From NCBI GenBank assembly GCA_007118095.1, contig SKSF01000076.1, positions 1-60,892 of the forward strand: a DNA stretch of 60,892 bases, given 5' to 3'. Made by a program: the position numbers and the translations under genes. The notes beneath the pieces were generated by a model that was not told where the DNA came from, made no database searches, and saw only the letters and a program-made list of their open reading frames with translations. Origin of the DNA: Dehalococcoidia bacterium (GTDB lineage: Bacteria > Chloroflexota > Dehalococcoidia > Tepidiformales > Tepidiformaceae). This document shows, one piece after another, positions 1 through 60,892 of the stretch (position 1 is the stretch's first letter; the number at the start of each line of letters is the position of its first letter).

Positions 1-516
1 CTCGACCAGTGACGCCGCGTCCACCCACGCCAATGCCTGGTACCCGCCGAGCGATACGACTTCCACCACCATTTCCACACGTGCTGTCCCGGAGGGGGCC
101 GCTACGTCCAGGTGCAAGCTACTGAAGCCGGGCCCCGTCAGGTCCTGCTGATCAACCGGCGAATCCAGGGGCCTGTGAGAGCTATCGTAGAACTGGAGTG
201 AGAGCGACGCGCTTTGGGGCCATTGCGGGTCGACCGCCACCTGGATAGAAGCGTTGTAGTTTGCCCCCGCGCTGCCAGGGACGTTCTGGCGAATCTCCAC
301 CCTGCCCGGACCTTCCAGCCGCAGGGAGGGCGGACTGACTGCCGGTGATGTCGCTGTGGATGGTTGTCCCACGACAACCCAGTCGTCCGTCCCCTGGGCG
401 AAGTCCGGGTTCTGCAGGCGCTCGTTGGCCAGCCCTGGCTTTGGTTGCAGCAAGAAACCTGCTGCTGCAACGAGCAGCAGCGCAGATAGTGACACCCCCC
501 GGACTTCGTTGCGCAC
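1..516 (-). CDS. Secreted beta-sandwich (CBM4/9-like) protein, 3' end outside window
   Basis: An open frame runs 172 codons from a GTG at 516-514 to the left edge, so the C-terminus is missing. The N-terminus is a clear signal peptide: charged residues, a hydrophobic run LSALLLVAAAGFLL, then a likely cleavage near GLA. After it comes NPDFAQGTDDW, the pattern that opens CBM4/9-type galactose-binding-like domains (asparagine, acidic/aromatic pair, then a tryptophan), followed by alternating hydrophobic strands. The start lies 18 nt after the SDR stop in the same frame, with no ATG or other plausible start between, so cotranscription is likely. The binding target is unknown. The domain call rests on this short pattern. 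Confidence 0.6.
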   Translation of the reverse strand, partial: MRNEVRGVSLSALLLVAAAGFLLQPKPGLANERLQNPDFAQGTDDWVVVGQPSTATSPAVSPPSLRLEGPGRVEIRQNVPGSAGANYNASIQVAVDPQWPQSASLSLQFYDSSHRPLDSPVDQQDLTGPGFSSLHLDVAAPSGTARVEMVVEVVSLGGYQALAWVDAASLVE

Positions 517-534
517 CGCTGGACTGCCTCGAAG

Positions 535-1320
535 CTATCGAGCCTTCAACGGCGCGCTACCGAGGTGCATACCGGCATCCACGATAAGCACTTCGCCGGT
601 GACCAGGTCGGCTCCCTCCAGGAACCAGACGGCGGCCTGGGCCATGTCTTCCGGTGTTCCCGCCTTGCGCAGCGGCGTTGAGCGTTCCTGTGCCGCGACC
701 GCCTGCTCATAAGCCTCATCGCCCATTCCTCCTCGCAGCCAGCGCCCCTGGATGAAGCCGGGGCAGATGGTGTTCACGCGGATTTCCGGGCCCAGCGCCC
801 GGGCGAGCGAAAGGGTCATCGTGTTCAGCGCTCCCTTCGCCGCGGCATAGGCGACCGAGCTGCCGATGCCCATGACGCCCGCGACCGACGAAATGTTGAC
901 GACCGCGCCGCGCCCATGCTCCTGCATGGCAGGCGCCACCGCGCGGACCATCTGGTACGGGCCGATGACGTTCACCGCGTAGATGCGGTGGAAGTCGTCA
1001 GCGCTCAGTCCCTCCAGGTCCGCATGGTTCACAAACTGCGTCATCCCCGCATTGTTGATGAGCCCGTCGATACGGCCCCAGGCGTCAAGCGTTTCCTGTG
1101 CCATGCGGCGGCAATCGTCATCGTTCGAAACATCTGCCTGGCAGAGCAGCGTGCTCACCCCCAGCGCCTCGCACTCGGCCTGGGTCTCCTTCGCCTCTGC
1201 CTCACTCTTCGTGTAATTAATCACGACGTTGCACCCGCGTTCAGCCAGCATCTTCGCGCTCGCGGCGCCAACACCCGTGGCCGAACCTGTGACAATCACA
1301 GCCGCTCCGTTCATATCCAT
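535..1320 (-). CDS. SDR-family NAD(P)-dependent oxidoreductase
   Basis: Short-chain dehydrogenase/reductase of 261 residues, the usual classical SDR length. Visible motifs are the nucleotide-binding TGSATGVG (residues 11-18), NNAG (89-92), Asn117, the catalytic serine in NISS (about 144) and YAAAK (Tyr158, Lys162). The C-terminal half carries the FabG-like ICPGF and TGEVLIVDAG segments. I start at MDMNG (ATG at 1320; a second in-frame ATG follows at 1314), because the frame upstream has no SDR homology and would run into the divergent alcohol dehydrogenase. A TAGACT box (complement of 1354-1359) may be the -10. The substrate cannot be inferred. Downstream, 18 nt away, is a secreted protein gene. 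Confidence 0.9.
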   Translation of the reverse strand: MDMNGAAVIVTGSATGVGAASAKMLAERGCNVVINYTKSEAEAKETQAECEALGVSTLLCQADVSNDDDCRRMAQETLDAWGRIDGLINNAGMTQFVNHADLEGLSADDFHRIYAVNVIGPYQMVRAVAPAMQEHGRGAVVNISSVAGVMGIGSSVAYAAAKGALNTMTLSLARALGPEIRVNTICPGFIQGRWLRGGMGDEAYEQAVAAQERSTPLRKAGTPEDMAQAAVWFLEGADLVTGEVLIVDAGMHLGSAPLKAR

Positions 1321-1385
1321 GGACAAAAAACCCCCAACAGCGTGCGCCCGGAGTCTACCCGAAATCCACGTTGCTGCATCCGTCA

Positions 1386-1415
1386 TTGACAGCGCTTCGT
1401 TTGGCATCAAATGAT
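1386..1415 (+). promoter_or_regulatory. Promoter for the zinc alcohol dehydrogenase
   Basis: TTGACA at 1386-1391, an 18-nt spacer and AATGAT at 1410-1415. A strong AAGGAGG ribosome site follows just before the ATG at 1442. Confidence 0.5.
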
Positions 1416-1441
1416 CCAGTGCTGTCCTGAAGGAGGAACAA

Positions 1442-2515
1442 ATGAAAGCTGCTGTCATGCATGGGGTAAATCAACCCCTCACCATCGAAGACGTCGAAGT
1501 CGACGAACCTCGCCAGGGCGAAGTGCTCGTCAAAACCAGCGCCAGCGGCGTCTGTCACTCGGACCTGCACTTCATGGAGGGCTCCTACCCCACCCAGACC
1601 CCCATCGTCCTCGGACACGAGTCCGCTGGCGTCGTCGAAAAGGTGGGCGAAGGCGTGGTCAATGTGAAGCCGGGCGACCGCGTCGTCATCGCGTTCGTGA
1701 CGTCCTGCAGCCACTGTGCCAACTGCGTCCAGGGCAAGCCCCACCTCTGTGACAACACAGGCCGGCTCGGCCGGAACGACCGGCTCAAGTTGAACGGCCA
1801 GCCCATGGCACAGTTCGCGAACATGTCCGCGTTTGCCGAGTATCAGCTTGTTTCGGCAAACGCCTGTGTCCCTGTCCCCGACGGGGTTCCCATGGAAGTC
1901 GCCGCCCTTGTCGGCTGCTCGGTTATGACCGGTGTTGGCGCCGTCTCCAATACCGCCAAGATCCCGGTCGGCTCGACAGTTGCGGTCATCGGCGCTGGCG
2001 GCGTCGGTCTCAACGTCATCCAGGGCGCGAAGCTCGCCGGAGCGTCGCGCATCATCGCCGTCGATCTGCTCGAAAATAAGCTCGCCGCCGCCCGCGACTT
2101 CGGCGCCACGGATGTCGTCGACGCCTCCAGCGACGATGCTGTTAAGAAGGTCCAGGAAATCACCAGCGGTGGCGTCGATTACGCATTCGAAGCCATTGGC
2201 CTCGCGAAGACGGCCGAGCAGTGCTTCGGCATGGTGAAGCGCGGAGGCAAGGCAGTCGTCGTCGGCATGATCCCCGTCACGGACTCCGTGAATCTGCCCG
2301 GCGTCTCGTTCCTCCAGGAGAAAGGCATCATCGGAAGTTTCTACGGCTCAACCCGGCAGACCTACGACATGCCCTGGCTCATGGAGCTCTATCGCCAGAA
2401 GCGCCTCAAGATCGACGAGCTCATCACGAAACGCTGGAAACTCGACCAGATCAACGAAGCCTACGACTCCCTCAAGCAGGGCGAAGTCAATCGCTCCGTG
2501 CTGCTCTTCGACTAA
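1442..2515 (+). CDS. Zinc-dependent alcohol dehydrogenase (MDR family)
   Basis: A 357-residue medium-chain dehydrogenase that interconverts an alcohol and an aldehyde with NAD(H). Catalytic zinc ligands are visible as Cys38 (GVCHSD) and His59-Glu60 (GHES). The structural zinc lobe is Cys89, Cys92, Cys95 and Cys103. The Rossmann motif GAGGVG spans 184-189, and Asp208 in IIAVD suggests NAD rather than NADP preference. The ATG is preceded by AAGGAGGAACAA, one of the best ribosome sites in the window. The gene is a single unit ending at the perfect hairpin at 2539-2568. The exact alcohol is not determinable; class III/aryl-alcohol types are the closest by pattern. Confidence 0.93.
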   Translation: MKAAVMHGVNQPLTIEDVEVDEPRQGEVLVKTSASGVCHSDLHFMEGSYPTQTPIVLGHESAGVVEKVGEGVVNVKPGDRVVIAFVTSCSHCANCVQGKPHLCDNTGRLGRNDRLKLNGQPMAQFANMSAFAEYQLVSANACVPVPDGVPMEVAALVGCSVMTGVGAVSNTAKIPVGSTVAVIGAGGVGLNVIQGAKLAGASRIIAVDLLENKLAAARDFGATDVVDASSDDAVKKVQEITSGGVDYAFEAIGLAKTAEQCFGMVKRGGKAVVVGMIPVTDSVNLPGVSFLQEKGIIGSFYGSTRQTYDMPWLMELYRQKRLKIDELITKRWKLDQINEAYDSLKQGEVNRSVLLFD

Positions 2516-2538
2516 TCACAAGGACGGCCATAGCGAAC

Positions 2539-2568
2539 AACGGGGCGCTTCAACTGAAGCGCCCCGTT
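2539..2568. terminator. Bidirectional terminator hairpin
   Basis: Perfect 14-nt inverted arms (2539-2552 and 2555-2568, AACGGGGCGCTTCA and its complement) between convergent genes. No long T tract follows on either side. Confidence 0.7.
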
Positions 2569-2591
2569 GCGATCAGACGTCGTTCTGGCGC

Positions 2592-3065
2592 TCAACCCTT
2601 CGTACAGGACAGCACCGGGTCGTAGTCGGGCAGCTCAATGATCTTTTCCGCAGGCTGGATCCACGCGATCTTGCCGTCCTTCCCGACGACAATGACGACG
2701 CGGTTCGCGACGCCGCGTCCCTCAACCAGCACGCCGTACTTCTTCGCCGTTTCTCCCTGCGGGTTCGCGTCACTCAGGATGGGATAGTCCACTCCCAGGT
2801 GCTCTTTCCATGCCTGCTGTGCCCAGGACCCGTCCGTTGAGATAACGACCGGGATGGCGCCCTGCGACTCGAATTCCGCGCGCTTCTCCTCGATCACGGG
2901 CAGATGGTTGCTGCACACCGGCGAAAACGCGGCCGGCACAAAGTTCAGGATGACGGCGTTCTTTCCGCGATAGTCGCTGAGCTTGAACTTGTCGCCGGTG
3001 GTACTCGCGGGGAGTTCAAAATCCGGCGCTTCGTCACCAACCTTCAGCGTTGTTGTTTCAGCCAT
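2592..3065 (-). CDS. Peroxiredoxin (AhpC/TSA, Cys form)
   Basis: A 157-residue thiol peroxidase reducing H2O2 and organic peroxides. The active-site segment PAAFSPVC places the peroxidatic cysteine at residue 51. A second cysteine near the C-terminus (LSC, about 154) could be a resolving residue. The ATG at 3065 is chosen because AAGAGGTGACC lies directly upstream; the longer frame begins in this ribosome site. It is a useful internal comparison for the second peroxiredoxin at 17521, which has UGA at the aligned position. Convergent with the ADH and followed by the shared hairpin. Confidence 0.93.
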   Translation of the reverse strand: MAETTTLKVGDEAPDFELPASTTGDKFKLSDYRGKNAVILNFVPAAFSPVCSNHLPVIEEKRAEFESQGAIPVVISTDGSWAQQAWKEHLGVDYPILSDANPQGETAKKYGVLVEGRGVANRVVIVVGKDGKIAWIQPAEKIIELPDYDPVLSCTKG

Positions 3066-3149
3066 GGTCACCTCTTCTTTGTTTACTTGCTTCAACCAGT
3101 ACGCCAGTCGGTCCCGAAACGTTTAAAGCAAGCGGGTGCACGAAGACCT

Positions 3150-3953
3150 TCAGTCTTTCCGGCCGAACTGACCCGGCTGACGCCCCTCCCCGGGCGGCCC
3201 GGCAAACGCCTGGCCAATTTCCATCCATTCCCGCGCGAGCGGCCCTTCCACCGCCAGCAATGTGTCATCAACGTGCCGCCGCCGCGTCAGCACACAGCAG
3301 AACTCGTAGGCATCGCCGCTGACCCGGTTCTCGGCATTGCTGTCGCCGAACTCCCAGACCTGCCCGCCGGGGCTGTGCAGCTGGACGAACACATTGCCCG
3401 CTGGCACGTCCATTCCCCGGTTCTGGTACGAAAACGGGCGTGCCCGCACCGCGATGAACGCGATATGCCGGAGCCGGTCAGTCTGCGGTGCATCCGCAGC
3501 CACCGCATCGGCAACGTCCAATCCGTGCGACCACGTTTCCATCAGCCGCGCCGTGAGAAACGACGCCGGGCTCATTGCGGGGCCGTACCACGGCACGCGT
3601 TCCGGCGGGACGCTCTCGCGGGCTGCCGCAACAAGTGCGTTCGATGCTGCGCGCCACCGGGCGAGCAGTTCCCCGGGTGTCATTGCGCGACCTTCGGCAA
3701 GATACCGCTCCTCGAAGCTGCCCGGTCCCTGGCGCTCGCGTTCCGCTTGCTCCCGGAAACCTTCCGGGTCAGCCCACCCCAGCCGTGCTGCCTCGTCGAA
3801 CTGGGCAAGGTGCGTCACCTGGTCGCGCACCAGCCACCCGGGCGCGTGCGTGTCCCGGTCCCAGTCAGCCGGTTCGAGCGTATCGAGGAGGTCGCCCAGT
3901 GCCGCCTGCTCCGCTTCGAGGTCGTCAACAATCTCCCGCAAACGTTCGTCCAC
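3150..3953 (-). CDS. DinB / maleylpyruvate isomerase-like protein (TIGR03084-type)
   Basis: A 267-residue protein with the four-helix DinB/MDMPI_N fold: the N-terminal helix, the THLAQFDEAA segment with a metal-ligand histidine, and the ETWSHGLDVADA segment with the second histidine region. A C-terminal SCP2-like part follows (PAGNVFVQLHSPGGQVWEFGDS, then GDAYEFCCVLTRRR). Members with this layout are annotated as TIGR03084-type or mycothiol-dependent maleylpyruvate isomerase-like proteins. The thiol cofactor in this organism is unknown, so I do not assign a reaction. The start is a GTG at 3953 with AGAAGGAC upstream. Divergent from the CoA-transferase pair. Confidence 0.75.
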   Translation of the reverse strand: MDERLREIVDDLEAEQAALGDLLDTLEPADWDRDTHAPGWLVRDQVTHLAQFDEAARLGWADPEGFREQAERERQGPGSFEERYLAEGRAMTPGELLARWRAASNALVAAARESVPPERVPWYGPAMSPASFLTARLMETWSHGLDVADAVAADAPQTDRLRHIAFIAVRARPFSYQNRGMDVPAGNVFVQLHSPGGQVWEFGDSNAENRVSGDAYEFCCVLTRRRHVDDTLLAVEGPLAREWMEIGQAFAGPPGEGRQPGQFGRKD

Positions 3954-4012
3954 CGCGTTGTCCTTCTTTCTCTTCGTCCCGTGGCACTATGCGCATTGGG
4001 CCGTGAGGTGCG

Positions 4013-4018
4013 TAGAAT
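4013..4018 (+). promoter_or_regulatory. -10 box of a probable leaderless gene
   Basis: TAGAAT ends 8 nt before the GTG at 4027, and no Shine-Dalgarno sequence is present. This supports that start codon. Confidence 0.4.
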
Positions 4019-4026
4019 ACGGCTTC

Positions 4027-5262
4027 GTGGGACGGCTGCCGCTCGAAGGAATACGCATCTGCGACCTGACCTGGATCATCGCCGGGCCAACCGCCACGCG
4101 CGTCCTCGCCGATTTCGGCGCCGACGTCATCCGGGTCGAACACGGGCAGGCAGTCGACGCCATCCGGCTCGGGCGGCCTATTGTCGGCGAATCGCCCACG
4201 CTGAACAATTCCGGATTCTTTAACTACATCAACCGCAACAAGCGCAGCGTCCTCCTCAATGTGCGCCACCCCATGGGCCACGACCTGCTGAAGCGGCTCA
4301 TCGCCAGCTCGGATGTCGTTGTCGAAAACTTCTCGAGCGGTGTGATGGATTCATGGGGCCTGGGGTATGACGAGCTTCGCTCCATCCGGGAAGACATTAT
4401 CTATTGCGCGCTATCCGGCTTTGGCCACAGCGGCCGGGATAAGGAATACACCACATGGGGTCCCACCGCGCAGGCGCTCAGTGGCCTCTCAATCATGTCG
4501 GGACTGCCCGGGAAGCAGCCCGCCGGCTGGGGCTACAGCTACATGGACCACACCGCGGGCTACTACGCTGCCAGCGCCATCATGATGGCCCTCTACCACC
4601 GTCAGCAGACCGGTGAAGGACAGCAAATCGACCTTTCCCAGGTGGAAGCCGGCACTGTGCTCACCGGGCCCGCCTTCCTCGATGCCACCGTGAACGGCCA
4701 CTCCTGGCGCCGTGAAGGCCTCCCGCCCGGTAATCGCGCCTGGCAGCCCGAAGTTGCGCCGCACAACACTTATCCCTGCGCTGGCGAGGACCGCTGGATT
4801 GCCATCGCCGTCATGAACGACGCCGAGTGGCAGGCGCTCGTCCGTGCCATGGACGAGCCCGCCTGGGCAACCGACAGCCGCTTTGCCACGAACGAGGGCC
4901 GCCTGCAAAACCAGGACGAACTCGATGAGCACATCGCGGCCTGGACCCGCGAACAGTCCGACCGCGACCTCACGGCCTTTCTGCAGGCGGCGGGCGTCCG
5001 GGCCGGCCTGGTCCAGAAGGCCAGTGACCGTTTCGAAGACGACCCGCAGCTCGCCGCGCGCGGCTGGTGGCATAACCTATCGCACGCCGAGCTCGACGAT
5101 TGCGAGTACGACGGCGTCGTCCCGCGGCTCGACGCCACTCCCGGCGAGCTGCGCACAGCGTCGCCGCTCCTTGGGGAGCATACCCACGAGGTCATGACCG
5201 GCATCCTCGGCCTCAGCGACGAGGAATACATCGACCACGAAACCGCCGGGGTGTTCATGTGA
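4027..5262 (+). CDS. CaiB/BaiF class III CoA-transferase, first of a pair
   Basis: A 411-residue family III CoA-transferase, moving CoA between acids through an aspartyl-CoA intermediate. Family landmarks are LEGIRICDLTWIIAGPTATRVLADFGADVIRVE at the N-terminus, NRNKRSV near 70, and the catalytic aspartate at 174 in YMDHTAGYYAA. The GTG at 4027 gives the family's normal N-terminus; an alternative in-frame GTG is at 4003. Its stop overlaps the start of the next CoA-transferase (GTGA at 5259-5262), so both are translationally coupled and may form a heteromeric enzyme, as in Chloroflexus SmtAB. The acyl substrate is unknown. Confidence 0.9.
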   Translation: MGRLPLEGIRICDLTWIIAGPTATRVLADFGADVIRVEHGQAVDAIRLGRPIVGESPTLNNSGFFNYINRNKRSVLLNVRHPMGHDLLKRLIASSDVVVENFSSGVMDSWGLGYDELRSIREDIIYCALSGFGHSGRDKEYTTWGPTAQALSGLSIMSGLPGKQPAGWGYSYMDHTAGYYAASAIMMALYHRQQTGEGQQIDLSQVEAGTVLTGPAFLDATVNGHSWRREGLPPGNRAWQPEVAPHNTYPCAGEDRWIAIAVMNDAEWQALVRAMDEPAWATDSRFATNEGRLQNQDELDEHIAAWTREQSDRDLTAFLQAAGVRAGLVQKASDRFEDDPQLAARGWWHNLSHAELDDCEYDGVVPRLDATPGELRTASPLLGEHTHEVMTGILGLSDEEYIDHETAGVFM

Positions 5263-6476
5263 GCGGCCCTCTCACCGGTCTGCGCGTCGTTGAGTTTTGC
5301 GACGAGCTGGGACAGCTTGCCGGCAAACTCCTGGCCGATATGGGCGCCGACGTCATCAAAGTTGAGCCCCCGTCGGGCTCTTCCGCCCGCACCATTGGCC
5401 CGTTCGTGAAAGACATCCCCGGCCCCGACCGCTCGCTCAACTTCTGGTACTACAACACCAACAAGCGCTCCGCGACCTTTGACCTCGAAAACTCCGATGA
5501 GGACCGCGCAGTGGTGCGGCGCCTGTGCCTCGCCGCTGACATCGTCATCGAAGACCGCTCGCCCGGTGCACTTGCCGCGCACGGGCTCGACTACCCATCG
5601 CTTGCGGCGGAAGCGCCGGGGATCATTTACTGCGCTATCACCCCCTTTGGGCAGGACGGCCCCTGGGCGCAGTATCAAACGTCGGACCTGGTGAGTCTCG
5701 CGCTCGGCGGCCCCATGGCCATGAACGGCTACGACCCGGAGGATGCACCCGGCGCGCCACCGATTCACGGCAATGGCGACCAGGCCTACAACACCGCCTG
5801 CCACGCGGCGCTGCATGGCATCCTCGCCGCGCTGCTCGTCCGTACGAAGAGCGGCGGCGATGGGCAATACATCGACTGTTCGATGCACGAAGCCCTGAGC
5901 TGCACCACCGAAGTTGGCATGCCGTACTGGCTGTACAAACGCGAGAACGTCATCCGCCAGACCGGCCGGCACGCGGCGGCCCAGCGCACGGAACGCTGGA
6001 TGTACCGGGCCGCAGACGGGCGCGATGTGCTCATATTCGGCGTGGGCCGCGACAACCGCACCTGGTCCGACATCAAGACCTGGATGCAGAGCCATGGCTT
6101 TGGCAAGCAGTTCGACGAAGAGCGGTTCGACGACCCCATGGCGCGTCAGCCCGCCCGCGGCACGCCGGAGGCCAAAGAGATCCTCGCCGAGCTCGGCGCC
6201 TTTATCGCCAGCCAGCCGGCCGAGGAAATCTACCGGGGCGGCCAGCAGAGGGGGCAGGCCTGGGGGATCGTGCTGGCGCCTGACGAGATGTTGAACGACC
6301 CGCACTGGTGGGACCGCGGATTCTTTGCCGAGGTCACCGGCGAAGGCGTGGACGAGCCCGTACTCATGCCAGGAGCCCCCTACATCTTCAGCAGGACGCC
6401 CTGGGAACTCCGCCGCCCGGCCCCCAAACTCGGCGAGCACACCGACGAAGTTCGCGCGGAGCTCGCTGCCCCGTAA
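5259..6476 (+). CDS. CaiB/BaiF class III CoA-transferase, second of a pair
   Basis: A 405-residue paralogue of the upstream gene, starting at a GTG that overlaps its TGA. It shows the same family order: LTGLRVVEFCDELGQLAGKLLADMGADVIKVEPP, NTNKRSATFDL, and a candidate catalytic aspartate, also residue 174, in GNGDQAYNTACHAALHG. The C-terminal half has the expected small-domain segments. Both copies keep Asp174, so neither looks like a dead structural subunit. The overlap argues for stoichiometric synthesis and a shared complex. Substrate not determinable. Confidence 0.88.
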   Translation: MSGPLTGLRVVEFCDELGQLAGKLLADMGADVIKVEPPSGSSARTIGPFVKDIPGPDRSLNFWYYNTNKRSATFDLENSDEDRAVVRRLCLAADIVIEDRSPGALAAHGLDYPSLAAEAPGIIYCAITPFGQDGPWAQYQTSDLVSLALGGPMAMNGYDPEDAPGAPPIHGNGDQAYNTACHAALHGILAALLVRTKSGGDGQYIDCSMHEALSCTTEVGMPYWLYKRENVIRQTGRHAAAQRTERWMYRAADGRDVLIFGVGRDNRTWSDIKTWMQSHGFGKQFDEERFDDPMARQPARGTPEAKEILAELGAFIASQPAEEIYRGGQQRGQAWGIVLAPDEMLNDPHWWDRGFFAEVTGEGVDEPVLMPGAPYIFSRTPWELRRPAPKLGEHTDEVRAELAAP

Positions 6477-6569
6477 TCACCTGTTCATCGGTTGGAAATC
6501 GCCCGGAAACATCGATTACCGACGCTGTGTGTACCGGGGTGCAGGCATCGCCAAGACCTGTGTCCCCGT

Positions 6570-6609
6570 GAGCCGGCGCATTCGCCGTTCCCCTCGAATG
6601 CGCCGGCTC
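6570..6609. terminator. Hairpin downstream of the CoA-transferase pair
   Basis: Perfect 15-nt arms (6570-6584 and 6595-6609) around a 10-nt loop. A second hairpin follows at once. Confidence 0.5.
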
Positions 6610-6611
6610 CT

Positions 6612-6643
6612 GGCGAGGGGTCTTGCTGTCCCGGCCCCTCGCC
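6612..6643. terminator. Second tandem hairpin
   Basis: Perfect 9-nt arms GGCGAGGGG and CCCCTCGCC (6612-6620 and 6635-6643). It sits just upstream of the GTG at 6673, so it could act as terminator or leader structure. Confidence 0.4.
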
Positions 6644-6672
6644 ACTCCTCATCTTTGGGACGGGAGCAACTG

Positions 6673-6918
6673 GTGACACTGCACGCACATCCCCTTGCCA
6701 CACAGCGCATCGCCGACGTTGTCCGCTTCGATGCCGTCACGGCCCACGTTTTCGCGGACCTCGGGATCGGACCGCGCTACACATCGTGGACCGTCGCTGC
6801 GGCCGCGCGCGCCGAGGGGGTGAATATTGATCGATTGGTCCGCTCGCTGATCGCTGCCCTGGGGCGGAAACGTGCGCCGGGGAACGACCCGGCGGCTCTC
6901 CTCACGGGATCTGGATAA
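6673..6918 (+). CDS. Small ScdA_N/DUF542-like domain protein
   Basis: An 81-residue protein from a GTG with CGGGAGCAACT upstream as ribosome site. The segment TQRIADVVRFDAVTAHVFADLGIG, then TVAAAARAEGVNIDRLVRSL, matches the helical ScdA_N/DUF542 or DUF1858 pattern found at the N-terminus of iron-sulfur repair (RIC) proteins. The usual Cys-Cys motif after GI is replaced by GPRYTSW, so metal chemistry like RIC is unlikely. It stands alone and overlaps the convergent LysM gene by 17 nt at its end. Function unknown. Confidence 0.6.
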   Translation: MTLHAHPLATQRIADVVRFDAVTAHVFADLGIGPRYTSWTVAAAARAEGVNIDRLVRSLIAALGRKRAPGNDPAALLTGSG

Positions 6919-7558
6919 CCTGGTCGATCTGGAGTGCCGTGCAGTCGATGTTGTTCACCCTGACCAGCTCGTCAACATCGACGCCGTGAGCGTTCGCGAT
7001 GGTCTGGCAGTTATCGCCCTGCTGGACGACATATTCTTGCGTCGCTGGCTCGGGTTCTGGCTCGGGTTCGTCAGCGGGTTCGTCTGCCGGCTCGTCCACC
7101 GGTTCATCGGCGGGTTCCTCTTCCACCGTGGCTGGCACAGTCAGCTCATCGCCGGGAAGGATGTTCGTGCAGTTCGCATCGATTTGCGGGTTCGCACCGA
7201 GCAATCCCTCGAGAGACACCCCGAGGCTCGATGCGATGGCGTTACAGGTGTCACCAGGCTGCACAGTGTAAGTCTCGCCTGTTCCACCCGTGTCCCCATC
7301 GCCATTGCCAGCGGTGACCGCCGGATCATCATCTCCGCCAACGTCCCCGGTCACGCCGCTGGGTGCCTCAATGGTGTTGTCGCCAATGTGGTACACCATC
7401 TCCGGGTCGAGCCGGTTCGTTGTCTCGACGGATGCGGGGTCGGTCAGCCGGGGACCGTCGTTCTCCTCCGTGTTGCCACCGCCGCCGCACGCAGCAATCA
7501 CAAGGGCGATCGCCGTTGTCAACGCGGCTGTCACATATCGTCGTGCCACGCCAAGCAT
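6902..7558 (-). CDS. LysM-domain lipoprotein
   Basis: A 218-residue lipoprotein precursor: hydrophobic leader and lipobox VIAAC (Cys24), a low-complexity linker, LysM 1 (about 96-141, YTVQPGDTCNAIASSLG), an acidic DEPADEP repeat linker (about 147-172) and LysM 2 (about 175-218, YVVQQGDNCQTIANAHG). LysM domains bind N-acetylglucosamine-containing glycans such as peptidoglycan. Cysteine pairs inside each LysM repeat (PGDTC with the DANC loop; QGDNC with NIDC) suggest disulfides and an extracellular location. It lies 11 nt after the M28 peptidase gene and is probably cotranscribed with it. Confidence 0.88.
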   Translation of the reverse strand: MLGVARRYVTAALTTAIALVIAACGGGGNTEENDGPRLTDPASVETTNRLDPEMVYHIGDNTIEAPSGVTGDVGGDDDPAVTAGNGDGDTGGTGETYTVQPGDTCNAIASSLGVSLEGLLGANPQIDANCTNILPGDELTVPATVEEEPADEPVDEPADEPADEPEPEPEPATQEYVVQQGDNCQTIANAHGVDVDELVRVNNIDCTALQIDQVIQIP

Positions 7559-7569
7559 CCTAGCCAGCC

Positions 7570-8910
7570 TTACGGCCCTGCGGCAAATCCCTCGTACAGG
7601 TCCAGGATCGTCTGGTACGCAACCAGCCCGACGTCGTTGACCGTCGCCGGTTCGAGAATGTCGAACGTGTCCGCCGGCGTGTGATACTCGTCATACGGTC
7701 CCGTCGTGAAGAAGAGGACCGGCACGCCCACTTCTTCGAAGCTCACGTGGTCACTCCGGAGATTGGACGGGAGAAACGACTCGGTCACTTCGACGCCAAG
7801 CTCAGACCCGGTGTCGATGCTGCGCCGGACCAGGTCATGTGACCCTATCGCCATCAGGACCTGCCCCATCCCCGTCACGTCCAGGTTCACCATTGCCTCC
7901 GGCAACTCGCCAGCGTCTTGCAGTGCCGTGACCAGGTGTTGACTGCCATGGAGCCCTGACTCCTCGGCGCCGAAGGTCACGAAGCACAGCCCCGGCCGGT
8001 GCTCATCCGCTGCCACAGCCCGCGCAATCTCGAGCACTTGGGCGATACCGCTGGCGTTGTCGTTGCCGCCTGGCGAACCCGGCACCGTGTCGTGGTGTGC
8101 CCCTGCCAGGACAGTGCATGACTCGGTCCCCGGCGCTTCGGCGACCACATTCACGGAATCCGCCTCAGTGCCCGACGCCTCGACCGTCACCTCGGCGCCC
8201 TGTGCGTTTATGAGGTCGTTCCGGTGCCCCGTTCCTACGCTCACGACGGGCAGCTCTGCTTCCCGGTCCAGGTCACCCACCACGGGCACTTCATCATCGT
8301 TCAAAATCACGACTGCGGCTGCGCCCTGGCTGGCGGCAATCTCGTACAGCTCTCCAAACGACACGTAGCCGCGGTCCACGGCAACCACCGCACCGTGTGC
8401 ATCCACGTCGTCGTAAGCTTCCTCGTCGCCCCGGCCGATGAACGCTAGTTCGCCGCTTGCTTCACCCACGTGCGTACCAAGCAACGACAACGCATCGAGC
8501 TCAAAGTCGTCGGCGCGTACCGCACCCGGCGGGTAACGGTTTTCGAACGCGAACTCATCCAGCGTGACTTCGTACCCGTACGAAGCGAACTCATCGGCGA
8601 TGTAGTCCACCGCCGCCGCTTCTGCCTCCGTCGCGTTGACCCGCACGCCGATGTCTACCGAAAGCACCTCGGCGTGGGTGAGCATCCGATCGGGGTCCGG
8701 TTCTCCCGGGCCCTCTGCCGGCGCTGGCGGTGTAGGTGTCTCGGTGGGTGCGGGGGTTGCCGTTGCGGCGTCGGCCTCCGCGGGTGTTTCCGGTGTTCCC
8801 GCATCGTCGGAATCGCCGCATGCCGGGGCGAGCAGACCCGCCGCCAGCACGAGCACCGTCAGACCGGTGCGCCATGGGCGGCGTCGCAGGGGGACTCCCG
8901 GGAATCGCAT
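7570..8910 (-). CDS. M28-family metallopeptidase lipoprotein with PA domain
   Basis: A 446-residue secreted aminopeptidase-type enzyme. Lipobox LLAPAC (Cys31) is followed by a Thr/Pro/Ala linker (about 38-70). A protease-associated insert covers about 140-245 (ELAFIGRGDEEAY, GAAAVVILNDD). The M28 catalytic core shows all zinc ligands and acids: His272/Asp274 (AHHD), Asp284 (GGNDNASG), Glu316-Glu317 (GAEES), Asp344 (NLDVTGMG) and His410 (EYHTPADT). It should release N-terminal amino acids from peptides at the outer face of the membrane. A TAGCAT box lies 6 nt upstream of the ATG, inside the end of the preceding gene. Confidence 0.93.
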   Translation of the reverse strand: MRFPGVPLRRRPWRTGLTVLVLAAGLLAPACGDSDDAGTPETPAEADAATATPAPTETPTPPAPAEGPGEPDPDRMLTHAEVLSVDIGVRVNATEAEAAAVDYIADEFASYGYEVTLDEFAFENRYPPGAVRADDFELDALSLLGTHVGEASGELAFIGRGDEEAYDDVDAHGAVVAVDRGYVSFGELYEIAASQGAAAVVILNDDEVPVVGDLDREAELPVVSVGTGHRNDLINAQGAEVTVEASGTEADSVNVVAEAPGTESCTVLAGAHHDTVPGSPGGNDNASGIAQVLEIARAVAADEHRPGLCFVTFGAEESGLHGSQHLVTALQDAGELPEAMVNLDVTGMGQVLMAIGSHDLVRRSIDTGSELGVEVTESFLPSNLRSDHVSFEEVGVPVLFFTTGPYDEYHTPADTFDILEPATVNDVGLVAYQTILDLYEGFAAGP

Positions 8911-8916
8911 GGAAAA

Positions 8917-8922
8917 ATGCTA
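8917..8922 (-). promoter_or_regulatory. -10 box before the M28 peptidase start
   Basis: TAGCAT on the minus strand, 6 nt from the ATG at 8910, with no ribosome site between. It may allow leaderless expression of the peptidase-LysM pair. Confidence 0.4.
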
Positions 8923-9399
8923 ACGGCGGCGGAACATGCGCTTGAACCGCTCGCCCGTCGTGGGCTCCGTATCGGGCTCGACCTCGATGTAGCGGCCGCG
9001 CCAGTACTTCTCCTTCGGCGCGCGCCCGGCCCCCATGCCAGCCCCGCCCGGGGACCGCCGGACGAACGACAGGCCGAACGCCAGGATGAACAACAGCACA
9101 CCGGCGAACGAGAGCCAGATGAGCGGCGACCAGAAGGTCGCGAGGATGAGCCCGCCGATCATTGTGCCCGCGCCGGCAAATAGTAGCGTAGCCGGCGTAA
9201 TAGGAAGCGACGGTGTCGAAATAGTGTGGGAACGGCGGGGCGGCGTCTTCGGCTGCCGGGACTTGCGCCGCTGCTCGAACGAGATGGGCTCACGTTTCCC
9301 GGAACTCGAGTCTTCTTCCTCCTCGCCAACTTCCAGTTTGGCGAGTATCTCTTCGATTTCCTTCTCGATCCGGTCCGAGCGATCCCGCTGGTCAGACAT
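8920..9399 (-). CDS. Two-TM membrane protein of unknown function
   Basis: A 159-residue protein: an acidic, charged N-terminal cytoplasmic segment that may be a coiled coil (RIEKEIEEILAKLEVGEEEE), a basic stretch (RRKSRQPKTPPRR), two adjacent transmembrane helices (about 70-115) and a basic C-terminus ending FKRMFRRR. Start at the ATG at 9399, preceded by GAGAG. I recognise no family signature. It ends 9 nt before the M28 gene and is probably in the same unit. Confidence 0.75.
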   Translation of the reverse strand: MSDQRDRSDRIEKEIEEILAKLEVGEEEEDSSSGKREPISFEQRRKSRQPKTPPRRSHTISTPSLPITPATLLFAGAGTMIGGLILATFWSPLIWLSFAGVLLFILAFGLSFVRRSPGGAGMGAGRAPKEKYWRGRYIEVEPDTEPTTGERFKRMFRRR

Positions 9400-9469
9400 G
9401 GCAGCCTCTCGGCATAACGGTAGGGGATTCTGCGCCGCGCGTCGATGCCCCGTCACTCACATTCGAATA

Positions 9470-11041
9470 TCAGCTTGCCCCGTCGCCACTCCGCGGGCCC
9501 CAGCCCCCACCGCCCGGAGTCTCGATGCGTAGCCGGTCGCCCGGTTCCAGCCTGACCTGGCTGTGACCGCCAATGCGCTCTTCTCCCTGGCCGCCACGCT
9601 GGACGCTGTCCGAGCCGGCGAGCCCGTCCGTCCCACCCGCAAGGCCCCAGGGGCGGTGCGAACGACGATCCGCGATCAGCGCCGCCTGCATCCCCTCGAG
9701 CGCCTCCACTTCCTTCGTCACACCGTCGCCCCCGCGATGCTGGCCATCACCGCCGCTGCCATCGCGTATCTCGAACGCCCACAGGCGGATGGGCAGGGTC
9801 CGCTCCAGCGCCTCGGCCGGCGTGTTCGCCGTGTTCGTCATATGCGTCTGGACACCCGCGAGCCCGGCGCTCCCTGGGCCGGCGCCAGCGCCGCCCGGGA
9901 TCGTTTCGTAGTAGGCGAATGGTGTCCCGTCACCTCGTTGTCCGCCGAACGTAAAGTTGCTCATCGACCCCGCGCTGGCGGCGGGTATCCGGCCTGGTAA
10001 TGCCTCTGCCAGCGCGCGAAAGACGACGTCCGTCACCCGCTGCGATGTCTCCACGTTCCCGGCGGAGACCGCCCGCGGCGGCCGCGCGTTCACCAGCGAG
10101 CCTTCCGGCAGCACGAAGGTCAGCGGCCGGAACCCGCCCTCGTTCGATGGCGCGTCAGCCGGCAGCAGGCACCGCACGCAGTACGCCACAGCCGACCGCG
10201 TCACTGCCGCCACGGCGTTAATCGAAGCCGCTTGCTCTGGTGCGGTCCCCGTGAAGTCAAACGTCATCTCTTCGCCCGCGACCGTGAGCTGCAGGACGAT
10301 GCCCACCTCGCCACCGGCAGGCGTCTCCATGACGTCGCGGGCGTGGTAGGTCCCGTCGGGGATATCGGAAATCGCCGCGCGGGTGAGGCGTTCTGTATAG
10401 GCCTTCAGCGCTTCCATCTCTGCCGCGACTTCGTCCGGTCCATAGCGGCGGCACAGCTCGTGCAGGCGCTGTTCCCCCGTCCGAATCGCTGCCATCTGCG
10501 CATCGAAGTCGCCCTGCCGTTCCTCCGGCGTCCGTACATTGCGAAGGATGAGCGCGAGCAACTCATCGTTTCGCTTTCCGGCGTCGTACAACCGCAACGG
10601 CGGGATGATCACCCCTTCCTGGTAAAGCTCCGTGGAGAGTGGCATGGACCCCGCGCTCATCCCGCCCACGTCAGCGTGATGCGCGCGGTTCGAGAGGAAC
10701 GCCACCAGTTCTTCGTCCCAGAACACCGGCGCGACCAGCGAGATATCCGGCAGGTGCGTCCCGCCCAGGTAGGGGTCGTTCACAATCGCGACGTCCCCTT
10801 CGCGCCACGGCACCAGCGACTGCACCGCGCGGATCGCTTCCGGCATCGCGCCCAGGTGAACCGGGATATGCGCCGCCTGCGCAACCATCTCGCCGTCGGT
10901 GCCGAAGACACCGCACGAATAGTCCCGCCGTTCGCGGATGTTGGGCGAGTGCGAGCTGAGCCCCAGCGTCACGCCCATTTCTTCGGCGATGGATGCCAGG
11001 AGCGCGTTCCAGACCGCCAGTCGGGCGGCATCGCTCGTCAT
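9470..11041 (-). CDS. hyuB: Hydantoinase B / oxoprolinase family protein
   Basis: A 523-residue HyuB-type subunit of an ATP-dependent N-methylhydantoinase, 5-oxoprolinase or acetophenone/acetone carboxylase-like enzyme. Family segments include the N-terminal SIAEEMGVTLGLSSHSPNIRERRDYSCGVF, then NDPYLGGTHLPDISLVAPVF, NRAHHADVGG and, near the end, ETPGGGGWG. The ATG at 11041 overlaps the HyuA stop as ATGA, giving a coupled HyuA-HyuB operon. Together the subunits cleave or carboxylate a cyclic amide or ketone using ATP. The substrate cannot be resolved from sequence reading. Confidence 0.92.
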   Translation of the reverse strand: MTSDAARLAVWNALLASIAEEMGVTLGLSSHSPNIRERRDYSCGVFGTDGEMVAQAAHIPVHLGAMPEAIRAVQSLVPWREGDVAIVNDPYLGGTHLPDISLVAPVFWDEELVAFLSNRAHHADVGGMSAGSMPLSTELYQEGVIIPPLRLYDAGKRNDELLALILRNVRTPEERQGDFDAQMAAIRTGEQRLHELCRRYGPDEVAAEMEALKAYTERLTRAAISDIPDGTYHARDVMETPAGGEVGIVLQLTVAGEEMTFDFTGTAPEQAASINAVAAVTRSAVAYCVRCLLPADAPSNEGGFRPLTFVLPEGSLVNARPPRAVSAGNVETSQRVTDVVFRALAEALPGRIPAASAGSMSNFTFGGQRGDGTPFAYYETIPGGAGAGPGSAGLAGVQTHMTNTANTPAEALERTLPIRLWAFEIRDGSGGDGQHRGGDGVTKEVEALEGMQAALIADRRSHRPWGLAGGTDGLAGSDSVQRGGQGEERIGGHSQVRLEPGDRLRIETPGGGGWGPRSGDGAS

Positions 11042-12957
11042 GTGGAGGGCTCCAGCAACAGGTTCTGTGCGGCATCCTGGCGGCCACTCCAGCCGTCCGG
11101 GATCCACGTCGTGGCATCGTCTTGAACGACGACACAAGGGCCCGTGACCGTCCGCCCGTCAGCCAGCGCAGCCCGGTGGATCACCCGTCCGGCCGCGGAA
11201 GCTCCCTCGAGCGCTTCGAACGCGGAGTCCTGCTCTGCAGCGATGGGGATCCCCGGCGCTGCCGCTTCAATGCGTGCCCGGAGCGTCACGAGCTCCACTG
11301 TCCTCTCCTCCGCGGAAAAGCCGTAGCGTTGCCAGTGTGCGGCATGGAATGCGGCCGCTGCTCCCGGCACCGCCGGCTCCTCGAGCGGCACGCGCAACTC
11401 GTGCGCCTGGCCCTGGTATCTCATGTCCGCGCTCCAGGCGATGCGCTCTTCGACAAACCCCTCGGCCCGGAACGCCGCCCTGGCCTGATCCTCCAGTGTG
11501 CGCGCTGTCGCGTCGAGTGTGTCCGCTGCTGCCGGGTCGAGGGGCACGAGGACGGCCTGGCTGCGCTCCACCGCCTCTGGCGCGGTCAACATCCCCAGCG
11601 CCGAGAGCACGCCCGGTGTCGGCGGGATGAGCACCCGGCCGATGCCAACGTCGGCGGCGACCTCGCACGCGTGCAACGGCCCCGCGCCACCGAAAGCGAC
11701 AAGCGTGAATTCGGCAGGGTCGTGCCCCCGCTCGAGGCTGACCCGGCGGATAGCGCGCGCCATGTTGGTGTTCGCCACCTGCACGATGGCGGCTGCCATG
11801 CTCTCCGCATCACCGAGCGTTTCGATAGCGGCCCGGGCACGCCCCGTGTCTGGCAGCAACGCCCCGCCCAGTGCCTGCTCGGGCCACAGCCGTCCGAGTA
11901 CCAGGTTGGCGTCGCTCACCGTCGGCAGCTCACCCAGCCCATAACATGCCGGCCCGGGGTCAGCCCCTGCGCTCGCTGGCCCAACTTGCAACGCACCCCC
12001 GGGATCAATCCGCGCGATCGAACCGCCGCCCGCGCCCACCGTTTCGATGTCCACCAGCGGCGCCTGGATTGCCATGCCATCGACTTCAGTGCTGGAGCGA
12101 AGCGACACATCCCCGTCACAGAGCGCCACGTCGGTGCTCGTCCCGCCCATGTCGAATGCAATCACCCGGTCGATGCCCGACTGTGCCGCAGTCGCCCGCG
12201 CACCAAGTACCCCGCCTGCCGGCCCGCTCAGGATCATTGTGACGGGCCGTTCCGCCGCCTCGTTCGCCGCGCTCAGCCCGCCCCCCGAATGCATGATGCG
12301 CAATCCCGGGAGTTCAGCTTCCAGCCCCGACAGGTACTCCCCCACCGCTTGCTGCAGGAAGGCGTTAACCGCGGTCGTGCTTCCGCGCTCGTATTCCCGG
12401 TACTCCGGCAGAACCTCGTGCGATGCACACGTCGGCACTCCCCGCTCACGCAGCGCCGCTGCGATCCGCTGTTCGTGGTCGGCATTCACGTACGAATGCA
12501 ACAGGCAGATGGCGACAGCCTCCGCCCCTGCTTCCACCGCCGCATCAGCGACCCGTGCGACCTCATCTTCCGTGAGCTCGACGACAGCGTGCCCTTCGTG
12601 ATCCAGCCGCTCCTGTACCGGGATGACGTCGCCGCGCCGGACAACATGCGGATTGCGCCGTGGTTCGAGCGCGTAGAGCTCCGGCCGGGTCTGCCGGCGT
12701 ATCTCCAGCAGGTCCTTGAATCCCCCGGTCACAACGAGGAAGGTGCGCGGACCTTTCCGCTCAAGCAGCGCATTCGTCGCGATGGTGCTCCCATGTACGA
12801 CCCGTTCATGCCCGGCCGCGCTTTTCACTCCCGCCAGCACGCTCTCCTGCGGCGCTGCCGGCGTCGAAAGCCGCTTCCACGTCCGGATACCCGCCTCCGA
12901 AACCTCCACGAAGTCCGTGAACGTCCCGCCGATGTCGATCCCGAGCTGCCGCTTCAT
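11038..12957 (-). CDS. hyuA: Hydantoinase A / oxoprolinase family protein
   Basis: A 639-residue HyuA-type subunit with the actin-like ATPase fold: phosphate-1 loop LGIDIGGTFTDFV at the N-terminus, GSTIATNALLERKG, the SGPAGG segment, FDMGGTSTDV, VGAGGGSIA and FGGAGPLHA. This subunit provides the ATP-phosphorylation step for HyuB. I choose the ATG at 12957 (MKRQLG, GGGGTGG upstream) over an in-frame GTG three codons earlier. Overlap with hyuB is 4 nt. Confidence 0.93.
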   Translation of the reverse strand: MKRQLGIDIGGTFTDFVEVSEAGIRTWKRLSTPAAPQESVLAGVKSAAGHERVVHGSTIATNALLERKGPRTFLVVTGGFKDLLEIRRQTRPELYALEPRRNPHVVRRGDVIPVQERLDHEGHAVVELTEDEVARVADAAVEAGAEAVAICLLHSYVNADHEQRIAAALRERGVPTCASHEVLPEYREYERGSTTAVNAFLQQAVGEYLSGLEAELPGLRIMHSGGGLSAANEAAERPVTMILSGPAGGVLGARATAAQSGIDRVIAFDMGGTSTDVALCDGDVSLRSSTEVDGMAIQAPLVDIETVGAGGGSIARIDPGGALQVGPASAGADPGPACYGLGELPTVSDANLVLGRLWPEQALGGALLPDTGRARAAIETLGDAESMAAAIVQVANTNMARAIRRVSLERGHDPAEFTLVAFGGAGPLHACEVAADVGIGRVLIPPTPGVLSALGMLTAPEAVERSQAVLVPLDPAAADTLDATARTLEDQARAAFRAEGFVEERIAWSADMRYQGQAHELRVPLEEPAVPGAAAAFHAAHWQRYGFSAEERTVELVTLRARIEAAAPGIPIAAEQDSAFEALEGASAAGRVIHRAALADGRTVTGPCVVVQDDATTWIPDGWSGRQDAAQNLLLEPST

Positions 12958-13025
12958 GCCCGCCACCCCGGTATTTCAACCACGTACGCGCTCACCGGCA
13001 AGCGCGGAGCCGCGCGCCCCACCAC

Positions 13026-14891
13026 CTACACTCCCTGCTTCACCCGCTCCGCCAGCGTTTTTGTGAAACCGACGGTGCTCGCGATGTCGTCCACTTCGGC
13101 TTCGCGGATGCCTTTCACCGACCCGAACTTGCGCAGGAGTGCCTTCTTCCGCTTCGGTCCAATGCCCGGGATGGTGTCCAGCGCACTCTGCACGGACGAC
13201 TTCCCGCGCACTTTCCGGTGGTATGTGATCGCGAAGCGGTGCGCCTCGTCCCGCACCCGCTGCACCAGGTATAGCCCTTCCGACCCGCGCGGGAGGATGA
13301 TTGGCTCGTCCTCGTCCGGGACGAAAACTTCCTCGTGCCTCTTTGCCAGTCCCACGACGGGTATGTGGTGCACCCCCATCTCCTGCATCGCCTCGCGAGC
13401 CGCAGCGAGCTGTCCCTTGCCGCCGTCAATGATCACCAGGTCAGGCAGATCCCAGCGTTCCTCCGAACGTTCTGCATCGTATTCCTCGGCGCCTTCCGGT
13501 GCGGCCGCGTGCCTGAACCGACGCCGGATGACCTCGGCCATCGTCGCGTAGTCGTCCGGTCCCTCCACGGTCTTCACTTTGAACCGGCGGTACTGCTTGT
13601 TTGCCGGTTTCCCGTCGACGAACACCACCATGCTCGAAACCGGGTTTGACCCCTGGATGTTCGAGTTGTCGTAGCACTCGATCCGGTGAGGTACGTCCGG
13701 GAGTGCCAGCTCTTCCTGGAGCTGTTCGAGCGCCTGGTCCGTCTTCGTCTGGTCCGCCAGCCACCGCACCCGCAACATGTCGAGCGCCTCGCGCGCGTTG
13801 TCGTTCGCCAGTTCCACCAGCCGCCGCTTTTCGCCCCGTTCGGGCACGCGAATGCTCGACTTCGTGCCGCGCTTCTCCGTCAGCAGTTCCTCTACCGTTT
13901 CCGCCTCGTCCACCATCGACGGCACCAGCACCAGCTTCGGTACATACTGCGCGCCCTCGTAGTACTGCAAGAGGAAGTTGCTCAGCACGGCTGACTCGTC
14001 TTCTTCGTTTGTGCCTTCCAGCACGAAGTGGTCCCGCCCAATCATCTGCTGCCCTCGCACGAAGAAGACCTGCACGCACGCCTGGTCGCCGTCGCGCGTA
14101 ATCCCGAAGATGTCGGAGTCCTCATCCCGCGTCGTCGCGACCGTTTGCCGCTCGACAGTGCGCTCGATGGCCTTGAGCTGGTCGCGGATCATCGCTGCCC
14201 GCTCGAATTCGAGCTGCTCCGAAGCCTCGTCCATCTGCTTCCGAAGGCGCGAGAGCACATGGTCCGTCTTGCCCTCGAGGAACCACAGCACCTGGTCGAT
14301 GACTTCCCCGTATTCCTCCGGGGTGCAGTACGACGTGCACGGCGCGATGCATCGCTTGATGTAGTAATCCAGGCACGGACGCGCGTCGTTGCCAGTTATT
14401 TCCTTGGTGCACGAACGCCAGGGGAACAGTTTCTTCACCAAATCCAGCGTTGCCCGCACGGAGCTCGCGCTCGCATACGGCCCGAAGTAGCGCGCCCCGT
14501 CCTGCTCCACCTTTCGGGTGATGAACACCCGCGGCCAGGGGTTCTGCACGTCCACCTTCAGGTACGGGTACCGCTTGTCGTCCTTCAGCCGGATGTTGAA
14601 GAACGGCTGGTGACGCTTGATCAGCGTCGCCTCCAGGATCAATGCCTCCCCGGCGTTTCCCGTGACGATGTACTCGAAGTCGTCGATGCGCTGGCGCAGC
14701 TCGAACACCTTGGGCTGTAGTCCCCGCGGTGAACCAAAGTACGAGCGCACGCGGTCCTTTAGCTTCGCCGCCTTGCCGACATAAATCACCTGGCCCTTTG
14801 CGTTGCGAAAGATGTACACGCCGGGCTTGGCGGGCAGGGCATCGAGCTGTTTGCGAATCTTCTCCGGGACGGTTGATGACTTCGGCGCCAT
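13026..14891 (-). CDS. uvrC: Excinuclease ABC subunit C
   Basis: A 621-residue UvrC, making both incisions in nucleotide excision repair with UvrB. Domains in order: GIY-YIG nuclease (about 20-100, GVYIFRNAKGQVIYVGKA), a Cys-rich segment (CTKEITGNDARPCLDYYIKRCIAPC), the UVR domain that contacts UvrB (about 205-235), the RNase H-like endonuclease domain (YDNSNIQG, DLVIIDGGKGQL) and C-terminal helix-hairpin-helix (IPGIGPKRKKALLRKFGS). The ATG at 14891 gives the family N-terminus. TAAACT on the minus strand lies 8 nt upstream with no ribosome site, suggesting a leaderless message. Confidence 0.97.
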   Translation of the reverse strand: MAPKSSTVPEKIRKQLDALPAKPGVYIFRNAKGQVIYVGKAAKLKDRVRSYFGSPRGLQPKVFELRQRIDDFEYIVTGNAGEALILEATLIKRHQPFFNIRLKDDKRYPYLKVDVQNPWPRVFITRKVEQDGARYFGPYASASSVRATLDLVKKLFPWRSCTKEITGNDARPCLDYYIKRCIAPCTSYCTPEEYGEVIDQVLWFLEGKTDHVLSRLRKQMDEASEQLEFERAAMIRDQLKAIERTVERQTVATTRDEDSDIFGITRDGDQACVQVFFVRGQQMIGRDHFVLEGTNEEDESAVLSNFLLQYYEGAQYVPKLVLVPSMVDEAETVEELLTEKRGTKSSIRVPERGEKRRLVELANDNAREALDMLRVRWLADQTKTDQALEQLQEELALPDVPHRIECYDNSNIQGSNPVSSMVVFVDGKPANKQYRRFKVKTVEGPDDYATMAEVIRRRFRHAAAPEGAEEYDAERSEERWDLPDLVIIDGGKGQLAAAREAMQEMGVHHIPVVGLAKRHEEVFVPDEDEPIILPRGSEGLYLVQRVRDEAHRFAITYHRKVRGKSSVQSALDTIPGIGPKRKKALLRKFGSVKGIREAEVDDIASTVGFTKTLAERVKQGV

Positions 14892-14899
14892 TGAGTTCC

Positions 14900-14905
14900 A
14901 GTTTA
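14900..14905 (-). promoter_or_regulatory. -10 box of leaderless uvrC
   Basis: TAAACT on the minus strand, 8 nt from the ATG at 14891. Confidence 0.4.
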
Positions 14906-14944
14906 CGAGGTGCGCGCGCCGCAATCCCTCCCTATCTTGCTGGA

Positions 14945-14973
14945 GCATCCAAAATGCATCCAGAATGGATGCA
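14945..14973 (+). promoter_or_regulatory. Operator candidate of the VapBC module
   Basis: GCATCC occurs at 14945-14950 and again at 14956-14961, 11 nt apart. The second copy forms a 7-nt inverted repeat (TGCATCC-agaat-GGATGCA, 14955-14973) ending 2 nt before the antitoxin ATG. This is the arrangement expected for ribbon-helix-helix autorepression. Confidence 0.5.
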
Positions 14974-14975
14974 CC

Positions 14976-15221
14976 ATGGCCACACTCACGCTCAAGAACG
15001 TCCCCGACGACCTCTACCAGCGGCTCAAGGAAGCGGCAGCGCGGAACCGGCGCAGCCTCAACCAGGAAGCTATCACCCGCCTTGCCGCTGCCGACACTCG
15101 CGATCAGCGCGACCCGGAAGAGGTGCTGAGGAACCTCCGGGACCGTCGCGTGTCCCTCCCGCCGCACAAGCAGGCGACGCTTGAAGAGGTCGATCGCTGG
15201 AAGCGGGAGGGCCGCGCCTGA
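14976..15221 (+). CDS. Ribbon-helix-helix antitoxin (FitA/VapB type)
   Basis: An 81-residue antitoxin. The N-terminal ATLTLKNVPDDLYQRLKEAAARNRRSLNQEAITRL is a textbook Arc/FitA ribbon-helix-helix domain that binds DNA as a dimer. The charged C-terminal tail (DPEEVLRNLRDRRVSLPPHKQATLEEVDRWKREGRA) should wrap and neutralise the PIN toxin. The stop overlaps the toxin start by 4 nt. The repeats just upstream are a likely autorepression operator. Start at the ATG at 14976, which gives the family N-terminus. Confidence 0.85.
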   Translation: MATLTLKNVPDDLYQRLKEAAARNRRSLNQEAITRLAAADTRDQRDPEEVLRNLRDRRVSLPPHKQATLEEVDRWKREGRA

Positions 15222-15625
15222 TAGTCGTCGATACGAATGTCATTGCCCTGGCAGCTATCGAGTCACCACGACAGGACGAAGCGGAACGGGTCCTTGCCAT
15301 TGATACGACGTGGCTTGCTCCGCCGCTTTGGCGCAGTGAATTTCTGAACGTCCTTGCGGGCTATCTGCGGCTGCGGGATTGGACATTCGACGAAGCGGTA
15401 ACGTCGTTCGATGTTGCTGCTGCGCTGATCAGCCAGGAACAGGAAGCGCAGGTCGCCGACATCCTGGATCTCGTTCGCATTTCCCACTGCAGTGCGTATG
15501 ACCTTGAGTTTGTTGCCCTGGCCAACCGGTATGACGTACCGCTCGTGACGCTCAATAGACAGGTACTCACCGTGTTTCCCGACCGAGCTGTATCACCGGC
15601 CGCCTTCGTTGAGGGCCGTCGGTGA
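15218..15625 (+). CDS. PIN-domain toxin VapC with apparent CTG start
   Basis: A 135-residue PIN ribonuclease. The frame begins LIVVDTNVIALA, where VapC proteins have MIVVDTNV, so the CTG at 15218-15220 sits exactly where the initiator methionine belongs. GGAGGG lies 6 nt upstream, inside the antitoxin gene, and the CTG overlaps the antitoxin TGA. No in-frame ATG, GTG or TTG exists between the nearest upstream in-frame stop and this CTG. Metal-binding acidic residues are visible: Asp in VDTN, Glu in WRSEFL and Asp in SAYDLEF. The usual fourth position reads LVTLNRQ, with Asn. It should cleave RNA when freed from the antitoxin. Confidence 0.85.
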   Translation: MIVVDTNVIALAAIESPRQDEAERVLAIDTTWLAPPLWRSEFLNVLAGYLRLRDWTFDEAVTSFDVAAALISQEQEAQVADILDLVRISHCSAYDLEFVALANRYDVPLVTLNRQVLTVFPDRAVSPAAFVEGRR

Positions 15626-15631
15626 TGCCCC

Positions 15632-16570
15632 TCACGCCATCTCCAGCATGTCCAGCGCCGCGCGCGTAATCCGGAGCTGCAATGCCGTCCGGCGTTCCAC
15701 TGGCTGGTTTTCCTGGCCCATCTCGATCAGCACCGGGGTGAGACCTCCGACATAACCGCCCGCTGCCAGCGAACTCCTGCCGCTCATCGGGTGGTTGAAA
15801 TCAAATACGCGCGGCGCCCGGTAGTGCTCGCCGTCGCGGATAATCATCTGCTCTCGCTCGGTGAACTGCTGGTTCACACGGTTCGCGAGAGACTCCCCGA
15901 ACCCCGGCGACAGCGGGCCCTTCCCGGTCGTGACGGTCTGCCCAATGGCATAGTACCCCGCGTTGTCCGGGTACTCCGCGTAGAATCCCCATGATTCGTG
16001 CAGGTCGAGTAGCAGGTCGACTTCCCACGCGCGGGCGACATCCAGCACTTCCGCTGCCATCTGCTCCATTGGCAGGTCGCTGGCATGGTCGCCGGGATAC
16101 AGCCGGTTCATGTCGCCAAGCTCTTCCAGCGTCCGCTCGAAAGCGTCGATCGCGTGGACGTTGACATAGGGCGCCACCAGCAGCGTGCCGCGCGCAGGCT
16201 CCCAGGCGGTCATTTGCTCGGCGCCGAGCCAGCTTCCCGGCTCGTTTCCATGGACGCCGCCGAGCACCAGCACCACAGGCCCGGAGATGCCGCTATCGCG
16301 CACGATGAGCCCTGTTTCCCAGGCTGTCCCCGGCAGCAACAGTTCTTCCTGGTGAGTACCGCCCCACTCTCCCTCCTGCAGCACAGTGGTGGGGTCCTCG
16401 GGTTCGGGCGTCGGCTCTGGTGTGGGCTCCGTGGCCGCCTCTTCGTGGTCGCCCGGCTCTCGCTGTCCCGGAACTACCCGGATATCCGGGTCCCCGTTTT
16501 CGCTCGAACAGGCCGCGACAAGGGCGCCCATCCCGCCGAACACGACTGCCCGGCGGCTCACTTTCCGCAT
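15632..16570 (-). CDS. AspA/AstE-like zinc carboxypeptidase-fold lipoprotein (M14-type)
   Basis: A 312-residue secreted lipoprotein (basic start, lipobox ALVAAC, Cys21; Glu/Pro/Thr-rich linker 36-62). The rest matches the succinylglutamate desuccinylase/aspartoacylase branch of M14: GGVHGNEPGS (zinc ligands His107 and Glu110), DMNRLYPG (substrate-binding Asn154/Arg155), LLLDLHES (zinc ligand His191) and the likely catalytic Glu282 in VLIEMGQENQ. Such enzymes hydrolyse amide bonds; an extracellular amidase role, perhaps on peptides, is inference. TACCCT on the minus strand lies 6 nt upstream of the ATG. Divergent from the crotonase-fold gene. Confidence 0.82.
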   Translation of the reverse strand: MRKVSRRAVVFGGMGALVAACSSENGDPDIRVVPGQREPGDHEEAATEPTPEPTPEPEDPTTVLQEGEWGGTHQEELLLPGTAWETGLIVRDSGISGPVVLVLGGVHGNEPGSWLGAEQMTAWEPARGTLLVAPYVNVHAIDAFERTLEELGDMNRLYPGDHASDLPMEQMAAEVLDVARAWEVDLLLDLHESWGFYAEYPDNAGYYAIGQTVTTGKGPLSPGFGESLANRVNQQFTEREQMIIRDGEHYRAPRVFDFNHPMSGRSSLAAGGYVGGLTPVLIEMGQENQPVERRTALQLRITRAALDMLEMA

Positions 16571-16576
16571 ACACGC

Positions 16577-16582
16577 AGGGTA
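16577..16582 (-). promoter_or_regulatory. -10 box of a leaderless lipoprotein gene
   Basis: TACCCT on the minus strand, 6 nt from the ATG at 16570. A perfect TTGACA lies further upstream, but at a long 20-nt spacing. Confidence 0.4.
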
Positions 16583-16660
16583 GGAGCCCACCGCGTACTC
16601 GATGTCAACTGCGCATACGCCTCGCGTAAAATCCGCATCAACCCTCCAACAGGAGCCAGC

Positions 16661-17467
16661 ATGGCATACGAAGCGATCCGCTACGACGTCGACCAGGGCG
16701 TCGCGATTATCACGTTGAACAAACCCGAGCGCCTGAACGCGTTCGACGATGAAATGCTCGAGGAGTGGCACGATGCCGTTCAGCAGGCCGACCGCGACGC
16801 TTCGGTGCGTGCGGTCGTCGTAACCGGCGCGGGCCGTGGGTTCTGCAGTGGTATGAACGTCGCAGCCGAAGCGCAGGGCGAAGGCGTGCTCCAGTCCAAC
16901 GCCACGGTTGCCGAACGGCGCCACAGCCTTCGCAATAGCGTCCACCCTATCCCGCGGGCCATCATCCAGCTCGAGAAACCGTATATCGCGGCGGTCAACG
17001 GCGCCGCGGTCGGCGCCGGCATGGACATGGCCAGCATGGCCGATATCCGCTTTTGCAGCTCCACCGCCCGCTTCGCCATGAGCTACGTGCGCATGGGCCT
17101 CATCCCGGGCGACGGGGGCTGCTGGACACTTCCGCGCATTGTGGGCTCGGCGAAGGCCCTCGAGCTCATCTGGAGCGGGCGCCTCTTCGGCGCGGACGAA
17201 GCCCTCGAAATGGGCTACGTCTCCGCGGTGTACGAACCGGACGAGCTCATGCCCCGCGTGCTGGAATTCGCACAACAGCTCGCGCGGGGCCCGGCCACCG
17301 CCATCCAGCTTTCGAAGAAGCTCGTCTACCGGTCGCAGGACATGCCCTTCGACGAACACCTGGATATGGCACAGATGGCGATGTTCGTCGCGCAGACCAC
17401 CGAGGATGCAAAAGAAGGGCCGCGCGCCTTCGTCGAAAAGCGCGAGCCCGAATTCAAGGGACATTGA
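16661..17467 (+). CDS. Enoyl-CoA hydratase/isomerase (crotonase) family protein
   Basis: A 268-residue crotonase-fold enzyme acting on acyl-CoA thioesters. The oxyanion-hole segments are present (GRGFCSGMN about 59-66; NGAAVGAG about 113-120). The two catalytic glutamates of classical enoyl-CoA hydratase are not: aligned positions carry Asp122 (GMDMASMADI) and Tyr142 (AMSYVRMGLIPGDGG), while Asp151 follows the PG turn. The reaction may be an isomerisation or another crotonase-type step, not simple hydration. AGGAG is located 6 nt before the ATG. Single gene; the neighbours suggest acyl-CoA catabolism. Confidence 0.88.
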   Translation: MAYEAIRYDVDQGVAIITLNKPERLNAFDDEMLEEWHDAVQQADRDASVRAVVVTGAGRGFCSGMNVAAEAQGEGVLQSNATVAERRHSLRNSVHPIPRAIIQLEKPYIAAVNGAAVGAGMDMASMADIRFCSSTARFAMSYVRMGLIPGDGGCWTLPRIVGSAKALELIWSGRLFGADEALEMGYVSAVYEPDELMPRVLEFAQQLARGPATAIQLSKKLVYRSQDMPFDEHLDMAQMAMFVAQTTEDAKEGPRAFVEKREPEFKGH

Positions 17468-17507
17468 GCCGGGTGCCACCGCGATGGCGATCCCACGCCC
17501 AATGGGC

Positions 17508-17513
17508 TACCCT
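17508..17513 (+). promoter_or_regulatory. -10 box of the UGA-containing peroxiredoxin
   Basis: TACCCT ends 7 nt before the ATG at 17521, and no ribosome site is present. This suggests a leaderless transcript. Confidence 0.4.
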
Positions 17514-17520
17514 CCGCGTC

Positions 17521-17988
17521 ATGACACTTGAAGTTGGGCAACCAGCCCCTGACTTTAGCCTTCGCGACCGCGATCGTCAGAAGGTCACACCCGAGTCCCA
17601 CCCCGGGAAGAATCTCGTCGTGGCCTTCTATGCGCTCGCCTTCACCGGTGGTTGAGAATCGGAGATGACCGCCTTTCGGACGCACACCGATGCGTTCGAA
17701 AGGGCCAACGCCCAGGTCCTGGGCGTCAGTGTTGACTCCTTCGCCGCGGCCGGGAAGTTCCAGGATGAGCTCGGGCTCGAATTTCCGCTGCTCAGCGACT
17801 TTCCGAAAAACCAGGCCGGGCGCGATTTCGGCGTCTATAACGAAGCCGCGGGCGTCCACAACCGCGTCACCTTCGTCATCGACAGGGATCGCGTGATCCG
17901 TGCCGTGCACGACGACCCGCGCGATTTCGAGTCGCACCCGCGCGCGGCGCTCGATGCGCTCCGGGAGCTGGGCGAAAAGGTCGACTAG
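17521..17988 (+). CDS. Peroxiredoxin with in-frame UGA (probable selenoprotein)
   Basis: A continuous 156-codon frame encoding an AhpE-like peroxiredoxin, interrupted only by TGA at 17653-17655 (codon 45). Upstream is MTLEVGQPAPDFSLRDRDRQ and LVVAFYALAFTGG; downstream is ESEMTAFRTH through a complete peroxiredoxin body (VLGVSVDSFAAAGKF, FPLLSDF, RVTFVIDRD). The TGA aligns exactly with the peroxidatic cysteine (ALAFTGG-x-ESEM against PAAFSPVC in the Cys paralogue at 2592-3065), so selenocysteine is the natural reading. A 13-bp hairpin begins 16 nt after the TGA (see 17672-17703). The protein would be 155 residues with Sec45. The alternatives, a pseudogene or a sequencing error, would have to hit the catalytic codon by chance. 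Confidence 0.85.
17672..17703 (+). promoter_or_regulatory. Candidate bacterial SECIS hairpin
   Basis: Arms 17672-17684 (CCTTTCGGACGCA) and 17691-17703 (TGCGTTCGAAAGG) pair over 13 positions with one G-U, closing a 6-nt loop CACCGA. The loop lies about 29 nt after the UGA, within the known bacterial range. Its G is at loop position 5, not in the first two positions of the usual consensus. Confidence 0.6.
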
Positions 17989-18073
17989 ACCGCGTTCGTG
18001 CGGTGCAATCGCGGGGTGGCAGCGCGCTGTCACCCTGTTTGTATGCCCGGCGGCCCTTGAGCTCCGCCAGGGC

Positions 18074-18079
18074 TATACT
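18074..18079 (+). promoter_or_regulatory. -10 box upstream of acyl-CoA dehydrogenase
   Basis: TATACT at 18074-18079, 29 nt before the ATG. I see no convincing -35 at normal spacing. Confidence 0.35.
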
Positions 18080-18108
18080 CGACTGGCAGAACCTCTCTGG
18101 AGCCCGAT

Positions 18109-19278
18109 ATGGATTTCCACGACGCCCCCGAACATGCTGCCTTCCGGCAGGAACTGCGCGACTTCCTCGCTGCCGAACTGCCTGCAGACTGGAACATGCG
18201 GAACGACCGCGACCACATCTCCCCGGAAGACGCCGAATTCACGCAGCGCTTCCGCAAGAAGCTCGCCGAGCGTGGCTGGCTCACCATGGGCTGGCCCGAG
18301 GATTTCGGCGGCGCCGGCGCAACCTACATGACTCAGACCGTTTACATGGAGGAAATGAGCAGCGCGGGAGCCCCCGGCGCCTATGACCAGGGCGTCTGGC
18401 TCGCTGCCCCGGCGCTCATGATGCACGGCACGCAGGAGCAGCAGGAGCGCTGGCTTCCCGATATCCGGGTCGCCGGTTCCCAGTGGTGCCAGCTCTTCAG
18501 CGAACCCGAAGCAGGGTCAGACCTGGCCTCGCTGCAGACCCGCGCTGTCCGCGACGGCGACGAGTACATCGTGAACGGGCAGAAGATCTGGACCAGCGGC
18601 GCGACGGATGCCGACTGGGGCATCCTCCTCGCCCGGACCGATCCTGAAGCGCCCAAGCATCGCGGTATCAGCTATTTCCTGCTCGACATGAAGACGCCCG
18701 GTGTCACGGTCCGCCCGCTCATCAACATGATGGGCAGTGATCACTTCTGCGAAGTCTTCCTCGAAGATGTGCGCGTGCCTGTTGATTGCCGCATCGGCGA
18801 AGAAAACCGCGGCTGGTACATCGCGACCACCACGCTCGACCAGGAGCGCAGCTCGATTAACCGTATCGTCATGACGCGGTCCACCCTGTACGCCCTCGTG
18901 GACTACGTGCGCGAGACATCCGCGCTCCGGCAGCGTCCGGAGATCCGGAACGAGCTCGCCGACCGCGCCATCGATTTTGAGCTGGGCCGCTGGCTTTGCT
19001 ATCGCGTGGCCGAGATGCAGAGCAAAGGGGTCGTGCCCAACTACGAAGCGTCCATCTCGAAAGTCTTCGGCACCGAGCTCCAGCGCCAGATGGGCATCAC
19101 TGGCATCCGGGTTGCCGGTATGCCGGGCCAGGTCGAGCCGCCATCGAAGTGGGCGCCGCTGAAGGGCCGGCTGGAGCGCTGGGCGCTTGCCGCAAACAGC
19201 TACACCATCGCCGGGGGGACGAGTGAAGTGAACCGGAACATCATCGCGACCCGCGGCCTCGGCCTCCCGCGAGGATAG
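18109..19278 (+). CDS. Acyl-CoA dehydrogenase
   Basis: A 389-residue FAD-dependent acyl-CoA dehydrogenase, introducing an alpha-beta double bond into acyl-CoA and passing electrons to ETF. Visible signatures are the N-terminal helical domain (FRQELRDFLAAELP), the FAD/substrate motif QLFSEPEAGSDLASLQTRA, NGQKIWTSGA, the mid-domain EVFLEDVRVP, and the C-terminal IAGGTSEVNRNIIATRGLGLPRG. The catalytic glutamate is not at the MCAD C-terminal position (the motif reads AGGTSE), so the base probably lies elsewhere, as in the isovaleryl type. The ATG has TGGAG 7-8 nt upstream. It stands apart from the second ACAD at 23784. Confidence 0.94.
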   Translation: MDFHDAPEHAAFRQELRDFLAAELPADWNMRNDRDHISPEDAEFTQRFRKKLAERGWLTMGWPEDFGGAGATYMTQTVYMEEMSSAGAPGAYDQGVWLAAPALMMHGTQEQQERWLPDIRVAGSQWCQLFSEPEAGSDLASLQTRAVRDGDEYIVNGQKIWTSGATDADWGILLARTDPEAPKHRGISYFLLDMKTPGVTVRPLINMMGSDHFCEVFLEDVRVPVDCRIGEENRGWYIATTTLDQERSSINRIVMTRSTLYALVDYVRETSALRQRPEIRNELADRAIDFELGRWLCYRVAEMQSKGVVPNYEASISKVFGTELQRQMGITGIRVAGMPGQVEPPSKWAPLKGRLERWALAANSYTIAGGTSEVNRNIIATRGLGLPRG

Positions 19279-19352
19279 CCTCGCGTTGCCCGTGTGTGGG
19301 CCTTCATATCACAGGACCCTATCGATGGGTATCATGAAAAGATTGAGTGGGT

Positions 19353-19389
19353 GGGGCGCAGCGTTTCGGAGTACCGGTGGTTGCGCCCC
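19353..19389. terminator. Inverted repeat after the acyl-CoA dehydrogenase
   Basis: GGGGCGCA (19353-19360) and TGCGCCCC (19382-19389) around a 21-nt loop, in the 180-nt gap before the NnrE-like gene. The rest of this gap shows nothing I can name. Confidence 0.35.
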
Positions 19390-19458
19390 GCCGCGACCGG
19401 GTGCAAGGTGACCCATTAGCCATGCCGGCGGCTACGCCGGCCTCCTCTGGAGGCGGCC

Positions 19459-20307
19459 ATGCGGATACTTGAGGCGCGACAGCGCGTAGTAACTTCAGCA
19501 ACCGGGGTACGGCTGCCCACCGTGAAACACGCACCGGTCAAACCCGCTCCCGGGGGATTTCCCCAGCGCAAGGCGGCGAACCTGCCCTTTGTCGCCGCCG
19601 ACCAGCTGCGCGATATTCAGCGGAGCGCGCGCGAAGACTTCCACCTGGATGTCCTGCAAATGACCGAGAATGCCGGCCGCGCCGGCGCGACCCTGGCGCT
19701 CGCCATGCTCGGCGGGAAGGCGCGCGGTCAGCGCATCATCGTCCTCGCGGGCGGTGGCAGCATGGGCGCCTCGGGCCTCTGTGCCGTGCGCCACCTCGCG
19801 AACTGGGGCTTCACCGTCGAACCTCTCTTCGGCGAGATTACAGAGGAAATGGCTCCCATCACCCGCCGCCAGGCCGAGATCCTGCGCGCATCCGGGATGC
19901 ACCAGCACAGCGAGCAGAACTCAAGCGAAGATGCGCTCCGCGAACACATGCACCACGCGGACCTCATCATCGATGCCCTGGTCGGCTACGGCCTCGCTGG
20001 ACCGCCAACGGGCATCGCGGCGGCCGCTGCTGAGCTCGCCGTCGAATCCGGCCGGCCTATCCTCTCGCTCGACGTGCCTACCGGCGTCGACGCCACCACG
20101 GGCCAGGTCTATGCCCCCGCCATCCGGGCCGTCACGACGCTGCTGCTCGACCTCCCGAAGCGAGGCATGCTCGAACCAGCCTGCCGAAATTGCGTCGGCG
20201 AGCTCTACCTGGCAGACATCGGCGTTCCCTCCGCTGTTCACGAGCGGGCTGGCTTCCGTTCGAACGGCATCTTCTCCGAAGGCCCCATCATCCGCATTCG
20301 GCGCTGA
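19459..20307 (+). CDS. YjeF N-terminal (NAD(P)HX epimerase-like) domain protein
   Basis: A 282-residue standalone YjeF_N domain with a 40-residue N-terminal extension and no ADP-dependent dehydratase domain. Family segments are the QMTENAG helix (about 67-73), IIDALVGYGLAGPPTG and LSLDVPTGVDATTG, followed by TLLLDLPKRGM. The nucleotide-binding loop that normally reads GxGNNGGDG is AGGGSMGASGL here (97-107), losing both asparagines and the Gly-Asp. It may have a different ligand or have lost epimerase activity. The start has GGAGG with 6-nt spacing. A canonical NnrE/NnrD fusion may exist elsewhere. Confidence 0.78.
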   Translation: MRILEARQRVVTSATGVRLPTVKHAPVKPAPGGFPQRKAANLPFVAADQLRDIQRSAREDFHLDVLQMTENAGRAGATLALAMLGGKARGQRIIVLAGGGSMGASGLCAVRHLANWGFTVEPLFGEITEEMAPITRRQAEILRASGMHQHSEQNSSEDALREHMHHADLIIDALVGYGLAGPPTGIAAAAAELAVESGRPILSLDVPTGVDATTGQVYAPAIRAVTTLLLDLPKRGMLEPACRNCVGELYLADIGVPSAVHERAGFRSNGIFSEGPIIRIRR

Positions 20308-20373
20308 CCTGTCCCATCGCGGTTGAACGGGAGAGTAGACTGAACGGCACCATCACGCTGCTGGAGGCCGAAG

Positions 20374-21177
20374 GTGCGCACACGTTTCGTCAAATCCCCC
20401 GAAGATATCCGCCGCTTCCAGGACGTCTACGCCACGCCGTCCTTCACCAACATCCGATCCCTCGCCATGACCTTCCATACCAACCCGGAGGTGGTGGCCG
20501 AGGTCATCCCGCCGCCGCTGGCCCCTGCCGATGAGCCACGGGCAACGATCTCGGTCAGCGAAATCCGGTCGTCTGATTGCGTCGGCCCGTTTATGGGTGC
20601 ATCGCTGAACCTTGCGTGTACCTACCAGGGTGAGCCCGGCGTCTATTGCGTGACGATGCCGATGAGTACCGATATCGCCGTCATTTTCGGGCGCGAGCTC
20701 TTCGCCGAGCCCAAGAAGCTCGCCGAGATAGAGCTTGAGGAGCGTGGCAAGCATCTCGTCGGCACGGTGACCCGGAGTGGCATCACTTATATCGAGCTCA
20801 ACGGCGCATTCGAGGGGGACATGGCGCCGGTCGGCCGCGAGAGCACCACGCACCACTACTACTTCAAGTACCTCCCGGCCGCCGATGGCCGTGGCCTCGC
20901 CCACGACCCGCAGCTCGTCCGCGTGACGCATCGCGGCATTGTCCACCGGGCCGAGCAGGGGACCGGGACCATCACATTCCGCGAGTCCATGCACGACCCG
21001 GTCATCGATATCCCGGTGCTCAGTGTCCTTAACTGCACCCGCAGCGAAGTTGAGACACATACCACCGCCGAGGTCGTCGCCACGGTGGACCAGGAGCAGT
21101 TCCTCCCCTATGCCTATGGCAAGGTGGACGACCTCCTTGTCTGGGCCGACGAGCCGATCGCCGCGGGGACCCGCTAG
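20374..21177 (+). CDS. Acetoacetate decarboxylase family protein
   Basis: A 267-residue protein of the acetoacetate decarboxylase superfamily. The active-site lysine pair is visible at 114-115 (FAEPKKLAEIE), matching the Schiff-base Lys115 and the adjacent lysine that lowers its pKa. Acidic residues around SVSEIRSSD (about 61-68) fit the pocket. Substrate could be acetoacetate or another beta-keto or alpha-keto acid, since the superfamily is diverse. Starts at a GTG with GGAGG upstream. Its TAG shares CTAG with the stop of the convergent adenosyltransferase (21174-21177). Confidence 0.88.
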   Translation: MRTRFVKSPEDIRRFQDVYATPSFTNIRSLAMTFHTNPEVVAEVIPPPLAPADEPRATISVSEIRSSDCVGPFMGASLNLACTYQGEPGVYCVTMPMSTDIAVIFGRELFAEPKKLAEIELEERGKHLVGTVTRSGITYIELNGAFEGDMAPVGRESTTHHYYFKYLPAADGRGLAHDPQLVRVTHRGIVHRAEQGTGTITFRESMHDPVIDIPVLSVLNCTRSEVETHTTAEVVATVDQEQFLPYAYGKVDDLLVWADEPIAAGTR

Positions 21178-21740
21178 TAGCGGCGGCTATCCCAGAGCAC
21201 ATCGCCCATGCCCGCTTCCTTCGCGTGGAAGCGCGATGCGACGAAGAGCAGATCGCTGAGCCGGTTGAGGAACACAACAACGTGCTTCCCGACGGGCTCT
21301 TCTCGGCCCAGCGCGATCACGCAACGCTCCGCCCGGCGGCACACAGTGCGAGCCACATGCAGTTGCGCTGTCGCCATGTCACCGCCGGGCAGGACAAAAC
21401 TCTTCAGCGGTTCAAGCTGCTCGTTCCACTCGTCAGACCAGGCTTCCAGGTCGCGGACGTGCCGCTCTTCGATCTGCGGGACCGGCATGCGCTCCTTGTC
21501 TTCCTCGAGGATGCAGAGGTCGGACCCCAGGTTGAACAGCAACTGCTGGATGACGTGGAAGCGGTCTCGCATACTTTCGGCCACGCCCGCGGCCATCGCA
21601 ACGCCCAGCACGCTGTTCAGTTCGTCCACCGTCCCGTATGCCTCGATGCGCAGGCTGTCCTTCCGCACCCGCTGACCGCCACCCAGTGCCGTCGTGCCGT
21701 CGTCACCGCCGCCCGTGTAAACCCTGTTGATGTTGACCAT
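21174..21740 (-). CDS. Cob(I)alamin adenosyltransferase, PduO type
   Basis: A 188-residue ATP:cob(I)alamin adenosyltransferase that makes coenzyme B12. Signatures are VYTGGGDDGTTALGGGQRVRKDSLRIEAYGTVDELNS at the N-terminus (ATP-binding TGxGDxG), FNLGSDL, then CRRAERCVIAL and LNRLSDLLFVASR near the C-terminus. The ATG at 21740 gives the family start. In the setting of acyl-CoA genes it suggests an adenosylcobalamin mutase such as methylmalonyl-CoA mutase elsewhere, which is inference. Convergent with the decarboxylase, sharing its stop tetranucleotide. Confidence 0.95.
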   Translation of the reverse strand: MVNINRVYTGGGDDGTTALGGGQRVRKDSLRIEAYGTVDELNSVLGVAMAAGVAESMRDRFHVIQQLLFNLGSDLCILEEDKERMPVPQIEERHVRDLEAWSDEWNEQLEPLKSFVLPGGDMATAQLHVARTVCRRAERCVIALGREEPVGKHVVVFLNRLSDLLFVASRFHAKEAGMGDVLWDSRRY

Positions 21741-21829
21741 GCGGGACAGCATCGGGCATTTGGCGCCGCTTGGCGAGTACCGCGCGGGAGGGCACAATCC
21801 ACCCGGGCATCCCGCCCAAGGAGGGACCA

Positions 21830-22675
21830 GTGACCAACGCACCAAAGCTCGAGCCCGGCACACCGCTCCCGGAATACAGCGTCGTCGCCCATAACAGCGC
21901 GACCGAATCCGAGAACAAGATCCATGACGACTCCGTCGCACGCCAGTACGGCTTTGCCGGGGGGCTGGTGCCCGGCGTTACCGTCTTCGCCTATATGGTG
22001 CCCCCGGTGATCCGCGCTCTTGGCAATGACTGGCTCTCCGCGGGCAGGATGGGCGCCCGCTTTCTGAAGCCGGTATACGAGGGCGAAGAAACCCGCGTGA
22101 CTGCCATCCCCCGCGAAGTCGACGGCGCCATCGAGCTCGAACTCGAAGCGAAGAACCCGGCAGGCGAGGTCTGTGCCACCGGGACTGCAGGCATGCTGGG
22201 CCGTGACGTCGCCATCCCCGCAGCAACCGCTTTCGCCACGGCAGACCTTCCCGAAGACCGCGAGCCCGTGTCCGAGGAAGCACTCCGCCGGCGCGAGAAC
22301 ATGGGCGTCGTGCATGCCACCGCCGACCGCGAAGCCATCGACAAGTTCCTCGTGGACACCCGCGACGACGACCCCCGCTGGAAGGGCGACGATGCGCCAG
22401 TGCACCCCGGCTTCCTCATCCGCTGGGCCAATACCATCCTGGCCAGCAACGTCCGGCTCAACCCCTGGATCCACGTCTCAAGCGAAGCCGTGCTAGCGAA
22501 TGAGCTCCGGGTAGGGGAAGAGTTCGAAACCCGCGGCCGTGTCGTGGAACTGTTCGAACGGAAGGGCCACCGGTTCGTCCGGCTTGATGTGCTCATCATT
22601 GGTGCGGACGAGCGGCCCATCATGCACGTTGACCACACGGCCATCTACGACATCCGAAAGGTGGAAGACGCCTGA
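21830..22675 (+). CDS. MaoC-like hotdog-fold hydratase
   Basis: A 281-residue double-hotdog protein. The hydratase-2 motif appears as NKIHDDSVARQYGFAGGLVPGVTVFAY (about 31-57), with the Asp-His catalytic type of R-specific enoyl-CoA hydratases. The C-terminal hotdog contains HPGFLIRWANTIL and VHVSSEAVLANELRVGEEFETRGRV-like strands. Likely acts on an enoyl-CoA or related thioester. The start is a GTG preceded by AAGGAGGGACCA, which fixes it. Divergent from the adenosyltransferase; an FmdB gene follows 40 nt later. Confidence 0.82.
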   Translation: MTNAPKLEPGTPLPEYSVVAHNSATESENKIHDDSVARQYGFAGGLVPGVTVFAYMVPPVIRALGNDWLSAGRMGARFLKPVYEGEETRVTAIPREVDGAIELELEAKNPAGEVCATGTAGMLGRDVAIPAATAFATADLPEDREPVSEEALRRRENMGVVHATADREAIDKFLVDTRDDDPRWKGDDAPVHPGFLIRWANTILASNVRLNPWIHVSSEAVLANELRVGEEFETRGRVVELFERKGHRFVRLDVLIIGADERPIMHVDHTAIYDIRKVEDA

Positions 22676-22715
22676 CGCGGTTGACCCCGCGCGCGGCCCT
22701 GCACAATATCCACCT

Positions 22716-23024
22716 ATGGCCCTCTATGAATACCTCTGTCCCCACTGTGGCGCGCGCTTCGAAAAGCGCATGTCGATGAACGACGTCCTCCAGCTCGTCC
22801 CGTGCACCTCTTGCGGCAGGCAGGCCGAGAAGATCCTGGGCGGCTTTTCCGTTGTTGGACGCGCCGAGGCCGGTGTCGCCGACGGTCCTGCCCCGTGGGA
22901 GGACGACGGTGGGGGCGATGACGAAGGGCTGGAAGGCCATTCGCACGAGTTTGGACATGACCACGGACACAGCCATGGCCACGACCACGGCCACAGTCAC
23001 GGGCCCGGTGGGCATGTCCACTGA
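22716..23024 (+). CDS. FmdB-type zinc-ribbon protein with His-rich tail
   Basis: A 102-residue protein. The first half is the FmdB/CxxC zinc ribbon (MALYEYLCPHCGARFEKRMSMND, then PCTSCGRQAEKILGGFSVVG), with Cys pairs at 8/11 and about 30/33. The last third is HGHSHGHDHGHSHGPGG-like, about 14 histidines in 30 residues, similar to metal-storage tails of UreE, HypB or SlyD. That tail is unusual for this family and suggests nickel or zinc handling. A TTGACC -35-like element (22681-22686) and a weak CAATAT lie just before the ATG, and no ribosome site is visible. Confidence 0.85.
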   Translation: MALYEYLCPHCGARFEKRMSMNDVLQLVPCTSCGRQAEKILGGFSVVGRAEAGVADGPAPWEDDGGGDDEGLEGHSHEFGHDHGHSHGHDHGHSHGPGGHVH

Positions 23025-23035
23025 GCCGATGCCGG

Positions 23036-23704
23036 GTGCATGCACCGGCAGTGGAGGAGTTACTTCCGGTGGCCTGGGATACTGGTGACCGTGTCGTTCT
23101 GAGATACATAACCCGGGCCGGAGCGCCGGGGATGGCCTGGCCGTGCCGTGTTGTCGACGATGCCGGTGACTGGCTCGCTCTCTATATCCCGAAGGGCGCA
23201 ACGTATATGTGCTGGGACCTCTCGACCGGTACGCGCCGGTTGCAGCCAGCCCACTGGCGCAAGGACGTTCTCCGGCTCATGTACCCCGGTGAGCCCTTCT
23301 CCATCTGGCTCTTCTGGAACGACGACGACGAACGCAGTTTCGCTGCCTACTACGTGAACATGGAGGAACCGTTCCGCCGCACCTCGATCGGCGTCGATAC
23401 GAACGACCACACGCTCGATGTCGTCGTGAACCCCACGCTGGAGTGGCGCTGGAAAGATGCTGACGAGCTCCAATCACGCGTCGAGCAGGGGATATACTCC
23501 GCGTCCTTTGCGCGCGAGATACAGCGTGAAGCCGAACGGGTCATCGGACGGCTGGAACGGCGCGAATCACCGTTTGGTGACGGCTGGGAGCAGTGGACGC
23601 CCGACCCTGCCTGGGAAATCCCTGAACTCCACCCCGCCTGGCGGGATGAGCCCCCACGGCTCTGGGATGGCCGTATCTCGGCCTACCTCGACACCAGTTA
23701 CTGA
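23036..23704 (+). CDS. DUF402 domain protein
   Basis: A 222-residue protein with the DUF402 pattern: a beta-barrel segment RYITRAGAPGMAWPCRVVDDAGDWLALYIPKGA, then FSIWLFWNDDDERSFAAYYVNMEEPFRRT, IGVDTNDHTLDVVVNPTLEWRWKDADEL and a helical EIQREAERVIGRLE. DUF402 proteins include nucleoside di- or triphosphatases with acidic metal ligands; Asp-Glu-rich strands here fit, but I do not assign a substrate. The GTG start at 23036 is uncertain; GTG at 23051 is the alternative. It lies 11 nt after the FmdB gene and probably shares its transcript. Confidence 0.78.
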   Translation: MHAPAVEELLPVAWDTGDRVVLRYITRAGAPGMAWPCRVVDDAGDWLALYIPKGATYMCWDLSTGTRRLQPAHWRKDVLRLMYPGEPFSIWLFWNDDDERSFAAYYVNMEEPFRRTSIGVDTNDHTLDVVVNPTLEWRWKDADELQSRVEQGIYSASFAREIQREAERVIGRLERRESPFGDGWEQWTPDPAWEIPELHPAWRDEPPRLWDGRISAYLDTSY

Positions 23705-23733
23705 CGGCACGTTGTCCACGAGGTCAGGAAAAC

Positions 23734-23761
23734 AAGGGGCTGCCCAAGCGGGCAGCCCCTT
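23734..23761. terminator. Bidirectional intrinsic terminator
   Basis: Perfect 12-nt arms AAGGGGCTGCCC and GGGCAGCCCCTT around the 4-nt loop AAGC, between the convergent DUF402 and acyl-CoA dehydrogenase genes. Confidence 0.8.
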
Positions 23762-23783
23762 CGCATTCTTGCCAGGACGTTGC

Positions 23784-24893
23784 CTAGATTTCGAGCATCT
23801 GGGCGACGCGCTCGCGATGGTAGTCTCCATCGCCCCAGAACAGCTCCGCGCGCTTCTGGCGGCGGAAGTAGAGCTGGACGATGTAGTCCTTGGTGAAGCC
23901 GATACCACCATGGATCTGCTGGCCATGGGCCACCACGCGGCGGCTGGCGTCGCTGCACCATGCCTTCGCCATCGCCGTGTCCATCTCCTGGGACTCTTCG
24001 TTCTCGCTGGTTGCCCACGCAGCCTTGTACATGATGAACCGCATGCCATCGACGTCGGTCACCATATCGGCAGCCTTGTGCTGGATGGCCTGGAACGAAC
24101 CAATCGGCCGGCCGAACTGCACGCGCTCCTTGGCGTAGTTCACCGAGATTTCGAAATCCCGCTGTGCCAGGCCAACGAGGTACGCGCACTCGAGGCAGGT
24201 GGCCATGTTGCGGAGCCGCGATGCCGTCGCATCGTCCATGTCCACGACGTCGTCGGCGGGCACCTTCACATCCTTCAGTACGACTTCGGCCTGCTTGTCC
24301 GAAGCAATCGTCTTCAGGACAGTCACGTCGACGCCGCTCTGGTCACGCGGAACGATGAACGTGCTGAGCTTGCCGTCCGGCTTCCAGGCGAGCACCTGGA
24401 GGTAGTCCGCAACATGCGCGTCCGGCACGAACAGCTTCGTCCCGTTCAGGACGAAGTCGCTGCCGTCGGCCGTGGCCTTCATTTCGACGCCTTCGCGGTC
24501 CCACCGGCCGCTCGGCTCGGTGATCGCATAGGTATGGATGGCGGAGCCATCGGCGATGCCGGGCAGGTACTTCTGCTTCTGTGCCTCGGTACCCGCGAGG
24601 ATGAGCGTTGCGGTGGAAGCCGCATTGGGGATGAACGGTCCCGGGACCAGTGCCCGACCGAATTCCTCAACGAGGATGCACAGGTCGAGGAAACTGAAGT
24701 CCGCTCCCCCGTATGCCTCCGGCACCATGAGGCCCTGCCAGCCCAGGTCGGCTGTCTTCTTCCAGAGGTCCGGGCTGTAGCCCTTTTCATCCTCTTCCAT
24801 TGCGCGGACGTGCTCTTCCGGGCACTCCTTTTCGAGGAATTCGCGTGCGGAGTTCTTCAGCAGTTCTTGCTCTTCGCTGAGCCCGAGATCCAT
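23784..24893 (-). CDS. Acyl-CoA dehydrogenase
   Basis: A 369-residue FAD-dependent acyl-CoA dehydrogenase of the divergent, shorter type: LSEEQELLKNSAREFLEKECP at the N-terminus, GLMVPEAYGGADFSFLDLCILVEEFGRAL, AITEPSGRWDREGVEMKA, NGTKLFVPDAHVADYLQVLA, then RVQFGRPIGSFQAIQHKAADM and QIHGGIGFTKDYIVQLYFRRQK at the C-terminus. Such proteins often form heteromers in steroid or terpenoid side-chain degradation, so a partner subunit may be needed. The ATG at 24893 has AAAGG upstream. A 16-nt palindrome overlaps its probable promoter (24985-25006). Confidence 0.94.
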   Translation of the reverse strand: MDLGLSEEQELLKNSAREFLEKECPEEHVRAMEEDEKGYSPDLWKKTADLGWQGLMVPEAYGGADFSFLDLCILVEEFGRALVPGPFIPNAASTATLILAGTEAQKQKYLPGIADGSAIHTYAITEPSGRWDREGVEMKATADGSDFVLNGTKLFVPDAHVADYLQVLAWKPDGKLSTFIVPRDQSGVDVTVLKTIASDKQAEVVLKDVKVPADDVVDMDDATASRLRNMATCLECAYLVGLAQRDFEISVNYAKERVQFGRPIGSFQAIQHKAADMVTDVDGMRFIMYKAAWATSENEESQEMDTAMAKAWCSDASRRVVAHGQQIHGGIGFTKDYIVQLYFRRQKRAELFWGDGDYHRERVAQMLEI

Positions 24894-24984
24894 GTGACGA
24901 CGTACCTTTCCCTTCGAACGTGTGATTCGCATGCGCGCTGCCGCGGCAACCGGGCAGCTTCGGCACGAAAACGGTTGCGGCGGG

Positions 24985-25006
24985 ATTCTAGCACGATGAA
25001 TCGTGC
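24985..25006 (-). promoter_or_regulatory. Promoter with palindromic operator for acyl-CoA dehydrogenase
   Basis: Minus-strand TAGAAT (24985-24990) adjoins a perfect 7-nt inverted repeat GCACGAT-ga-ATCGTGC (24991-25006) that occupies the -35/-10 spacer. This is a plausible site for a TetR-type repressor. Confidence 0.5.
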
Positions 25007-25063
25007 CGGGCGAACGGCCATCGCGCCGCCCTGCGAACCCCGTTCATCCCTTGCTGACGCAGT

Positions 25064-25492
25064 CTACTGGGTCGGGACGCTAATGCGCACGGAGCGTTGC
25101 ATCGGCATGTCCGCTGCCTCGAAGAGTGCCCTCACAATGCTGACGACTTGTTCAGATCGGTCGGCTGCGTCGCTGCTCGTCTCCGATATCCACGCCCCGC
25201 GCCGCTCGGCTTCCATTCGGACCGGCGTTGCCATCACTTCGTCCTCGATCCGGTGCACGTACACAACCAGCCGGAGGAACCCGTGTGTGCTCCCTTCCAT
25301 GACCGTCAGGGTCCCCCTGAGCCCGCCGGTATCAAATGCGAAGACACCGCGCTCCGCGGCGAGCCTGGCTCCGGTCACCGTGGCTCCTGGTGCCGCTTCC
25401 CCCCCGTTCTCCCCATCACTCATCGTGTCCACCGGTGCGCCGCCCGTCGAGGAGGGCAACACCATCATCATGTCGTGTGTTTTCGTCCCCAT
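25064..25492 (-). CDS. Hypothetical protein
   Basis: A 142-residue protein I do not recognise. The N-terminal 40 residues are Met/Gly/Ala-rich and probably disordered. The rest looks like a small alpha/beta domain: GARLAAERGVFAFDTGGLRGTLTVMEG, FLRLVVYVHRIEDEV, then two amphipathic helices (DAADRSEQVVSIVRALFEAADMP) and a final strand RSVRISVPT. The ATG at 25492 has TGAGG upstream; MSDGENGG (about residue 24) is an alternative start. It lies between the acyl-CoA dehydrogenase and aminotransferase genes on the same strand, about 170 nt from the former. Confidence 0.5.
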   Translation of the reverse strand: MGTKTHDMMMVLPSSTGGAPVDTMSDGENGGEAAPGATVTGARLAAERGVFAFDTGGLRGTLTVMEGSTHGFLRLVVYVHRIEDEVMATPVRMEAERRGAWISETSSDAADRSEQVVSIVRALFEAADMPMQRSVRISVPTQ

Positions 25493-25584
25493 GCCTCAGA
25501 GATCGGGTGAGCTTCCGCGCGCAACCAGATGGAATCGTGACAGCATGCGGGCAAAATCGGGGTCGAACCAGTGACCGGCGTTAC

Positions 25585-26769
25585 CTACCGGTATCGCTGC
25601 ACAAATCTGCCCATCCGCTCCAGCGCCCGCTCGATCGCCTCGTACCCGCTCGCGTAGCACGCTCGCACGTGTCCTTCGCCGCAGTAGCCAAACGCGCTCC
25701 CGGGCACCACCGCGACCCGCTCCTCGGTGAGCAGCCGTTCGCTGAAGGTCAGGTCGTTCATCCCCGTCACGCTCACGTCCGGGAAGCTATAAAACGCCCC
25801 CCGCGGTTCGAACGTTTCCAGCCCGATAGCGCGCAGTCCGTCCACCATCAGGCGGCGCCGCCGGTCGTATTCGGCCACCATTTCCGCCACGAATGGTTCG
25901 CCTTCGTCCAGCGCGGCTATCCCGGCGTACTGCGCGGCCGTTGGCGCGGACATCATTACGTACTGGTGCACCTTCATCAGCGCTTCAGCAACAGGCGCAG
26001 GCGCCGCAATCCAACCCACGCGCCAGCCTGTCATGGCGTACGCCTTGCTGAATCCCCCGATGAGCACGGTCCGCTCGCGCATCCCGGGCAGTGCGCTGAA
26101 GCACGTATGCTCGCCTTCGTACGTCATCCGGTCGTAGAGCTCGTCGCTGATGACGACCAGATCGTACTTCTCTGCAACCTCGCCGACCGCCACCAGGTCT
26201 TCACGGCTCATTACCGCGCCCGTCGGGTTCGAAGGGTAGCCAAGCACCAGCGCCCGCGTGTTCGGCGTGATGTGCGCCTCGATATCGGCGGGCAGCAGCC
26301 GGAAGTCGTTCTCCTGGTAGGTCGGCACCCGGACAAACGTTGCGCCTGCCATCGCGACCGCCGGCTGATAGGCCACGTAGCACGGGTCCGCCGAGAGCAC
26401 TTCCTGCCCGGCGTCCACCGTCGCCCGCAGGCCGATATCGAGCGCCTCACTTGCGCCGCTCGTGATGAGGAGCTCGGTATCCGGGTCATACCGCACCCCG
26501 TACAGCCGCTCCAGGTGCGCCGAGAGCTTCTCCCGGAGCTCGTAGATGCCGAAGTTCGACGTGTAGTGTGTGTGCCCTTTGTCAATGCTTTCGATGGCCG
26601 CCAGCCGGATCGGCAGCGGCGTCACATAGTCAGGCTCGCCCACACCGAGCGAGATAACGTCGTCGATCGTGCTCAGCAGATCGAAGAACTTGCGGATGCC
26701 GCTCGGCGGCACTGCGCCCATGCGGTTCGAAACGAACCGGGATGGGTCTCCCTTCCCATCGGCGTTCAT
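25585..26769 (-). CDS. Class I/II PLP-dependent aminotransferase
   Basis: A 394-residue fold-type I aminotransferase of the aspartate/aromatic group. Landmarks are ISLGVGEPDYVTP near the N-terminus, HTHYTSNFGIYELREKL, GYPSNPTGAVMS (substrate/PLP Asn), ISDELYDRMTY (Asp and Tyr contacting PLP), the PLP lysine in GGFSKAYAMTGWRVGW, and a C-terminal arginine in EGHVRACYA. The ATG at 26769 is fixed by AAGGGGGAACC directly upstream. Likely a broad-specificity amino acid aminotransferase; exact substrates are not readable. Confidence 0.93.
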   Translation of the reverse strand: MNADGKGDPSRFVSNRMGAVPPSGIRKFFDLLSTIDDVISLGVGEPDYVTPLPIRLAAIESIDKGHTHYTSNFGIYELREKLSAHLERLYGVRYDPDTELLITSGASEALDIGLRATVDAGQEVLSADPCYVAYQPAVAMAGATFVRVPTYQENDFRLLPADIEAHITPNTRALVLGYPSNPTGAVMSREDLVAVGEVAEKYDLVVISDELYDRMTYEGEHTCFSALPGMRERTVLIGGFSKAYAMTGWRVGWIAAPAPVAEALMKVHQYVMMSAPTAAQYAGIAALDEGEPFVAEMVAEYDRRRRLMVDGLRAIGLETFEPRGAFYSFPDVSVTGMNDLTFSERLLTEERVAVVPGSAFGYCGEGHVRACYASGYEAIERALERMGRFVQRYR

Positions 26770-26814
26770 GGTTCCCCCTTCGCCGCCGCCAGGCAACCTT
26801 CATTCAAGTAAAAG

Positions 26815-26832
26815 AGCCGCCTGGTGGCGGCT
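26815..26832 (-). terminator. Intrinsic terminator downstream of gatCA
   Basis: AGCCGCC-acca-GGCGGCT on the minus strand, followed by CTTTTACTT. The roughly 170 nt between it and the gatA stop show no convincing gene. Confidence 0.65.
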
Positions 26833-27006
26833 CATGCAGATGTCTCAACGCAATGGTCTACGCGACCGCCCCGTTTACCCGCGCGCGTGCGCTGCCGCCG
26901 CCGCTGCGGCCGCAAGGAGAGTACCGGTGCTGATCATCGCAGCCATACAAGTCGAACTTTCCCCAGATTGCCGCCTAGGGTCAACCGCCCGCGCAAAGAA
27001 TTCACC

Positions 27007-28470
27007 TCAGAGTTGCGGCAGACGGTTGGCCCACGGCATTCCACGTTCCAGCGCATGCGCTGCCTGTAGCACCTTCCCCTCCTGGAAGAAGTCACCGATG
27101 AGCTGCACGCCAACGGGCAGGCCGTCGCTGTCGCCACAGGGGATGCTCAGCGCCGGCAGCCCCGCGACTGCTGCCGGGAGGGTATGGATGTCGTTCAGAT
27201 ACATCTGGTACGGGTCATCCAGCTTGGCGCCGACCGGGAACGCCACGTTCGGCGTGGTCGGCGTCACCAGCACGTCATAGCGCTTGAACGCTTCCTGGAA
27301 CTCCTGGTGAATCAGCGTGCGGACCTGTTGCGCCTTCTTGTAGTACGCGTCGTAGTAGCCGGCACTCAGCGCATACGTCCCGATCATGATGCGGCGCTTC
27401 ACCTCGGGCCCGAATCCATGGCCCCGGGTCGTCTCCATGTTCTCCCACATCGACGACCCGTCCTGGTAGCTGTAGCCATACTTCACGCCGTCATACCGCG
27501 CAAGGTTCGCGCTCGCCTCGCTCGGTGCGATCAGGTAGTAAACGGCCAGTGCGTGCTCTGTGCTCGGCAACGAAAGCTCGCGGTCCACCACCGCGCCCAA
27601 GTCTTCGAGCAGGGCCAACGTTTCAGTGATGCGCGTGGTCACGCCGGGTTCCATGCCCTGCATGAAGTACTCTTTTGGCACGCCCACACGGAGGCCTTCG
27701 ATTTCCCGTCCCAGGTAATGCCGCAGGTCGGGCATCGGCTCCGGGTTCGATGTGCTGTCCCGCTCGTCGTGCCCGCCGATGCAATCCAGCATCGTCGCCA
27801 GGTCTTCCACGTCCCGGCCGATCGGTCCCACCTGGTCGAGCGAGCTCCCGAACGCCACGATCCCGTAGCGGCTCACCCGGCCATAGGTTGGGTCCATCCC
27901 CGCAACGCCGCACAGCGACGCGGGCTGGCGGATACTGCCGCCAGTGTCGCTGCCCAGCGCCACCAGGCATTCCCCGGCCGCTACTGCAGCCGCAGAGCCA
28001 CCCGAGCTTCCGCCGGGGACCAGGTCCAGGTCCCACGGGTTTCGCGTCGAGCCAAATGCGGAATGCTCGGTGCTCGACCCCATGGCGAACTCGTCCATGT
28101 TCGTCTTGCCGACCATCACCGCCCCGGCACGACGGAGCTGTTCGTAGACGTGGCTGTCGTACGGCGGGACGAAGTTCTCCAGGATCTTCGAACCTGCGGT
28201 CGTGCGGACCCCCTTTGTCACGATAAGGTCTTTCACCCCCACCGGGATGCCCGTGAGCGGTGTCGCCGCGCCAGCCTCGTACTTCGCGTCGGCCTCTTTC
28301 GCCTGTTCGATCGCGAGCTCGGCCGTCTGTGTGATGAACGCGTTCACGCGTGGTTCAACGCTTTTGATCCGCGCGAGCACGGATTCCGTGAGCTCGACCG
28401 AGGTGAACTGGCGGTCGCGCAGCCCTTCGTGCGCTTCGTGTGCGGTGAGGCGCCAGAGCTCTGCCGTCAT
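27007..28470 (-). CDS. gatA: Asp-tRNA(Asn)/Glu-tRNA(Gln) amidotransferase subunit A
   Basis: A 487-residue amidase-signature subunit releasing ammonia from glutamine for tRNA-dependent amidation. The Ser-cisSer-Lys triad is visible: Lys80 (GVKDL), the serine pair in GGSSGGSAAA (about 155-156) and nucleophile Ser179 (GSDTGGSIRQPAS). The downstream signature reads CGVAGMDPTYGRVSRYG, with Asp where most GatA have Lys. The ATG overlaps the gatC stop as ATGA. GatB is not next to it and must be elsewhere. Confidence 0.97.
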   Translation of the reverse strand: MTAELWRLTAHEAHEGLRDRQFTSVELTESVLARIKSVEPRVNAFITQTAELAIEQAKEADAKYEAGAATPLTGIPVGVKDLIVTKGVRTTAGSKILENFVPPYDSHVYEQLRRAGAVMVGKTNMDEFAMGSSTEHSAFGSTRNPWDLDLVPGGSSGGSAAAVAAGECLVALGSDTGGSIRQPASLCGVAGMDPTYGRVSRYGIVAFGSSLDQVGPIGRDVEDLATMLDCIGGHDERDSTSNPEPMPDLRHYLGREIEGLRVGVPKEYFMQGMEPGVTTRITETLALLEDLGAVVDRELSLPSTEHALAVYYLIAPSEASANLARYDGVKYGYSYQDGSSMWENMETTRGHGFGPEVKRRIMIGTYALSAGYYDAYYKKAQQVRTLIHQEFQEAFKRYDVLVTPTTPNVAFPVGAKLDDPYQMYLNDIHTLPAAVAGLPALSIPCGDSDGLPVGVQLIGDFFQEGKVLQAAHALERGMPWANRLPQL

Positions 28471-28754
28471 TCCAGCACCGCCCGCACGCGGAGATACCCG
28501 TCTTCGTGCTCGGGCGCGTTGGCCAGCACCTCTTCGAGCGGGAGCGAGGGTGCGGGCTCGTCCGCCCGCATCACGTTGCCCAGCGGAAGCGGGTGAGCCG
28601 TCGGCTCCACCCCCTCCGTGTCCACCGCTGAAAGTGTGCTGAAGTGGTCGAGAAGTGAAGAGAGCTGCCCGGCGAATTGTTCGACGTCGTCGTCGCTGAC
28701 TGCTATCCGGGCGAGCCTGGCAATGTGGTGTACCTGTTCCTTGCTGAGGGACAT
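28467..28754 (-). CDS. gatC: Asp-tRNA(Asn)/Glu-tRNA(Gln) amidotransferase subunit C
   Basis: A 95-residue GatC, which wraps around GatA and stabilises the GatCAB complex. The helical start LSKEQVHHIARLARIAVSDDDVEQFAGQLSSLLDHFSTLSAVDTEGVEPTAH and the C-terminal DGYLRVRAVLE are characteristic. It leads a two-gene gatC-gatA unit. TAGGCT on the minus strand lies 6 nt upstream of the ATG, so the transcript may be leaderless. Confidence 0.95.
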   Translation of the reverse strand: MSLSKEQVHHIARLARIAVSDDDVEQFAGQLSSLLDHFSTLSAVDTEGVEPTAHPLPLGNVMRADEPAPSLPLEEVLANAPEHEDGYLRVRAVLE

Positions 28755-28760
28755 ACCGAA

Positions 28761-28766
28761 AGCCTA
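28761..28766 (-). promoter_or_regulatory. -10 box of leaderless gatCA
   Basis: TAGGCT on the minus strand, 6 nt from the ATG at 28754. Confidence 0.4.
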
Positions 28767-28872
28767 CAACGCCCCGCCGTTTACCGCTTCAATAGAGCAT
28801 GTACTGCCGGTTTGGTACGCTGGTCGACATGCGTGCTCTGTTAAGTAAGCAGAGTCGGGACGTGTGTCGCCC

Positions 28873-31800
28873 ATGAGTAGTCTTGTTGTCAGGCGAAGGT
28901 TGCGCAACCGGCGTAATGGCAATGGGAATGGTTTCGGCGAAGGCCGGAACGGCAACGGGCGGGGCATCCTGCGCTTCTTCCTCATCGGCCTGCTTGGCCT
29001 CTTTACCCTCGGGGCCATCGGCATCGCGGCCGGTGTCGGCACGGCATTCGCTGTCTATCAGCACTATGCCGGTGACTACGTTCCTATCGAGGATCGGCTC
29101 CGCCAGGCGCATGTCGGGATGACGGAGATTTATGACCGTGGCGGCCCGGAGGAGGGCCAGCGCCTGGGCCACCTGTCGAACCCGGAAGCGCAACTCCTCG
29201 AACCGGTGCCTCTCGAAGCCATCTCCGACGAGATGGTCAGTGCCACGATCTCGACCGAGGACAACAGCTTCTGGTCACACCAGGGCGTGAACCCCCGTGG
29301 ACTCGTCCGGGCGGCATACGAGAACTACGTCCTTAACGAGTTCGGTGAAGGTACCGGCGGGTCATCCATCACGCAGCAGCTCGTCAAGAACGTCTACATC
29401 TGTCCGCAATTCACGGACCACGAAGACTTTTGCCCCGAAGGTGCCGAGCGCACCGCCGACCGCAAGCTCCGCGAAATTGCCTACGCCCTCGAGCTCGAAC
29501 GCGACTACGACAAGGAGCAGATCCTCGGGTGGTACTTGAACCAGATCTCGTACGCCGGCCGGTATGTCGGTGTGCAGGCGGCTGCCCAGGGCTACTTCGA
29601 CAAGGACGCCTCCGAGCTGGAACTGCACGAAGCCGCTTTGCTCGCCGGTATTCCTCAGTCGCCTGGTGAATATCACCCGCGCCCTCCGGAGGCGCGGAAC
29701 TGCGTGCTCGAAGAAGGCTCATCCGATGTTTGCCTCACCGACGACCAGGGCCGGCGCCAGCTCGGGGGCGCGGCGAAGGATCGCCAGGAGGACGTTATCG
29801 ACCTGATGGCCTCCCACGGCCATATCACCGAAGCCGAGGCCGAGGAGGCGAAGCAGGAGACCGTCTACATTTACCCGGACTCCAACCCCATCCTCGCGCC
29901 CGAGTACATCGACAATCAGATCCAGCCGCGCCTCGTCCGCATGTGCGAGGCTGGCCTCCTCCCCGAGCTCGAACACGCTGACGACTGCATTTCACAGGTC
30001 CACAGCGCTGGCTACCAGGTCACCACGTCCCTCGATTGGGATCTCACCCAGATGGCCCAGGATGTCCTGCACGAATGGGTCGAGGAAGGCCTCGCCAACA
30101 ACTCCAACGCACACAATGCCTCGATCGTCATGGTCGAGCCCCAAACCGGCGAGATGACCGTCTATGCGCCGAACCGCAATACGGGGGACCAATCCGACCC
30201 GCGCATCGCCGGAAACATCGACCAGGCGGTTGAGATCAGACAGCCTGGCTCCGCGCTGAAGCCGCTCATCTACCTCACGTGGATGGATGCGCTCGGAAAA
30301 CACCCGCTCAACACCTTCTGGGATACCAACAACCTGCCCGTCGAGGGCGGCACCATCCGCAACCCGCGCAGCGACTCCCTCGGCTCCGAGGGGCTCATTA
30401 CTGCCCAGCAGGGTCTCGGGGGCTCGCAGAACGTCCCCTCCGTCCGCGCAGCGGAGGAGGCCAGCCCCGATGTGGTGCTCGACTACGCCCGGCGCCTTGG
30501 CATGAACACCCTTGCCCAGGGCTTCGACCCCACGTTCCTGAACCACGATGCCTCGTACTACGGTCCCGCCGTTGCCACGGGTGGCGCCAACATCCGCGTC
30601 GCCGACCTCGCCTATCTCAACGCCACATTTGCCAACATGGGCGAAATGGTGGGGACCCCCCACCTCGCGGAAGAGATCGACATGGAGCAGCTCCGCGATT
30701 ACCAGGAAGAAGGCATCGAATACGAGCGCGCGGAGCAACAGGCCATCGCCTTCCAGCGCGGAAACCTCCGCCTCGAAGGGTCCCGGAACCTGGACCCCAT
30801 CACGGTCCTCGAAGTGCGCGATGCCTCCGGCGAAGTCGTCTTCGAACAGGGCGAACCCGAGCGCGAACAGGTCATCGATGCCGGCTCCGCCTGGCTCCTC
30901 AACAGTGTCATGACCGACTGCAGCGCCCGCGTCATCATCTGGCAGTGCGGCAGCAGTAACACCGACACCGCCCTCGACTTCTTCGCGAACGGCCAGCAGG
31001 TGCCAGCCGGCGTCAAGACTGGGACCCAGCAGGGCCCCCAGAGTGACGAGGAGACCCTTTCAACCTGGATGGCCGGCTATTCGCGCTACGCTGCATCCGC
31101 CGTGTGGCTCGGGAACGCCAACAACGAGCTCGTCAACGACGGCCCGCCGAACTACGCCTCGGCCCGCACAACCATCCGGCTCTACAAGCATTGGATGGCC
31201 GCCTACCATGAACACCTCCAGGAGGAGGGCATCGTCGGCGATACGTTCGAAGACTTCAGCGACCTCCAGCCCGACAACGTCGAAGAACGGTCTGTCGAAA
31301 CACCGGCGACGGACCGCGGCCGCAGCGGCGGTTGCGACCAGACCGATACCGGGTGGGTCCGCACCGATATCGACTATGAAAGCGAGTGCGAGACGATCGA
31401 GATCGACACCCGGAACGGCCTCCGCGCCGGCGGGAACACCCCTTCCCAGTTCATATCGACGCGCCAGTACGTCCCGCTCCCCGACTGGGGTACCGACCTC
31501 GCTCGCAGCCTTGCGCGCGCTATCAACGACACGGGCAAGTCGCTTCCCATCGCACCGTCCGAAACCAGTGATGGCGGCGCTACCGTGAGTATCTCGGCGC
31601 CGGCGAACGGTTCCACCATCACGGGCCCGACCACGGTTGTCGGCACCGTTGGGAGCGACAACGTCAGCGGCTGGACGCTCGAAATCGGCCAGGGCGGGAG
31701 CCCGTCGACCTGGACGGTGCTTGCGACGGGTGCGTCGGGTACTGGCAGTTCCGCGCTTGGCACCGTTGACCCCGACAGCCTGCCGGGTCCCGGCGTCTAC

Positions 31801-32109
31801 ACCATTCGTCTCCGCGTGGACGACCTCATCGTCGGCACCCTCTCGTCGACAGTCCAGGTCAATGTCCAGGAACCCGCACCACCGCCACCACCCGACGACG
31901 AGGGCGAAGGAGGTGGTGACGGCACCGATGGCGGAGACGGTGGCGAGCCAGAGCCGACACCACCCCCCGACGACGGTGATGGCGACGGCGCACCGGGTAA
32001 TGGAAATGGTGGTAATGGCAATGGTGGCGACGGAAATGGAAACGGCGGCGAGGGCAATGGTGGTGGCCAGGGCCAGGGTGATGGCCCGGAGGCTGATGAC
32101 TCCTCCTAG
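28873..32109 (+). CDS. Class A penicillin-binding protein with Asn/Gly-rich tails
   Basis: A bifunctional peptidoglycan synthase of about 1078 residues. A short basic cytoplasmic tail with NGNGNG repeats precedes one transmembrane helix (about 32-60). The GT51 glycosyltransferase follows (about 95-290: STEDNSFWSHQGVNPRGL with Glu129, GGSSITQQLVKN, RKLREIAYALELE). The transpeptidase (about 400-740) has Ser460-x-x-Lys463 (PGSALKP), Ser518-Gln-Asn520 and Lys715-Thr-Gly. An Ig-like/big-1 type domain (about 890-990) and a Pro, Glu/Asp then Gly/Asn-rich tail follow. All catalytic motifs are intact. The start could be the ATG at 28873 (used) or a GTG three codons earlier. Unusually long for PBP1A/2a. 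Confidence 0.95.
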   Translation: MSSLVVRRRLRNRRNGNGNGFGEGRNGNGRGILRFFLIGLLGLFTLGAIGIAAGVGTAFAVYQHYAGDYVPIEDRLRQAHVGMTEIYDRGGPEEGQRLGHLSNPEAQLLEPVPLEAISDEMVSATISTEDNSFWSHQGVNPRGLVRAAYENYVLNEFGEGTGGSSITQQLVKNVYICPQFTDHEDFCPEGAERTADRKLREIAYALELERDYDKEQILGWYLNQISYAGRYVGVQAAAQGYFDKDASELELHEAALLAGIPQSPGEYHPRPPEARNCVLEEGSSDVCLTDDQGRRQLGGAAKDRQEDVIDLMASHGHITEAEAEEAKQETVYIYPDSNPILAPEYIDNQIQPRLVRMCEAGLLPELEHADDCISQVHSAGYQVTTSLDWDLTQMAQDVLHEWVEEGLANNSNAHNASIVMVEPQTGEMTVYAPNRNTGDQSDPRIAGNIDQAVEIRQPGSALKPLIYLTWMDALGKHPLNTFWDTNNLPVEGGTIRNPRSDSLGSEGLITAQQGLGGSQNVPSVRAAEEASPDVVLDYARRLGMNTLAQGFDPTFLNHDASYYGPAVATGGANIRVADLAYLNATFANMGEMVGTPHLAEEIDMEQLRDYQEEGIEYERAEQQAIAFQRGNLRLEGSRNLDPITVLEVRDASGEVVFEQGEPEREQVIDAGSAWLLNSVMTDCSARVIIWQCGSSNTDTALDFFANGQQVPAGVKTGTQQGPQSDEETLSTWMAGYSRYAASAVWLGNANNELVNDGPPNYASARTTIRLYKHWMAAYHEHLQEEGIVGDTFEDFSDLQPDNVEERSVETPATDRGRSGGCDQTDTGWVRTDIDYESECETIEIDTRNGLRAGGNTPSQFISTRQYVPLPDWGTDLARSLARAINDTGKSLPIAPSETSDGGATVSISAPANGSTITGPTTVVGTVGSDNVSGWTLEIGQGGSPSTWTVLATGASGTGSSALGTVDPDSLPGPGVYTIRLRVDDLIVGTLSSTVQVNVQEPAPPPPPDDEGEGGGDGTDGGDGGEPEPTPPPDDGDGDGAPGNGNGGNGNGGDGNGNGGEGNGGGQGQGDGPEADDSS

Positions 32110-32143
32110 CCAGCTGCTGCCGGCACCTTGAGCCCACAACAAA

Positions 32144-32172
32144 AACGCGCCGGGTGATTCACCCGGCGCGTT
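32144..32172. terminator. Bidirectional intrinsic terminator
   Basis: Perfect 14-nt arms (32144-32157 and 32159-32172; core CGCGCCGGGTGA). On the minus strand it is followed by a T-rich stretch, so it serves the formyl-THF hydrolase-like gene as well as the PBP. Confidence 0.8.
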
Positions 32173-32194
32173 GTCGTATTCCTGCCGTCTTCGG

Positions 32195-33112
32195 CTACCG
32201 GAAGCGGTACCCTTCCTTGAGCCCCACCGAGCTGGCCCACTCCCCGGCCCCGACTTTGCCTGATCCCTGCGGCTGGACGCGCTTCACGCGAAGCACACCA
32301 CCGTTGAGCCGGATATCGAAGCCCTCGTCATCCACACGGAGCACCCGGCCCGGCATTCCCGGCTCTTCCTGCCCGGTGAGCTGACAGTCGAAGATCTTCA
32401 GCTTGGTGTCCTCTGCCATGGTCCAGGCGCCGGGCTGGGGGTTGCAGCCGCGGATGAGCGCGTACAGCCGGTCCGCCGGCTCGTGCCACCGGATCTGCCC
32501 GTGTTCCTCGCCGCACGGTGGCTCATAGGTCGCCTTTGCGTGGTCCTGTTCCTCGCGAGGCGCCTTCCCGTCCGCCACGAGCTGCACCGCCTCACTCATT
32601 GCGTCGATCCCCTGCGGGAACAGCGAATTGAAGTACAGCGAACCAACGGTATCGTCGGGCCCGATGTCCACGCGCTTCTGCAGCAGGATCGGGCCGGTGT
32701 CGATGCCCTTGTCCGGCCAGAAAATCGTGAGCCCCGTTTCCGTCCGGCCGAATATCACCGCCCAGTTGATCGCCGAAGAGCCGCGGTGCAATGGCAACAG
32801 GCTCGGGTGATACTGGATCGTCCCCTGTGGCGGCACATGAAAGATGTCATCCGGCAGGATCTCGGTCACGAAGGCCATCGCGCAGAGGTCGGCCCCCGCG
32901 GCCTTCCACTGCTCCATGCCTTCCGGCTTCTTCAGCGAACGGGTGTCGATGGTCGTGATACCGCGCTCGGTCGCTGCTTTCCACAACGGGTCAGGCCGCG
33001 ATTCGTCTTTCGGCTGCGGCGCGCTCACCGCGCAGACCTCGATGCCGTCATCCAGGTAACGTTGCAGCACGGCCTCGCCAAACGGCGCCTGGCCAATAAT
33101 TGATACGCGCAT
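32195..33112 (-). CDS. 10-formyl-THF hydrolase-like formyltransferase-fold protein
   Basis: A 305-residue protein most like the N-terminal hydrolase domain of 10-formyltetrahydrofolate dehydrogenase (ALDH1L1), including that family's order: QYHPSLLPLHRGSSAINWAVIFG, TGLTIFWPDKGIDTGPILLQK, FPQGIDAMSEAVQL and IRGCNPQPGAW. Probable catalytic residues are His102 (YHPSLLP) and Asp138 (GIDTGP). The asparagine of methionyl-tRNA formyltransferases is absent, since the motif starts QYHPS. It lacks the carrier and aldehyde dehydrogenase domains, so it may act as a formyl-THF hydrolase or transfer formyl to an unknown acceptor. Strong AAGGGAGGAGGA ribosome site. Confidence 0.85.
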   Translation of the reverse strand: MRVSIIGQAPFGEAVLQRYLDDGIEVCAVSAPQPKDESRPDPLWKAATERGITTIDTRSLKKPEGMEQWKAAGADLCAMAFVTEILPDDIFHVPPQGTIQYHPSLLPLHRGSSAINWAVIFGRTETGLTIFWPDKGIDTGPILLQKRVDIGPDDTVGSLYFNSLFPQGIDAMSEAVQLVADGKAPREEQDHAKATYEPPCGEEHGQIRWHEPADRLYALIRGCNPQPGAWTMAEDTKLKIFDCQLTGQEEPGMPGRVLRVDDEGFDIRLNGGVLRVKRVQPQGSGKVGAGEWASSVGLKEGYRFR

Positions 33113-33211
33113 CGGTCCTCCTCCCTTGGTGGCAGGCGTTTCCCGCTACCCTACCGCACGCCTGCCGCACGGGCATGCCCACGCCACAATGCGTTCGCGT
33201 CGCCCGGCGCG

Positions 33212-33217
33212 TACACT
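33212..33217 (+). promoter_or_regulatory. -10 box upstream of mini-ORF and argA-like gene
   Basis: TACACT ends 9 nt before the ATG at 33227. The transcript would run into the acetyltransferase gene at 33349. Confidence 0.4.
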
Positions 33218-33226
33218 TGTGGGGTG

Positions 33227-33295
33227 ATGCCACGCAAATGGAGCGAGAGTACCCGGGGCGACGCCACGCACGTCGCCCCTGTCCGCGGCCGCTAA
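33227..33295 (+). CDS. 22-codon leader ORF (speculative)
   Basis: ATG at 33227 and TAA at 33293-33295 encode 22 residues, four of them arginine, with a perfect hairpin inside (33255-33279). It lies about 50 nt before the N-acetylglutamate synthase-like gene and just after a possible -10 box. An arginine-sensing leader peptide is possible but unproven; chance is not excluded. Confidence 0.25.
   Translation: MPRKWSESTRGDATHVAPVRGR
33255..33279 (+). terminator. Hairpin in the leader of the N-acetyltransferase gene
   Basis: Perfect 9-nt arms GGGGCGACG and CGTCGCCCC (33255-33263 and 33271-33279) around a 7-nt loop, between the -10 box and the coding start. It could attenuate transcription. Confidence 0.35.
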
Positions 33296-33348
33296 CTCCT
33301 TCGAATTCGCCAGCCCCGCCATATCGCAGCCTGCGAAGGAGCTATCCA

Positions 33349-33852
33349 TTGGTCGTTGTTGAACCCGCGCGCATCGCCGACGCACAGGCAATCCACGAAC
33401 TCGTGACCCACTGGGCCGACCGCGGCGACATGCTGCATCGCCCCGTTTCCGAAGTCTACGAATCCATCCGCGACTTCAAAGTTGCTCGCATAGATGGACA
33501 GATGGCCGCCTGCGGCTCACTGCACATCATGGGCCCGGACCTGGCCGAAATCCGGTCGCTCGCTGTCCGTGAAGACGCCCAGGGGAAACAGCTCGGCGCC
33601 GCGATCGTCGACGCCTGCCTCGAAGACGCCCGCGAGCTCGGGCTCGAACGCGTCTTTGCCCTCACCTATCGCCCCGGCTTTTTTGAGCGGGTCGGCTTTC
33701 GCCTGGCCAACGTCATGGAGTTTCCGCAGAAGGTCTGGAACGAGTGCGTCCGGTGTCCCTTCTTCACGAACTGCAAGGAAGTAGCGGTGGTGATGGACTT
33801 GGGCGGCGGCGACGAGGCACTGCCCGTCGTCCGGGAAGAAGCCGCCCCCTAG
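33349..33852 (+). CDS. N-acetylglutamate synthase-like GNAT acetyltransferase
   Basis: A 167-residue GNAT enzyme of the short ArgA type: VEPARIADAQAIHELVTHWADRGDMLHRPVSEVYESIRDF, the acetyl-CoA loop region SLAVREDAQGKQLGAAIVDACLEDA, then LTYRPGFFERVGFRLANVMEFPQKVWNECVRCPFFTNCKE. That last segment, with three cysteines, is typical of amino-acid N-acetyltransferases (EC 2.3.1.1) that start arginine synthesis. The TTG start at 33349 is fixed by AAGGAG with 7-nt spacing. Stop shared as CTAG with the convergent gene. Confidence 0.85.
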   Translation: MVVVEPARIADAQAIHELVTHWADRGDMLHRPVSEVYESIRDFKVARIDGQMAACGSLHIMGPDLAEIRSLAVREDAQGKQLGAAIVDACLEDARELGLERVFALTYRPGFFERVGFRLANVMEFPQKVWNECVRCPFFTNCKEVAVVMDLGGGDEALPVVREEAAP

Positions 33853-34346
33853 CTGTTCGCCGCGTCCTCGAACCCGGCGCCAGCGGCCTCAATCAACGCG
33901 AGGCCGTTCGCGCCGGTACCGGTCGCGGCCGCAACGCGGACATCACCGTAGCCCGACTGCGCCACTTTGCGCTCGAGCTGCCATGCGAGCCGCCCGGCCC
34001 GCCCGGAGCCTGTCCCCTGCAACACCACACCGATGTGCGACTCGCCAGGGATGCACACGAAGTCCGTAGGCCTGAGCGTCTCGCTCACCATCGTGGCGGC
34101 GGCCTTCACCTCGTCGCGTTTCGGCGCATCGTCGAAGCGCACGAGCAGCAGCGAAAGCGGCGCTTCCGGCGCAAGGCACGCCATCCGCCGCAACATCCGC
34201 TCCAGGTTCCTGTGCCCCGCCGCGGCATTACGCCGCGCCCGGCGCTGCGACGGTGCGGTATGCGCAGTCACCATCGGGCCCGCGTCAGACGCACGCGGGA
34301 ACCGGATGATGGTGTTGTCGTTAGTGTTGCGGGTTACGGTTGTCAT
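33849..34346 (-). CDS. Degenerate GGDEF-like domain protein
   Basis: A 165-residue protein with a basic N-terminus, then a fold pattern like a GGDEF domain: NLERMLRRMACLAPEAPLSLLLVRFDD, AAATMVSETLRPTDFVCIPGESHIGVVLQGTGSGRAGRLAWQLERKVAQSGYGDVRVAAATG. The signature GG[DE]EF position reads PGESH, so diguanylate cyclase activity is unlikely; a signalling or nucleotide-binding relic is possible. The ATG at 34346 is preferred over an earlier in-frame start at 34379. Fold assignment is inference. It overlaps the acetyltransferase by 4 nt. Confidence 0.55.
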   Translation of the reverse strand: MTTVTRNTNDNTIIRFPRASDAGPMVTAHTAPSQRRARRNAAAGHRNLERMLRRMACLAPEAPLSLLLVRFDDAPKRDEVKAAATMVSETLRPTDFVCIPGESHIGVVLQGTGSGRAGRLAWQLERKVAQSGYGDVRVAAATGTGANGLALIEAAGAGFEDAANS

Positions 34347-34388
34347 GGTTATCAATGCAAACCCGGTGGAATGTGGCAAAGTCTCTGC

Positions 34389-35240
34389 CTATCGGCGCTT
34401 CTTTGCGATGAGGGTTTGCCCTGTATTCCCCGTATCCTCCCCGTCGGGTTTCGGAACGTCTGTTAGTGATGTCACGGTTTCGCCGGGCCTTGACGCCTTT
34501 TGTGCGAGCCATTGGCGCCGTCGCCACCAGAAATATGCGGCAGTCAACACAACGCCCAGCAGCCACACGCCCGCCGCTGAGAGCGTCAACCGGATGTCGT
34601 GCGCCAGGCCATCTCCCGCGGTGACCGCGACTGCGGTGGGCAGCACCATTCCGGCCACGCTCCATACCAGGTACGTGCGGAAGCGCATGGCAGTCAGGCC
34701 AGCGACATAACTCACCCAGTCGAAGTTGATCACCGGGAGCATCCGCGCCCAGAAGATCACCTTCCCGCCCATCTGCTCGGCCGCGGTGTCGATGCGCGCG
34801 GCAGCCCGTGAGCCGATAAGCCGGGGCAGGTGGCGCCGCCCCAACCACCGGGCAACCCAAAAGGCAGCCACCGACCCTAGCGTCATGCCGGCGAGGGAGT
34901 ACACAGTCCCAAGCACCGGCCCCCATGCAAGCCCGGCCGCGATGAAGATCGGCATGTTGGGGATGGGCGCGACCAGTACGGAAATCGCAAGCACGCCGAT
35001 GTAGACGAGGGGGCCCAGCGGCCCCTGTGCCTGTACCCACGACTGGAATGGCTCGGCTTCGATCTCGTAGCGCAGTCCAAAGAACTCCGCCGTGATGAAC
35101 CACGCGGCGACGAGCGCGACGAACAGGACCACCAGCGCGCCGATGACCCGTCGCCGGAGAAGCAGCGGCGTTTCCTCGCCCTCGAACACGAAGCTATCCA
35201 GCGAAGGCCGTTTGATGCGCCGCCGCTCGCCCTCAGGCAC
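34389..35240 (-). CDS. TVP38/TMEM64 (VTT-domain) membrane protein
   Basis: A 283-residue polytopic membrane protein of the DedA/VTT family. A first helix (about 30-50) is followed by the VTT core: LGPLVYIGVLAISVLVAPIPNMPIFIAAGLAWGPVLGTVYSLAGMTLGSVAAFWVARWLGR, the conserved FWARMLPVINFDWVSYVAGLTAMRFRTYLVWSVAGM re-entrant region, and a final helix before a polar tail. Relatives are implicated in lipid scrambling or undecaprenyl-phosphate recycling. Its start overlaps the end of the upstream hydrolase gene by 8 nt, so the two are cotranscribed. Confidence 0.88.
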   Translation of the reverse strand: MPEGERRRIKRPSLDSFVFEGEETPLLLRRRVIGALVVLFVALVAAWFITAEFFGLRYEIEAEPFQSWVQAQGPLGPLVYIGVLAISVLVAPIPNMPIFIAAGLAWGPVLGTVYSLAGMTLGSVAAFWVARWLGRRHLPRLIGSRAAARIDTAAEQMGGKVIFWARMLPVINFDWVSYVAGLTAMRFRTYLVWSVAGMVLPTAVAVTAGDGLAHDIRLTLSAAGVWLLGVVLTAAYFWWRRRQWLAQKASRPGETVTSLTDVPKPDGEDTGNTGQTLIAKKRR

Positions 35241-36111
35241 GGTCCGTTGCCACGGGGGCGCCCAGGTGGTTGAGCAACGCCGCGTTGACCTCGTCGGGCG
35301 CCTCCTGCTGGACCCAGTGGCTCACGCCTGGCAGATAGACCGTGCTGAGCTGGTCGACATAGGCGTCTGTCCCATAGGTCAGTTCCTTGCCCAGGAACCG
35401 GTCATCCTCCCCCCAGAGAAGCAGCGTGGGCGTTGTGACGCGCGGTACCGGGTTGGGCAGCGGCTGCGGATCACGAACAACTGCCCGGTACCAGTTGATG
35501 CCACCGTTCAGCCCCTGTCGCCGCCAACCGGCAAGGAATGTCTTGATGTCCTCCCGCGTGAACGTCCCCGGCTGACACTGGCGGATGATGCCCCGTGCCA
35601 GGAGCTGGTAGTTGCGAAGCGCCATAACCCGCCCGGGCAGCCAGGGGAGCTGGAAGAACGCGATGTACCAGCTTCGCAGCATCTGCCTGGGTCGGCGCAC
35701 GCCACGAGCGAACAGCACCGGGTGCGGCAGGTTGCAGACGGTGAGTGTGCGGAGTACATCCGGCCGGTTCATCGCAACCAGCCAGGCGATTGCGCCGCCC
35801 CAGTCGTGCCCCACCAGGTGGACTGGCCCGCCACCCGTTGTCTCGATGAGCGCGAGCAGGTCGTCCTGCAGCGTCCCGGTATCGTAGGGCCCGGCGTTCT
35901 CGGTTTCGTTGTACCCTCGCAGGTCGGGCGCGATGACCCGGTAATGCGGTGCAAGGGCAGCGATCTGGTGCCGCCACGAATACCAGCTTTCCGGGAAGCC
36001 GTGCATAAGAATGACCGGTTCGCCCCTCCCGGCGGTCACGTAATGCATACGGATGCCGTTCACGTCGGCGACGTGGTGCTGCAGGTCGCCCGGGAGCGTC
36101 GCTGGTGGCAT
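35233..36111 (-). CDS. Alpha/beta hydrolase, epoxide hydrolase-like
   Basis: A 292-residue alpha/beta hydrolase. Landmarks are the oxyanion motif HGFPESWYSWRHQI, the nucleophile Asp in VGHDWGGAIAW, a cap domain with NWYRA, the acidic residue in WGEDDRFLG and the catalytic His in GVSHWVQQEAP. This set is that of epoxide hydrolases and haloalkane dehalogenases; HGFPE and GHDWGG favour epoxide hydrolase. TACACT on the minus strand lies 7 nt upstream of the ATG without a ribosome site. It leads the two-gene unit with the VTT protein. Confidence 0.9.
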   Translation of the reverse strand: MPPATLPGDLQHHVADVNGIRMHYVTAGRGEPVILMHGFPESWYSWRHQIAALAPHYRVIAPDLRGYNETENAGPYDTGTLQDDLLALIETTGGGPVHLVGHDWGGAIAWLVAMNRPDVLRTLTVCNLPHPVLFARGVRRPRQMLRSWYIAFFQLPWLPGRVMALRNYQLLARGIIRQCQPGTFTREDIKTFLAGWRRQGLNGGINWYRAVVRDPQPLPNPVPRVTTPTLLLWGEDDRFLGKELTYGTDAYVDQLSTVYLPGVSHWVQQEAPDEVNAALLNHLGAPVATDRA

Positions 36112-36118
36112 CCGGTCA

Positions 36119-36124
36119 AGTGTA
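36119..36124 (-). promoter_or_regulatory. -10 box of leaderless epoxide hydrolase gene
   Basis: TACACT on the minus strand, 7 nt from the ATG at 36111. CTGACT at about 18-nt spacing could be the -35. Confidence 0.45.
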
Positions 36125-36144
36125 CTCTCGCGCGTTCGGCGGAG

Positions 36145-36957
36145 TCAGTGAATGACGAAAGCCACGGTCACGTAGACCACCGGGACGACGAACAGGATCG
36201 AATCGAGCCGGTCCATAAAGCCGCCGTGCCCTGGGACAAACCCGGAGGCGTCTTTGATGCCCATGCGACGCTTCAACCAGCTTTCCAGCAGGTCGCCGAG
36301 GATCGCTGCGACCGGGACCACCGCCGCCAACGCAAGTACGACTCCCGTGTCGCCTTCCAGGCCAAATAGCGCGTGCAGCGCGAACAACGCCGCGACGCCG
36401 CCGATGTACCCACCGACCGCGCCTTCCCACGTCTTCCCAGGGCTGATGGACGGCGCCATCTTGTGCCGGCCGATGGCCTTCCCCACGGCGTAGGCGCCGG
36501 TGTCCACGGCAAATGTCGCGAGAAATGCGAGAAACACCCAGTCCCGGCCATCCGGTTCCGTTCGCAGCAGCACAAGCGTTGAAAGCAGGAGCCCGATATA
36601 CAGAAGCGCCGCTGCGTAGACCCGCAGCGGCTTCCGTGCCCCCAGGATGTTCGTCCGGGAGATCCCGGCCGCGCCCAGCCCGATTGCCAGCAGCACCCCG
36701 ATGCCGATGAACGCTGGCGACGCATATGCGCCGGCGACCATCACCCCCGCCGCGACGAACCCGGGCGCCAGCCCCCAAACGGCCGACAGCGGCTCGGAAG
36801 GCAGCAGAAACCCGTGTGTGAATTCGGCAGCGGCGAGGACCGCGATAATCCCCGCGACGATGGCGAACGGCCAGCCGCCCAGCAAGATCAGCACGAACAA
36901 AAGGGGGAGCCCCACCGCCGCGCTTGCCAACCGCAGCTGCAGGTTGCTCAGCGCCAC
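36145..36957 (-). CDS. cdsA: Phosphatidate cytidylyltransferase
   Basis: A 270-residue integral membrane CDP-diacylglycerol synthase, converting phosphatidate and CTP to CDP-diacylglycerol. Many transmembrane helices precede the family signature DLLESWLKRRMGIKDASGFVPGHGGFMDRLDS near the C-terminus, with its acidic metal-binding residues. The GTG at 36957 is chosen for its GGGGGAC ribosome site and the family's N-terminus. It is the last gene of rpsB-tsf-pyrH-frr-uppS-cdsA. Confidence 0.95.
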   Translation of the reverse strand: MALSNLQLRLASAAVGLPLLFVLILLGGWPFAIVAGIIAVLAAAEFTHGFLLPSEPLSAVWGLAPGFVAAGVMVAGAYASPAFIGIGVLLAIGLGAAGISRTNILGARKPLRVYAAALLYIGLLLSTLVLLRTEPDGRDWVFLAFLATFAVDTGAYAVGKAIGRHKMAPSISPGKTWEGAVGGYIGGVAALFALHALFGLEGDTGVVLALAAVVPVAAILGDLLESWLKRRMGIKDASGFVPGHGGFMDRLDSILFVVPVVYVTVAFVIH

Positions 36958-36994
36958 GGGTCCCCCGGCCCGCGTACCCTGGAGGTGCGGCGAA

Positions 36995-37780
36995 TCACAA
37001 CGGCTCGTCTTCGCCCAGGCCGCCGAAACGCCGCTTCCGCCGCCCGTATTCGGCCAGCGCGATATCGATGTCTTCCCGGCCGAAATCCGGCCAAAAGGCG
37101 TCCGTAAAGTAGAGTTCCGCGTAGGCGCTCTGCCAGAGCAGGAAGTTCGAGATCCGCGTTTCACCGCCCGTCCGGATGATGAGGTCGGCGTCCGGGCTGT
37201 CGGCGGTGAAGAGCCGGTCCCGGATTGCCTCTTCCGTCACATCGTCCGGCCCCATCCCTTCCTGCATGAGCCGCCTGACCGCGTTCACAATTTCATCCCG
37301 GCCGCCATAGCTAAAGGCGATATTGAGCGTCAGCCCATCGTTGTTGGCGGTCAGTTCGAGCGCGTCGAGCACTTGCTGCTGCAACCGCTCGGGCAGATGC
37401 TCCAGGTGCCCCGCCAGGCGCAAGTGCACATTGTTCTTGTGGAGGTTGTTCACCTCGCGCCGCAGGAAAAAACCGAGCAGGCGCAGGATCGCCTTAACTT
37501 CAGACTCCGGCCGCGTCCAGTTCTCCGTGCTGAAGCCGTATAGCGTTACGTATCGGACGCCGTGGTCGCCGAACCGCTCGAGGACACGGCGGATGTTCTC
37601 CGTCCCCGCGCGGTGCCCGGACCGGCGTGGGAGGCCGCGCTGCGTTGCCCAGCGGCCGTTCCCATCCATGATGACGGCGACGTGGCGTGGCACACGGCCG
37701 CCCGATATCGGGGAAATGACATCTCCCAGGTGTTCGGCCGGTGCAATCGTCTCGTCGTCGACAGCCTGGTCAGACCTCAA
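36995..37780 (-). CDS. uppS: Undecaprenyl diphosphate synthase
   Basis: A 261-residue cis-prenyltransferase making the C55 lipid carrier for cell-wall synthesis. The catalytic Asp is in VAVIMDGNGRWA. Other signatures are GHRAGTENIRRVLE, LYGFSTENWTRP, FSYGGRDEIVNAVR and the C-terminal DLIIRTGGETRISNFLLWQSAYAELYFTD. The TTG at 37780 overlaps the frr stop by 11 nt and has GAGG 8 nt upstream; a GTG (VPRHVAV) about 30 codons in is the alternative. The neighbouring cdsA and frr are classic partners. Confidence 0.95.
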   Translation of the reverse strand: MRSDQAVDDETIAPAEHLGDVISPISGGRVPRHVAVIMDGNGRWATQRGLPRRSGHRAGTENIRRVLERFGDHGVRYVTLYGFSTENWTRPESEVKAILRLLGFFLRREVNNLHKNNVHLRLAGHLEHLPERLQQQVLDALELTANNDGLTLNIAFSYGGRDEIVNAVRRLMQEGMGPDDVTEEAIRDRLFTADSPDADLIIRTGGETRISNFLLWQSAYAELYFTDAFWPDFGREDIDIALAEYGRRKRRFGGLGEDEPL

Positions 37781-38333
37781 GCAGATCCGCCTCTTTCCGT
37801 TTCATTTCGTCGTCCACACGGCCGACGTGCTGGTCCGTAAGCTTCTGCAGTTCTTCCTCGTGACGTTTCGTCTCGTCCTTCGAAAGCCCCTCTTCTTTCT
37901 CAGCCTTGCGAAGCTGGTCCATCGTCTGCCGGCGCACATTGCGGATAGCCACCCGTGCATCCTCCGCTTTTGTGTGGACCTGTTTCACCATCTCCTTGCG
38001 CCGCTGTTCGGTAAGTGCCGGGATGGGCAGGCGAATCACCTGGCCCTCGGTCGCCGGGTTCAGCCCCAGGTCGGACTGCCGGATAGCTTTCTCCACCGAC
38101 GAAACCGCTGAACGGTCCCAGACCTGGACCGTGAGCAACCGGGCCTCGGGCGCATGAATCGACCCGAGCTGGTTCAGCGGCGTCGGCGTGCCATAGTACT
38201 CCACCTGCAATGTCTCGATGAGGGAAGGATGCGCGCGCCCGGTTCGAATGCCGTTGAGTTCACGTCGAAGCGCCTGGAGCGCACCATCCATCCGGTCCGA
38301 TGCCTCGAGTAGTAGCTCTTCTGGGTCCGCCAT
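37770..38333 (-). CDS. frr: Ribosome recycling factor
   Basis: A 187-residue RRF, splitting post-termination ribosomes with EF-G. The sequence shows the N- and C-terminal helices of the three-helix bundle (MDGALQALRRELNGIRTGRAHPSLIETLQVEYYGTPTPLNQLGSI; RKEMVKQVHTKAEDARVAIRNVRRQ) and the beta domain between. Full family length, downstream of pyrH by 12 nt, in the standard order. Confidence 0.97.
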   Translation of the reverse strand: MADPEELLLEASDRMDGALQALRRELNGIRTGRAHPSLIETLQVEYYGTPTPLNQLGSIHAPEARLLTVQVWDRSAVSSVEKAIRQSDLGLNPATEGQVIRLPIPALTEQRRKEMVKQVHTKAEDARVAIRNVRRQTMDQLRKAEKEEGLSKDETKRHEEELQKLTDQHVGRVDDEMKRKEADLLEV

Positions 38334-38345
38334 GACTCCTGCCTT

Positions 38346-39110
<765 letters not shown>

Positions 39111-39117
39111 CTACCCC

Positions 39118-39621
39118 TTATTCGCCGAGTTCGTACCGGACGAACCGGCGCACGCGGATGTTCTCGCCGGTCTTCGCGATGGCGTCGCGGATCAGCTCCC
39201 GGATGGTTTTCGAAGCATCCTTGATGAAGGGCTGGCTCATGAGGACAACTTCCTCGTCTGAGCCTTCCAGGTCTGCGGCGCGGTCCTCCACGTCGACGAC
39301 CTGTGGGTTCATCGCCGCTACCTGCATCGCCACATCGCGCGTTAGCGCCTTGAACTCGTCCGTCTTCGCCACGAAGTCGGTCTCGCAGTTCACCTCGACG
39401 AGTACGCCGATGCGGCCGCCCGCATGGATGTAGCTGTCGACGATGCCCTGCTGCGTCTCGCGCTCGAAGCGCTTGGCAGCCTGCGCGAGGCCCTGCTCAC
39501 GCAGGATCGTCTGCGCTTTTGACATGTCTCCGCCTGCTTCCTCGAGCGCGCGCTTCGCATCCATCACGCCCGCGCCGGTCGCATCGCGGAGCTCCTTCAC
39601 CTGTTCGGTGCTGACTGCCAC
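39118..39621 (-). CDS. tsf: Elongation factor Ts (short form)
   Basis: A 167-residue EF-Ts, the guanine nucleotide exchange factor for EF-Tu. The UBA-like N-terminus (TEQVKELRDATGAGVMDAKRALEEAGGDMSKAQTILREQGL) and the core VLVEVNCETDFVAKTDEFKALTRDVAMQVAA with its TDFVA motif are intact. It has only one core subdomain, against about 280 residues in E. coli; this short form is known from other phyla, including Thermus. It follows rpsB by 5 nt. Confidence 0.96.
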   Translation of the reverse strand: MAVSTEQVKELRDATGAGVMDAKRALEEAGGDMSKAQTILREQGLAQAAKRFERETQQGIVDSYIHAGGRIGVLVEVNCETDFVAKTDEFKALTRDVAMQVAAMNPQVVDVEDRAADLEGSDEEVVLMSQPFIKDASKTIRELIRDAIAKTGENIRVRRFVRYELGE

Positions 39622-39626
39622 TATCT

Positions 39627-40499
39627 CTAACCCTCCGTCGTCCGCGCTTGTTCCTGGGCTTCCGTCGACACCACCGTCACGGAAGCATCGCTGCGATCCT
39701 GCGCCTGGTCGTCTGGTGTCGCGCTGTACGTACCGCTTGCGACGCCGGCGTCGGCCTGTGCGGCGAGTTCGGCAAGTTCGTCATCGTGCGCCCCGGCGCC
39801 AGCGCCGGCATCCCGTGCCGCGCGGCCCTCGATGGCGGCGTCCGCCACCTTGCCCAGGATGAGCTTGATCGCGCGGATAGCGTCGTCATTGCTCGGGATC
39901 GGGTACGCGATAGGATCGGGGTCGCAGTTGGTGTCCACCAGCGACACCAGCGGAATGTTTAACCGCTGACACTCCGCCACCGCGATCGATTCCTTCACCG
40001 TGTCGATGATGAAGACGGCCGATGGCGGACGTTCCATGTGCTTGATACCGCCGAAATACCGGTTCAGCCGCTCGATCTCGTTGTCGATGTCGAGCTGTTC
40101 TTTCTTGGTAAGCCGCGAGAACTCACCGCGCTCCACCTTGCCTTCCAGCTCGTGGAGGTACTTGATCCGGCTCTGGATGGTGCGCCAGTTGGTGAGCGTT
40201 CCGCCGAGCCAGCGGTTGTTCACAAAGGGCAGGCCCGCGCGGCGCGCTTCCTGCTCCACGGTCTCACGCGCCTGCTTCTTGGTTCCGACCAGGAGCACGG
40301 TCCCACCGCTCGCGACGGTATCGCGGACAAAGTTGATAGCCTCGTCCAGGCGCGTCACCGTCTGCTGCAGGTCGATGATGTGGATGCCGTTGCGCTCGGT
40401 GAAGATGAACCGCCGCATCTTGGGGTTCCAGCGCCGGGTCTGGTGACCAAAGTGGACACCCGCTTCGAGAAGTTGCTTCATGCTGACAGGGGCAACCAG
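39627..40499 (-). CDS. rpsB: 30S ribosomal protein S2, apparent CTG start
   Basis: A 290-residue S2. Core segments are [55 protein letters not shown] and [29 protein letters not shown], with a long acidic C-terminal tail. I place the start at CTG 40499-40497 (LVAPVSMKQ). GGGAGGA lies a few nt upstream, and E. coli S2 begins MATVSMRD, matching VAPVSMKQ. The ATG at 40481 has no ribosome site, since the SD is about 22 nt away. Either start keeps the domain intact. Head of the operon running to cdsA. Confidence 0.95.
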
Positions 40500-40557
40500 G
40501 GGATCCTCCCTTACACACGCGCCGCATAGATTTGCCCGCGGGCAGACGGCGCCAGTC

Positions 40558-40585
40558 TTGCTCGTCTAGCGTTCCACGGTAAACT
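40558..40585 (+). promoter_or_regulatory. Possible promoter of the 18-codon unit
   Basis: TTGCTC (40558-40563), a 16-nt spacer and TAAACT (40580-40585), in the region divergent from rpsB. Confidence 0.35.
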
Positions 40586-40665
40586 GTCGCCCCTTTTCGC
40601 GGAAGCATCAGGCTTAACTTCCAGGTCACGAACGGGGAGGAAACGGGCCGGAGGACTTGAGATCC

Positions 40666-40779
40666 TCACCTCGTCTTGCTAAGGTCAGCCGCAGGAAAGG
40701 AGGTGATGCGCATGGATTATCACAGTCGTAGTAACGGAGTATTGGCGCAGGAGGTGACCGCCTTCTAGGTAGCCACCTC
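40666..40779 (+). promoter_or_regulatory. Alternative CACCTC/GAGGTG pairings around the 18-codon ORF
   Basis: Four complementary elements lie in series: TCACCTC (40666-40672), GAGGTGA within the ribosome site (40700-40706), GAGGTGA (40751-40757, inside the ORF) and CACCTC (40774-40779, after the stop). Each CACCTC can pair with either GAGGTG, giving mutually exclusive structures that hide or free the ribosome site. Confidence 0.45.
40712..40768 (+). CDS. 18-residue peptide with extended Shine-Dalgarno
   Basis: ATG at 40712 and TAG at 40766-40768 encode MDYHSRSNGVLAQEVTAF. AAAGGAGGTGA (40696-40706) precedes it with normal spacing and matches the complement of the 16S 3' end over about 11 nt, far more than for any other gene here. 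It sits alone in the 382-nt rpsB-birA gap, with a possible promoter before and a strong hairpin after (40812-40837), so it looks like an independent unit of about 250 nt. No family recognised; a regulatory leader or ribosome-binding decoy is as likely as a functional peptide. Confidence 0.5.
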   Translation: MDYHSRSNGVLAQEVTAF

Positions 40780-40811
40780 TCCGTTCCAGTACTTCGTTCC
40801 TACGTTTAAAA

Positions 40812-40837
40812 GGGGCCGGTCGCTTGCGACCGGCCCC
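40812..40837. terminator. Intrinsic terminator
   Basis: Perfect 12-nt arms GGGGCCGGTCGC and GCGACCGGCCCC around TT, preceded by TTTAAAA. It ends the 18-codon unit before birA. Confidence 0.8.
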
Positions 40838-40869
40838 ACTTCATTTGCGCCCCGCCACGCACCGCGGTC

Positions 40870-40875
40870 TACTTT
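40870..40875 (+). promoter_or_regulatory. -10 box of leaderless birA
   Basis: TACTTT ends 6 nt before the ATG at 40882. Confidence 0.4.
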
Positions 40876-40881
40876 CCTCAG

Positions 40882-41664
40882 ATGGATGCCGCCTTCGATC
40901 GTGACCGCTTCTCCACCCTCCTGCAGACGCGGGACATCGGACGCGAGCTCGTTTACCGCCAATCCACCGGCTCCACAATGGACGATGCGCGCGTACTGGC
41001 CGAACAGGGTGCTGCCCATGGGACCGCCGTATTCGCCGAGGAACAGCTTGCCGGTCGCGGGCGCCGGGGACGCTCCTTCGAAAGCCCCGCCGGCGAGAAC
41101 ATCTACGTCACGTTCATCCTGCGGCTTGCCATGGAGGACCTGCGCAAGGCCACGATCGCCGTCCCGGTCGCCGTCTGCCAACCGTGCCGCGAGACCGGCG
41201 CCGACGCCCGGATCAAATGGCCGAACGACATCTGGGTCGGCGAACGCAAGACCTGTGGGATGCTCATCGATAGCGAAGTCACAAGTGCCAGCGCCCTGCT
41301 GTTCCCGGGTATTGGCATCAACGTGAACGGCGACCCCACACAGATCCCGGAGCTCGCCGCTATCGCCACCAGCCTGCGCCGCGAAACCGGGGCCCACGTT
41401 GACCGTGAGCAGCTCCTTGCCAGCCTGTGCAACCACCTGGAGGCCGCGCTCGACATGGAACCGGCGGAGCTGGCCAGCATCTATCGCGAGCTGAATCTCA
41501 TCGCCGGCCGCACCATTACGGTCGACGAGTCCGGGCGCCCCCCATTCGAAGCGAAAGCCGTCGACCTGGCGGACGACGGCTCCCTCGTCATCGAATTGCC
41601 CGGCGGCGAACGGCGTACCGTGACTGCCGCCGATGTCTCCATACGGCCGAGCGGCGGCGGTTAG
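40882..41664 (+). CDS. birA: Biotin--[acetyl-CoA-carboxylase] ligase
   Basis: A 260-residue class I biotin protein ligase without the N-terminal DNA-binding domain of E. coli BirA, so it is not a repressor. Signatures are [14 protein letters not shown], the biotin/ATP loop GRGRRGRSF, then [21 protein letters not shown] and GIGINVN, and a C-terminal SH3-like domain ([30 protein letters not shown]). It attaches biotin to carboxylase carrier proteins via biotinyl-AMP. The stop shares CTAG with the convergent slipin gene. Confidence 0.95.
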
Positions 41665-42488
41665 GCTTCCTGCTCGTCCCGCATCATCATCTCGACCATG
41701 TCGATCGGCACCGGGAACACAATGGTCGAATTGTGCTCCGCGCCGATTTCCCGCAGCGTCTGCAGGTAGCGGAGCTGGATGGTGATGGGTTCGCGTGCCA
41801 TCACCTCGGCTGCCTCCCGGAGCCGCTCACTTGCCTGGTATTCGCCGTCGGCCGCGATAACCTTCGCGCGCCGTTCACGCTCTGCTTCGGCCTGGGCCGC
41901 CATCGCGCGCTGCATGGTGTTCGGCAGCTCCACGTCTTTGACCTCCACGGCCGAAACCTTCACCCCCCAGGGCTCGGTCTGGTCGTCGATGATCTGCTGC
42001 AGCTTCTGGTTGATCTGTTCGCGCTGGCCCAGCAACTCGTCCAGGTCCGACTGCCCGAGCACCGAGCGGAGCGTCGTTTGCGAAATCTGCGAGGTCGCCC
42101 GCACGTAGTCGACGATGCGGACGACCGCTGCGGTCGGCTCCAGCACGCGAAAATAAATGACGGCGTTTACTTTCACCGTCACGTTGTCGCGCGTAATCGC
42201 TTCCTGTGCAGGCACGTCGAGGTTCACCGTTCGCAGGTCCACCTTCACCATGCGGTCGACGAACGGCAGCAGGACAAAGAGCCCCGGCCCGCGCGCCCCA
42301 ATCAGGCGGCCAAGACGGAAGATGACGCCGCGCTCGTATTCGCTCACCACCCGCACCACGAATGGCAATAACGGGATGAGGAGGACAGAGCTAATCCCAA
42401 TGAGGAACGCGCGGACGATGCGCGTCCCCGCGCCAGTGGGATATTCCGGCTCAGGCTCCCGTCCGGGTCGCTCCGGTATCTGACTCAT
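41661..42488 (-). CDS. Slipin / stomatin-like SPFH protein
   Basis: A 275-residue membrane-anchored SPFH protein: one hydrophobic N-terminal segment (about 25-50), then the band-7 domain ([66 protein letters not shown]), then a coiled-coil ([33 protein letters not shown]). Slipins form oligomers in membrane microdomains and are typically encoded beside an NfeD protease, as here. The start has AAGGAGG upstream and lies within the last 38 nt of the nfeD gene. Confidence 0.94.
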
Positions 42489-43806
42489 GGTCGGTTTCCT
42501 CCTTGGTCACCTTCAGCGTGAACCCGTCGACGCTGACAACGCGGAGCTTGTCGCCCGGGTTTGCCACGCCTTCGTCCAGGTGCGCTTTCCAGCGTTCGCC
42601 GTCCAGCATGACATAGCCGTCGGGCGTCAGGGGCGTTCGCGCGACCGTCGGATGGCCAACCATGGCTTCCAACCCGGAGGGCCGTTCGAGCCGCCGCACA
42701 CGAGCAAGCCCCACCGCCATCGAAATGAACATACCGACCACGATAACGATGAGGAAGCCGATTACAATGCGGTTTGGGTGGAACTCGGCCGGGGTATTAC
42801 GGAATGCAATAAATCCGCCCAGCAACAGGGACACAATGCCCCCGGCGGCCAGAATGCCGCCCGAGGCGACGAATATCTCTAGCGCAAACAGCGCGAGTGC
42901 CAGGCCAATCAACGCCAGGCCGGCAGTGTCGATGGGCAGCGCCCCGAGCCCCATGAAGCCCAGGATCATCATGATCGCGCCCGCGACCCCGGGGATCATC
43001 GTTCCCGGGCTCATCAGCTCGAAGAGGATGCCCAGGAAGCCAAACGAAATCAGGATCGATGCCAGGGTCGGGTTCGCGAAGATGCCGAGGATGTTTTCCC
43101 AGGTGGAGCGGTCGTTGAAGTACACCTCGGCTTCGGTCAGCCCGCGCAGTTCGACTTCAACCCCCTCGCGCAGGGTGATGGTCTCCCCGTCAACCTGCTC
43201 CAGCAGGCTTTCGAGCGTGCTGGCGCGATAGTCCACCACCCCCAGCTCCAGCGCCTCCCGGTCGGAGCTCGCCCGCGCGTCCCGGACGGCATCTTCCGCC
43301 CAGTCCGCGTTCCGGCCACGCTCCTCGGCCAGGGCCCGGATGAGCGCCGTCGCGTCCTCCTCGATCTTCTGGCCCATGGTCTCTTCGAGTTCCTGCCCGC
43401 CAGCGGCCACGGCCGACGCTGCCCCGATGCGTGTATTCGGCGACATCGCCGCGATGTGGGCCGACATCGTGATGAAGGTCCCGGCACTCGCTGCCCGGCC
43501 GCCCTCTGGCGCAACATACACCGCGACGGGCACATTCGATTCGAGAATGCGCTTGACGATGTTCTCCATCGAGGTGTTCAACCCGCCCGGCGTGTCGAGC
43601 GCGATAACCACCAGGGGCGCGCCGCTTTCCTCGGCCTCGGTGATACCCCGGTCGATGTAACGCTCCATCACGGGACCAACACTGCCGTCCGCAGTCAGCA
43701 CATGGACAGAGCCTTGCGGTGTGTCCGCTAGCGCGACACCCGCAAAAAACACTGACACACCCGCGAAAAGCAGGAGCGACCAAAGAACGAGGCGCAATTT
43801 CAACAT
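42451..43806 (-). CDS. NfeD1b-type ClpP-class serine protease membrane protein
   Basis: A 451-residue long NfeD protein. A signal or transmembrane helix ([24 protein letters not shown]) precedes the ClpP-class protease domain ([20 protein letters not shown]; nucleophile serine in [16 protein letters not shown]; downstream lysine region [21 protein letters not shown]). Several transmembrane helices (about 245-390) and a C-terminal OB-fold NfeD domain ([26 protein letters not shown]) follow. It is thought to cleave stomatin C-termini. Its gene overlaps slipin by 38 nt. TATACT on the minus strand lies 10 nt upstream of the ATG. Confidence 0.93.
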
Positions 43807-43816
43807 CTCACAGTCC

Positions 43817-43822
43817 AGTATA
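43817..43822 (-). promoter_or_regulatory. -10 box of the nfeD-slipin operon
   Basis: TATACT on the minus strand, 10 nt from the ATG at 43806. Confidence 0.45.
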
Positions 43823-43951
43823 TCTTGGCCCCCGGGGGTTCGTGCGACGGCACTTTGGGCTATCCTCCACTCGCCGCATTGGCGCCAACTTGAATTCGTC
43901 GGCGGCAGTCTGGAACGATGCTGGAAGAGCGGCACGCCCGCTGAGAATGCT

Positions 43952-44710
43952 ATGCCACCAATTACGCTGCACATGGTCCTGGCGCGCCAGGTCGCCGGAC
44001 TCCTCGGCGACAGCACCGTGGAGGAGGCCGACGGCCCATACCTCCTCGGTGCAACGACCCCGGATATCCGTGTGCTCACCCGCCAGGCACGCTCCGAGAC
44101 GCACTTTTTCGACCTCGAAGGCCCGGACCACCAGGATTCAGTTCAAGGATTCTTCGAAACCCACAGCCATTTGATCGACCCGGCACACCTGAACGAGGAG
44201 ACCCGCGCGTTCGTCGCGGGGTACATCAGCCACCTGGTGATGGACGAGCAATACATCACCAGGGTTTACCGTCCCTACTTCGCGCGCCACGAAAAGCTCG
44301 GCGGCGTCGTCCGTGCCAACCTCATGGACCGGCTCCTGCAGTTCGACATGGACCGCGAGCACGGGGACGAGCCCGAACTCGTCGAAGGACTGGTCACCGC
44401 GCTTTCCTGCACCGTCGAGACCATCGAATGCGGATTCGTCGACCACGACACCCTCGACCGCTGGCGCCAGATTACGCGCGATGTCGCAAGCCGTAACATG
44501 GACTGGGATCGGATGCGCGTGATGGCGTCGAACCACCTCAAGCATTCGGGCATCACCGAAACCGAAGAGCTCGGCGAATTCCTCGATTCGATTCCCGATC
44601 TCCTCGATGAGACAATTGCCTACGTCACCGGCGCCGAGGTCGAAGCGTTTATCGAACGTTCCACCGAAGCAGCAGCAAACGCTGTAGAGAGGTACTTGCG
44701 ATGCGGATAA
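43952..44710 (+). CDS. Zinc-dependent phospholipase C-like hydrolase
   Basis: A 252-residue helical protein of the zinc-dependent phospholipase C/hydrolase family (Zn_dep_PLPC). Visible features are LHMVLARQVAG, GPYLLGATTPDIRVLTRQARSETHFFDLEG with His and Asp ligands, AFVAGYISHLVMDEQYITRVYRPYF with the central HxxxD, and ASNHLKHSGITETEELGEFL. I start at the ATG at 43952; the ribosome site is weak. The end overlaps hisD by 10 nt, so it leads the his operon, although the functional link is obscure. Substrate unknown. Confidence 0.78.
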   Translation: MPPITLHMVLARQVAGLLGDSTVEEADGPYLLGATTPDIRVLTRQARSETHFFDLEGPDHQDSVQGFFETHSHLIDPAHLNEETRAFVAGYISHLVMDEQYITRVYRPYFARHEKLGGVVRANLMDRLLQFDMDREHGDEPELVEGLVTALSCTVETIECGFVDHDTLDRWRQITRDVASRNMDWDRMRVMASNHLKHSGITETEELGEFLDSIPDLLDETIAYVTGAEVEAFIERSTEAAANAVERYLRCG

Positions 44711-46026
44711 TCCGCAATGTCGAAGAAGGCCGGAGAACGCTCCTCGCCCGCCACCCCCTGGACCCCGAAGAACTGCCAATTGGCCTGCGCGAAACAACGT
44801 TCCGCACCTTCGGACAGGAACTCCACCCGGACGAAGTCGTCCGCCGTATCATCCGCGACGTCCGCGAAGACGGCGACAACGCAGTCCGCTTCTACAACAC
44901 CAAGCTCGACAACGCGACCGTCGACGCCCTCCGCGTCACCCCGGACGAAATCCGCGACGCCTACGAGCAGGTCGACACGGAGGTCGTCGATGCATTGAAG
45001 CTGGCAGCCGGGCGCGTCCGCGACTACCACGAGCAGCAGCTCCGCGGTGCAACGTTCGATTTCAACAACAACGGGCTCGGCCAGATAACCCGCGCCGTCC
45101 AGCGCGCGGGCATCTATATACCCGGGACCGTCGCACCGCTTCCCAGCACCGTCCTCATGTGCGCAGTGCCCGCGCGCGTTGCCGGTGTCGACGAGGTCTA
45201 CATCACCAGCCCGGTCCTCAATGACGGCAGTGTCTCGCCCGTGAAGCTGGTCGCGGCCGACATCGCCGGTGTCGATGGTGTCTTCAAAGCAGGGGGCGCG
45301 CAGGGTATCGCCGCCTTCGCCTATGGAACGGAATCCATCCCACGGGTCGACAAGATTGCGGGCCCGGGCGGCCTTTTCGTCACCATCGCCAAGAAGCAGG
45401 TTTTCGGGGACGTCGGCATTGACTCCATCTACGGCCCGACCGAGACCATGATTATCGCCGACGAAAGCGCCGACCCCGAGCATGTCGCCGCCGACCTCCT
45501 GGCGCAGGCCGAGCACGACGCCCTTGCAACGCCTATCCTGCTAACCCCTTCCCATTACCTGGCCGATGAAGTGGCCCGTGCCGTCGAACGGCAGCTTCGT
45601 GATCTCGAACGCGGCAAGATCGCCCGCGAAGCCATGGACGAGCGCGGCGGCTGCATCCTGGTGAACGACATCGAGCATGCCATCGAGCTCGCCAACGAGT
45701 TCGCGCCGGAGCACCTCTGCCTGCTCGTCGAGGACCCCACACCTTACGCCTACAAGGTCCGCAATGCGGGCGGCATCTTCATGGGCGACGCATCGCCCGA
45801 AGCGGCAGGCGATTACGTCGCGGGGCCGAGTCACACCATGCCGACCGGCGGCAGCGCCCGGTGGAGCGGCCCCCTGGGAGTTGGCGACTTCCTCAAGCGC
45901 ATCGCCATCGTGAATCTGTCCGATGAGGACATCGAAGAGCTCGCCGGGGTCGCCGCTGTCCTCGCCCGCGCCGAAGGCCTCACCGCTCACGCCCGTTCGG
46001 TCGAACGGCGCCTCCAGGGGAGATAG
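44701..46026 (+). CDS. hisD: Histidinol dehydrogenase
   Basis: A 441-residue HisD, catalysing the last two steps of histidine synthesis (histidinol to histidine) with NAD and zinc. Landmarks are the VREDGDNAVRFYNTKLDNATVD region, VQRAGIYIPGTVAPLPSTVLMCAVPARVAGV, AGGAQGIAAFAYGTESIPRVDKIAGPGG, DSIYGPTETMIIAD, AQAEHDALATPILLT, AIELANEFAPEHLCLL and YVAGPSHTMPTGGSARWSGPLGVGDFLKR, with its zinc-binding Glu/His residues. Starts inside the end of the upstream hydrolase gene; hisC begins 3 nt after it. Confidence 0.97.
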   Translation: MRIIRNVEEGRRTLLARHPLDPEELPIGLRETTFRTFGQELHPDEVVRRIIRDVREDGDNAVRFYNTKLDNATVDALRVTPDEIRDAYEQVDTEVVDALKLAAGRVRDYHEQQLRGATFDFNNNGLGQITRAVQRAGIYIPGTVAPLPSTVLMCAVPARVAGVDEVYITSPVLNDGSVSPVKLVAADIAGVDGVFKAGGAQGIAAFAYGTESIPRVDKIAGPGGLFVTIAKKQVFGDVGIDSIYGPTETMIIADESADPEHVAADLLAQAEHDALATPILLTPSHYLADEVARAVERQLRDLERGKIAREAMDERGGCILVNDIEHAIELANEFAPEHLCLLVEDPTPYAYKVRNAGGIFMGDASPEAAGDYVAGPSHTMPTGGSARWSGPLGVGDFLKRIAIVNLSDEDIEELAGVAAVLARAEGLTAHARSVERRLQGR

Positions 46027-46029
46027 CAC

Positions 46030-47112
46030 TTGGTAGACCCCCTGGCCTACGTGCGCGACGACTTCGACGAGCTCGAAGCCTATAAGCCTGTCCTCCCGCT
46101 CGAAGAGCTCGCCCGCGAAATCGGCATCCCTGTCGAACAGCTCGTGAAGCTCGACGCGAACGAGAACCTCTACGGTCCCGCGCCCGACGTCCGCAAGGCT
46201 ATCGCGCAGGCGAACCTGCACATCTACCCGGATCCGGGTGCCTCCGCGCTTCGCACGGAACTCGGAAACTACCTGCACGTCGACCCCGCATCGATCGTCG
46301 CGGGCGCCGGCTCGGATGACCTCATCGACATCCTCATCCGCCTGCTCATGCCGAAGCGGATTGTGACCACGCCGCCAACCTTTGGCATGTACGGCTTCCT
46401 CGCGAAGATATCGGGCGCCCGCGTCGTGGAAGCGCCCCGGAAGCCGGACTTTTCTCTCGACCTCGATGCTGTCCGCGCCTGCGTCGACGGCGGCGCGAAG
46501 CTCGTCTTCATCGCATCGCCGAACAACCCCACGGGCAACGCTGCCACCGCCGATGAGCTCGAAGCCCTCGCCTCGCTCGACGCGATCGTGGCCATCGACG
46601 AAGCGTACGCCGAGTTTTCCCGTACCAGCGCGGTCCCCGCCGTTGCCCAACACCCCAACATCGTCGCCTTGCGCACCTTCTCGAAGTGGGCCGGGCTTGC
46701 GGGCCTGCGTGTCGGATATGCCGTTGCCGACCCGCGCCTCGCCGAGCGCATGCACGCCATCAAGCAACCGTACAACGTCAATGTTGCCGGCGACGTCGCC
46801 GCGCGCGCCGCGCTTGCCCACCGCGCTCCTATCCTCGAAACCGTGGATGCCCTCGTCGCGGAGCGCCGTCGCATGGTGGATGAGCTTGCCCGGTTCGCCT
46901 GGCTCAAGCCGCATCCATCCGATGCGAACTTCGTCCTGTTCCGCGTTGAAGGCCGCGATGCCGCGGAAGTCGCCGGGGGACTGCGGCGCCGCGGCGTCCT
47001 TGTGCGCTATTACGACCGGCCCGGGCTCGACCAGTGCATCCGCATCAGCGCCGGCCGCCCCGCCGACACCGACCGCCTTGTTGCAGCCCTGCAGGAGATC
47101 GACAGCGAATGA
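46030..47112 (+). CDS. hisC: Histidinol-phosphate aminotransferase
   Basis: A 360-residue PLP aminotransferase of histidine synthesis. Signatures are VKLDANENLYGPAPDVRKAI, HIYPDPGASALRTELGNYL, GAGSDDLIDILIRLL, FIASPNNPTGN, IDEAYAEFS and the PLP lysine in RTFSKWAGLAGLRVGY, with the C-terminal arginine in CIRISAGRP. Starts at TTG 46030 with AGGGGAG upstream. The stop overlaps the hisB start as ATGA. Confidence 0.96.
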   Translation: MVDPLAYVRDDFDELEAYKPVLPLEELAREIGIPVEQLVKLDANENLYGPAPDVRKAIAQANLHIYPDPGASALRTELGNYLHVDPASIVAGAGSDDLIDILIRLLMPKRIVTTPPTFGMYGFLAKISGARVVEAPRKPDFSLDLDAVRACVDGGAKLVFIASPNNPTGNAATADELEALASLDAIVAIDEAYAEFSRTSAVPAVAQHPNIVALRTFSKWAGLAGLRVGYAVADPRLAERMHAIKQPYNVNVAGDVAARAALAHRAPILETVDALVAERRRMVDELARFAWLKPHPSDANFVLFRVEGRDAAEVAGGLRRRGVLVRYYDRPGLDQCIRISAGRPADTDRLVAALQEIDSE

Positions 47113-47702
47113 CCAGCCGCACCGCCACGGTCACCCGTGACACCGCCGAGACCCGGATTGAGCTCACCGTCGCTATCGACGGTACAGGCCAGTTCGTCAC
47201 CGAGACGGGCATCGGATTCTTCGACCATATGCTCAGCCACATCGCCAAGCACGGGGTCTTCGACCTGGAAGTGCGCGCGAAGGGCGACCTCCACGTCGAT
47301 GAGCACCACACGGTCGAGGACGTTGGCATCGCACTCGGCGAGGCGTTCGCAAAGGCGCTCGGCGATAAGGCCGGCCTTGTCCGTGCGGGGCACGCCTACA
47401 TGCCGCTCGATGAAGCCCTGGCGTTCTGTGCGGTCGACATCAGCGGCCGTCCCTACGCCCGGCTCGACCTGCGCCTCCTTGGCCGCGACATCGGCGGCAT
47501 GCCCCCGGACCTCTTTGGCCACTTCCTCGAATCGTTCGCGGCCTCGCTTAAGGCGAACATCCACGTGCAGACCCTGGCGGGCGTCAACGACCACCACAAA
47601 ATCGAAGCGTGCTTCAAGGCTCTCGCCAGGGCGCTCGACGCGGCCACACAGGTCGACCCGCGCCGCGGCGGCGATATCCCCAGCACAAAGGGCAGCCTTT
47701 AA
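47109..47702 (+). CDS. hisB: Imidazoleglycerol-phosphate dehydratase
   Basis: A 197-residue IGPD, a metal enzyme in which two His-rich motifs bind Mn: GIGFFDHMLSHIAKHGVFDL and HVDEHHTVEDVGIALGEAF, with HIHVQTLAGVNDHHKIEACFKALARAL near the C-terminus. It lacks the phosphatase domain fused in E. coli HisB. The ATG overlaps the hisC stop; the next gene follows after 37 nt. The hisG, hisA, hisF, hisH and hisI genes are not in this window. Confidence 0.97.
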   Translation: MTSRTATVTRDTAETRIELTVAIDGTGQFVTETGIGFFDHMLSHIAKHGVFDLEVRAKGDLHVDEHHTVEDVGIALGEAFAKALGDKAGLVRAGHAYMPLDEALAFCAVDISGRPYARLDLRLLGRDIGGMPPDLFGHFLESFAASLKANIHVQTLAGVNDHHKIEACFKALARALDAATQVDPRRGGDIPSTKGSL

Positions 47703-47739
47703 CCCTCCGCCGCGGCGGCGGTTGACAGTACTTTCGGAG

Positions 47740-48777
47740 ATGCGAAAGATCCGCCGCGTGGAAGAAGCCCTCGCCAACTACCTGTCCCAGGAACTCGACG
47801 TCGCCCGCGTGGAGGTCACTGATCTCCTGCGCATCTACGGCGGCGCCTCCCGCGAGACCTGGATGTTCACCGCCCGCTGGGAGGACGGCACGGGCACACA
47901 ATGTGAAGAACACCTGGTGCTCCGCAAAGATCCCCCCGCCAGCCTGCTTGATAGCGACCGCGAGCTGGAGTACGCGTTTTACTGCGCCTTCGACGGCACT
48001 TCCGTTCCCGTGCCCCGAATGCGCTGGCTCGAAAGCGACGGCTCCATCCTCGGTGGGCCGTTCTTTGTCATGGACCGGATCCTCGGGTGCGACGCCAACA
48101 CCGCCCGCATCCTCGAGCCGGATTACGACGAGGTTCGCGCGGCCATTGGGCGGCGCCACTACGAGATCCTTGCCCACGTCCATGCTCGCGACTGGTCCAC
48201 CACCCGCATCCCGGAACTGCTCGACCCGCCGTCCCCGGCCGATTGCTGGAAGCGCGAGCTCGACCACTGGGAAAGCGTCATCGACGAGCACGAGCTCATG
48301 CCCCAGCCCATTGCCCGGGCGGCCATACGCTGGCTTCGTGCCAACCCGCCGCCACCGCCGGAGCGGGTCACGGTCGTCCACGGCGACTACCGGACGGGCA
48401 ACTTCCTCTACCGCCCCGACGGCGACATTTACGGCATCGTCGACTGGGAGATGGCCCACCTGGGTGACCCAATTGAAGACCTTGCATGGTCGTTCATGGA
48501 AGCATGGGAGTGGGCTCGCAACGGCCTCAAGGGCGGCATGATCGACAAAGAGGAGGCCATCGCTGCCTACGAGCAGGCAAGCCGGATGAAGGTCGACCGG
48601 GACGCGCTGCACTGGTGGGACGTCTTCAGCGGTGTGAAGGGACAGGGGATCTGGCTTACCGGCGCGAAGAACTACCAGGACAAAAAGAGTGGCGAGCTTG
48701 TTCTCCCGCTCACGGCGTACTGGCTTATCAACTTCCAGGACGAGATCCTGCTCCGATCGCTCGGGAGGGGCGCATGA
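47740..48777 (+). CDS. Aminoglycoside phosphotransferase-fold kinase (ACAD10/11-like)
   Basis: A 345-residue APH-fold phosphotransferase. The catalytic loop is VVHGDYRTGNFLYRPDGDIYGIVDWEMAHLGDPIEDLAWSF, with the catalytic Asp in HGDYR and the Mg-binding Asp in VDWE. The N-terminal GGASRETWMFTARW nucleotide loop and the CEEHLVLRKDP lysine fit. Homologues occur as the N-terminal domain of ACAD10/11, where they phosphorylate 4-hydroxyacyl-CoAs, so a hydroxyacyl substrate is plausible given the many acyl-CoA genes; antibiotic resistance is not implied. The ATG at 47740 has an awkwardly close GGAG. Coupled to the next gene by ATGA. Confidence 0.82.
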   Translation: MRKIRRVEEALANYLSQELDVARVEVTDLLRIYGGASRETWMFTARWEDGTGTQCEEHLVLRKDPPASLLDSDRELEYAFYCAFDGTSVPVPRMRWLESDGSILGGPFFVMDRILGCDANTARILEPDYDEVRAAIGRRHYEILAHVHARDWSTTRIPELLDPPSPADCWKRELDHWESVIDEHELMPQPIARAAIRWLRANPPPPPERVTVVHGDYRTGNFLYRPDGDIYGIVDWEMAHLGDPIEDLAWSFMEAWEWARNGLKGGMIDKEEAIAAYEQASRMKVDRDALHWWDVFSGVKGQGIWLTGAKNYQDKKSGELVLPLTAYWLINFQDEILLRSLGRGA

Positions 48778-49226
48778 AACCCGATCCACCGCTCGTTCTC
48801 CACGGCATCATGGCCGAATTCGCGCGCCACGTCGGCCCCGAGGTCCAGACGCCGTTCTCACAGGGCGTCTTCGGGCTGGGCGTCACCATGCTCGGCATGA
48901 TTGCGCAGGAATACGACCGTGCCGCAGCCCGCCTCGTCGAAGAAGACGATGCCATCGTGGCCCTGTTCGAAGATGCGACGTACCTGCTGACCGAAGGCGA
49001 ACTGAAGGAACGCATTCGGGAGGAGCTCCAGCGCCCCCGTCACGAGAACCTTCGCGTCTCAGCACTGGAACAGGACAACGCCCGCCTCCGCGCTCTGCTC
49101 ATTGACCTGCACGCGGCCGTTGAGCAGCTTAGCGGCGACGAGGCCGTTACGATGGAAGAGCGTATCTGGGCTGAACTCCAGGAATCCACGCGCAGACGCC
49201 ATATCAAGAGCAGACTCGCATCATGA
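48774..49226 (+). CDS. Small helical protein paired with the phosphotransferase
   Basis: A 150-residue, mostly helical protein: MKPDPPLVLHGIMAEFARHVGPEVQTPFSQGVFGLGVTMLGMIAQEYDRAAARLVEED, then LLTEGELKERIREELQRPRHENLRVSALEQDNARLRALLIDLHAAVEQ, probably coiled coil. In size, start and position next to an APH-fold kinase it resembles DUF6285-type proteins, but the match is loose. GGGAGGGG precedes the ATG. ATGA overlaps on both sides (48774 and 49223) place it firmly in the operon. Function unknown. Confidence 0.75.
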   Translation: MKPDPPLVLHGIMAEFARHVGPEVQTPFSQGVFGLGVTMLGMIAQEYDRAAARLVEEDDAIVALFEDATYLLTEGELKERIREELQRPRHENLRVSALEQDNARLRALLIDLHAAVEQLSGDEAVTMEERIWAELQESTRRRHIKSRLAS

Positions 49227-49861
49227 AAGACCGGCTCCGCACCCTTCTCGAGTCATACGACCCACAGCGCATTGAAGGTACTTCAGGTCCTGCTGCTGCC
49301 GTCATGGTGTTGATGTATGAGCACAGCGGCGAGCCGCACATTGTGTTCCAGAAGCGGTCCGAGCTAGTGCTCCATCACAAGGGGCAGGTGAGCTTTCCCG
49401 GTGGTGCCGTCGACCCCGAAGACCTTGACCTGCGAGTAACAGCCCTGCGCGAAACCCACGAAGAGATGGGCGTCGAACCGGACCACGTCGATGTCCTGGG
49501 CCAGATCGACGACATCGTCACCGTCACCGACTTCCGCGTGACACCGTTCGTCGGCTGGTTGAACGAATACCCCTATGACTTCCGCTACCCGCCGGTCGAG
49601 GTGGCATACCTGCTCGAAGTCCCGGTCCCGCACCTCCTCGACCAGCGGAACTTCGTACCAGATCGCCGCGAAATCAATGGCGAAGAAGTCATCCTCCCCG
49701 CCTACCGGTTCCGTGATGAGCTCATCTGGGGTGCCACTGCGCGCATGCTGACGAACTTCCTCGACCTCTGGAGCGCGGTCGACCCGGACAGCCCGCCGCC
49801 ACCGGCGGCCACCCTCGCCCATAGGCTTTCCCCGCCCCGGCGCGATACCATGCAGCGGTGA
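49223..49861 (+). CDS. NUDIX hydrolase, CoA pyrophosphatase-like
   Basis: A 212-residue NUDIX enzyme. The box GGAVDPEDLDLRVTALRETHEEMGV has all conserved glutamates and sits in the CoA-diphosphatase context: AAAVMVLMY, IVFQKRSELVLHHKGQVSFPGGA and LGQIDDIVTVTDFRVTPFVGWL. Probably cleaves CoA or its thioesters to 4'-phosphopantetheine products. The ATG overlaps the previous stop and its own TGA overlaps the murE GTG. Confidence 0.92.
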   Translation: MKDRLRTLLESYDPQRIEGTSGPAAAVMVLMYEHSGEPHIVFQKRSELVLHHKGQVSFPGGAVDPEDLDLRVTALRETHEEMGVEPDHVDVLGQIDDIVTVTDFRVTPFVGWLNEYPYDFRYPPVEVAYLLEVPVPHLLDQRNFVPDRREINGEEVILPAYRFRDELIWGATARMLTNFLDLWSAVDPDSPPPPAATLAHRLSPPRRDTMQR

Positions 49862-51396
49862 CTACTCCACAAACGCTCGCATCCCTCCTTGCCGACCGGC
49901 CGGAGTTCACCCTGGCTTCGGGTGACCCCGGCACCGTCATCAATGGTGTGACAAACGACTCACGCGCTGTCGCCCGGGGTGGCCTCTTCGTTGCCATCCC
50001 CGGCTTCAAGGTCGATGGCCACGACTTCCTTCAGCAGGCGGTCGCCGCTGGCGCCGCTGCCGTCATCGTCCAGCAAGACCACGAAAGCGCGTGGTCCTCG
50101 CTGACCGGCTCCGTCGCCGTCGTCAGCGTCGAAGACACACGCCGCGCGCTCTCGCATGCTTCCGCCTGGTTTTACGGGTATCCCTCGCGGGAGCTCGCGG
50201 TCGTCGGGATCACCGGCACGGATGGGAAAACCACTACCGCCTACCTGGCGACATCCGTCCTCGAAGCCGCCGGTATTCCGGTCGGCCGGCTCGGGACAGT
50301 CGACGTCTACATCGGTGGCGAGGAATCGCTCGACACTGACCGCATGACCACCCCCGAAGCACCCGAAGTCCAGCGCCTGCTCCGCCGCATGGTCGATGCC
50401 GGGTGCCGGGCCGCAATCGTGGAGTCCACCAGTCACGGCCTCGCCCTCCATCGCCTCGCCGACGTCGACTACGACGTCGCCTGCTTCACCAACATCACGG
50501 GTGACCACCTCGACTTCCACGAGACGTTCGAAGCCTACCGCGAAGCGAAGGCACAGCTCTTCGCCGCACTTTCCCGCGAGACAGGCAAAGATGTCCCCCG
50601 CTCGGCCGTCGTCAACGCAGACGACCCCTCCGCGAACTTCATGCTCGGCCAGTCCGACGCAACACCCATCCGCTTTGGCATGGAAGCGCAGGAAGCCGAG
50701 TTGCTCGCGCGCAACGTCGTCCTGCGGGCGGACGGGACCGACTTCCGGATCCTGACCCCCGCCGGCCCGGCCGAAGTGAGCATCAGCCTCCCGGCCATCT
50801 TCAACGTTTCGAACGCGCTCGCGGCTGCTGGCATTGGACTGGCACTCGGCCTCCCACCCCAGGTGGTCGCGCAGGGCTTGCGCAATTGCCCTGGTGTCCC
50901 GGGCCGCATGGAACGGATCGAAGCGGGTCAGCCCTTCGCCGCGCTCGTTGATTACGCCCACACCGGCGACGCCGTCCGGAAGGTGCTCTCCGTCCTGCGC
51001 GAGGTGACCCCCGGCAAGCTCATCCTGGTCGTCGGAGCAGCGGGCGAGCGCGACCCGGGCCGGCGCTTCGGTGTCGCCCGCGCCGCGGCCGACGCCGCCG
51101 ACCTCGCAGTCTTCACGAGTGAAGACCCGCGCAGCGAAGACCCGGCCGAGATCGTCGCCGAGATTGGCCGGCATGCGGAGCAGGCTGGCCGCAAGCGCGG
51201 TACACATTTCGTGGAGTTGCCCGATCGCCGCGAGGCCATTGCGCATGCGCTCGACCACGCCGGGGAAGGCGATACCGTCGTCGTCTGCGGCAAGGGTCAC
51301 GAGCAGTCGATCATCTATGGTGAAACCGTCATCCCGTGGGATGACCGCGTGGTCCTCCGCGAGGAGCTGGCGAAACGCGGATTTACTGGCGTGTGA
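49858..51396 (+). CDS. murE: UDP-N-acetylmuramoyl-tripeptide synthetase
   Basis: A 512-residue Mur ligase adding the third amino acid of the peptidoglycan stem. Domains in order: N-terminal UDP-binding (GVTNDSRAVARGGLFVAIPG), central ATPase (GITGTDGKTTTAYL, MTTPEAPE, ESTSHGLALHRL, NITGDHLDFHETFEAY), C-terminal (LVDYAHTGDAVRKVL, VGAAGERDPGRR, VVCGKGHEQ). The specificity motif that is DNPR in diaminopimelate ligases reads EDPR in SEDPRSEDP, so the third residue (mDAP, ornithine or lysine) is unclear. GTG start overlapping the NUDIX stop. Last gene of the operon; other mur genes are absent nearby. Confidence 0.96.
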   Translation: MTTPQTLASLLADRPEFTLASGDPGTVINGVTNDSRAVARGGLFVAIPGFKVDGHDFLQQAVAAGAAAVIVQQDHESAWSSLTGSVAVVSVEDTRRALSHASAWFYGYPSRELAVVGITGTDGKTTTAYLATSVLEAAGIPVGRLGTVDVYIGGEESLDTDRMTTPEAPEVQRLLRRMVDAGCRAAIVESTSHGLALHRLADVDYDVACFTNITGDHLDFHETFEAYREAKAQLFAALSRETGKDVPRSAVVNADDPSANFMLGQSDATPIRFGMEAQEAELLARNVVLRADGTDFRILTPAGPAEVSISLPAIFNVSNALAAAGIGLALGLPPQVVAQGLRNCPGVPGRMERIEAGQPFAALVDYAHTGDAVRKVLSVLREVTPGKLILVVGAAGERDPGRRFGVARAAADAADLAVFTSEDPRSEDPAEIVAEIGRHAEQAGRKRGTHFVELPDRREAIAHALDHAGEGDTVVVCGKGHEQSIIYGETVIPWDDRVVLREELAKRGFTGV

Positions 51397-51415
51397 TCCG
51401 ATTCTCGTGAGCGCC

Positions 51416-51445
51416 TTGGAAGCTACGAATCACGCTCCCTATACT
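51416..51445 (+). promoter_or_regulatory. Promoter of the cyclophilin gene
   Basis: TTGGAA (51416-51421), an 18-nt spacer and TATACT (51440-51445). GGGGGAG then precedes the TTG start at 51507. Confidence 0.6.
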
Positions 51446-51506
51446 GATTGCAGAGATCAACACATTCTGCGGCTACCCATGCCCGCAGCCCGCCCTGGGG
51501 GAGACC

Positions 51507-52325
51507 TTGCCCAATAAGAAGCGGCGCGATCACCAGCACATCGGCCAGGAACCCAAGCGCAAGCGTGCGTTCAACGCCGAAGGCGATCCCGCCGAAAAAT
51601 ACAAACCCGGCTTCCCGATGAACCTTTTCCTCAACACCAAGATCTTCGTGGTGGTGGGGATCGGGATTATGGCTGGCGGCGTTGTCCTGGCCGCCATCCT
51701 TCAGCCCCAGGACAGTACCGGCTCCGGTGACCTCCCCGAGGCCACACCGACGGTCATCGACGACGAAGACCCGGACGCCGAACCCACACCTGACCCGCGC
51801 CAGTTTGACGAGGCCGACGAGGTTATCGACGCCGAAGCGTACGACTATAGCGCCGTCATCACCACTGAGCACGGGGATATCGAAATCGACCTGTTCGAAG
51901 AAGTCGCTCCCAACACGGTCAACAACTTCGTCTTCCTCGCTCAGAACGGGTTCTTCGATGAGCTTCGCTGGCATCGCGTGGAAGACGGGTTCGTCGCACA
52001 AGCAGGCGACCCCCTGACCGCCGTCGACCGCGACCTCCATGACCCGAGCCGCATCGGCCAGGGGAACCCCGGTTATTCGACCGAAGAAGAGCCGAACGAG
52101 CTGAGCAACGAGCGGGGGACCATCGCCATGGCCAAGGCCAGCGGCGCTACCGAATTCGGCAGCCAGTTCTTCATCAACCTGGACGACAATACCTTCCTCG
52201 ACGAGGGAGGCCCGGGCGACAGCTTCTATCCCTTTGCCGAGGTCGTCTCCGGCATGGATGTTGTCGACCAGCTCCAGGTCGACGATGTCATCGAATCTGT
52301 CGAGATTAGCGAAGAAGAGAAGTAA
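51507..52325 (+). CDS. Membrane-anchored cyclophilin-type peptidylprolyl isomerase
   Basis: A 272-residue protein: basic cytoplasmic N-terminus, one transmembrane helix (about 42-66), an acidic Pro/Thr linker (72-108), then a cyclophilin domain (SAVITTEHGDIEIDLFEEVAPNTVNNFVFLAQNGFFDELRWHRVEDGFVAQAGD, GTIAMAKASGATEFGSQFFINLDD, FAEVVSGMDVVDQL). The catalytic arginine in WHRVEDGF is present. It probably folds extracytoplasmic proteins. TTG start with a GGGGGAG ribosome site and its own promoter. Confidence 0.92.
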   Translation: MPNKKRRDHQHIGQEPKRKRAFNAEGDPAEKYKPGFPMNLFLNTKIFVVVGIGIMAGGVVLAAILQPQDSTGSGDLPEATPTVIDDEDPDAEPTPDPRQFDEADEVIDAEAYDYSAVITTEHGDIEIDLFEEVAPNTVNNFVFLAQNGFFDELRWHRVEDGFVAQAGDPLTAVDRDLHDPSRIGQGNPGYSTEEEPNELSNERGTIAMAKASGATEFGSQFFINLDDNTFLDEGGPGDSFYPFAEVVSGMDVVDQLQVDDVIESVEISEEEK

Positions 52326-52332
52326 GCAGCGG

Positions 52333-52359
52333 GTACGGCCACCTCGTCAGTGGCCGTAC
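52333..52359. terminator. Bidirectional terminator overlapping a stop codon
   Basis: Perfect 10-nt arms GTACGGCCAC and GTGGCCGTAC (52333-52342 and 52350-52359). Its 3' arm encodes the last residues of the convergent lipoprotein. Confidence 0.65.
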
Positions 52360-52988
52360 TCAGCCGCATTCTCGGCAAAGCGCTCCAGCACCGGGTACAA
52401 GGCAACCGCGTCGGGCTCCTGTGCGGGCCCGCCCGACTGCACACTCACCACATAACGCCCCACCGCCTGGAACAGCATCGCAACCCGCTGAGGGTCGACT
52501 CTGTGCGGCCCGCTGACCACGAACGCTCGCGCATCGGTAGGACCCACCGTTGACTCGAGCGTCCAGGTGGCTTCAGAAACGTGCCGGTCCCCCTCTTTGG
52601 GCCATCCCATAGCCGACCGTGACAGCACCTCGCTCGAAGGGTCAAGCCCCTCCACGAATGCCTCCGCCGAATCGCTGTCGTCGAACAGCAACGCCTGGCA
52701 GACAACGTTGGCGGGGTGGTCGAACGGCACCGTCTCCACGGTGGACGACCAGAAGCTGTAGTAGCCTTCGATGAGCTCACCCCGCCCGGGCTGATCGATG
52801 GGCGCCTCCCCGGCGCCACGCGCATCAAGGTCGGCCGGGGTGAAACCGCCGGTCACCTGCCGGACATACTGGCCGGTAGACGCATCGAGCTCACAATCCA
52901 CCTCGGGCGGTATCGCGAGCTCAGCCGGCCCGCACGCCGTCGCGAGTGCAGTGAGGCCAACCAGGGGAAAGAGCTTACTCCGCCTCAA
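52347..52988 (-). CDS. Lipoprotein of unknown function
   Basis: A 213-residue lipoprotein precursor with signal and lipobox LTALATAC (Cys19). The mature part is a mixed alpha/beta domain without recognised motifs. It has CELDASTGQYVRQVTGGFTPADLD, a WSSTVETVPF segment, VVCQALLFDDSDSAEAFVEGL and RVAMLFQAVGRYVVSVQSG. The overall rhythm suggests a ferredoxin-like fold, but this is inference. Its start overlaps the preceding small membrane protein gene by 14 nt. Confidence 0.78.
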   Translation of the reverse strand: MRRSKLFPLVGLTALATACGPAELAIPPEVDCELDASTGQYVRQVTGGFTPADLDARGAGEAPIDQPGRGELIEGYYSFWSSTVETVPFDHPANVVCQALLFDDSDSAEAFVEGLDPSSEVLSRSAMGWPKEGDRHVSEATWTLESTVGPTDARAFVVSGPHRVDPQRVAMLFQAVGRYVVSVQSGGPAQEPDAVALYPVLERFAENAAEYGH

Positions 52989-53211
52989 CTTCCGGTTCGG
53001 GGTCTGGCGGCCCGATCATGCCGCGTGCTGCCTGCCAGCGCTCGACGACAACAATGAGCAGTAAGAACGGAAAGAACAGCGCCGTGGATCCGAGCCCCCA
53101 GAGCCAGAAGCCTCCTATGAAGAACAGGATCGCCACGGCCGCGAAAAAGGCCATGCCAACGATCGCAAAAATACGTCCCGCAAGGACCCACGGGGTAACG
53201 GGGGAGTTCAT
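52975..53211 (-). CDS. Small two-TM membrane protein
   Basis: A 78-residue protein with two hydrophobic helices (about 10-35 and 38-58), then RWQAARGMIGPPDPEPEVEAE, an acidic proline-rich tail. The ATG at 53211 has CGGAAG upstream. Overlap with the following lipoprotein suggests a two-gene unit. No family recognised. Confidence 0.65.
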   Translation of the reverse strand: MNSPVTPWVLAGRIFAIVGMAFFAAVAILFFIGGFWLWGLGSTALFFPFLLLIVVVERWQAARGMIGPPDPEPEVEAE

Positions 53212-53246
53212 TACTTCCGATCTTGCCCGCCAACCGCCGAGCGGTC

Positions 53247-53252
53247 TAGCGT
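53247..53252 (+). promoter_or_regulatory. -10 box of a possibly leaderless PPOX gene
   Basis: TAGCGT ends 9 nt before the ATG at 53262. Confidence 0.3.
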
Positions 53253-53261
53253 AACCGGGCA

Positions 53262-53717
53262 ATGCCCGGGAAAGGCGATCACAGCGGGTCGGAGAACCTG
53301 CTTCCGCGCGAAGCCGAAGCCTTCCTCCAGGGGATGAAGGTCCCGGCGACGCTCGCCACCATCGGACGCTCTGGTGGCCCTGTCACTTCGGCAGTCTGGT
53401 ACGCAATCGATGGCGGCGAGCTCATCGTTTCCACCCCCTCCGGTGGCACGAAGGCGCGTAACGTGGATGCCAACCCCCGCGTCTCGTTCCTCGTCGACAC
53501 GCGCGAACGGCCCTACAGCGGGGTGGCGATTGAAGGTGACGCCCGGGTCGTCGATGACCCGGATGGCGCGGGATGGCGTTTTATCGCAACCAGCTACCTG
53601 GGCGAGCCGCTGCCGCGCGAGATCCTGGAGCGTTTCCGCGCCAGTCCCCGCGTCCTCATCCGGATCACGCCGGCCCGCGTCCGTACCTGGAACCTTCCCA
53701 CCGGCGATTCGGGATGA
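53262..53717 (+). CDS. Pyridoxamine 5'-phosphate oxidase-family flavoprotein
   Basis: A 151-residue split-barrel protein. Landmarks are EAFLQGMKVPATLATIGRSGGPVTSAVWYAIDGGELIVSTPSGGTKARNVDANPRVSFLVD, YSGVAIEGDARVVDDPD and FRASPRVLIRITPARVRTWN. This is the PPOX-class pattern of FMN- or F420-binding reductases; which cofactor is used cannot be read. The stop overlaps the HAD hydrolase start as ATGA. Confidence 0.85.
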   Translation: MPGKGDHSGSENLLPREAEAFLQGMKVPATLATIGRSGGPVTSAVWYAIDGGELIVSTPSGGTKARNVDANPRVSFLVDTRERPYSGVAIEGDARVVDDPDGAGWRFIATSYLGEPLPREILERFRASPRVLIRITPARVRTWNLPTGDSG

Positions 53718-54433
53718 CCTTACGCGCTGTCGTGTTCGACCTCGGCGATACGCTCATCCGTCTCCGTGCCCTCCCATCGTTCGGACCGGTCGTCCACCAG
53801 CACCTGCACAAGACCGGGCTGGCACAGGAGGGACTCGATGCCCAATCACTCCTGGCCGACCTGCGTACTGCCGCCGCGGCCCTTGATGCCGGCCGCGAGG
53901 CAGTCTACGAATCAATGCTCTGTGACCTCATGCTCGACCGTGGGGTCGCCCAACCTGGTGCCCACGCCCGTGCGCTTGCCCGCGTCTTCGACCTGGGCGA
54001 TGTCGAGCGCTTCGAAGCGCCCCCGGGTCTGTCCGCGAGCATGGCACAGTTCCGCGCGGCGGGGTTCAAGCTCGCCATCGTCTCGAACACCACCACGAGC
54101 CCGGCGCTCCTCCGCGCCTACCTCGAATCCGTCGGCATCACACCGCACATTGATGCCGCCGTATTCTCGGTCGAACACGGCTATCGCAAGCCATCACCCT
54201 CGATCTACCACGCGGCGCTCGATGCACTCGGCGTTGCTCCTTCGGAGGCGCTGTTCACCGGGGATCGCGTCCGCGAAGACGTTGCCGGTCCCATGTCCGC
54301 AGGGATGCGGGCCGCGCTCATGCACCGCTTTCGCCAGGAAACGCCACCCGGCGACCTGGCTGCTCCGGTGGTCCGTTCGCTCGACGAACTCCGGGTTGTC
54401 GTCGCCCGGCTCAACAGTTCCAGTGGCGAATGA
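53714..54433 (+). CDS. HAD-superfamily hydrolase
   Basis: A 239-residue HAD phosphatase. Motif I is DLGDT (nucleophile Asp in VVFDLGDTL), motif II IVSNTTTS, motif III YRKPSPSIY (Lys) and motif IV FTGDRVREDVAG. The helical cap lies between motifs I and II, giving subfamily IA. It resembles many broad phosphatases and dehalogenase-like enzymes. Coupled to the flavoprotein gene and convergent with a membrane protein gene, overlapping it by 23 nt. Confidence 0.9.
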   Translation: MTLRAVVFDLGDTLIRLRALPSFGPVVHQHLHKTGLAQEGLDAQSLLADLRTAAAALDAGREAVYESMLCDLMLDRGVAQPGAHARALARVFDLGDVERFEAPPGLSASMAQFRAAGFKLAIVSNTTTSPALLRAYLESVGITPHIDAAVFSVEHGYRKPSPSIYHAALDALGVAPSEALFTGDRVREDVAGPMSAGMRAALMHRFRQETPPGDLAAPVVRSLDELRVVVARLNSSSGE

Positions 54434-54800
54434 TCTCGTTGTAGCCCTCGCAGGCGAGCTGGAACGTCACAATCTGCGCCGCGACCATCGCAGCCACCAT
54501 CCAGCACACAAACAGCGCGCCAAGGCCGAACATCGAACGGCGGAACCACGCGCCCACCGCGATCCCGGCAAGCATTGCGGCGAACGCCCACGCCCCGTGA
54601 ATCCCGAAGTACACCCCATCACGGACGTTCGTGTCGTTGAGTTCGTCGCGTGTGACGTCCATGGCCAGGTGCAGTGACACCACGTACAGCGTCGTGAGCA
54701 GCATCAGCAGCGCTGGCGTAACGATCGCTTCCACCCATGTGGGGAAACGGGGTTGATGCTGCCGGTGCTGGCTGCGGGCGTCCTGGCTGGCGTGCTCCAT
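54411..54800 (-). CDS. Three-TM membrane protein of unknown function
   Basis: A 129-residue protein: polar His/Gln-rich N-terminus, then three hydrophobic helices (about 25-48, 66-86, 92-115) and a short C-terminus ending YNEIIRHWNC. No family signature recognised. TACACT on the minus strand lies 7 nt upstream of the ATG, suggesting a leaderless transcript. Confidence 0.65.
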   Translation of the reverse strand: MEHASQDARSQHRQHQPRFPTWVEAIVTPALLMLLTTLYVVSLHLAMDVTRDELNDTNVRDGVYFGIHGAWAFAAMLAGIAVGAWFRRSMFGLGALFVCWMVAAMVAAQIVTFQLACEGYNEIIRHWNC

Positions 54801-54807
54801 GACAGGC

Positions 54808-54813
54808 AGTGTA
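54808..54813 (-). promoter_or_regulatory. -10 box of a leaderless membrane protein gene
   Basis: TACACT on the minus strand, 7 nt from the ATG at 54800. It adjoins the terminator of the upstream gene. Confidence 0.4.
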
Positions 54814-54814
54814 A

Positions 54815-54837
54815 AGGCGGCTGCGCAGCAGCCGCCT
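54815..54837 (-). terminator. Intrinsic terminator of the thioredoxin-like gene
   Basis: Perfect 10-nt arms AGGCGGCTGC and GCAGCCGCCT (54815-54824 and 54828-54837). TTT follows on the minus strand. Confidence 0.7.
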
Positions 54838-54862
54838 CAGCACATCGGGAACCGTTGTACGT

Positions 54863-55489
54863 CTACCGCAGGAGCGCGATGACCTCGTCCACGGTCGCCT
54901 TGCGCCAGTTAGCCCACGTGGGACCCTTCTGCCATTCGAGGAACCGCTCGCGTGCCTTCGCCCGGAACGCTTTGAGCTCTTCTTCGCTGGGCTCGTGGCC
55001 CAGTTCCCGTGCCGCCGCTTCTGGCGAGGTATCGCCCATTACTTCGCGGACTTCGTGCATCTGCTCGTTCGCGATCGCCGGACGCTCGATGAAGTGCGCC
55101 AGCTCGCGGTGATGCTTGTCATAAAAGATGAGCACCGGGATCGACTCGAACTCGCCGCCCTTCAGGTACTCGGCAATCATGTCCTTGTTCTCGTCGCGCT
55201 CGAAGTAGCGCAGTTCGATACCCATCGTATCGGCGATGCGCTGCGCGACCGGGGCGCCACGGTACACGTCCGGGCACCAGTCTTCCCCGATGACCACCAT
55301 GTGATCCGGTCCGTCTTCGCGGCCGGCAATTTCCTTGAGCGCCGACACCTGTTCCGGTGTGAGTTCGGTCTCCTGGTAGTTCTCTTCGAACAGCTCCCGG
55401 TTGCGGATCCCGCTGTCCAGGTATTCCTGGAATGTCTTCCCTTGCTGGAAGCGCTCGAGCGTAATCACGGATTCCTGTGCCTGGGTCAT
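54863..55489 (-). CDS. Thioredoxin-fold protein with a single active-site cysteine
   Basis: A 208-residue protein: a helical N-terminus, then a thioredoxin-like domain with HMVVIGEDWCPDVYRGAPVAQRIADTMGIELRYFERDENKDMIAEYL, the conserved cis-proline in FESIPVLIFYD, and a helical C-terminal extension. The CxxC motif is reduced to CPDV, leaving one cysteine, as in a known group of thioredoxin-family proteins with EDWCPD. Redox partner unknown. AGGAGAG precedes the ATG. Confidence 0.83.
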   Translation of the reverse strand: MTQAQESVITLERFQQGKTFQEYLDSGIRNRELFEENYQETELTPEQVSALKEIAGREDGPDHMVVIGEDWCPDVYRGAPVAQRIADTMGIELRYFERDENKDMIAEYLKGGEFESIPVLIFYDKHHRELAHFIERPAIANEQMHEVREVMGDTSPEAAARELGHEPSEEELKAFRAKARERFLEWQKGPTWANWRKATVDEVIALLR

Positions 55490-55543
55490 AGTCTCTCCTG
55501 GCTCCTCTAGCTTGTCGTCCAGACTACAGGCGCCCTGCAGCCC

Positions 55544-56974
55544 TTACAACGAACCGCCGCCCAGTCCCGCCTTGGCTTCGTCCCAGAGCGCATCGATCTC
55601 TTCCAGCGTCATTTCCTGCAGGTCGAGTTCACGTTCGCGTGCCAGTTCTTCGACAGCCGTGAACCGCGTGCGGAATTTCTGGTTCGCCGAACGCAGGGCC
55701 TGCTCGGCATCGATCCCTGTGCGCTGCCCAATATTTGCGAGCACGAACAGGATGTCGCCAAACTCGTCCACCTCCTCCGCCGGGTTCTCGGCGCGGGCGA
55801 ACTCACCCACCTCTTCCCGCAGCTTTTCAAGTGGCCCCTCGATATCCGGCCAGTCGAAGCCGACCCGGCGCGCACGGCCCTGGATTGCCTGCGATGCTGC
55901 CAGCGCCGGCAGCGTCGCGGGCACCCCGTCGAGTACGGAGCGCTCCGGCTTTTCCTGCTTCTTGAGCTGTTCCCACGACTGCCAAACTTCATCGGCGCTC
56001 CCGGCCGCTGCTTCCCCGAACACGTGCGGGTGACGCCGGATGAGCTTCTCCGCGATGTGTTCAGTCACGTCACCCAGGCTGAATGTCTGTTCGCGCCGCC
56101 CCACTTCCGCGTGCATCAGGACCTGTAACAGGACGTCGCCAAGCTCTTCGGTGAGTTCCGCGCGGTCCCCGCTGTCGATCGCATCGAGGGCTTCGTAGGC
56201 CTCTTCCAGCAGGTGCTTGCGCAGCGACTCGTGGGTCTGCTCCCGGTCCCACGGGCACCCGTCGGGCGCATTTAGCCGCGCGACCACGTGGTAGAGCCCA
56301 TCGAACCGGCGCACATCGGCCTCGGGCGCGAGCGCCGGGAGAAAGAGCAGGGTTTCCGGCGATAGGTTGTCCGTCGTGAGATCTTCCAACGACATGCTTC
56401 GTGTTGCCGTTTCAGGCGCGGCTGCCGTATCGATCGTGACGACCTCGTGCCCGGCCGGGTAGATGTCCCGCAGCCTCCCGGGCAACGCGTCGATAACACC
56501 CCGGGCTGTTGCGTCGCGGATAAGTGCGGGCCGCTGCGTATCGATCCGGGCGGATGTTGCGTCGCATAGCTGCAGGTCGCGGACGTCGCGCCGAAGGGCT
56601 GCCGCCGCGACATCCAGGTAGCTCACACCCGGTAGTACCCGCGTGGCGATCCTCTCGTTCGCTGCACCTTCGAGCAGGAGCGGCACGCTGCCGTCATCGA
56701 TGACCGGGTTGCCGGGCACTGCGTAAACCACGTCGCCTCTCCGGCCGAGCGCGATCACGCGCTCGCAGGCCGCCTGGTCGGTCTCATCCGTTGGCTCTTC
56801 CTTGTTTGCCAGGTCGTCGCAGGCTGTGAACGTACCGCCCGGGTCAAGCTGTGCCACCGCCGCATGTGCGCGCGTACGGACGACCACAGTAGGCGCATCG
56901 GCGATCGCCTCCCGCGCCGCGCCAGTCAACAACGTGGCGTCCCCCGGCCCCAGCCCGGCGATGGTGATGACCAT
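55544..56974 (-). CDS. Tetrapyrrole methylase-MazG fusion (YabN-like) pyrophosphohydrolase
   Basis: A 476-residue fusion. Residues 1 to about 225 are a tetrapyrrole (corrin/porphyrin) methylase-like domain (VITIAGLGPGDATLLT, VVYAVPGNPVI, VLPGVSYLDVAAAAL). Residues about 228-476 are MazG (LNAPDGCPWDREQTHESLRKHLLEEAYEALDAI, LTEELGDVLLQVLMHAEV with the metal-binding EExxE-like helices, then GFDWPDIEGPLEKLREEVGEF). This is the B. subtilis YabN layout. MazG removes aberrant NTPs; the methylase part may be regulatory. It begins 3 nt after the oxidoreductase gene. Confidence 0.93.
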   Translation of the reverse strand: MVITIAGLGPGDATLLTGAAREAIADAPTVVVRTRAHAAVAQLDPGGTFTACDDLANKEEPTDETDQAACERVIALGRRGDVVYAVPGNPVIDDGSVPLLLEGAANERIATRVLPGVSYLDVAAAALRRDVRDLQLCDATSARIDTQRPALIRDATARGVIDALPGRLRDIYPAGHEVVTIDTAAAPETATRSMSLEDLTTDNLSPETLLFLPALAPEADVRRFDGLYHVVARLNAPDGCPWDREQTHESLRKHLLEEAYEALDAIDSGDRAELTEELGDVLLQVLMHAEVGRREQTFSLGDVTEHIAEKLIRRHPHVFGEAAAGSADEVWQSWEQLKKQEKPERSVLDGVPATLPALAASQAIQGRARRVGFDWPDIEGPLEKLREEVGEFARAENPAEEVDEFGDILFVLANIGQRTGIDAEQALRSANQKFRTRFTAVEELARERELDLQEMTLEEIDALWDEAKAGLGGGSL

Positions 56975-56977
56975 GGC

Positions 56978-57973
56978 TCAGCCTCCGACGGGTTCGACAG
57001 CGCCGCTGTCGAGGCTCCGGTGCAATGCCACCAGGATGCGTGTCACCTCCAGCGCATCCTCGAATCGCACAACCGTCCGCTCGTAGCCGTCCATCGCCCG
57101 GAGGAACGATGTGATGCGCTGCTGGGCCCAGTTCAGGGTGGTCGGGTATTCGTGACGGCTGCTTGTCACCGCCAGGCTCTGCCGCGTTGTATCAATATCG
57201 AGCCGGCCCCGGGTCCCCGTCACGCGAAAATCGAACTCGAGGACCCCGGGCCACGAGTCCGGCAGGATCCACAACGATTCGAACACGCCGTCGCTACCAT
57301 CTTCGTAGCGGACGACCGCATGGACCCAGTCCGGGGTGCTAATGCCGAGCTCGGACAGGACGCCGTAGCCTGCCGTCGCATAGACGGTCTTCGCGCGTTG
57401 TCCGCCGAGCCAGTGCGCAAGGTCGAGGCAGTGCGACATCAAGAACCATGCGGGTGTCGTTGACGCGCTCCAGCCGAGGTTCGTCTCCGGCGTGCTCAGC
57501 GGATTGTTGAGCCGCACATTGAACGACCGCACCTCGCCCGCCTCGCCGCGATCGATGAACCGCTTCGCCTCGGCGAAAGGCGGGTTCCACCGGTTCGCGT
57601 AATTCACCTCGGCATGGATCCCGGTCTGGGCGGCCACCCGCGTCATCGCCTCCGCGTCCTCCACCGTCGTCGCGAGCGGCTTCTCGACGAGCACGGCCAC
57701 GCCGGCGTTCGCCAGTGTCTCCACCGGTGAGCGATGCAGCGCGTCGGGCGTTGCCACGTAGGCGAAGTCCGGCGCTGTCTCCTTCAGTGCATCCAGCAGG
57801 TTCGTGAAGCTCGCCGCACTTGCGGGACCGGCGACTGCCTGCGCACGCTCCTCCATGAGGTCGACAACGCCAACAAGCTCGACACCAGGGACGCGCCCCG
57901 ACCCGAAGAGCCGTGCGTAGCCGCTTCCCATTGTCCCGGCGCCGACGACGAGTGCCCGCTTTGTATCTGCCAC
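56978..57973 (-). CDS. Gfo/Idh/MocA-family oxidoreductase
   Basis: A 331-residue NAD(P)-dependent oxidoreductase: Rossmann motif RALVVGAGTMGSGYARLF, then ELVGVVDLMEERAQ, FAYVATPDALHRSPVETLANAGVAVLVEKPLATTVEDAEAM with EKP, and HAEVNYANRWNPPFAEAKRFIDRGEAGEVRSFNVR of the C-terminal alpha/beta domain. It usually acts on sugars or cyclitols, but the substrate is not clear here. I choose the GTG at 57973 (MADTKRAL), because TATGCT lies 6 nt upstream and the family motif starts there. Confidence 0.92.
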   Translation of the reverse strand: MADTKRALVVGAGTMGSGYARLFGSGRVPGVELVGVVDLMEERAQAVAGPASAASFTNLLDALKETAPDFAYVATPDALHRSPVETLANAGVAVLVEKPLATTVEDAEAMTRVAAQTGIHAEVNYANRWNPPFAEAKRFIDRGEAGEVRSFNVRLNNPLSTPETNLGWSASTTPAWFLMSHCLDLAHWLGGQRAKTVYATAGYGVLSELGISTPDWVHAVVRYEDGSDGVFESLWILPDSWPGVLEFDFRVTGTRGRLDIDTTRQSLAVTSSRHEYPTTLNWAQQRITSFLRAMDGYERTVVRFEDALEVTRILVALHRSLDSGAVEPVGG

Positions 57974-57979
57974 GCGGCG

Positions 57980-57985
57980 AGCATA
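57980..57985 (-). promoter_or_regulatory. -10 box of the leaderless oxidoreductase-mazG operon
   Basis: TATGCT on the minus strand, 6 nt from the GTG at 57973. Confidence 0.4.
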
Positions 57986-58066
57986 GCAGCACCAGCGCGA
58001 TTGTTCGCATATCCCCGCCGTGTAACCATGAGCCTCTACCGCTCCCCGCGTCACGGATGAATCTCA

Positions 58067-58810
58067 ATGCCCTACCGAGCAGTCCTGTTCGACGTTGGTG
58101 AAACGCTCTGGCACGCACCTGCGCCGCCGCCCCCGTCCGAATTCCGCCGCCTGGCGGCTGAGCGGGTCTCGCCTGTCCTGTTGGCAGCGGGTATCGAGCC
58201 CACCAGTATCGAACATGTCGCGCGCATCGCCTGGGATGCCATCGACCCGGCCATCCGCGAGGCCCGGCACGGCGACCTGCGCGAGCCGGACTATGTCGAG
58301 GTCGTCGCTGCTGCGGTCACTGAGGCCGGGTACCCGCTGCCGCGTGACACCGTCGAAGCGCTGCTCGACCGGATTTACATATCGGGCGGCGAAGCAGGCA
58401 AAGTCCCGTATGATGACGCCCGCGACGTGCTCCTGGCCCTCAAGCACCGCGGATTCCTGCTCTCCAGTGCGACCAATCGCGCGTTCGGCGGTCAGCGGTT
58501 CCGCTGCGACCTTGCGGAGTGTGGACTGGACATCGGCTGGGACGCGCACTCGGTCTCGGTCGAAGTCGGATACCTCAAGCCCCATCCCGCTGTTTTTGAG
58601 CACGCCCTCGCCGAACTCGGCGTGACCGCGGGCGAGGCGCTCATGGTCGGTAACTCCCTCGCCGAGGACATCGCCGGTGCGCAGCAGCTCGGCATCGCGA
58701 CGGCCTGGAAGCGTTCCCGCCCGGACGCCGAGGGTATCGAGCCGGACTTCGTGTTCGACGACCTGTCCGAGCTCCTTGGCTGCCCCGGCCTGGAGGCCGC
58801 CGATGGCTGA
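58067..58810 (+). CDS. HAD-superfamily hydrolase
   Basis: A 247-residue HAD subfamily IA phosphatase. Motif I is VLFDVGETL (nucleophile Asp), motif II LSSATNRAF, motif III GYLKPHPAVFEHAL (Lys) and motif IV MVGNSLAEDIAGAQQLG. A helical cap follows motif I. It is a paralogue in type of the HAD gene at 53714. Its end overlaps the argH start by 8 nt, so the two are coexpressed. Substrate unknown. Confidence 0.9.
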   Translation: MPYRAVLFDVGETLWHAPAPPPPSEFRRLAAERVSPVLLAAGIEPTSIEHVARIAWDAIDPAIREARHGDLREPDYVEVVAAAVTEAGYPLPRDTVEALLDRIYISGGEAGKVPYDDARDVLLALKHRGFLLSSATNRAFGGQRFRCDLAECGLDIGWDAHSVSVEVGYLKPHPAVFEHALAELGVTAGEALMVGNSLAEDIAGAQQLGIATAWKRSRPDAEGIEPDFVFDDLSELLGCPGLEAADG

Positions 58811-60221
58811 TGCGCAGCGCACCTGGGGTGGCCGCTTCGAGGGCGGGATGGACCGGCTCACGCAGGAGTACACGGCAGGAGCGGACCGCACCCTCTGGCG
58901 GCATGACATCACTGGCTCGATTGCCCACGCCAGGATGCTCGGGCGCCAGGGCATCATCCCGGCCGATGCCGCCGATGCGATCGTCCAGGGTCTTGGCCAG
59001 GTGCTCGAAGACTTCGAAGCTGGCCGCGTTGAATGGCGCCCCGAGCTCGAGGACATCCACACGCACGTCGAGGTCGAGCTCCGCGCGAAGATCGGCGACC
59101 CCGCCGGGATGCTCCACACGGCCCGCTCACGGAACGACCAGGTCGCCCTCCTCAACCGCATGCTGGTTCGCGAAGCCTGTGACGAGCTCCGTGACGCACT
59201 TGCCGCGCTCATCCGCGTCCTCAGCGACATTGGCGAGGAGCATGCCGCGCATCCGATGCCCGGCTACACGCACGTCCAGCGCGCACAGCCGGTGACGATT
59301 GGTCACCACATGCTCGCTTACGCCGAGATGTTCCTGCGCGACTTCGAACGCCTCGGCGATTGCCGCCGGAGGGCCAATGTCATGCCGCTCGGAGCCGGTG
59401 CACTCGCAGGCTCACCCTATCCGCTCGACCGCCAGTTCGTCGCCCGCGAGCTCAGCTTCAGCGGCGTCACCCGCAACAGCCTCGACACCGTCTCCGACCG
59501 CGACTACATCGTCGAGTTCCTGTCCGCGGTCTCGCTGGTGCAGATGCACCTGTCCCGGTTCTCCGAAGAGATCATCCTCTGGGCGAGCGCCGAGTTTGGG
59601 TTCGTCGACCTTCCGGACGAATTCGCAACGGGTTCGAGCATGATGCCGCAGAAGAAGAACGCCGACGTCGCCGAGCTCGCCCGTGGCCGCACAGGCCGCG
59701 TCTATGGCGAGCTCATCAATATGCTCACAAACCTCAAGGGTCTCCCCCTCGCCTACAACCGCGACCTTCAGGAAGACAAGCTCGCGGTCATCAATGCCAT
59801 GGGCATTGTCCTGCCGAGCGTCGAGATCTTCGCCGCGATGTTGCCAGTCCTGCGATTCCGCCTTGACCGGCTGCGGCAGGCGGCGGGCGCCGGGTATTCC
59901 CTCGCCACTGACGTCGCCGATTACCTGGTGAAACGTGGTATGCCGTTCCGGGAATCGCACGGCGTCGTTGGTGGGCTGGTCCGCGAATGCGAGGCGCGTG
60001 GTTGCGAACTCAATGAGCTGCCGTTCGACGTCTACCGAGAGGCCAGCGAGCTCTTTGAACAGGACGTCCTCGACATCACCATCGACACGGCCCTGGCCGA
60101 ACGGGACATCCCCGGCGGAACTGCCCCGGCACGTGTCCGCCAGGCCGCACAGGAAGTGCGCGAGCTGCTGTCGCTGTCTACTCCCCCTGCGGCCTCGGCC
60201 TCGGCGCAGGATGGGGCGTAG
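58803..60221 (+). CDS. argH: Argininosuccinate lyase
   Basis: A 472-residue ArgH, splitting argininosuccinate to arginine and fumarate. Signatures are TWGGRFEGGMDRLTQEYTAG at the N-terminus, EDIHTHVEVELRAKIGDPAGMLHTARSRNDQVALLNRM, the PGYTHVQRAQPVTIGHHMLAYAEMF segment with a catalytic His, and the fumarate-lyase signature GSSMMPQKKN near residue 280. Not adjacent to other arg genes; the short N-acetylglutamate synthase-like gene is at 33349. Confidence 0.97.
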   Translation: MADAQRTWGGRFEGGMDRLTQEYTAGADRTLWRHDITGSIAHARMLGRQGIIPADAADAIVQGLGQVLEDFEAGRVEWRPELEDIHTHVEVELRAKIGDPAGMLHTARSRNDQVALLNRMLVREACDELRDALAALIRVLSDIGEEHAAHPMPGYTHVQRAQPVTIGHHMLAYAEMFLRDFERLGDCRRRANVMPLGAGALAGSPYPLDRQFVARELSFSGVTRNSLDTVSDRDYIVEFLSAVSLVQMHLSRFSEEIILWASAEFGFVDLPDEFATGSSMMPQKKNADVAELARGRTGRVYGELINMLTNLKGLPLAYNRDLQEDKLAVINAMGIVLPSVEIFAAMLPVLRFRLDRLRQAAGAGYSLATDVADYLVKRGMPFRESHGVVGGLVRECEARGCELNELPFDVYREASELFEQDVLDITIDTALAERDIPGGTAPARVRQAAQEVRELLSLSTPPAASASAQDGA

Positions 60222-60246
60222 GCCGCGCCGCCCGCAGCCCGTGCGA

Positions 60247-60252
60247 TACACT
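60247..60252 (+). promoter_or_regulatory. -10 box of the leaderless antitoxin gene
   Basis: TACACT ends 6 nt before the ATG at 60259. No ribosome site is present. Confidence 0.4.
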
Positions 60253-60258
60253 GGCACC

Positions 60259-60492
60259 ATGAGCGCCCAACCTGCGTCAGACGCAAAGCGCCAGCTCCAT
60301 AACCTCTTCGATTCGATGAGCGACGAGCGCGCTCAGGATATCCTCATGATGCTGCAAACGGAGCAGGGGCCACAGGGGCGCCCGTTCACCGAAGCGGAAG
60401 TTGCGCGCATATCTCGGTCGCTGGAAACGAGCGGCGACGGTGACGGTGTGTCGACCAGCCGCATCCGCGAGGAGCTCGGGCTGTCGGATTGA
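60259..60492 (+). CDS. Antitoxin of a ParE-type toxin-antitoxin module
   Basis: A 77-residue helical, acidic protein: AKRQLHNLFDSMSDERAQDILMMLQTEQGPQGRPFTEAEVARISRSLET, then a flexible acidic tail DGDGVSTSRIREELGLSD. It has the size and helical start of RelB/ParD-like antitoxins. The identification rests mainly on its tight coupling (TTGA overlap) to a ParE-like reading frame. It probably represses its own promoter. Confidence 0.65.
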   Translation: MSAQPASDAKRQLHNLFDSMSDERAQDILMMLQTEQGPQGRPFTEAEVARISRSLETSGDGDGVSTSRIREELGLSD

Positions 60493-60809
60493 ACGTCGAG
60501 TGGAAGCCCCAGGTTCCATAAGACCTCCTGGCGATTCGGGCGTACCTCGACCAGTTCTCCAGTGCCGCCGCGGATCGCATTCTCTCGCGCATCGTCGAGC
60601 GTGGTGAGTGCCTCGCGACATTCCCATACCGCGGTCGTGCAGTGCCCGAGTTTGAAGATACATCGCTACGCGAGATCGTTATCGGGGACTGCCGTCTGAT
60701 GTATGCCGTAATCGGCGATACCGTCGAGATTCACTCCGTGGTCCATGGCGCGATGGACGTGTCAGCACAACACAAACGGCCGGGCGAAGAGCCCGGCCGT
60801 TCAACGTAG
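60489..60809 (+). pseudogene. ParE/RelE-family toxin broken by an in-frame TAA
   Basis: A frame starts at TTG 60489, overlapping the antitoxin stop, and runs to TAG 60807-60809, but has TAA at 60519-60521 (codon 11). Before it is NVEWKPQVP; after it is DLLAIRAYLDQFSSAAADRILSRI, then LATFPYRGRAVPEF, LREIVIGDCRLMYAVIGDTVEIHSVVHGAMD, a complete ParE-like body. One base change (GAA or CAA to TAA) explains the break. No good restart codon lies near. The frame end overlaps the terminator at 60775-60801. Confidence 0.7.
60775..60801. terminator. Bidirectional terminator after the toxin
   Basis: Perfect 11-nt arms AACGGCCGGGC and GCCCGGCCGTT around GAAGA, between the toxin and a convergent gene. Confidence 0.75.
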
Positions 60810-60823
60810 CCGAAGCCGAATCG

Positions 60824-60892
60824 TTAGTCCTTGATGAGCGCGACCAGCTCCTTCGTCGCTTCGGAGGCCGCGACCACGCGCTGCTTCTCGTC
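60824..60892 (-). CDS. C-terminal fragment of an unidentified gene
   Basis: The last 22 codons and stop (TAA, complement of 60824-60826) of a minus-strand gene that continues beyond the right edge: a helical, charged end ASEATKELVALIKD. Too short to identify. Confidence 0.5.
   Translation of the reverse strand, partial: DEKQRVVAASEATKELVALIKD

Follow-up and report, generated by a model that had tools for sequence, protein, structure and literature searches.

Peroxiredoxins that carry selenocysteine (Sec) in a TxxU motif were already listed in 2006 (PMC1794560) and appear again in later reviews (PMC9312934, PMC13188914), PrxU of Eubacterium acidaminophilum being one example. The Prx-like UxxC and UGC-containing Prx-like selenoproteins (PMC9312934) are also of the thioredoxin fold, and their Sec belongs to a redox motif of two residues. 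AhpE of M. tuberculosis (Rv2238c), a 1-Cys peroxiredoxin, prefers peroxynitrite and fatty-acid hydroperoxides, and has mycothiol and mycoredoxin-1 as its reductants (PMC4360819). An AhpE-type Sec peroxiredoxin was not found in a literature search that had most subscription journals outside its reach.

The locus described here lies in a window of 60,892 nucleotides, meaning the whole stretch of DNA that was analysed, from a Dehalococcoidia genome (contig SKSF01000076.1); its features are collected in Table 1. The first-pass annotation had recognised a full peroxiredoxin frame broken only by a TGA, and the translation (MTLEVGQ...FYALAFTGG*ESEM...EKVD*, asterisks marking stops) has that TGA as its sole internal stop, ahead of a terminal TAG at 17986. 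It had also placed the TGA on the catalytic cysteine by alignment with a Cys peroxiredoxin of the same window carrying PAAFSPVC at residue 51. This paralogue was located on the minus strand, and the placement holds against AhpE, whose peroxidatic Cys45 aligns with the TGA, residue 45 of the frame.

Table 1. Features of the peroxiredoxin locus and its surroundings, in window coordinates
Feature	Coordinates	Strand	Remarks
Predicted Sec-containing AhpE-like peroxiredoxin CDS	17521..17988	+	155 aa + TAG, 0 cysteine
In-frame UGA, predicted selenocysteine 45, peroxidatic position	17653..17655	+	
Predicted bacterial SECIS hairpin	17672..17703	+	13 bp, 17672-17684 with 17691-17703; 6-nt loop; within CDS
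Paralogous Cys peroxiredoxin	2592..3065	-	VPAAFSPVC ending at Cys51; alignment partner of the first-pass annotation
Enoyl-CoA hydratase (crotonase-like), upstream neighbour	16661..17467	+	tblastn synteny; name read from sequence
Acyl-CoA dehydrogenase-like, downstream neighbour	18109..19278	+	tblastn synteny; name read from sequence

The Pfam AhpC-TSA domain matches residues 5-128, straight across the TGA (E 2.3e-33), and AhpE is the closest solved relative (E about 1e-26). An AlphaFold2 model with Cys substituted for Sec (pLDDT 95.6) has M. tuberculosis AhpE as its best PDB matches, with a TM of about 0.9. At 38-40% identity the two proteins share the fold, the catalytic position, Thr42, the catalytic Arg and the lack of a resolving Cys, only the peroxidatic residue being present; they differ in that the window protein has a predicted Sec for Cys and Ala38 for Pro. 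As AhpE falls outside the window's Sec clade in the tree, the protein is termed AhpE-like and not an AhpE orthologue. The absence of cysteine extends to nearly all its family members. With PrxU it shares the AhpC/TSA domain, the TxxU motif and the predicted Sec at the peroxidatic position; unlike PrxU, it is AhpE-like and Cys-free, and it scores 68.3 bits against the NCBIfam PrxU equivalog (NF040737), far under the curated cut-off of 270. No NCBIfam model reached its cut-off for this protein. From the UxxC and UGC types, which resemble it in being thioredoxin-fold selenoproteins, it is set apart by its lone Sec. Sec peroxiredoxins as a class are already known, and the window gene adds an AhpE-like family that lies outside the NCBIfam PrxU model.

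Among near relatives in public genome contigs (64-70% identity, mostly titled Dehalococcoidia, Chloroflexi or Tepidiformaceae), 11 of 11 have TGA at the same codon. A scan of 393 genomes of the class gave 89 matches at 1e-25 or better. A TGA interrupts 80 of these, and all the TGA homologues fetched carry it at the window's Sec column, which excludes chance and bears out the earlier view that a chance mutation or sequencing error was improbable here. Close relatives had been named as the place to look for TGC, TGT or another sense codon; they have TGA instead, including a genome of the same genus (G265). Two more fetched matches from outside the class have TGA at the Sec column, as does one further sequence from a different family. 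The proposed U/C exchange is also seen, a minority of homologues among the more distant relatives having Cys (TGT/TGC) at this column, so that the UGA stands in frame at a column where homologues have a redox Cys. Three such Cys rows (L067, L068 and L069) nest within Sec clades in the tree, and SelA was not detected in their genomes. A further row, L073 (G031:C54), has TGG (Trp) at the Sec column within a degenerate motif, FADDW, in a genome where SelA was not detected; this protein is possibly inactive or repurposed.

The coding sequence continues to be constrained beyond the TGA. None of the 69 TGA rows (some genomes contribute two) has another stop within the next 100 codons, and dN/dS is alike on the two sides, at 0.05-0.23 3' of the TGA and 0-0.19 5' of it. 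Purifying selection thus acts on the codons 3' of the TGA.

The genome from which the window comes (98% complete; 3.2 Mb in 227 contigs) contains the full Sec machinery, all four genes that the first-pass annotation had wished to see sought, selA, selB, selD and tRNA-Sec, being found. The tRNA-Sec has a UCA (TCA) anticodon and scores 72.6 bits, above the Rfam cut-off; SelB and SelD score 329 and 356 bits, respectively; and SelA is present as two contig-edge pieces that jointly cover the profile nearly whole. Of the scanned genomes with the TGA form, 72 of 80 have a detected SelA, against three of nine among those with a non-TGA form (relatedness ignored, Fisher p 3e-4). Seven of the eight TGA-form genomes without SelA are at most 81% complete. 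Of 13 family genomes without the gene, nine also lack SelA, and in four family genomes SelA is present and no copy of this peroxiredoxin was detected.

Family searches for other selenoproteins of the same genome yielded three further redox or selenium genes with an in-frame TGA. SelD itself (L032, G000:C48:19752-20681) has one at locus position 1531 in the motif GGUASK, and is probably also a selenoprotein. A second TGA-interrupted AhpC/TSA protein (L112, G000:C102:26726-27025), with the motif RHFGUMFC, is likely a Prx-like UxxC selenoprotein on the evidence of that motif. The third, a TlpA/thioredoxin-like protein (L110, G000:C214:11965-12300) with the TGA in WASWUGC, is possibly a member of the UGC-containing Prx-like selenoprotein family. 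In the window itself, a mechanical search for TGA-joined frames was uninformative at this G+C content.

Immediately past the UGA lies a candidate SECIS element. Its stem is perfect over 13 bp (-22.9 kcal/mol) and its first base is 16 nt past the UGA. Stability was assessed over the region +15 to +57 as a per-sequence z against synonymous (codon-preserving) shuffles; the mean was -3.01 in 23 family members, 91% of which were at p<=0.05, -1.79 in the other Sec members (n=33) and -0.3 in Cys homologues (n=10), and the family mean at seven other gene positions, used as controls, was between -0.62 and +0.81. The register and bulge of the hairpin vary among genera, so that RNAalifold returned a weak consensus for the 57-nt alignment taken whole, and the shuffle z-scores and a pair count on a named structure were therefore used. 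In the 23 family sequences, 88% of cells are paired, with a sharp drop when the structure is slid, and 12 cells show double-sided compensatory changes (shuffled mean 3.4, with none of 500 shuffles as high); the structure counted was defined after the folds had been viewed, a bias towards success that the slid and shuffled controls lessen and do not remove.

An Rfam search gave no SECIS match. The published bSECIS model (PMC13188914) specifies a loop of 3-9 nt, a stem of 4-16 bp, a loop 16-37 nt away and an MFE of at most -7.5, and also asks for a G in the first two loop positions. The window hairpin, with a UGA-to-loop distance of 29 nt, agrees with three of the four constraints and departs from the loop-G constraint, its loop being CACCGA. 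A subset of selenoprotein genes also fails the model (PMC13188914), so the loop G is no strict requirement for a selenoprotein. The Cys (TGT) row L067 (G344:C12), from a genome in which SelA was not detected, still has a strong hairpin where the SECIS would lie (z -2.38), which may be a fossil SECIS; the remaining Cys rows that sit within Sec clades have no strong hairpin.

The active site is conserved with one exception. Sec45 and Arg115 are invariant in the alignment and Thr42 is nearly so, and the T/SxxC(U) motif is present; residue 38 (17632-17634), the Pro that opens the PxxxT/SxxC motif, is Ala in the window protein. Since the domain, the fold and the other active-site residues all agree, the peroxiredoxin assignment is kept despite Ala38. 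All 21 Cys rows keep this Pro, whereas 26 of the 60 Sec rows have Ala, Val, Leu, Ile or Arg in its place (Fisher p 8e-5, ignoring relatedness). The tree implies about 11 such changes; when Pro was set against Sec in a phylogenetic sign test, the result was not significant, there being too few independent U/C contrasts. The confinement of Pro loss to Sec forms may be new, and is offered as a lead only.

Taken with the machinery, the conserved TGA and the hairpin with its compensatory changes, the original suggestion of a probable selenoprotein can be put more strongly: we are highly confident, on sequence evidence, that this is a functional selenoprotein gene, its UGA being read as Sec through SelB, tRNA-Sec and the hairpin to give a 1-Sec AhpE-like peroxiredoxin. 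What can be read from the DNA directly is the catalytic-column UGA and its conservation, together with the Sec machinery, the hairpin and the selection; from these we infer Sec insertion itself, peroxidase activity and the electron donor. The product is most likely a cysteine-free peroxide reductase in need of an external thiol partner. In the proposed mechanism, the UGA at 17653 would be decoded as Sec by SelB and tRNA-Sec, directed by the hairpin, and Sec45, with Thr42 and Arg115, would attack a hydroperoxide and be converted to a selenenic acid. As the protein has no cysteine, there is no in-chain resolving partner and an external reductant is needed; for the selenenic acid this would be a thiol or a redoxin, of the glutaredoxin/mycoredoxin or thioredoxin type. 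That an external thiol system would complete the cycle is suggested by analogy with AhpE, and two glutaredoxin-family genes are present in the genome.

A different function for the same Sec protein is the alternative that survives best. The enzyme could be chiefly a redox sensor or a relay, or its substrate could be one particular hydroperoxide tied to the fatty-acid-oxidation genes on either side, a proposal that concerns function only and overlaps with the peroxide reductase reading. Synteny with the enoyl-CoA hydratase-like and acyl-CoA dehydrogenase-like genes, found by tblastn in much of the family, speaks for it, as does the substrate preference of M. tuberculosis AhpE (PMC4360819), but the conserved T42, U45 and R115 fit a general peroxidase equally well, and we regard it as rather unlikely. 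Given the flanking genes of fatty-acid-oxidation type, a role of the reductase against hydroperoxides from fatty-acid oxidation is possible, if speculative.

Decoding of the UGA as Cys, Trp or Gly, by a reassigned code or a suppressor tRNA, would equally leave the peroxiredoxin frame open, but is very improbable. The gene next door, the enoyl-CoA hydratase-like gene upstream, ends in a normal TGA stop (17465-17467), a complete Sec system, tRNA-Sec(UCA) included, is encoded in the genome, Cys at the Sec column is encoded by TGC/TGT, mostly where SelA was not detected, and a stable hairpin follows the UGA; reassignment was rejected on these grounds. Least credible of all is a pseudogene, in which TGC or TGT for the catalytic Cys would recently have mutated to TGA, or an error of sequencing. 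TGA is one substitution from a Cys codon and is the sole stop in the frame, but dozens of the fetched homologues, some with no more than about 40% identity, have the same TGA, selection persists 3' of it and the genome encodes the Sec machinery; this explanation was rejected on the conservation of the TGA across independent genomes.

Extending the Sec reading to the class, a Dehalococcoidia-wide AhpE-like Sec subfamily may be envisaged, in which Sec frees the enzyme from the near-universal Pro and the SECIS works without a loop guanine, a proposal that we advance tentatively and with some doubt. Under standard annotation, this gene and its relatives would probably be split or truncated. The Sec peroxiredoxin is widely retained in Dehalococcoidia, its TGA forms occurring mostly where SelA is detected. 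The variable proline provides a natural test of the effect of Sec on the peroxiredoxin active site, and with Sec/Cys pairs present in related genomes, the advantage of selenium can be tested directly.
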